DNA from: Baffinella frigidus
Lineage: Eukaryota; Cryptophyceae; Cryptomonadales; Baffinellaceae
Direction of reading: 5' to 3'
Length of the DNA stretch: 20,840 bases
NCBI GenBank assembly: GCA_026770585.1
Contig: MU646379.1
Coordinates: 440,538-461,377, forward strand
In this document: in pieces, positions 1 through 20,840 of the stretch
Numbering within the stretch: the first letter of the stretch is position 1
Layout of the letters: the number at the start of each line of letters is the position of its first letter
Made by a program: the position numbers and the translations under genes
The notes under the pieces: generated by a model
Database searches by the model: none
The model's input: only the letters and a program-made list of their open reading frames with translations
What the model was told of the DNA's origin: nothing

Positions 1-144
1 CGGCCTGAAAATGGGGTAGTTAGGCCTACGGCATTGCCTAGGACCTCCTACCGTAGGCCGAGACTTTTTGGTCCTAGGATCCCTCGGCCTACGGTAGGAG
101 ATCCTAGGCAATGCCGTATGCCTAACTACCCCATTTTCAGGCCG
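1..144. repeat. 144-bp foldback element, family A, copy 1
   Basis: Near-perfect palindrome. It begins CGGCCTGAAAATGGGG and ends with the reverse complement CCCCATTTTCAGGCCG; the arms are over 60 bp around a short centre. A second copy of the same length lies at 1966-2109. Both are followed by TTAGCCTAT, so the repeated unit may extend slightly further right. No coding capacity; probably a non-autonomous element. Confidence 0.85.
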
Positions 145-176
145 TTAGCCTATTAGAATGCTGCGGGCTCATAACC

Positions 177-297
177 TACAGGGGTACCTCGCTCATAAGA
201 AACCGCGCCCCCCTAGGACCCTACGGTAGGCCTATGCCAACGGCCCTATGGTGGTCGTAGGGGGTGGGCGTTTTCTTATGAGCGAGGTACCCCTGTA
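177..297. mobile_element. MITE-like palindrome, family B, copy 1
   Basis: Starts TA-CAGGGGTACCTCGCTCAT and ends with the inverse ATGAGCGAGGTACCCCTG-TA. Terminal inverted repeats are about 25 bp, followed by C-rich/G-rich inner arms with CCTAGGACC-type motifs. The TA on both sides recurs in the other intact copies and is best read as a 2-bp target duplication. No transposase is encoded. Confidence 0.88.
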
Positions 298-370
298 TCG
301 CCCAGCACCCCTACGGCAGACCCATCGCACAGTGTTCCTGAGGCGGGTCTGAACCCGAAACCGTGAACAG

Positions 371-434
371 GTACGAGCGGAAGAAGGAGGACATGCGCAA
401 GAAGAAGGCCGACAAGATGGGCCGCTCCGACAAG
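371..434 (+). CDS. Candidate internal exon, lysine-rich, unknown protein
   Basis: After a CAG acceptor (368-370) there is an open stretch in the frame TAC GAG CGG AAG AAG, which reads YERKKEDMRK then KKADKMGRSDK, up to a GTACTC donor at 435. It starts with one carried-over base and ends in phase 0. The last 33 bases and the donor are duplicated 213 bp downstream (615-647), which shows the segment was copied together with its intron start. The bias to Lys/Arg/Glu and codon use resemble real coding DNA of this genome. I do not recognise the family, and upstream exons would lie outside the window. Confidence 0.4.
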
Positions 435-765
435 GTACTCTTAAGTTGACAGCCTGAAGGTGACATCCTTAAGTTGACTGTGGTACAAATTCGTGTCAGT
501 TTGGTAAAAATCCGTTAACTTTGGGTACAAATTCGTCAATTTTGGGTACAAATTCGTCGTTCTGCGGTGCAAACTCGTCAACTTTGGGGCTCCTAGGACT
601 AGTCCTACTGTAGGAAGAAGGCTGACAAGATGGGCCGCTCCGACAAGGTACTTAAGTTGACGTGCTTAAGTTGACATCATCAAGTTGACTGCTTAAGTTG
701 ACATGCTGGGTCTGTGGTACAAATTCGTTAACTGTGGGGCTCCTAGGACTAGCACTGCTGTACTC
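402..765. repeat. 213-bp tandem duplication of exon end plus intron
   Basis: Unit 1 begins at 402 (AAGAAGGCCGACAAGATGGG) and unit 2 at 615 (AAGAAGGCTGACAAGATGGG). Both continue through the GTACT donor into TTAAGTTGAC motifs and a GGGGCTCCTAGGACTAG block. Inside are several copies of a GGTACAAATTCGT(C/T)AA motif that belongs to repeat family C found elsewhere in the window. The second unit is a partial exon copy, probably not functional. Confidence 0.75.
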
Positions 766-822
766 TTAATGTTATCTTTTTAATTATATTTACAAGTCCT
801 TCGCCAAAAAAAAAAAATGTCG

Positions 823-944
823 TACATGGGGTACCTCGCTCATAAGAAACCGCCACCCCGTAGAACCCTACAGTAGGCCTATGCCTGGGGCCCTATGGGG
901 GCCTTAGGAGGGGGGCAGTTTCTTATGCGCGAGGTAGCCCTGTA
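823..944. mobile_element. MITE-like palindrome, family B, copy 2
   Basis: TA-CATGGGGTACCTCGCTCAT at the left and GAGGTAGCCCTG-TA at the right. A few mismatches to copy 1 mark it as older. A run of 13 A at about 805-817 lies just to the left. Confidence 0.82.
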
Positions 945-956
945 CCCAAACCCCAG

Positions 957-1084
957 ACACACCCCACACCAACCCCCACCCAATACCAAAACCAACCCAC
1001 TCGTGTGTGTGGCGAACACCAATTTTGCTGTCCCCCCAGATACCACCCCACACCAACCCCCACCCAAAACCAGAACCAACCCAC
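957..1084. repeat. Imperfect tandem repeat, C/A-rich, two units
   Basis: CACCCCACACCAACCCCCAC occurs at about 958 and again at about 1042, each time followed by CCAA-rich sequence. The open frames over it are low-complexity by-products. Confidence 0.6.
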
Positions 1085-1090
1085 CCACAC

Positions 1091-1269
1091 GAGAACGCTA
1101 GAGGGGCCTAATTAAAACCAGGGTGCTTTAAAAAGTGGGCATTTGTGTAGTAACTTTCGTTGATTGGTCACGTTACTAGCCATATATTGGCCAGTCACGA
1201 AGTTGGAATACCTTATCCTGGTACAAATATCTACAACCCCACATATAAATAGGCCCCTCTAGCATTCTC
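1091..1269. repeat. Foldback with 20-bp arms, family H
   Basis: GAGAACGCTAGAGGGGCCTA (1091-1110) is the near-exact inverse of TAGGCCCCTCTAGCATTCTC (1250-1269). The interior has a TGTGTAGTAACTTTCGTTG end motif and a TTGGTCACGT motif. Related sequence ending in CTCGAGTGG lies at about 13990-14073 and 19978-20092, so this is a dispersed family. Confidence 0.65.
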
Positions 1270-1276
1270 GAGTGGA

Positions 1277-1328
1277 CTCGTGTGTGTGGCGAATACCAAT
1301 TTTGCTGTCCCCTAGGGGACAGCAAAAT
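1277..1328. repeat. Direct repeat of 1000-1035 ending in a perfect 30-bp palindrome
   Basis: The 36 bases from 1277 repeat 1000-1035 with one difference, starting CTCGTGTGTGTGGCGAA. Bases 1299-1328 form a perfect palindrome, ATTTTGCTGTCCCCT followed by its inverse. Confidence 0.75.
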
Positions 1329-1444
1329 CCAAACGAAATGGCAACTTACTCCCGAGGATCATGTTGACTTAGGGTAAAATATCCTGGCTGGCACTACAGT
1401 ACTATACAGTGGTTAATAACAATTTCGCCCCCCCCCCCCCCCAG

Positions 1445-1476
1445 GTGTCTGCCAAGCAGGCTCGGCGCGGACGGAT
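1445..1476 (+). CDS. Candidate mini-exon, basic peptide
   Basis: A run of C ending in CAG (1442-1444) precedes GTG TCT GCC AAG CAG GCT CGG, reading VSAKQARRGR plus two bases. A consensus GTGAGT donor starts at 1477. It enters in phase 0, which matches the phase-0 end of the lysine-rich candidate at 371-434, so both could belong to one transcript. It is very short and unrecognised. The alternative is chance splice-like sequence. Confidence 0.3.
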
Positions 1477-1489
1477 GTGAGTCTCACAC

Positions 1490-1960
1490 TCAGAAAGTTC
1501 GCGCTCGGCCGCCGCGGTTTAGGGTCTAGGGTTGAGGGTTTAAGATGTAGGGGTAGCTGAGGGAATGCGGGCGTGCGTGGGAGCTGGCGGGCTCCGGCAT
1601 GTTTCGAATCAATAAACTCTCTGTTTCGCGTGCACTGAGTTCCGGTGATGTATTCCAAGAGACATCTGCCCGTTAGAGAGCAATGGCTCCAATGCCATCC
1701 CGAGGCGGGCTCGTCCTAGCCCAGCTGGCCTAGGTCCTCACACGTGCTCGCTGCTGCACCTTGCGCGTGCCGAACGCTACAGGCCCCACGAGTGAATTAA
1801 GTGAATCTACGCCGACGTCCTCATAACCTCATGCGTCCTTAGATGCCCTTAAGAGCCTAGATACCCACACGCGTGCCGGAGAGAGACCTGTGTTACTACC
1901 AACACTTTCTTGCCTGAAAGGTCGCTGAGCGTGTACCGGGATGATCCCAAGAGTTGATAG
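1490..1960. other. No gene seen; scattered old repeat remnants
   Basis: The stretch holds a short TTTAGGG-like remnant near 1518-1550 and a CCGAGGCGGGCTCGTCCT block (about 1700) that recurs near 2650 and 15318. Open frames here are short and of unbiased composition. Confidence 0.5.
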
Positions 1961-1965
1961 GGTGA

Positions 1966-2109
1966 CGGCCTGAAAATGGGGTAGTTAGGCCTACGGCATT
2001 GCCTAGGACCTCCTACCGTAGGCCGAGACGTTTTGATACTAGGATCCCTCGGCCTACGGTAGGAGGTCCTAGGCAATGCCGTATGCCTAACTACCCCATT
2101 TTCAGGCCG
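1966..2109. repeat. 144-bp foldback element, family A, copy 2
   Basis: Same length and ends as 1-144, with a few substitutions in the centre (GAGACGTTTTGATACTAGG here against GAGACTTTTTGGTCCTAGG in copy 1). The two copies are only 1.8 kb apart. Confidence 0.85.
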
Positions 2110-2153
2110 TTAGCCTATGAGAGTGTTCCAGAAATAGACTGGGTGCCGCCATG

Positions 2154-2274
2154 TACAGGGGTACCTCGCTCACAAGAAACTGCCCCCCCCCTAGGACCGC
2201 CGCAGGGCCCTAGGCATAGGCCAACTGTAGGGTCCTACGGGGTGGAGCTTTCTTATGAGCGAGGTACCCCTGTA
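2154..2274. mobile_element. MITE-like palindrome, family B, copy 3
   Basis: TA-CAGGGGTACCTCGCTCAC on the left, ATGAGCGAGGTACCCCTG-TA on the right; 121 bp including the flanking TA. Confidence 0.87.
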
Positions 2275-2508
2275 TGCACCCCCACCGAGGCCGTGTCTGA
2301 GCTGCAGCCTCTGCGGTTGCCGGGTAAGGCCCAGCCTATCCGAGACCTGTATCGAGAGTAATAAAGAAGAAGAAGAGCCCAGCCGCTCTTGCCTGAAAGG
2401 TCGCAGAGCGTGTACATGTACTGCTGGGGATCCTTCGTGGCGGCGCGATGCGAGATCTGATCTGGGAAGGTGGACGCTGCCGTGTGCTAAAAACGTCACA
2501 GCGTTAAC
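2275..2508. other. Repeat-derived spacer, no gene recognised
   Basis: Begins with the inverse of the repeat-D block (CACCCCCACCGAGGCCGTGT). It then holds TCGAGAGTAATAAAGAAGAA, a phrase that recurs at about 5850 in front of a long GAA tract. Confidence 0.45.
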
Positions 2509-2630
2509 TACAGGGGTACCTCGCTCATAAGAAACCGCCGCCCCCTAGGACCCTACAGTAGGACTATGCCTAGGGACCTACGGTGGTCCTAGGGGGGGGG
2601 GCGGTTTCTTATGGGCGAGGTACCCCTGTA
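2509..2630. mobile_element. MITE-like palindrome, family B, copy 4
   Basis: TA-CAGGGGTACCTCGCTCAT to GGGCGAGGTACCCCTG-TA. Inner arms are CCGCCGCCCC and the inverse with a run of 9 G. Confidence 0.87.
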
Positions 2631-2699
2631 CAGTCAAATCGAATGGTCCGAGGCGGGCTCGTCCTGGACCCGCTCCTCACCCGCCTCAGTTTCATCCGG

Positions 2700-2840
2700 G
2701 AACACGTTCAATTAAACAAAAAATGGCCTATCAAACCGGATTCTGCCCTAATTAAATTTACTTAGGGCCCTAATTAACCTTCGTCCGACTCCTATGAACA
2801 CATAGGGATCCATTTCCTTTTAAATTAAACATGTCCCCGG
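2700..2840. repeat. AT-rich foldback, family F, copy 1
   Basis: Contains AATTAAACA...GGCCTATCAAACCGG on the left and TTTTAAATTAAACATGTCCCCGG at the right end. Sequence such as GGGCCCTAATTAACCTTCGTC occurs in inverse orientation at 5968-6050 and 6215-6360. Confidence 0.7.
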
Positions 2841-2923
2841 ATTAAGTTGCTTTATTCCTCTCAGGAATAAAGCAGCCCTCTCTCCCTCTGACCCGCCTCA
2901 GTTTCCGTGTCAGGTAGTGAGCC

Positions 2924-3075
2924 TCAGTTGGCGACCTTGATGACGCGGCCACTGTATTATCAGTCACACACCCAGCCCCATATTTCTCCCTCAGTATCCC
3001 TGTCGGGCGCGTCTCAGTTTCCGTGTGCGGCGCGGCTCAGTTGGCGACCTCGGTCCCGCGGCGCTGGCGGTCGGC
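2924..3075 (-). pseudogene. Two partial copies of the minus-strand terminal exon at 3274-3354
   Basis: Read on the minus strand, 3037-3075 gives ADRQRRGTEVAN and a stop, identical to the end of the exon at 3274-3354. A shorter relic at 2924-2939 keeps only KVAN plus the stop. Both lack the exon's acceptor side, so they look like decayed tandem copies. The surrounding CAGTTTCCGTGT is also repeated. Confidence 0.5.
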
Positions 3076-3099
3076 CCGACAAGGTACCGCCCAAGAGGC

Positions 3100-3222
3100 T
3101 ACAGGGGTACCTCCCTCATAAGAAAACGCCCCCCCCCCCTAGGACCACCACAGGACCCTAGGCATAGCCCTACTGTAGGGTCCTGGGGGGGCGCGGTTTC
3201 TTATGAGCGAGGTACCCCTGTA
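3100..3222. mobile_element. MITE-like palindrome, family B, copy 5
   Basis: TA-CAGGGGTACCTCCCTCAT to ATGAGCGAGGTACCCCTG-TA, with C9 and G7 inner runs. It separates the terminal exon at 3274-3354 from its partial copy at 3037-3075. Confidence 0.87.
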
Positions 3223-3273
3223 CGGCCGAGGTGGGAGCACAGCCGGCTTTCGAGTATCCGTGTTGAGCGCGGC

Positions 3274-3354
3274 TCAGTTGGCGACCTCGGTGCCGCGGCG
3301 CTGGCGGTCAGCGTTCTCCTCCAGGGCTTTCTTGTCCGCCATAGCCTTGTACAC
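3274..3354 (-). CDS. Candidate terminal exon on the minus strand, charged helix-like peptide
   Basis: On the minus strand a GGGCAG acceptor is followed by 26 codons and a TGA, reading VYKAMADKKALEENAD then RQRRGTEVAN. The composition (Ala, Lys, Glu, Arg) suggests an exposed helix. Two decayed copies of its 3' part lie just downstream on the same strand (3037-3075, 2924-2939). An upstream exon in compatible phase may be at 3707-3772. I do not recognise the protein. Confidence 0.45.
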   Translation of the reverse strand: MYKAMADKKALEENADRQRRGTEVAN

Positions 3355-3446
3355 CTGCCCCACCCCCCACCGTTAGGACATGACCTACAGGGTTACTTCC
3401 AGTAGCACAGGCGAGCCTCGACTAGAAAACAGATAGCTCTACATGC

Positions 3447-3650
3447 ACAGGGGTACCTCGCACGAAAGGACCCCCCCCTCCTAGGACCACCGTAATGCTA
3501 TCCCTTAAGTGGCCAGGCCATCAAATTTGAGGGCCAAGAGGTCCTAGGCAGGTCCTAGGGCCCTACGGTAGGGCGTATGCGCCTACTGGCCACTTAAGGG
3601 ATAGGTACAGGCTTACTGGTGGGGGCTCCTTCTGAGCGAGGTGCCCCTGA
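3447..3650. mobile_element. Family B MITE (copy 6) interrupted by a 107-bp element
   Basis: The left half starts CACAGGGGTACCTCGCACG and the right half ends GAGCGAGGTGCCCCTGA. The centre holds the separate palindrome at 3498-3604. Both ends are diverged, so the host MITE is old. Confidence 0.7.
3498..3604. mobile_element. 107-bp inverted-repeat element, family G, copy 1
   Basis: CTATCCCTTAAGTGGCCAGG at the left and its inverse ending GGCCACTTAAGGGATAG at the right. A twin of exactly 107 bp is at 10860-10966, and it too abuts a family B MITE. Confidence 0.8.
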
Positions 3651-3706
3651 ACCTGAGAGCAACAGAGGTTGTTCGAACACGGACACGCAGTGCCCTGGGG
3701 GTCTAC

Positions 3707-3772
3707 GGAACGCCTATTCCTCGGATTTTGCCAGGCATCGCCGAACATACGCTCCGCAGCCTTTCTCATTTC
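3707..3772 (-). CDS. Weak candidate exon on the minus strand
   Basis: On the minus strand a CTGCAG acceptor precedes GAA ATG AGA AAG GCT, reading EMRKAAERMFGDAWQN, up to a possible GTAGAC donor. It is 66 bases, phase 0 at both ends, which would join in phase to the terminal exon at 3274-3354. It has no recognised family, and overlapping open frames on the other strand are equally long. Confidence 0.22.
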
Positions 3773-3779
3773 CTGCAGC

Positions 3780-4556
3780 CTTCCTTCCGATCCCCGCCTG
3801 AACCCGGCCGAGGGTGTGCTTTTGTGCAGGGCTTTCTGCACAAAAACGTTGCGCTCAGGAGGGAGAAGAGACCGCCTCTTCCAAGGTTGGGCGTAACACG
3901 GTAACCGACAGAGGTCCTGTTACCGTTACCGGGAACGGAGCCGATTCCCTGTTGCCGACGGTATCAGGGCGGTCGTCTGTGGCCTAGTCCTCTTCCCGGC
4001 GTTCCCCCTCCTTGCGAGACTGGTCAAAATCGGGGTCACGAGGGGGGGGGGCCGTGTCTCCGAGATGGGGGGCTCTCGAGGATCGGTCGGGCGCCTGGCA
4101 AGGCGAATGTTCATAACTGGGGCGATCCTCCCTGTCCTCGGGTCCTGTGCAGCAGCCTCCCGTCTGACCGCCTCGAGGCTGCTGGCGCTCTACGTGCCTG
4201 CCTTCCAAACGCCCGTGGGGAGGTGCTGGGGCGGCCGTGCGCCCTCCCTACTCTTCCCCTCTGCGTTCACTCCGGCAGGACAAAGCCGTGCGGCACCGCG
4301 TGAGTTTCCGACGGTGCGGTTACCGCTGGGGGGCTTGCATGCTCGAAGACGGATTCCAGGACCTGCTGAGGGAGCCGGGGGGGATCCAGCGGCGTGGGCG
4401 CGCCCGGGGGGTACGCAGCCGTCGGGGGAAAGGGGCGGGCGGGGGGGGGGGGGCGGGGGGGGGAACCGACAGGGGGGAGGGGCAAGGGGGGCCGGCAGCG
4501 GATCGAATGAAGCGGTGCGGCACCTATCTCCGCCTCACTCGGGTTGACCGACTATT
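3780..4556. other. GC-rich stretch with no gene I can support
   Basis: Holds G-runs at about 4439-4465 and long but compositionally skewed open frames on both strands (Gly/Arg-rich on plus, Pro-rich on minus). A minus-strand frame ends with DFDQSRKEGERREED at about 3984 and could be a charged C-terminus, but I see no supporting splice structure. Confidence 0.4.
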
Positions 4557-5097
4557 CAGTTGACATGATGGGTCCGCGGTTGGCATGATGGGTCTGTGGT
4601 GCAAATCCGTCAACGGTGGAGCGAAAATGAGTCCGGGCTCGGTGAGCCCAAATAGACTGCGACAGAGCTAGGGCATCCGTCGCCAGCTTCCCCCGGTTTA
4701 CTAACCCTTTGTCGGGTGCGGAACAGGGGCGTGTGATCCTCGCTCGTGTGATCCTTGAGCCTGCTCCGCTGAAACACCCCTCTCTGCGCAAGGGTCCATC
4801 ACGTGGTGTGGAGAAGGCATGAACGTTTTGCACCATCCTGGTGTACGCATACATATTTATGGCTTACATGTGCGCACGCCTCTTCCTGCACTGGACCCGA
4901 ATTTGCCTGCGGTCGTGCTACGCGGTCAAGACACGGGGCCTTCCCCGTTCGAAAAAATAGATACGGAATACGGCGATGGAGGTGCCCCAGCTCTGTCTCA
5001 GTCTATTTGGGCTCACCAATTTGGTGAGCCCGGGCTCTTTTCCGCTCCAAAGTTGACGGATTTGAACCGCACACCTCACATGTCAACTTACGAATAT
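4557..5097. repeat. Composite element with ~110-bp inverted arms, family C
   Basis: The left arm (4557 to about 4680) has TTGACATGATGGGTC, GTGCAAATCCGTCAACG, a GGAGCGAAAA block, CCGGGCTCGGTGAGCCCAAA and CAGAGCTAGG. The right arm (about 4988-5097) is the inverse of these in order, ending CACATGTCAACTTACG. Single copies of this arm occur at 12534-12655, 14462-14570 and 20594-20697. The interior encodes nothing I recognise. Confidence 0.7.
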
Positions 5098-5165
5098 TCA
5101 GTCAAGCCGAGCGAGGCAGAGCTAGGTGGTTCAATTCGGGAAGATGTTTGTTTCTTCAAGAATCT

Positions 5166-5314
5166 GGCAACGAAAGTTACTACACAAATGACCCAAGTGT
5201 GTAGTAATTTTCGTGTAGATGATAAAAAGAAAAATAATTGTTCCCGGATGAGGTTCTTCTCGTGGAAAATTACTATACAAATCAGTCAATTGAGTAGTAA
5301 TTTTCGTGCAGACT
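5166..5314. repeat. Two adjacent small foldbacks, family E
   Basis: The first (5166-5218) is GGCAACGAAAGTTACTACAC to GTGTAGTAATTTTCGTG. The second (5263-5314) has GGAAAATTACTATACAAAT and GAGTAGTAATTTTCGTGC. The TGTAGTAATTTTCG end recurs at about 1148, 11437, 13184, 14906, 15793 and 19949. Confidence 0.65.
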
Positions 5315-5489
5315 CTTAAAATAAAAACACTTGTTCCCGGCTGAACACGGTGGACTACGAAGTCCCCACTTCCCCCAGAATGTCGGTGTAACGTGACTTG
5401 AGTTTGTTCCTGGAAAGTGCTAAAATATGTGAAATCGAACGAGACTCCGATACTTTGTGGAGCGCATGACCTCTCGCTGGGTCCTTCTC

Positions 5490-5690
5490 TGACACAGCCT
5501 CGGCGGGGGTGATACATGGCGGTCGTGTTGATAGTAATAAAGGTCTCTCTCTCTTTGGGGCACAAAGGTTTCCTGCTCAATGCTTTTCGATTGCTCTACT
5601 ACTATCAACTAAAACATGGTCTCTACGTCCATGAACCCTAAGCCCTAAATCTTAGCCCTGAACGGTATGGTGGGGTCCAGGTAGCGGAAG
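5490..5690. repeat. Dispersed repeat D copy with CT-rich block
   Basis: Contains GACACAGCCTCGGCGGGGGT, ATGGCGG(T/C)CGTGTTG, GTCTCTCTCTC and CTGCTCAATGCTTTTCG. Related copies are at 6104-6190, 8814-8945 and, in part, 9139-9190. Confidence 0.6.
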
Positions 5691-5695
5691 GTCCT

Positions 5696-5760
5696 ACAGC
5701 CTACCGTAGTTAACACTGTAGGCTTAACTACCCTGTATGTAGGCCGTTGCCATATTAACA
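5696..5760. repeat. Decayed end of a family A foldback
   Basis: TAGGCTTAACTACCCTGTAT followed by GTAGGCCGTT resembles the right end of the 144-bp element, with substitutions. A relic only. Confidence 0.4.
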
Positions 5761-5863
5761 TGGTACGGTGTGGCGGGCCCGTTTCTTAAGGCTCATAGAC
5801 TTTTGTATCACTCAACTCAAGGCTCAAGGGCCTGTTCTAGGACCTGTTTCGAGAGTAATAAAG

Positions 5864-5908
5864 CAGAAGAAGAAGAAGAAGAAGAAGAAGAAGAAGAAGA
5901 AGAAGAAG

Positions 5909-5938
<30 letters not shown>
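5864..5938. repeat. GAA microsatellite, about 25 units
   Basis: Uninterrupted GAA trinucleotides over 75 bases, preceded by TTTCGAGAGTAATAAAGCA. The poly-Glu frame across it is a by-product of the repeat. Confidence 0.95.
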
Positions 5939-5939
<1 letters not shown>

Positions 5940-6400
5940 GCAGGTAGCGGAGAGGAGCAGGATATCGAAAATGGATCCCTATTTGTTCATAGGAGTTAGA
6001 CGAAGGTCAATTAGGGCCCTAAGTAAATTTAATTAGGGCCAAAATTGATTCAATTTAGCTGCCGATATCCTGCAGGGAGGAGCCCAGATTACCTGAGGCA
6101 GAGCTAGATAGTTTCCTGCTCAATCATTGCCAATCGCTTTACTGCTATCAAGTAAAACCCGTTTGGTTTGGTGGGGTGCAGGTCGCGGATCGGAGCAAGA
6201 TATCTTGGGTTAATCCGGGGACCTGTTTAATTTAAAAGAAAATGGATCCCTATTTGTTCATAGGAGTTAGACGAAGGTCAATTAGGGCCCTAAGTAAATT
6301 TGATTGGGGCCAAAATCCGGTTTGATAGGCCATTTTCTTTTAAATTAAACATGTTCCCGGATGAGGGTGTAGGTGGCGGATCGGAGCAAGATATCGGTCG
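5940..6400. repeat. Three spaced copies of a GCAGGT-CGGAGCAAGATATC block with family F elements
   Basis: The block occurs at about 5940, 6178 and 6369 (CGGATCGGAGCAAGATATC with variants), which suggests local segmental duplication. Between copies lie family F sequence at 5968-6050 and a complete foldback at 6215-6360 with arms CCGGGGACCTGTTTAATTTA and the inverse ending AACATGTTCCCGG. Confidence 0.65.
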
Positions 6401-6568
6401 GCGCCAAGGTGCGACCCCCTCCGAGTGAAAAAACACCCCATCCGTTCTACTGCAAACTGCAAGCGCGCCCCGGTGTTGAAAACGAATGTTGGTCTGAAAA
6501 GGCAGCTTTTGACCGAAATATCGGTGGTCGCCAAGATGTGATCCGCTCCGAGTGAAAGCACCGCATTC

Positions 6569-6630
6569 TGGGGATACAGTCCCGTGTAGGATGGCCGGAG
6601 TGACTTGACCACTCGGGACTGTATCCCCAG
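6569..6630. repeat. Hairpin with 17-bp perfect arms
   Basis: CTGGGGATACAGTCCCG at 6569 and its exact inverse CGGGACTGTATCCCCAG at 6614-6630. Confidence 0.8.
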
Positions 6631-6647
6631 ACCCATCCGTCCCACCA

Positions 6648-6770
6648 GCCCTGCGACGTGAAGTATTGCGGTTGTTTGTGGCAAACGACCGCAATACTTT
6701 CAGTGAGGAGCGCAGTTTGTGACAAGCGACCGCAATACAAACGACCGCAATACTTCACTTCGCAGGGCGG
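6648..6770. repeat. Foldback with repeated ACCGCAATAC motifs
   Basis: CCCTGCGACGTGAAGTATTG on the left and CAATACTTCACTTCGCAGGG on the right. The core carries ACGACCGCAATAC three times and GTATTGCGGTTGT once. Confidence 0.7.
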
Positions 6771-6891
6771 GTTTGTGCCGACAGGTAGGCGGAAACCACC
6801 TACCCCGATTTGTACCAGGGTGCAAATCGGGGGTTGGCCAAACGATCAAAAGGCCTCACATGGGAGGGATGGTGGTAGTCCCAGGTCCCAG

Positions 6892-6948
6892 CTACGTCTC
6901 TCCCTGCACCTCCCCGGTCGGCGGGTGCTCCTTCATGATCACCACCAC
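6892..6948 (-). pseudogene. Inverted, truncated copy of the YwbE-like first exon
   Basis: On the minus strand, after TTTCGCAG, the reading is VVVIMKEHPPTGEV and then a stop at 6892-6894. The start is identical to the intact exon at 7836-7937; the rest has diverged. The adjacent intron minisatellite is inverted with it (6949-7010), so the exon was copied together with flanking intron. Confidence 0.7.
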
Positions 6949-7237
6949 CTGCGAAATATAATGTTGTAGAGGTGTTTATAATGTTGTAGGTGTGTGTATA
7001 AGCTTTCCGCGGTCGTGCTGTGCGATTACTGCAGTGTGTTCCTTCCATAAACGGTGTTTTCCCGTCCATGAACAACGCCCCCCCCTCAATAACCCCCCCC
7101 CCCCCCCTCCGTAAATGGCGCACCCCCCTCCATAACCGGCGCTATCCCGCTTCGCTGAACCTCAATCCCTAAACCCCAATCCCTAAACCCCAATCCCCAA
7201 ACTCTGAACCCTAAACCTCAAACCCTAACCCCCAAAG

Positions 7238-7318
7238 GTGGTGGTGGTCCAGAAAGAGCACCAGAGGAGAGGTGGGGAGACTACCGGGGTAGTCGAGAGG
7301 CTGCTGACCAACTCTGAC
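7238..7318 (+). pseudogene. YwbE-like first exon, copy B (3'-truncated)
   Basis: After CCCAAAG the frame reads VVVVQKEHQRRGGETTGV and then VERLLTNSD, and departs from the family before the HPRGIK end and donor. It is in phase 0 like the intact exon. Confidence 0.7.
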
Positions 7319-7332
7319 GCAGTAGGTACACA

Positions 7333-7480
7333 TCGGTAACAACATTATATATACATCTACAACATTATATACACCTCTACACCTCTACAACATTATATAC
7401 ACCTCTTCAACGTTATAAACCCCTCTACAACATTGTATACACACCTACAACGGTATCAACACCTCTACAACATTGTATTT
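7333..7480. repeat. Minisatellite of CTACAACATTATATACAC units
   Basis: About seven imperfect units of roughly 18-22 bases ending at the TTTCGCAG acceptor of exon copy C. The same array type is at 7738-7830 and, inverted, at 6949-7010. Confidence 0.85.
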
Positions 7481-7485
7481 CGCAG

Positions 7486-7541
7486 GTGCTGGTGGTCATG
7501 AAGGAGCACCAGCGAACCAGAGAGGAGACAACAGGGGTGGT
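7486..7541 (+). pseudogene. YwbE-like first exon, copy C (truncated at duplication junction)
   Basis: Reads VLVVMKEHQRTREETTGV and ends where the CATAACCGG unit boundary begins. It lacks the RLLTNS...RGIK half and the donor. Confidence 0.7.
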
Positions 7542-7642
7542 CATAACCGGCGATATCCCGCTTCGCTGAAACCCTAAACCCCAAGCCCTAAATCCCAATC
7601 CCTGAACCCGAAACCCTACACCCTGAACCGTGAACCCAAAAG

Positions 7643-7714
7643 AGGTGGTGATGATCATGAAGCGTAGCGGCGAGGAGGCCACAGGGATCGTGATGAGGCT
7701 GCTGACCAACTCTG
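7643..7714 (+). pseudogene. YwbE-like first exon, copy D (internal deletion, 3'-truncated)
   Basis: Reads EVVMIMKRSGEEATGI and then VMRLLTNSD. It lacks the EHQ residues present in the other copies, and the RGIK end with its donor. Confidence 0.7.
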
Positions 7715-7737
7715 ATTCAGCAAGTGCACACCGTCTG

Positions 7738-7830
7738 CAATATTATATACACCTCTACAACGTTATACACCCCTCTACAACATTATATACACACCTACAA
7801 CGTTATAAACACCTCTATAACATTATATCG
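7738..7830. repeat. Minisatellite of CTACAACATTATATACAC units, second array
   Basis: Four to five imperfect units in front of the intact exon's CGTGCAG acceptor. Confidence 0.85.
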
Positions 7831-7835
7831 TGCAG

Positions 7836-7937
7836 GTGGTGGTGATCATGAAGGAGCACCAGCGAAGCGGAGAGGAGACGACAGGGATCGTCATGAGGCT
7901 CCTGACCAACTCTGCCAACCACCCGCGCGGGATCAAG
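7836..7937 (+). CDS. YwbE-like first domain exon, intact copy E
   Basis: 34 codons, phase 0 at both ends, acceptor CGTGCAG, donor GTATGT at 7938. Residues TTGIVMRLLTNSANHPRGIK hold the family's most conserved stretch. Of five copies it is the only one with a full 3' half and donor. Confidence 0.75.
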
Positions 7938-10570
7938 GTATGTCTCTGCCTGAGTTCTATTCTGGCTCGTCCTAACGCCTTTCTTTCCGCCCTTTTGTAC
8001 TGAATGTCTGCTCTCGAATACTTTTGAGGGCAAGCCAGAATAAAACTCAGGCAGCGCTAGAAGGTACCTGTGTAAAGTCACTCCTGCTCTCCCTACACGG
8101 GAATGTGTCCCCAGGGTACAGACGGGACACGCCACTTTTGAAACCGCCGGGTTTGGTGTGTTGTACCGGGACGCGACGGCCGTCTATTCCTCCTCCTGTC
8201 CAACTGCAGTAACCACCTTCGCTTCATCACGGTACACACGGGACACGCCACTTGTGGAACGTTCGGGTTTGGTGTGTCCAGCAAAGTTTTCGGTGTGTCC
8301 AGCACGGTTTTGAACGTGTCCAGCACGGTTGTTGGTGTGTCTATCACGGTTTTGAGTGCGTGGTGTGCCGGGATATGACGACTCTCTATTCCTCCTGGTA
8401 AGGAGATTACTCGAAATTAAGGACACGCACTGCCCTAGGGTCCTACTGTAAGCCCATGGCTAAGAGCATACGACCGCCCTAGGGGTGGTGCGTGTCCTTG
8501 ATTTCGAAAAACACCTGGTCGGTGGTGCCGGGGTACCTCGGTTGTAGGAAAACGCCCCCCCCCTGGGACTAGGGCAATACCTAGGGCCCTGTGGTGGTCC
8601 TAGGAAGGGGCGGTGTCTTACCTTCGAGGTAGCCCTGTATCTCGCACCTCACGCCACGAACCCCCCTGACCACGGATGCTTCCCTGCTCATGACCTCTAC
8701 CGGCGAGGTTTGTTACACACCGTATTGAATAATACGTGCATGAGCAGCTGGTGGTGGCGATGGTGGCAATGGAGCCAGCAGGGCCCACAACAGCCCATGC
8801 CGGCACCCCTGCTCAGACACAGCCTCGGTGGGGGTGCAGTCATGGCGGCCGTGTTGGTAGTGATACAGGTCTCTATTGTGGGGTTGTTTTGTTACGACAC
8901 CACGCACCTTAACATGTTGTACTGTAGGAAGGGACAGGACTAGGGTTATGGGAGGGCAGGGTGCAGGGTGCAGGGTGCAGGGTTTAGGGTATACGGAGCA
9001 GGTTGTACAGGTCTCTATTTTGGGGGGGCACAATGGTGTCCTGCTCTACACTTTGTGATAGCTTCACTTCCATGAACCACAACATGGTAAGGGGTGAGGG
9101 AGTCGTAGTAACAAAGCTCTCTCTCTTTCCTGGTGCAGGTGAGAATGCATACATGGCGGCCGTATCGGCAGAAAAAAACGTCTCTCGCTCTTTATCTCGC
9201 ACCCTGCGCCACAACCCCCCCTGACCAAGGGTGCGTTCCTGCTTTCCGAGTCGGTAGTGACAAACTTCTCTCTCTCTTTCCTGGTGCAGATGATGCTCTC
9301 CAACGGGCAAGTGGGGAGGGTGCGCCGCCTCGCAGACCAAACTGCGTGTAGCACCATCACAGGCAGCATGGCCGTGAAGTGGGGGCAATTAGCCTCCAGC
9401 GGAAAACAGCAGAAAAGTAGGGACAACAACCTGCACCATGCACCCTAAACCCTGCACCCTGAACCCTGCACCCTGTCCTCCCATAGCCCTACCTCTCCCT
9501 CCCTGCAGTACAACATGTTAAGTTGCGTGGTGTCGTAACAAAACAAACGTCTCTCTCTCTCTCTCCTGGTGCAGGTGATGCTCTCGAACGGGCAAGTGGG
9601 GAGGGTGCGCCGCCTCGCAGACGAGACCCCCCCCACCCCATCCACCACCAAGACCGCGACGCCAACCTCCTACCCACGCCCGGCCGAGCCTGTGGACGCG
9701 GGGGTCGATGGGAAGGGGGTGCTGGGCGCGCTTCCTATGAAGGGTGCTATGAAGGGTGCAGCGACCAAGGCGGTTCGCGTGAAGGCTGGCGGCGCAGCGA
9801 ACCCGGCGTTTGATGGCAACTGGGCAGCTGCGAACCAGGCTGCCGCTGCAGGCACTCGCCCGCCTCCTTTCAGGGGTGCCGCTGCGGGAGGACGCAAGAC
9901 TCCTGCGAAGCCTGTCGCGGCATCGAACCCGACGGTTCCGTTAAATTCTGGCGGTGCGGCAACCCCGACGTTTGACGGCGCGTGGGCAGCAGCACACGAT
10001 GTGTGGAGAGCAGCACCCGTCGTCAAGGCTCCCGATGCAGGGAATCAGCCGCCTCCTCCCAAGGGTGCCGCTGCGGGGGGGAAGACCCCTCGTGTGAAGG
10101 GTGCCGCGGCATCGAACCCGACGCTTCCTGTCAAGGCTGGCGGTGCAGCAACGCCGACGTTTGACAGTGTGTGGGCAGCAGCACACGATATGTGGGGCGC
10201 AGCGCCCGCCGTCACGGCTCCCGATGAGGGAGCCCAGACGCTTCCTGCGAAGGCTGTCGCTGCGGGAGGGCAGACGTTCTCTGTGAAGGCTGGACGAGCA
10301 GCGCCTCGGGCGGTTCCTGCGAAGAGTGCCGCTGCAGCGACTCAGGCGACGGGTGCCGCTGCATCCACGCACGCGGTTCCTGCAAAGGCCGGGACCGCAG
10401 CGAGCCAGGCGGTTCCCGTGAAAGTGCCCGTGAAGGCAGGCGGCGCAGCGATCCCGACGTTTGACGGCAGGTGGGCCGCCGCGAACCAGACGCCCGCCGT
10501 CAAGGCTGCCAAGGCGGCGGGCGCGGCGGCCGATCGCGCGTCGGCCGCGGAGCTGAGTGACTTTGCCGCG
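7836..10570 (+). CDS. YwbE-like (DUF2196) domain protein with Ala/Pro-rich tail, partial gene
   Basis: Two exons join in phase 0: 7836-7937 and 9575-10570, where the assembly gap cuts the frame. The first gives VVVIMKEHQRSGEETTGI up to NHPRGIK, followed by a GTATGT donor. The second starts VMLSNGQVGRVRRLADE after CTGGTGCAG. Together they match the bacterial YwbE/DUF2196 family (a basic DQRTGK-like region, LTNS..HP.GIKV, DGQVGRV). That family is about 60-70 residues, of unknown biochemical role, perhaps nucleic-acid binding. The N-terminal exon (the family's usual start) was not found. After the domain comes about 315 residues rich in Ala, Pro, Lys and Gly with four P(A/T)FDG-x-W-AAA motifs, at about 9804, 9967, 10155 and 10455. 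An alternative last exon is at 9290-9448. Family assignment is fairly sure; the function of the tail is unknown. Confidence 0.7.
7947..8054. repeat. Intronic hairpin just after the exon E donor
   Basis: CTGCCTGAGTTCTATTCTGG (7947) and the inverse CCAGAATAAAACTCAGGCAG (to 8054). It starts only 9 bases after the donor site. Confidence 0.7.
8114..8398. repeat. Local duplication with tandem GTGTCCAGCACGGTTTT units
   Basis: GGTACA(G/C)ACGGGACACGCCAC followed by GGGTTTGGTGTG occurs at 8114 and 8230. The second copy then carries about four units of a GTGTCCAGCACGGTT motif (8275-8355), and both end near CTATTCCTCCT. Confidence 0.7.
8411..8507. repeat. 97-bp palindromic element
   Basis: TCGAAATTAAGGACACGCAC at the left and GTGCGTGTCCTTGATTTCGA at the right, one mismatch over 20. 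The inner part has CCTAGGGTCCTACTGTA motifs shared with family B, but the ends are unlike B. Confidence 0.75.
8528..8639. mobile_element. MITE-like palindrome, family B, copy 7 (diverged)
   Basis: CGGGGTACCTCGGTTGTAGG to TTCGAGGTAGCCCTG-TA. Ends are mutated compared with copies 1-5. Confidence 0.65.
8640..9289. other. Intron of the YwbE-like gene with duplicated acceptor-like blocks
   Basis: Holds repeat D (8814-8945). TATCTCGCACC followed by CCCCCCTGACCA occurs twice (8639 and 9195). A CTCTCTCTTTCCTGGTGCAG block occurs at 9119-9138, the same as the acceptors at 9289 and 9574, but here it is followed by non-YwbE sequence (GTGAGAATGCATAC). Confidence 0.6.
9290..9448 (+). CDS. Alternative YwbE-like last exon, short C-terminus
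   Basis: After CTTTCCTGGTGCAG the frame reads MMLSNGQVGRVRRLADQT and continues 35 more residues (including ITGSMAVKWGQLASSGKQQK) to a TAA at 9446-9448. Its first 17 codons match the exon at 9575, differing mainly at the first residue (M for V) and E to Q at the end. It enters in the same phase, so splicing exon E (7836-7937) to it would give a protein without the long Ala-rich tail. It could be a true alternative exon or a decaying duplicate; the open frame past the duplicated part favours the first only weakly. Confidence 0.5.
   Translation: MMLSNGQVGRVRRLADQTACSTITGSMAVKWGQLASSGKQQKSRDNNLHHAP
9425..9520. repeat. CACCCTAAACCCTG telomere-like/minisatellite stretch
   Basis: CCCTAAACCCTGCACCCTGA units followed by a C/T-rich tract ending CCTGCAG. 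Inverse relatives (GGTGCAGGGTTTAGGG) lie at 8955-8990. Confidence 0.7.
9575..10570 (+). CDS. YwbE-like second domain exon plus Ala/Pro-rich tail, cut by gap
   Basis: Starts VMLSNGQVGRVRRLADE in phase 0 and stays open for 332 codons to the gap. The tail is Ala-rich with repeats: GGAA-x-P-x-FDG-x-W-AAA four times, KGAAAGG or RGAAAGG twice, and AVPAK-type blocks. The three middle FDG motifs are spaced about 165-190 bases, the last one 300 bases further. No membrane segment or signal is seen. Strong third-position GC supports real coding use. Confidence 0.7.
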
Positions 10571-10716
10571 NNNNNNNNNNNNNNNNNNNNNNNNNNNNNN
10601 NNNNNNNNNNNNNNNNNNNNNNNNNNNNNNNNNNNNNNNNNNNNNNNNNNNNNNNNNNNNNNNNNNNNNNNNNNNNNNNNNNNNNNNNNNNNNNNNNNNN
10701 NNNNNNNNNNNNNNNN
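10571..10716. other. Assembly gap (146 N)
   Basis: Unknown bases; the gap interrupts the Ala-rich open frame. Confidence 0.99.

Positions 10717-10790
<74 letters not shown>
10717..10790. repeat. Run of 74 G next to the gap
   Basis: Homopolymer directly after the N run. It may be a sequencing or assembly artefact, or the edge of a G-rich repeat. It is followed by TGTAAGAGAG, which could be a splice donor or, in green algae, a TGTAA poly(A) signal, and by AATAAA at 10823. Confidence 0.9.
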
Positions 10791-10791
<1 letters not shown>

Positions 10792-10859
10792 GTAAGAGAG
10801 TCGGGAACGGCAACGGGGTAAAATAAATGCAGGTCGGCCACAACCCTCGTGAATCACGG

Positions 10860-10966
10860 CTATCCCCTAAGTGGCGAGGCGGTCAAAATTGACCGCCAAC
10901 AGGTCATGGGCAGGTCCTAGGGCCGTACGGTAGGGCGTATGAGCCTACTGGCCACTTAAGGGATAG
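10860..10966. mobile_element. 107-bp inverted-repeat element, family G, copy 2
   Basis: CTATCCCCTAAGTGGCGAGG to GGCCACTTAAGGGATAG, same length as 3498-3604. It directly abuts a family B MITE whose first bases it has replaced or overlaps. Confidence 0.8.
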
Positions 10967-11090
10967 GGGTACGTTGCTCATAAGAAAGCGCACCCCCCCT
11001 AGGACCACCGTAGGGCCCTAGGCATAGCCCTATTGGTGGGTCCTAGGAGGAGGCGCTTTCTTATGAGCGAGGTACCCCTGTTCCCCTGTA
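10967..11090. mobile_element. MITE-like palindrome, family B, copy 8
   Basis: GGGGTACGTTGCTCATAAGA to ATGAGCGAGGTACCCCTG, then an extra TTCCCCTGTA. The left tip is lost at the junction with the 107-bp element. Confidence 0.78.
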
Positions 11091-11099
11091 CTGGTGAAC

Positions 11100-11220
11100 T
11101 ACAGGAGTACCTCGCTCATAAGAAACCGCCCCCCGCTAGGACCCTACAGTAGGACCATGCATGGGGCCCTATGGCGGTCCTAGGGGGGTGGGCGTTTCTT
11201 ATGAGCGAGGTACCCCTGTA
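11100..11220. mobile_element. MITE-like palindrome, family B, copy 9
   Basis: TA-CAGGAGTACCTCGCTCAT to ATGAGCGAGGTACCCCTG-TA, 121 bp including the TA flanks, 9 bp from copy 8. Confidence 0.87.
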
Positions 11221-11303
11221 CGCTGGGTGATGCATACTAGCCAACGTCACGTATTCATCGCCGGCCGTTCGCTTTCCGCACCCTACATGTAACCCCTAGA
11301 CCC

Positions 11304-11391
11304 TGTTGATCCAGAGGATCGCGCTCGCCCACACACCGAACCCAAGTCAGCCTTTATGAGGCTCATGATATCCCATGGGTGGAACAAATCT
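11304..11391. repeat. ~85-bp direct repeat, copy 1 (copy 2 at 17137-17217)
   Basis: TTGATCCAGAGGATCGCGCT and the following bases through CAGCCTTTATGAGGCTCATG match 17137 onward with few changes. One copy lies upstream of the TIR-SAM gene and the other directly before its first SAM exon. Confidence 0.8.
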
Positions 11392-11419
11392 TATCCCGCC
11401 AGGTATTTGATTTAAATGC

Positions 11420-11687
11420 TTCGGAGTTCCCGAATCAACGAAATTTACTACACAATTGGCCAAATCCAGTCACTTCCGGGGTGAAGATCCTAGTGCTCGC
11501 CCTGAAGCGAGGATGGCGTTTGTCTTGGTGGAAACGCCCTCGAAGAGCGCTGCGCACCGAGACAAAAGTCGAGAGTGGGACGTCTCAAAGCAAAAGTGGA
11601 ACCTCTGTTAACTTAAGAAGTAACAGTGGAGTCCAGCCCCGGACGTGCTAACGTGTAGTAAATGTCGTACATTTGGGGAACTCCGAA
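11420..11687. mobile_element. 268-bp element with ~34-bp inverted ends, family E-related
   Basis: TTCGGAGTTCCCGAATCAAC followed by GAAATTTACTACAC at the left; GTGTAGTAAATGTCGTACAT followed by TTGGGGAACTCCGAA at the right. It lies about 100 bp upstream of the chosen TIR-SAM start and contains an earlier in-frame ATG (11662), a reason not to start the gene there. Confidence 0.65.
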
Positions 11688-11790
11688 AATCAAATGGAAC
11701 CGTTTGGGCCGCGGGGAAAAGGACCTTCGCAGATGCATCCGGTCACATCAATGGGGTCACATCAATCCAACCCCCACAATTTCCGCGAAG

Positions 11791-12165
11791 ATGAGCGAGG
11801 ACCCCGCAGCAGGAGCAAACGATCCCGGCTGGCTCGAGGGCATCGAGAGCGAACTTGCGGAGCCAGCCCCCCGCAGAACGTCTTCAGTCGAAGTGCGGCA
11901 CCCGGAGGTGTCGGGGGAGACTCCTGAGCTGGACCTGCCCGCGCTGAAGACCTTCTCGCTCCGCGGGATGCTCCTTCACCTCATGCTGAGCTACAGGGTG
12001 GCGACCGAAGGCGTGGGCAAGGGCAACGGGATCGTCAAGGACCTCTACGACGAGCTGCTCCGCCTCTCCGTAGAGGGATCGCCAGAGCTGCATCTGCCGG
12101 GCTCGGCCCTCGGGAAGTTTCCGTACTTCCTGAAGCAGCCGAGCCTGCTGAACCCCGAGAAACAG
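11791..12165 (+). CDS. TIR-SAM exon 1: N-terminus and start of TIR
   Basis: 125 codons from ATG 11791 (MSEDPAAGANDPGW). It is acidic and probably disordered to about residue 55. Then come TFSLRGMLLHLMLSYRVATE (first strand of the TIR fold) and IVKDLYDELL (first helix). Ends EKQ with a GTTCTC donor, phase 0. The following intron starts with a CCCTAAA array 12 bases after the donor. Confidence 0.7.
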
Positions 12166-15100
12166 GTTCTCTGCATTCCTAAACCCTAAACCCTAAACCC
12201 TAAACCCTAAACCCTAAACCCTAAACCCTAACCCTAAACCCTACACCCTGAACCCAAAACCCTTTCCTTGCTTTCCTCACAGCAACACAAGACACCACGG
12301 TTTGCCCTGTGAACTCAACAGCGCAATGACACACGGGGGAAATGTCGGAAGCGGTGTGCTCAAAGCCATTTTGACCATGAAATGCGTCTCGCGCAGGCGG
12401 GGCAGGTGAAAGTGTTCTGGGACAAGAAGTGCTTGCTGGACGCCAAGAGCTGGCTGGAGGGCTTCGTGCTGGGCCTCTCACACTCGATGGTCATTGTGCC
12501 GCTCCTTTCCGCCAACGGTATGCCCCGCCTATCCTCTAGCTCTGCCTCCCACGGTTTGGTCTTGCCAATTTGGCGAGACCGGCAGTCAATCCCCAGGGGG
12601 TTGGTGCAAATCCGTCAACTTTTGGAGTGGAAATGATCGGTCAACCCGAGTCAGGCGGAACTAGATCGTGTTCCTCTTCACCCTCAGTTTAGGGTTGAGG
12701 AGGCTCCCCCAACCACACACCCTAAACCCTATTTATCTTCACCCGAACCCCTAAACCCTAAACCCTATGCCTCTTCAACCTAAACCCTGAGCCTAAACCA
12801 TAAACCCTTTCCCTCGTCACCCTTAACCCTGAATCCTAAAACTTCATCCTACACCCTATACCCTACACCCTGTGAGCTGCGAGAATCCTGAATCCGCATG
12901 TGCCTCCCGAACCATGCGACCCAACGGCAACGACGAAGCAAGAGCATCGAAGGGGTCGGGACGGGCGCAGCGGCTTGATAGTTCACCCTCACCCCTCACC
13001 CCTCACTCCTCGCCCGTAAACCCTAAACCCTAAACCCTAACCCCTCAACCCTCAACCCTAACTCCTAGCCCCTAACCCCTAACCCCTAAACCCTCACCCC
13101 TAACCCCTAACCCCTAACCCCTAACCCCGAAACCCTAAACCCTAATCTCATCTCCATAAAAGTATTAATTAATTGCTTTTTGCGCAACGAAATTTACTGC
13201 ACAAATACTTTACTATTACTTTTATGAGCGAATCGTGTAGTAATTTTCGTTGCCCCAAAGCAATTAATTAATACTTGTATGGAGATTAAATCCCTCAACC
13301 ATGACCTGTACAGGCACGACAGGGTCCATCGGCGGAATGATCGGCCTGAAAGACAACGACTATGTGGACAATGTGCTGCTGGAGCTGATCCTGGCGTTGG
13401 AACTGCTCAACATTGGTCACACTTCCGTGCAGGTCCTCCCCTGCCTGAGAAAACCTGGGCCCGCCACAGAATACATTTAGAGCAGAAGCCCAGTACAAAA
13501 GGGCAATTAAAACACGTTTATGACGAGCCCAGTTTGCGCAGGCAGAGCTCGAGGTCAGCCATTAGTGTGGCGTCTGTGTAGCAGCGTTGGAGGTTGAGAT
13601 ATGTGGCGGGGGGCGACCCGTAGCTCAAGAAGAGCTGAGCGGCCCGAATGTTGTCCATGATGGGATAAGCTTTTTCGTTCGGCAGGCGCTATTTTAATGG
13701 TCAAATTCGCCATCTTAGCCTCGAAAGAGCTGTACCGTAGCAACAGAAACACCCATAAGATAGCCACACGGTTCGATCTGACGAACGAGGGTGCAGGCAA
13801 TCCTCCCTGTGTTGATTGGGGAGTTCGACGGCACCAAGTTCAAGGAGTTCGACTTCAAAATCATCGATCAGCTCCCCGACGTGCCCTCCCAGGTGCCACT
13901 CAAGGCTGAACGCAGGACTAGGTTTAAAACCTGCTTCTTCCTAAAAGTCGCAGTTCTGACGGGGCGGTCACGTGGCCTCCGGAAACTCGGGGGGGGTACG
14001 TGACCAACTTCAGCACAAATTATACAACCAGCTGACAACGACATTTAAAAATAGTCCCTTTTCTGGTCTCGAGTGGTCCACACGAGGTTATTTTATTGCA
14101 CAATTTAAAACCCGGGGTTTAAATTATTTAGTAATTTTCTTGTGTTTGGTCGGATAGCGGCTGGCAAAACCACCCAGTTTGACCATGTACCCTGAACCAG
14201 GCTACCAACGCCCGCGCGGGGTACATCATGAAACAGCTGGGCCTACCGGAGGACGCGATCGAGAGTATGAAGCTTCGCTCTGTCAAGTCCGTCGTCTTTC
14301 GCATCACCCAGATGCAAGGGGTAACCTTTCCTCCCCGCTGGATCCCCGCTAGAGCTCTAGAGTAGAGCACAGAGAGCAGAGCACTCCAACTAGAAACGTA
14401 CACGAAATGAAGAGTACCTGTCACTCCTCGATCTGCCGCACTCGGGTTGCCTGTCAGACTATTCTCAAGTTGACATGCTGGGTGTGCGGTACACATCCGT
14501 CAACGTTGGAGCAGAAAAGAGCCCGGGCTCGCCGAATTGGTGAGCCCAACTAGATTGAAACAGAGCTAGAAAGAGGGACCGGCAAGCACCGGAGTCTCCT
14601 CGACGGAGCTAGGAATCAGCCTAGTTGGGCGGAAGCGTGGTGTGTGTGCTCGTGTGCGGAGGTCTCAGGGAGGTCAAAAGGGTTTTTCTATTCAGTACAT
14701 CGCAATGCTCACATTCGGCTGTCTCACTGTCTGTCCACAGCGCACCAGCGTAGAAGTCACTCTCCTGCATCGTGCCGCGCTTGCATTGCGCCACTCACTG
14801 CTGCAGATTCAGATATTTGCGGGAGTTGAATCCCGCAGATGTGGGGACGTTCACGCCGCGTCAGTCGAATCTCATCCGGACGAGTATTCATGATAACTAC
14901 GCACCGGCAACGAAATTTACTGCACACACGCTTTGATAATTACTAGGATGAGCCATTTGTGGAGCAAATTTCGTTGCCGTGGAGTATTCATCGTAAACAC
15001 TCTCCGCGATTGAATCGCACCACACAGGTGAGCCTCAGCGAATCTGCGTCGCGGGGAGAGGCCGTCACTGCTTCCGCGACGCGCGTTCTCGAGACGGTCA

Positions 15101-16557
15101 GCCTTCCGCCGATCTCATGGGGAAACTCACTTCATTTGAAATTAGAGGGGGCCCAATCGACCTATTTTGTGTAGGCCTTGGGTGCCACATTTCAGGTAAA
15201 CATGTTGTTCCGATTGGAAAGTTGTAGCCCTCGAAATTCTGAGAAACTTTGCCATTGGAACCCCTGGGTGCCACATTTCAGGGAACGAGTTACAAGGGCT
15301 TTACCGTCATTCTGGGGTCCCGAGGCGGGCCCGTCAGGTCCACCGTGGGACGCTCTGGGCTGTAACTTTTGACCCAGAGGGCCGCTTTCACTTTTCTCAA
15401 CGGTTCTGGAATCCCCATGATGCCCTCTTCAAACCCGCTCATAGAATATAGGGCGCCAGAGGCCCGGAAACAAGCCCACCGTTTTAGTCAACTTTTCACG
15501 AACAAGGCGAGTTTTCGACATGCTTCTGTACTCCGCTCGAGATATTTCTTCGAGTGGGTTTGGAGAGGGCGTGATGAGGAATCCAGAACCGTCGAGAAAA
15601 GTGAAACCGGCCCAGGGGTTCAAAAGTTAGAGCACACATGTTTTTGGGATTTTCAGATTCCCATAGGAATGGCTCAAAGGGTTTGGGCCCCCTCTGAAAT
15701 TAAAGCATTTTAAAATTTAAATTTAAACGTTTTACCCTATTGAATCTTTCTTCACGTTTGTTTTAATATTACTAGTAAAGATCGTTCTGTGTAGTAAATT
15801 TTATTGCCGGAATATTTTAAATCAAAACAGCTTTCCCATCAGATCCAACGCGAAACCATGGGATTAACGAGCTGGCGTTGCTTTCGCATTAGGAAGATTC
15901 AACGTTTCGATTTAGATGGGAATACACGCGCTGACGTTGGTTTCACATTAGACCATACGATCGGAGGTGTTTCGGTTTGCTTTCGCCACGCGCGTCCTCG
16001 TGACGGTGGGCGGGCGGTAGTGTCCTGCAACACTTACAGTCTGCACCCGGAGGCGAAAAGGGCTACGTTTCGTGAAAAAATAAACAGTGTCTTCGTGAAA
16101 CGTTGCGTTTTTTTCACAAAAAGCGGCGAAAATTCGTGAAATTGACCGAACTTGTCGAAAAAGAGTCCAAATTTGAATCAAATTTGACGTCCGAAATGAA
16201 GAAACGGATTTAAAAGGACGTAGACCTTTTCGTATCCGGGTGCGGATCATTATTGTCAACGTTTGGAATCGTTTCATCGTTTTCGTGGCCTACAGATGCG
16301 AAAACCTCTTTACAATCTTGCTGATCTTCCGCCCTCTTCTAGGTGGTCAAGGCCATCAAGGACGTGCAGTCAGCGCCGGAGACATTCCAGTTTCAAATTC
16401 CGATGGGCGCCGAGGTGAACACACGCGCCACTAGTTCAAGTTTATTCCAACATGCCTCATGCCTATCCCCACTCGAAGCTAGACCGGGGACTTTGACCAA
16501 AACCGGAACCCGGATTTTTGGACCACCAAGTTGTATCGGACGAGTCTGCCGAGAGGT

Positions 16558-16609
<52 letters not shown>

Positions 16610-19532
16610 GGAGAGAGAGGGCGCGCGCGAGAGAGAGAGGGAGGTATTGAGGGATGGAGAAAGAGGGACTGAGAGAGAGACACTGTATCCCAGCTTGCAC
16701 AGAGTTATTTTACAGAGGGGTCCCACCTGCTTTCCACAGCACCCCAAACCCTACCTGGTTCGCAGGTTCGGACTGGCTGGGGCGTGTCTCGTTCCTCTCA
16801 TGATTTCCGATTCCCACGGGCCTGTCTTTGTCTCGACTATTACCCTGCAGACATGTTTAGGACGTGACAAAGAGAGTCCCTCTACACGAAATCTGGGCGG
16901 TGTAGAACACTTGTAGACCCCATACAACCCCTTGTAGGCAACGCAAGGGGTTCTGATGAGCGTCGTGGGTCCTTTAGGTCCTTCAGGTTTTGATTTCTCC
17001 CAACATAGCCCAACGACACGCCTTTCCGTAGAAAAGATCTGTAGAAGAAGCATTTTTGTTTTCGGATCACATTGATCTCTCCAGTGCAGAGGCTCTTGAA
17101 GAGGACTTGCAGAGTGGTTCTCTTGGGGTGTTTAAGCTGATCCAGAGGACCGCGCTCGCCCACACACCGAACCCAAGCCAGCCTTTATGAGGCTCATGGT
17201 ATCCTATGGTTGGAGCATAAGAGCTCCGAGCATTTATTTAATTTCTAGATATATTTCAATACGTTTTCACATCCGGTTTACACGACAATGGAGCAGGTTC
17301 TGGACTGGCTGGGGCGAGTCTCGCTGCGCTCGTACGGGCCTGTCTTCGCCAGCCACGACCTGCACTCCGTCGGTAACCGCCTTTTCCACGCCTTTTCCGC
17401 ATACCACTCTGTGGGTGGGCTACAAGGGTTTCGTTGACCCCAGATTCTGGGAGATAACGTGACCTTCACTCTGTCGGTGAGCGCGGAGAGGGGTCTATGG
17501 CTTTGGGGGTCTAGGGCTTCTTCGGGTGTAGGGCTTCTTCGGGATTGGCACACCCTACCCCATGACCTCCACTCCGTAGGTCTATCTATAACCTGTTCTG
17601 CCCTCGTTTGATTCTCAGAATCCCCATGTGCAATCTGCAGGGCCCACGCGGTCGGTGAGGACCTTTTCAGCATACCACACGGTGGGCTACACAGGTTTAG
17701 TTGACCCCAGATTCTGGGGGGTAACGTGACCAAATTTGCATTAGAAAAGCCTCAAAGTTAATTGCCTCTGGGCGAGTTGACGTTTGATGGAAGGTCCGTT
17801 CTTCACCGTGTGGATATCGTTCCGCGAAGGAGGTGATGGAACCCATCCCTAAACCCTATGCAGGAAGAGTCAGTCGCCCAGCCGATCAAACTCTAGGGAG
17901 AGTCGATGGAGCTCCAATTTCGACCTGTGCTTTCCACCCCGCTAGAGCTCTAGAGCAGTACACAGGCGCAGAGCACTCCATAGAGAGACGCTAGCCACTT
18001 AGCAGCGACCGAGTTCCTTTCCATCCGGATATCTGGGGGAAATTCCGGTTGGAACCCATAGCAACGGACAAGATTCTAGTACAAATATTTTAGATGGACT
18101 GTATCCGTGAAGCGCCCGGTGGCTGCTAAGTGGCACGGAGAGAGTGTTCTGGTACGGAGAAGAGAAGTGTTCTATTCATAACCCGTCGAGCTGTTCCAGA
18201 GCAGAACCGTATTCTAGAGGGCCTTTTGCCTGAGCTCAGCTCAGGCTGAGGCTCCACTCAGGGAGCATTACCTCTGGGCGTGAGCGCCTCTTCCACACGG
18301 TGTGCATCGTAGATTGGTTTATTTCTTTCTCTCTTCTTTTCTTCTTTATTAACCTCTTATTTTTTTGAGTCTTAAAGTCCCTGTAAACAGGTCCTAGGTC
18401 TATTGGAGAGTGATCAACTTACTAACTACGCACCATTTATTTCCGCGGTAATAATCAGTAATTTCTCGGTACAAACACATCAAATTAACCGAATTTTTGA
18501 CCGGAGTTTCGGTCAAATTTCCTTCGAAGCCCACTGTGTGGTGCTAAGACGTGCGTTTCCACACTCATGCAGGAAGCTTGACGTTGCAGAAGGACGTATT
18601 TAGACGCAACTGTAAAGTTGGGATTGTCAACTTTTGGCAGCGGAGATCGCGAGCCTGGCACACGACGACGAGACCCTCCGAGAGATCTGCAAATCCCACG
18701 ATGAGATGTACCCGAAGCGCAAGAAAGCCTCGATTGGCGATTTCGTAAAGCTCAAAAAGGTCTCTACCGCGCCCGGACCGGGAAGGATGCTAACTTGTAA
18801 AGAGAAAGTCGTTTTAGCGTCGTACTGTCAGCCCGTGACAACATCCGTAGTGGTACAAGTTTTTTAAAAGTCGTTTTACCGGGTCTATCGTGTCCAACGA
18901 GTGTGCCCCCAAATTGCTTTTCACGTGGTTTAACTTGAGAGATTCCCTCCAACGAGAGCTCCATATTCACAATTGTAGGGCTGACTGGCTTACGAGAGAA
19001 ATCGCCGATTTCAGCGATTCTCAAGTTCAAAAGTGAGCATTGCGTAGGACCCTGCCGTAGGAAATCCAGGAACCTAGGAATTTCCTATGGGGGGTGGATA
19101 GATGGCGAAGTCAGTCCAAGAAAATTTGGTGGTTGGCAATTCCGAGAAGCTCGAGAAGGTCTACCCCATTCTCAGTATCTGTGGGCTAACCTACGTGGTG
19201 GGATCGGACTCTTTTTCACTCCAAGGTTGGCGGATTCGCAAATCCTCAACCAGGCTTTGAGCCACTTGAAAACCAAACCCTAAACCCTAAACCCTAAACC
19301 CTCAACCATCAACCCTAAACCCTAAACCCTAAACACTAAACCCTAAACCCTAAACCTGAGGGGGGGATGCTGCTGTCGCTAAACCCTCAACCCCAAACCC
19401 TAAACCCTACAAACTATCCACTGAACCCTATACTCTAAATCCGAGACCGTAATCACTATCCACTGAACCCTAAACCCTAAACCCTCAACCCTAAACCCCA
19501 GACCCTAAACCCTCACCCCTCATCCCTCATCC

Positions 19533-19564
<32 letters not shown>

Positions 19565-19644
19565 ACCCCACACCCTAAACCTTAAACCCTATAACCGCAC
19601 CCCTAAACCCTAAACCCGAAACTCGAAACCCCAATCCTGAAACC

Positions 19645-19725
<81 letters not shown>

Positions 19726-19900
19726 TCCCTCAGCACTCAACCCTGCAACCCTCAAACAGGCAGTGAGCGATCTGAAGGGGTGCCCTGAAGGGATGCTCCT
19801 CTCGCAGCGCCTCGAGACGTTCAGCGACAAGACAGTCAGCTATCGCACCTGCATGTTTTCCGCGTGCGTCCCTCCCGACCACTCGAGGCTACACGTGTGA
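11791..19900 (+). CDS. TIR-SAM domain protein, nine-exon split gene
   Basis: Proposed exons: 11791-12165, 12406-12517, 13314-13432, 13797-13892, 14201-14320, 16343-16414, 17297-17372, 18641-18759, 19760-19900. The phases agree at all eight joins, giving about 409 residues. The TIR domain (residues about 60-235) shows LMLSYRVAT, VFWDKKCL, SWLEGF, VIVPLLS, DNVLLE...LALEL and ILPVLIGEF, in the order of algal TIRs. The SAM domain (about 299-363) shows VLDWLGRVSLRSYGPVF, LAHDDETLREIC and KRKKASIGDFVKLKK. TIR domains are scaffolds or NAD+ glycohydrolases; SAM domains oligomerise. The glutamate in SWLEGF is near the catalytic position but needs alignment. The order is the reverse of SARM1 (ARM-SAM-SAM-TIR). 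No signal peptide or membrane helix is seen. ATG 11791 is preferred over in-frame 11662, which lies in a mobile element. Exons 1-5 are most certain; exon 9 and its stop are least certain. Confidence 0.72.
12180..12265. repeat. Telomere-like CCCTAAA array in TIR-SAM intron 1
   Basis: Uninterrupted CCCTAAA heptamers for most of the stretch, degrading to CCCTACACCCTGAACCC. It is followed by a C/T-rich tract ending CCTCACAG, a strong but apparently unused acceptor: the frame beyond it soon stops. Confidence 0.95.
12406..12517 (+). CDS. TIR-SAM exon 2: central TIR strands
   Basis: 37 codons plus one base, reading VKVFWDKKCLLDAKSWLEGF and VLGLSHSMVIVPLLSAN, then a GTATGC donor at 12518. The acceptor may instead be at 12397, adding AGQ in the same frame. 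This exon alone is diagnostic for the TIR family (FWDKKCL, W..GF..GL..S, VPLLS). Confidence 0.8.
12534..12655. repeat. Family C single arm
   Basis: CTCTAGCTCTGCCTCCCACG, CCAATTTGGCGAGACCGG and GTGCAAATCCGTCAACTTTT in the order of the family C arm. It begins 17 bases after the exon 2 donor. Confidence 0.6.
12680..13147. repeat. Degenerate telomere-like CCCTAAA/CCCCTAA arrays
   Basis: CCCTAAACCCTA and CCCCTAACCCCTAACCCC blocks at 12720-12870 and 12985-13147, separated by about 110 bp of other sequence. All lie in TIR-SAM intron 2. Confidence 0.9.
13150..13286. mobile_element. Nested pair of palindromic elements
   Basis: The outer arms are ATCTCCATAAAAGTATTAAT and the inverse ending ATACTTGTATGGAGAT. 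The inner element (13184-13253) has family E ends, GCAACGAAATTTACTGCACA and GTGTAGTAATTTTCGTTGC. The inner element therefore sits inside the outer palindrome. It ends 27 bases before exon 3. Confidence 0.75.
13314..13432 (+). CDS. TIR-SAM exon 3: TIR helix with DNVLLE
   Basis: Two bases complete the Gly codon from exon 2, then 39 codons including GLKDNDYVDNVLLELILALE. D-x-VDNVLLE-x-x-LALEL is a hallmark of algal TIR domains. Acceptor GTACAG, donor GTCCTC at 13433 (weak), phase 0. Confidence 0.75.
13555..13796. other. Intron 3 of TIR-SAM; no element recognised
   Basis: Unique-looking sequence between exons 3 and 4 with no palindrome or array; ends GAGGGTGCAG. Confidence 0.5.
13797..13892 (+). 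CDS. TIR-SAM exon 4: last TIR strand
   Basis: 32 codons, AILPVLIGEFDGTKFKEF followed by IIDQLPDVPSQ. ILPVLIG and LPDV match the end of algal TIR domains. The GTGCCA donor at 13893 keeps phase 0. An alternative GC donor after 13904 would add VPLK without changing frame. Confidence 0.72.
13985..14160. repeat. Family H/E mixed element in TIR-SAM intron 4
   Basis: GTACGTGACCAACTTCAGCA, ATTTAAAAATAGTCCCTTTT and CTCGAGTGG match the copies at 1160-1275 and 19978-20092. It ends with TTTAGTAATTTTCTTGTG. Confidence 0.55.
14201..14320 (+). CDS. TIR-SAM exon 5: helix after TIR
   Basis: 40 codons, ATNARAGYIMKQLGLPED and then ESMKLRSVKSVVFRITQMQG, donor GTAACC. The SV(K/R)..V..I...QG ending is typical of the segment that follows algal TIR domains. 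Confidence 0.7.
14341..14395. repeat. Direct repeat of 17936-17980
   Basis: CCCCGCTAGAGCTCTAGAG followed by CAGAGCACTCCA occurs at both places, each inside a TIR-SAM intron. Confidence 0.7.
14462..14570. repeat. Family C single arm
   Basis: CAAGTTGACATGCTGGGTGT, ACACATCCGTCAACGTTGGA, GCCCGGGCTCGCCGAATTGG and ACAGAGCTAG, the fullest single copy of this family. Confidence 0.7.
14906..14978. mobile_element. 73-bp family E foldback
   Basis: GGCAACGAAATTTACTGCAC and the inverse ending AAATTTCGTTGCC. GAGTATTCAT occurs on both sides (14882 and 14981) but not immediately adjacent on the left. Confidence 0.7.
15134..15712. repeat. ~580-bp foldback in TIR-SAM intron 5
   Basis: The inner arms are the clearest: GGGCCGCTTTCACTTTTCTC followed by AACGGTTCTGGAAT (about 15379-15412), and the inverse around 15578-15615. 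The outer arms share AGAGGGGGCCCAA (15143) and TTTGGGCCCCCTCTGAAATT (15681). GGGTGCCACATTTCAGG also repeats directly at 15180 and 15269. Confidence 0.65.
15713..16342. other. AT-richer intron sequence, end of TIR-SAM intron 5
   Basis: Holds a family E end (TGTGTAGTAAATTTTATTGC at 15790) and an internal near-repeat GCTGGCGTTGCTTTCGCATT / GCTGACGTTGGTTTCACATT about 60 bp apart. No gene recognised. Confidence 0.5.
16343..16414 (+). CDS. TIR-SAM exon 6: linker between TIR and SAM
   Basis: 24 codons, VVKAIKDVQSAPETFQFQ then IPMGAE, after a CCTCTTCTAG acceptor and before a GTGAAC donor. Phase 0 at both ends, continuous with exon 5 and exon 7. No motif by itself. Confidence 0.55.
16559..16680. repeat. 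GA/GACA microsatellite
   Basis: About 20 GA units, then ACAGACAGACAGAC, GCGCGCGC and more GA-rich sequence. Ser-rich and Arg/Glu-rich frames here come from the repeat. Confidence 0.95.
16766..16855 (+). pseudogene. Frameshifted copy of TIR-SAM exon 7 (SAM)
   Basis: After TGGTTCGCAG the sequence GTTCGGACTGGCTGGGGCG followed by TGTCTCG parallels exon 7 (GTTCTGGACTGGCTGGGGCG) with one base lost in the second codon and an insertion before CGGGCCTGTCTTTG. It could not encode a SAM helix in frame, so it is a decayed duplicate about 530 bp before the good exon. Confidence 0.6.
17137..17217. repeat. ~85-bp direct repeat, copy 2 (copy 1 at 11304-11391)
   Basis: CTGATCCAGAGGACCGCGCT through CAGCCTTTATGAGGCTCATG, nearly identical to the copy upstream of exon 1. 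Confidence 0.8.
17297..17372 (+). CDS. TIR-SAM exon 7: first half of SAM domain
   Basis: 25 codons plus one base, VLDWLGRVSLRSYGPVFASH then DLHSV, donor GTAACC at 17373. V-x-x-WL-x-x-V-x-L-x-x-Y-x-x-x-F is the SAM helix 1-2 signature. The single leftover G pairs with CG at the start of exon 8 to give Ala. Confidence 0.72.
17390..17730. repeat. Intronic direct repeat after exon 7
   Basis: GCATACCAC, GGTGGGCTAC and TTGACCCCAGATTCTGGG occur at 17398-17462 and again at 17670-17730, about 268 bp apart, each ending TAACGTGACC. The copying probably included part of exon 7, since CCACTCCGTAGGT at 17568 resembles its 3' end. Confidence 0.7.
17994..18134. mobile_element. ~141-bp MITE-like element
   Basis: GCCACTTAGCAGC at the left and GCTGCTAAGTGGC at the right, perfect 13-bp inverted ends. 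The interior has no long palindrome, unlike families A and B. Confidence 0.6.
18228..18246. repeat. 19-bp palindrome
   Basis: GCCTGAGCTCAGCTCAGGC, self-complementary around its centre. Confidence 0.7.
18247..18640. other. Rest of TIR-SAM intron 7; no element recognised
   Basis: T-rich around 18320-18370, otherwise unremarkable; ends CTTTTGGCAG. Confidence 0.5.
18641..18759 (+). CDS. TIR-SAM exon 8: second half of SAM domain
   Basis: CG completes Ala, then 39 codons reading EIASLAHDDETLREICKSHD and EMYPKRKKASIGDFVKLKK. L-x-x-D-D-E-x-L plus a basic (P)-K-R-K-K-x-x-I-x-x-x-x-x-L-K end match SAM helices 3-5. The donor is GTCTCT (weak). Acceptor GGCAG fits phase 1; a downstream AG at 18646 would fit phase 0 if exon 7 were skipped. 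Confidence 0.7.
18760..19262. other. TIR-SAM intron 8, left part; partial family C sequence
   Basis: Contains TTTTTCACTCCAAGGTTGGC followed by GGATTCGCAAATCC, a decayed family C arm at about 19205-19242. Otherwise no recognised feature. Confidence 0.45.
19263..19756. repeat. Large degenerate CCCTAAA / CCCTCAA array before the last exon
   Basis: Nearly 500 bases of CCCTAAA heptamers that shift to CCCTCAA (about 14 near-perfect units at 19644-19725). The array runs directly into CCCTCAAACAG, the acceptor of exon 9, so its C/T content would serve as the polypyrimidine tract. Confidence 0.95.
19760..19900 (+). CDS. TIR-SAM exon 9: candidate C-terminal exon
   Basis: 46 codons and a TGA, AVSDLKGCPEGMLLSQRLET then FSDKTVS. 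Phase 0, continuous with KLKK of exon 8. The last 18 codons (from CTATCGCACCTGCATGTT) are repeated in part at 20122-20150, so the true end may be earlier, with a GTCAGC donor and further exons beyond the window. Confidence 0.45.
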   Translation, partial: AVSDLKGCPEGMLLSQRLETFSDKTVSYRTCMFSACVPPDHSRLHV

Positions 19901-19948
19901 CTATTTTAAAACAGGGATTCGGTTACAAGTGAAGAAAAAAAAAGAGGT

Positions 19949-20092
19949 GTGTAGTAATTTTTACACAAATGGGGGCTTTTGGTCACGTATCGGGCGGAAT
20001 TCCGCCCGATACGTGACCACGCCTGCCCGTGACTGGTACGCAATTTAACAACCCCACATTTAAAATGGTCCCCTTTCTAGCCTCGAGTGGGA
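19949..20092. repeat. Family H/E element with a perfect 38-bp palindrome
   Basis: GTGTAGTAATTTTTACACAA is followed by the palindrome 19981-20018 (GGTCACGTATCGGGCGGAA and its exact inverse). Then come ACAACCCCACATTTAAAAT and CTCGAGTGG, as in the copies at 1160 and 13990. Confidence 0.75.
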
Positions 20093-20179
20093 GGACGCTG
20101 GAATCCTAGCGAAATGCAGGTGCTATCGCACCTGCATGTTCTCCGCCCTCCCTCCCGACGCTGGAGGCGCTGTCCCATT

Positions 20180-20357
20180 ATAGAGCGCTGTGCAGAGAGA
20201 AGTTGGCCACCGAAAAATGGGAATATGGGAAATTGGAGCCATTTTGTCCACTTTTGAGAATTTCATGGTACTAAATTTCTCAAAAGTTGACAAAATGGCT
20301 CCAATTTTTCGATTTTCCATTATTTCCCGTGGCCAACTTCTCTGTGCAGCGCTCTAT
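20180..20357. repeat. 178-bp foldback with ~75-bp arms
   Basis: ATAGAGCGCTGTGCAGAGAG followed by AAGTTGGCCAC at the left is the inverse of GTGGCCAACTTCTCTGTGCA followed by GCGCTCTAT at the right. The inner arms include GGAGCCATTTTGTCCACTTT. The two antiparallel open frames over it are by-products. Confidence 0.85.
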
Positions 20358-20459
20358 TTTGCCTCACCAATCTCTCAGTCTATTTTTCCTCACCGATTTC
20401 CGCGTGCGTCTCCCCTCCACGCCATTCCTGCCCACCCGGCCCCACCGGCGGGTTTGGAG

Positions 20460-20560
20460 TTCAGGGTTTGGGGTCTAGGGCTTAGGGTTTAGGGTTTAGG
20501 GTTTAGGGTTGAGAGTTTAGGGTTTAGGGTTTAGGGTTTGGGGTTTGGGGTTTCGGGTTT
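20460..20560. repeat. TTTAGGG array (inverted orientation)
   Basis: GGGTTTAGGGTTTAGGG units, opposite in orientation to the arrays at 19263 and 20700, so telomere-like arrays meet head to head here. Confidence 0.9.
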
Positions 20561-20593
20561 CCGCGTGAGTCCCCCCCGACACTGGAATCCTAG

Positions 20594-20697
20594 CTCTTTG
20601 AATCTATTTTGGCGCACCAGTTTGGTGAGACCAGGCTCGTTTCCGCTCTAAAGTTGACGGATCTGTACGACACGTACACCCAGCATGTCAACTTAAC
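20594..20697. repeat. Family C single arm, inverted
   Basis: CTCTAAAGTTGACGGATCTG and CCCAGCATGTCAACTTAA, the inverse of the arm at 14462-14570. Confidence 0.7.
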
Positions 20698-20699
20698 CA

Positions 20700-20840
20700 T
20701 AAACTCTGGACCCTAACCCCTAAGCTCTAGACCCCAAGCCCTAAACCCTGAACCCTAAACCCTAAACCCTAAACCCTAAACCCTAAACCCTAAACCCTAA
20801 ACCCTAAACCCTAAACCCTAAACTCTAAACCCTAAACCCT
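20700..20840. repeat. Telomere-like CCCTAAA array at the right edge
   Basis: About 13 CCCTAAA units from about 20738, running off the window. At a right-hand chromosome end the plus strand would read TTTAGGG, so this is interstitial or the window edge is not a telomere. Confidence 0.95.

Follow-up and report, generated by a model that had tools for sequence, protein, structure and literature searches.

The locus described here raises the question of whether a cryptophyte alga carries a genuine gene in which a TIR domain precedes a SAM domain and, if so, whether its product could be an enzyme acting on NAD+. In animals, the NAD+ hydrolase SARM1 has an ARM-SAM-SAM-TIR layout. The window, meaning the whole stretch of 20,840 nucleotides that was analysed (C77:440538-461377), belongs to the genome of the arctic cryptophyte Baffinella frigidus, which was searched over 382 Mb in 1364 contigs. 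We found that it holds a real ten-exon nuclear gene encoding a TIR domain followed by a helical linker and a SAM domain. A sequence-only reading had joined nine segments (eight junctions) in compatible phases, ending at 19900. Splicing of the window DNA verified these segments, with AG acceptors in front of exons 2-9 and GT donors behind exons 1-8 of that model, giving one 412-aa frame with phases 0/0/1/0/0/0/0/1/0. It had missed a tenth exon, 15028..15096 (69 nt, phase 0), and only with this exon is the splice identical at every letter to T484DRAFT_1778889, the best database match, an unnamed 435-aa protein of B. frigidus (Cryptophyceae). This exon, now exon 6, has a counterpart of 69 nt with the same phase and a GT donor in all three paralogs compared (C496, C341 and C273; 61-65% identity) and is matched in the relative P0003, and is therefore no accident of annotation.

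All exons lie on the forward strand. Exon 1 (11791..12165, placed by splicing) comprises the start ATG, an N-terminal extension and strand A and helix A of the TIR domain (LSYRVATE), and a TIR profile that includes the window protein itself matched the frame 11662-12186 over it. Exon 2 (12397..12517) runs from strand B to strand C (VFWDKKCL, SWLEGF, VIVPLLS) on the evidence of splicing, the TIR profile and a C496 exon, and exon 3 (13314..13432), assigned by splicing and alignment with SARM1, encodes helix C with the putative catalytic residue E189 (DNVLLE). Splicing and the paralogs together define exon 4 (13797..13892; strand D, ILPVLIG), exon 5 (14201..14320; C-terminal helices of the TIR domain), exon 7 (16343..16414; linker reaching the SAM domain) and exon 9 (18641..18759; remainder of the SAM domain, DDETLREIC and KRKKASIGDF). 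Exon 6 supplies the helical linker VSLSESASRGEAVTASATRVLET, while exon 8 (17297..17372) supplies the first SAM helices (VLDWLGRVSLRSYGPVFASHDLHSV), identified by splicing, the paralogs and a SAM_2 match below the cut-off. No Pfam family was found in the five other open reading frames of the window.

When the window gene was compared with C496, the 220 codons available from exons 2 and 4-9 gave a dN/dS of 0.22 (dS 0.88); the ratio reached 0.24 for C341 (111 codons) and 0.35 for C273 (72 codons). These values indicate that the gene has been kept as a protein and, together with the recurrence of its exon borders and phases in the paralogs, that it is more than a chance arrangement of open segments. 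In the exon-by-exon comparison, exon 3 was poorly recovered in C496 and several other paralogs. The same values bear on the view that the window gene is a decaying copy, deprived of its C-terminal half and heading towards a pseudogene, as would fit the suspect C-terminus discussed below, the partial exon copies in introns, the heavy exon duplication in C341 and C273 and the failure to find a transcript (its 90% cluster has a single member, from ncbi/nr). Nevertheless, the ten-exon frame is open, its splice sites are intact and dN/dS stays at 0.22-0.35, and we regard decay as very unlikely. The duplications in C341 and C273 are tandem partial copies of several exons (3, 5, 6, 9 and 10), as if these were duplicating locally. 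Within the window, partial extra copies of exon 8 (16766..16799, forward strand, in the intron before exon 8; 86% over 35 columns, E 2e-5) and of the end of exon 10 (20122..20145, forward strand; 96% over 24 bases) were detected. Inverted-repeat elements of 100-280 bases resembling short DNA transposons (13145-13291, 14882-15002, 15356-15636, 19879-20090 and 20213-20324) sit in introns or just behind exon 10, and the telomere-like unit CCCTAAA forms long arrays in introns and at the window end (12178-12263, 12986-13145, 19275-19757 and 20450-20840).

By Pfam score, which the sequence-only reading had named as a way to refute the two domains, the window protein alone does not pass: SAM_2 matched residues 324-359 with 13.5 bits, below the cut-off of 20.5, and TIR gave no match even at E 10. 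No other family appeared at that threshold either, in agreement with the absence of ARM repeats noted earlier. This result is overridden by relatives, profiles and a structure model. The Pfam TIR family is found above its cut-off of 28 in the relatives P0007 (36.9 bits) and P0008 (47.3 bits), an AlphaFold model of a relative, not of the window protein, has a TIR fold, and in structural comparison the TIR domain of that model was tied between plant TIRs and the SARM1 TIR, its neighbours including NAD+-processing members of both. Thus the TIR domain of the window protein is real. In P0005, from the green alga Cymbomonas, and in P0007, the TIR stands after a protein kinase domain. The SAM domain is probably real although it scores below the Pfam cut-off in the window protein, as Pfam SAM is above cut-off in the relative P0028 (25.0 bits). 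SAM_2 was detected at E <= 0.05 in 16 of 48 family members. The model of the relative has five helices in residues 355-434, but no SAM chain was among the 50 structural matches listed, and the A4 profile retrieved weak SAM chains from the PDB (best E 0.051). The proposal that a single spliced algal gene encodes a TIR followed by a SAM domain is supported. The likeness to SARM1 held in part: SARM1 ranked first for the TIR domain in a profile search of solved chains, not significantly (E 0.065), and structurally it shares its place with plant TIRs. A direct Foldseek search gave no match at E <= 0.001, a single-sequence PDB search for SAM and TIR returned nothing relevant, and a first structure model (P0003, from 3 sequences) was set aside at pLDDT 39.

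Which glutamate corresponds to that of SARM1 was addressed with MAFFT, run in three modes on eight TIRs. In all eight, the SARM1 Glu in the motif DWVHKE, which we take to be its catalytic residue, aligned with the Glu of DNVLLE, E189 of the window protein, and not with the Glu of SWLEGF that had been suggested for comparison, which lies one helix upstream. The SARM1 alignment of HMMER has another register, with SARM1 helix C against the SWLEGF helix (E 0.065, not significant). In contrast to SARM1, an insert of 25-40 residues lies between helix A and strand B, and we interpret the HMMER register as displaced by one strand-helix unit on account of this insert, because the insert-free P0005, P0007 and P0008 align without a shift. 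Among 52 aligned rows, the E189 position holds Glu in 37, Gln in 3 (P0002, P0022 and P0026) and a gap in 12. Judged from this alignment, E189 is the putative catalytic Glu expected of an enzymatic TIR, and the domain is probably an NAD+-cleaving enzyme. The TIR might instead be a non-enzymatic adaptor that together with the SAM domain only builds a signalling scaffold, like most animal TIRs; its sequence is far from characterised TIRs and Gln takes the catalytic position in the Baffinella paralog P0002 as well as in P0022 and P0026, whereas Glu in 37 of the 40 non-gap rows and the NAD+-processing plant and SARM1 TIRs among the structural neighbours speak against it, and we hold a pure scaffold to be unlikely.

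The likeliest mechanism is the predicted SAM-clustered cleavage of NAD+. SAM domains would gather several copies of the protein, the gathered TIR domains would stack into a composite active site of the kind on which other enzymatic TIRs depend, and NAD+ would be cleaved by Glu189, so that a nucleotide signal or the loss of NAD+ could constitute a stress, defence or death response. A role of the window gene in immunity or cell death may be envisaged by analogy.

The 3' end of the gene connects it with longer relatives. The database record runs to a TGA at 19898-19900, where the sequence-only reading also ended the gene. Exon 10 (19760..19863) probably ends earlier, at 19863 before the donor GTGCGT, because donors stand at the same place in the three paralogs: behind CMF(S/T)-GC follow gtgagt in C496, gtacgt in C341 and C273 and gtgcgt in the window gene. 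The exon measures 104 nt in the window gene, C496 and C341, and 77 nt in C273, where it starts from a later acceptor. If it ends at this donor, something follows, the C-terminus given in the record is doubtful and the residues after CMFS(A), encoded with the stop by 19864..19900 (forward strand), are probably intron read-through. Many metagenome relatives (P0004, P0010, P0011, P0020 and similar ones) have C-termini of the form GETxx... soon after RLEWFED, which fit read-through into an intron starting GTGAGA, near the position of the window exon 10 donor.

In relatives, exon 10 leads to membrane helices. At three loci of the same genome, C757 (L029), C777 (L030) and C283 (L031), a TIR part is followed on the same strand by SAM, membrane and RelA/SpoT-type parts in this sequence, with the TIR in a single exon at C757 and C777 as opposed to five in the window gene. 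P0052, an MMETSP protein with the B. frigidus taxid, likewise reads TIR-SAM-membrane and continues into the RelA/SpoT part; it has no near-identical locus in the genome, its best stretches being 84-86%. The Pfam RelA_SpoT match at the C-terminus of P0017 (17.4 bits) is below the cut-off of 27 and none was found in the C-termini of P0035 or P0042; the model places a synthetase fold of the RelA/SpoT and small alarmone synthetase type in the relatives' C-terminal part, with low confidence there. Residues 1-18 of P0017 look like part of an EF hand, namely its second half, with 12.2 bits against a cut-off of 25.4; if real, this would provide a calcium input to a TIR-SAM protein. RelA/SpoT-type pieces were also seen on the strand opposite the C341 TIR-SAM gene (L028:74-232, C341:116074-116232) and on C116, C128, C430, C9 and others, without other parts among the matches listed. 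By the patterns tried, neither the TIR-SAM nor the RelA/SpoT part had a relative on viral contigs, and PADLOC assigned no family to P0001, P0003 or P0004.

In a tree of 39 sequences rooted on P0042 and P0043, the window protein pairs with P0002 in one clade (bootstrap 100), whose neighbour is a group containing P0035, P0052 and P0017. The C-terminus of P0002, with its NGVETAMAK repeats, was rejected as a genuine exon since it looks like a repeat read as one. As tree relatives around this clade, including P0042 at the root, have all four parts, the TIR-SAM-membrane-RelA/SpoT form is probably the older, ancestral one, and the window branch would either have lost the C-terminal half or possess exons that escape the profiles. 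In the latter case the window gene would make up only the 5' half of a longer gene for a membrane-bound TIR-SAM-alarmone-synthetase, whose remaining exons are diverged, tiny or far downstream. The exon 10 donor kept in three paralogs, the C-terminal half in tree relatives on both sides of the clade, the four-part loci of the same genome and P0052 argue for it. Against it, the membrane and RelA/SpoT profiles that do find C757, C777 and C283 recovered nothing but the exon 10 end (to i-E 2) in the 39,623 bases downstream of the window, tblastn was empty as well over the first 19.6 kb, and P0035 gave no RelA/SpoT match on C77 among the matches listed. Comparison of the paralogs' downstream regions yielded 62 matches (25 sense, 37 antisense), which are repeat-like, so that no common downstream exon was called. 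We judge such a long gene to be improbable. The reading that we prefer, a TIR-SAM protein acting as a predicted SAM-clustered TIR NADase and forming a branch of a family with a four-part ancestor, has in our estimate a probability of about 0.5. More tentatively, and somewhat short of even odds, a cryptophyte family of membrane proteins may combine a SAM-gathered, NAD+-cleaving TIR with an alarmone synthetase of the RelA/SpoT type, a membrane anchor lying between the two, with the window gene as its TIR-SAM branch. Such a two-enzyme chain, if true, would give a eukaryote a connection between the breakdown of NAD+ and a second messenger resembling an alarmone.

Compared with known systems, the window protein departs from the layout of SARM1: its TIR precedes the SAM domain, the reverse order as previously proposed, a single SAM takes the place of two and no ARM family is reported. 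Unlike the plant TIR immune receptors RPV1, RUN1 and RPP1, it is devoid of NB-ARC and LRR and carries SAM instead. The small alarmone synthetases (B. subtilis SAS1, RelP) and Tas1 serve as comparison for the relatives' C-terminal part only, which differs in being below the Pfam cut-off of 27, modelled with low confidence and not found at the window locus. A TIR paired with a RelA/SpoT-type end would be a novel combination; no fusion of TIR with an alarmone synthetase was found reported in the open-access literature, the wider searches being judged by title and abstract. A 2026 preprint describes six eukaryotic TIR clades as uncharacterised and sees no evidence that TIRs drive cell death in microeukaryotes (PMC13142454). 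The same domain order is found in the amphioxus gene model Brafl1_131196, an animal gene with transcript support that is named as a TIR-SAM combination and likened here by its description (PMC2575513), and in artificial plant TIR-SAM fusions, which are made to force activity (PMC10242710). Thus the pairing of TIR and SAM is already known, the TIR-SAM order with a helical linker in a cryptophyte is a new form of it, and the paralogs, candidate Glu and family architecture of this TIR-SAM gene from a cultured alga make its product a concrete protein to test.
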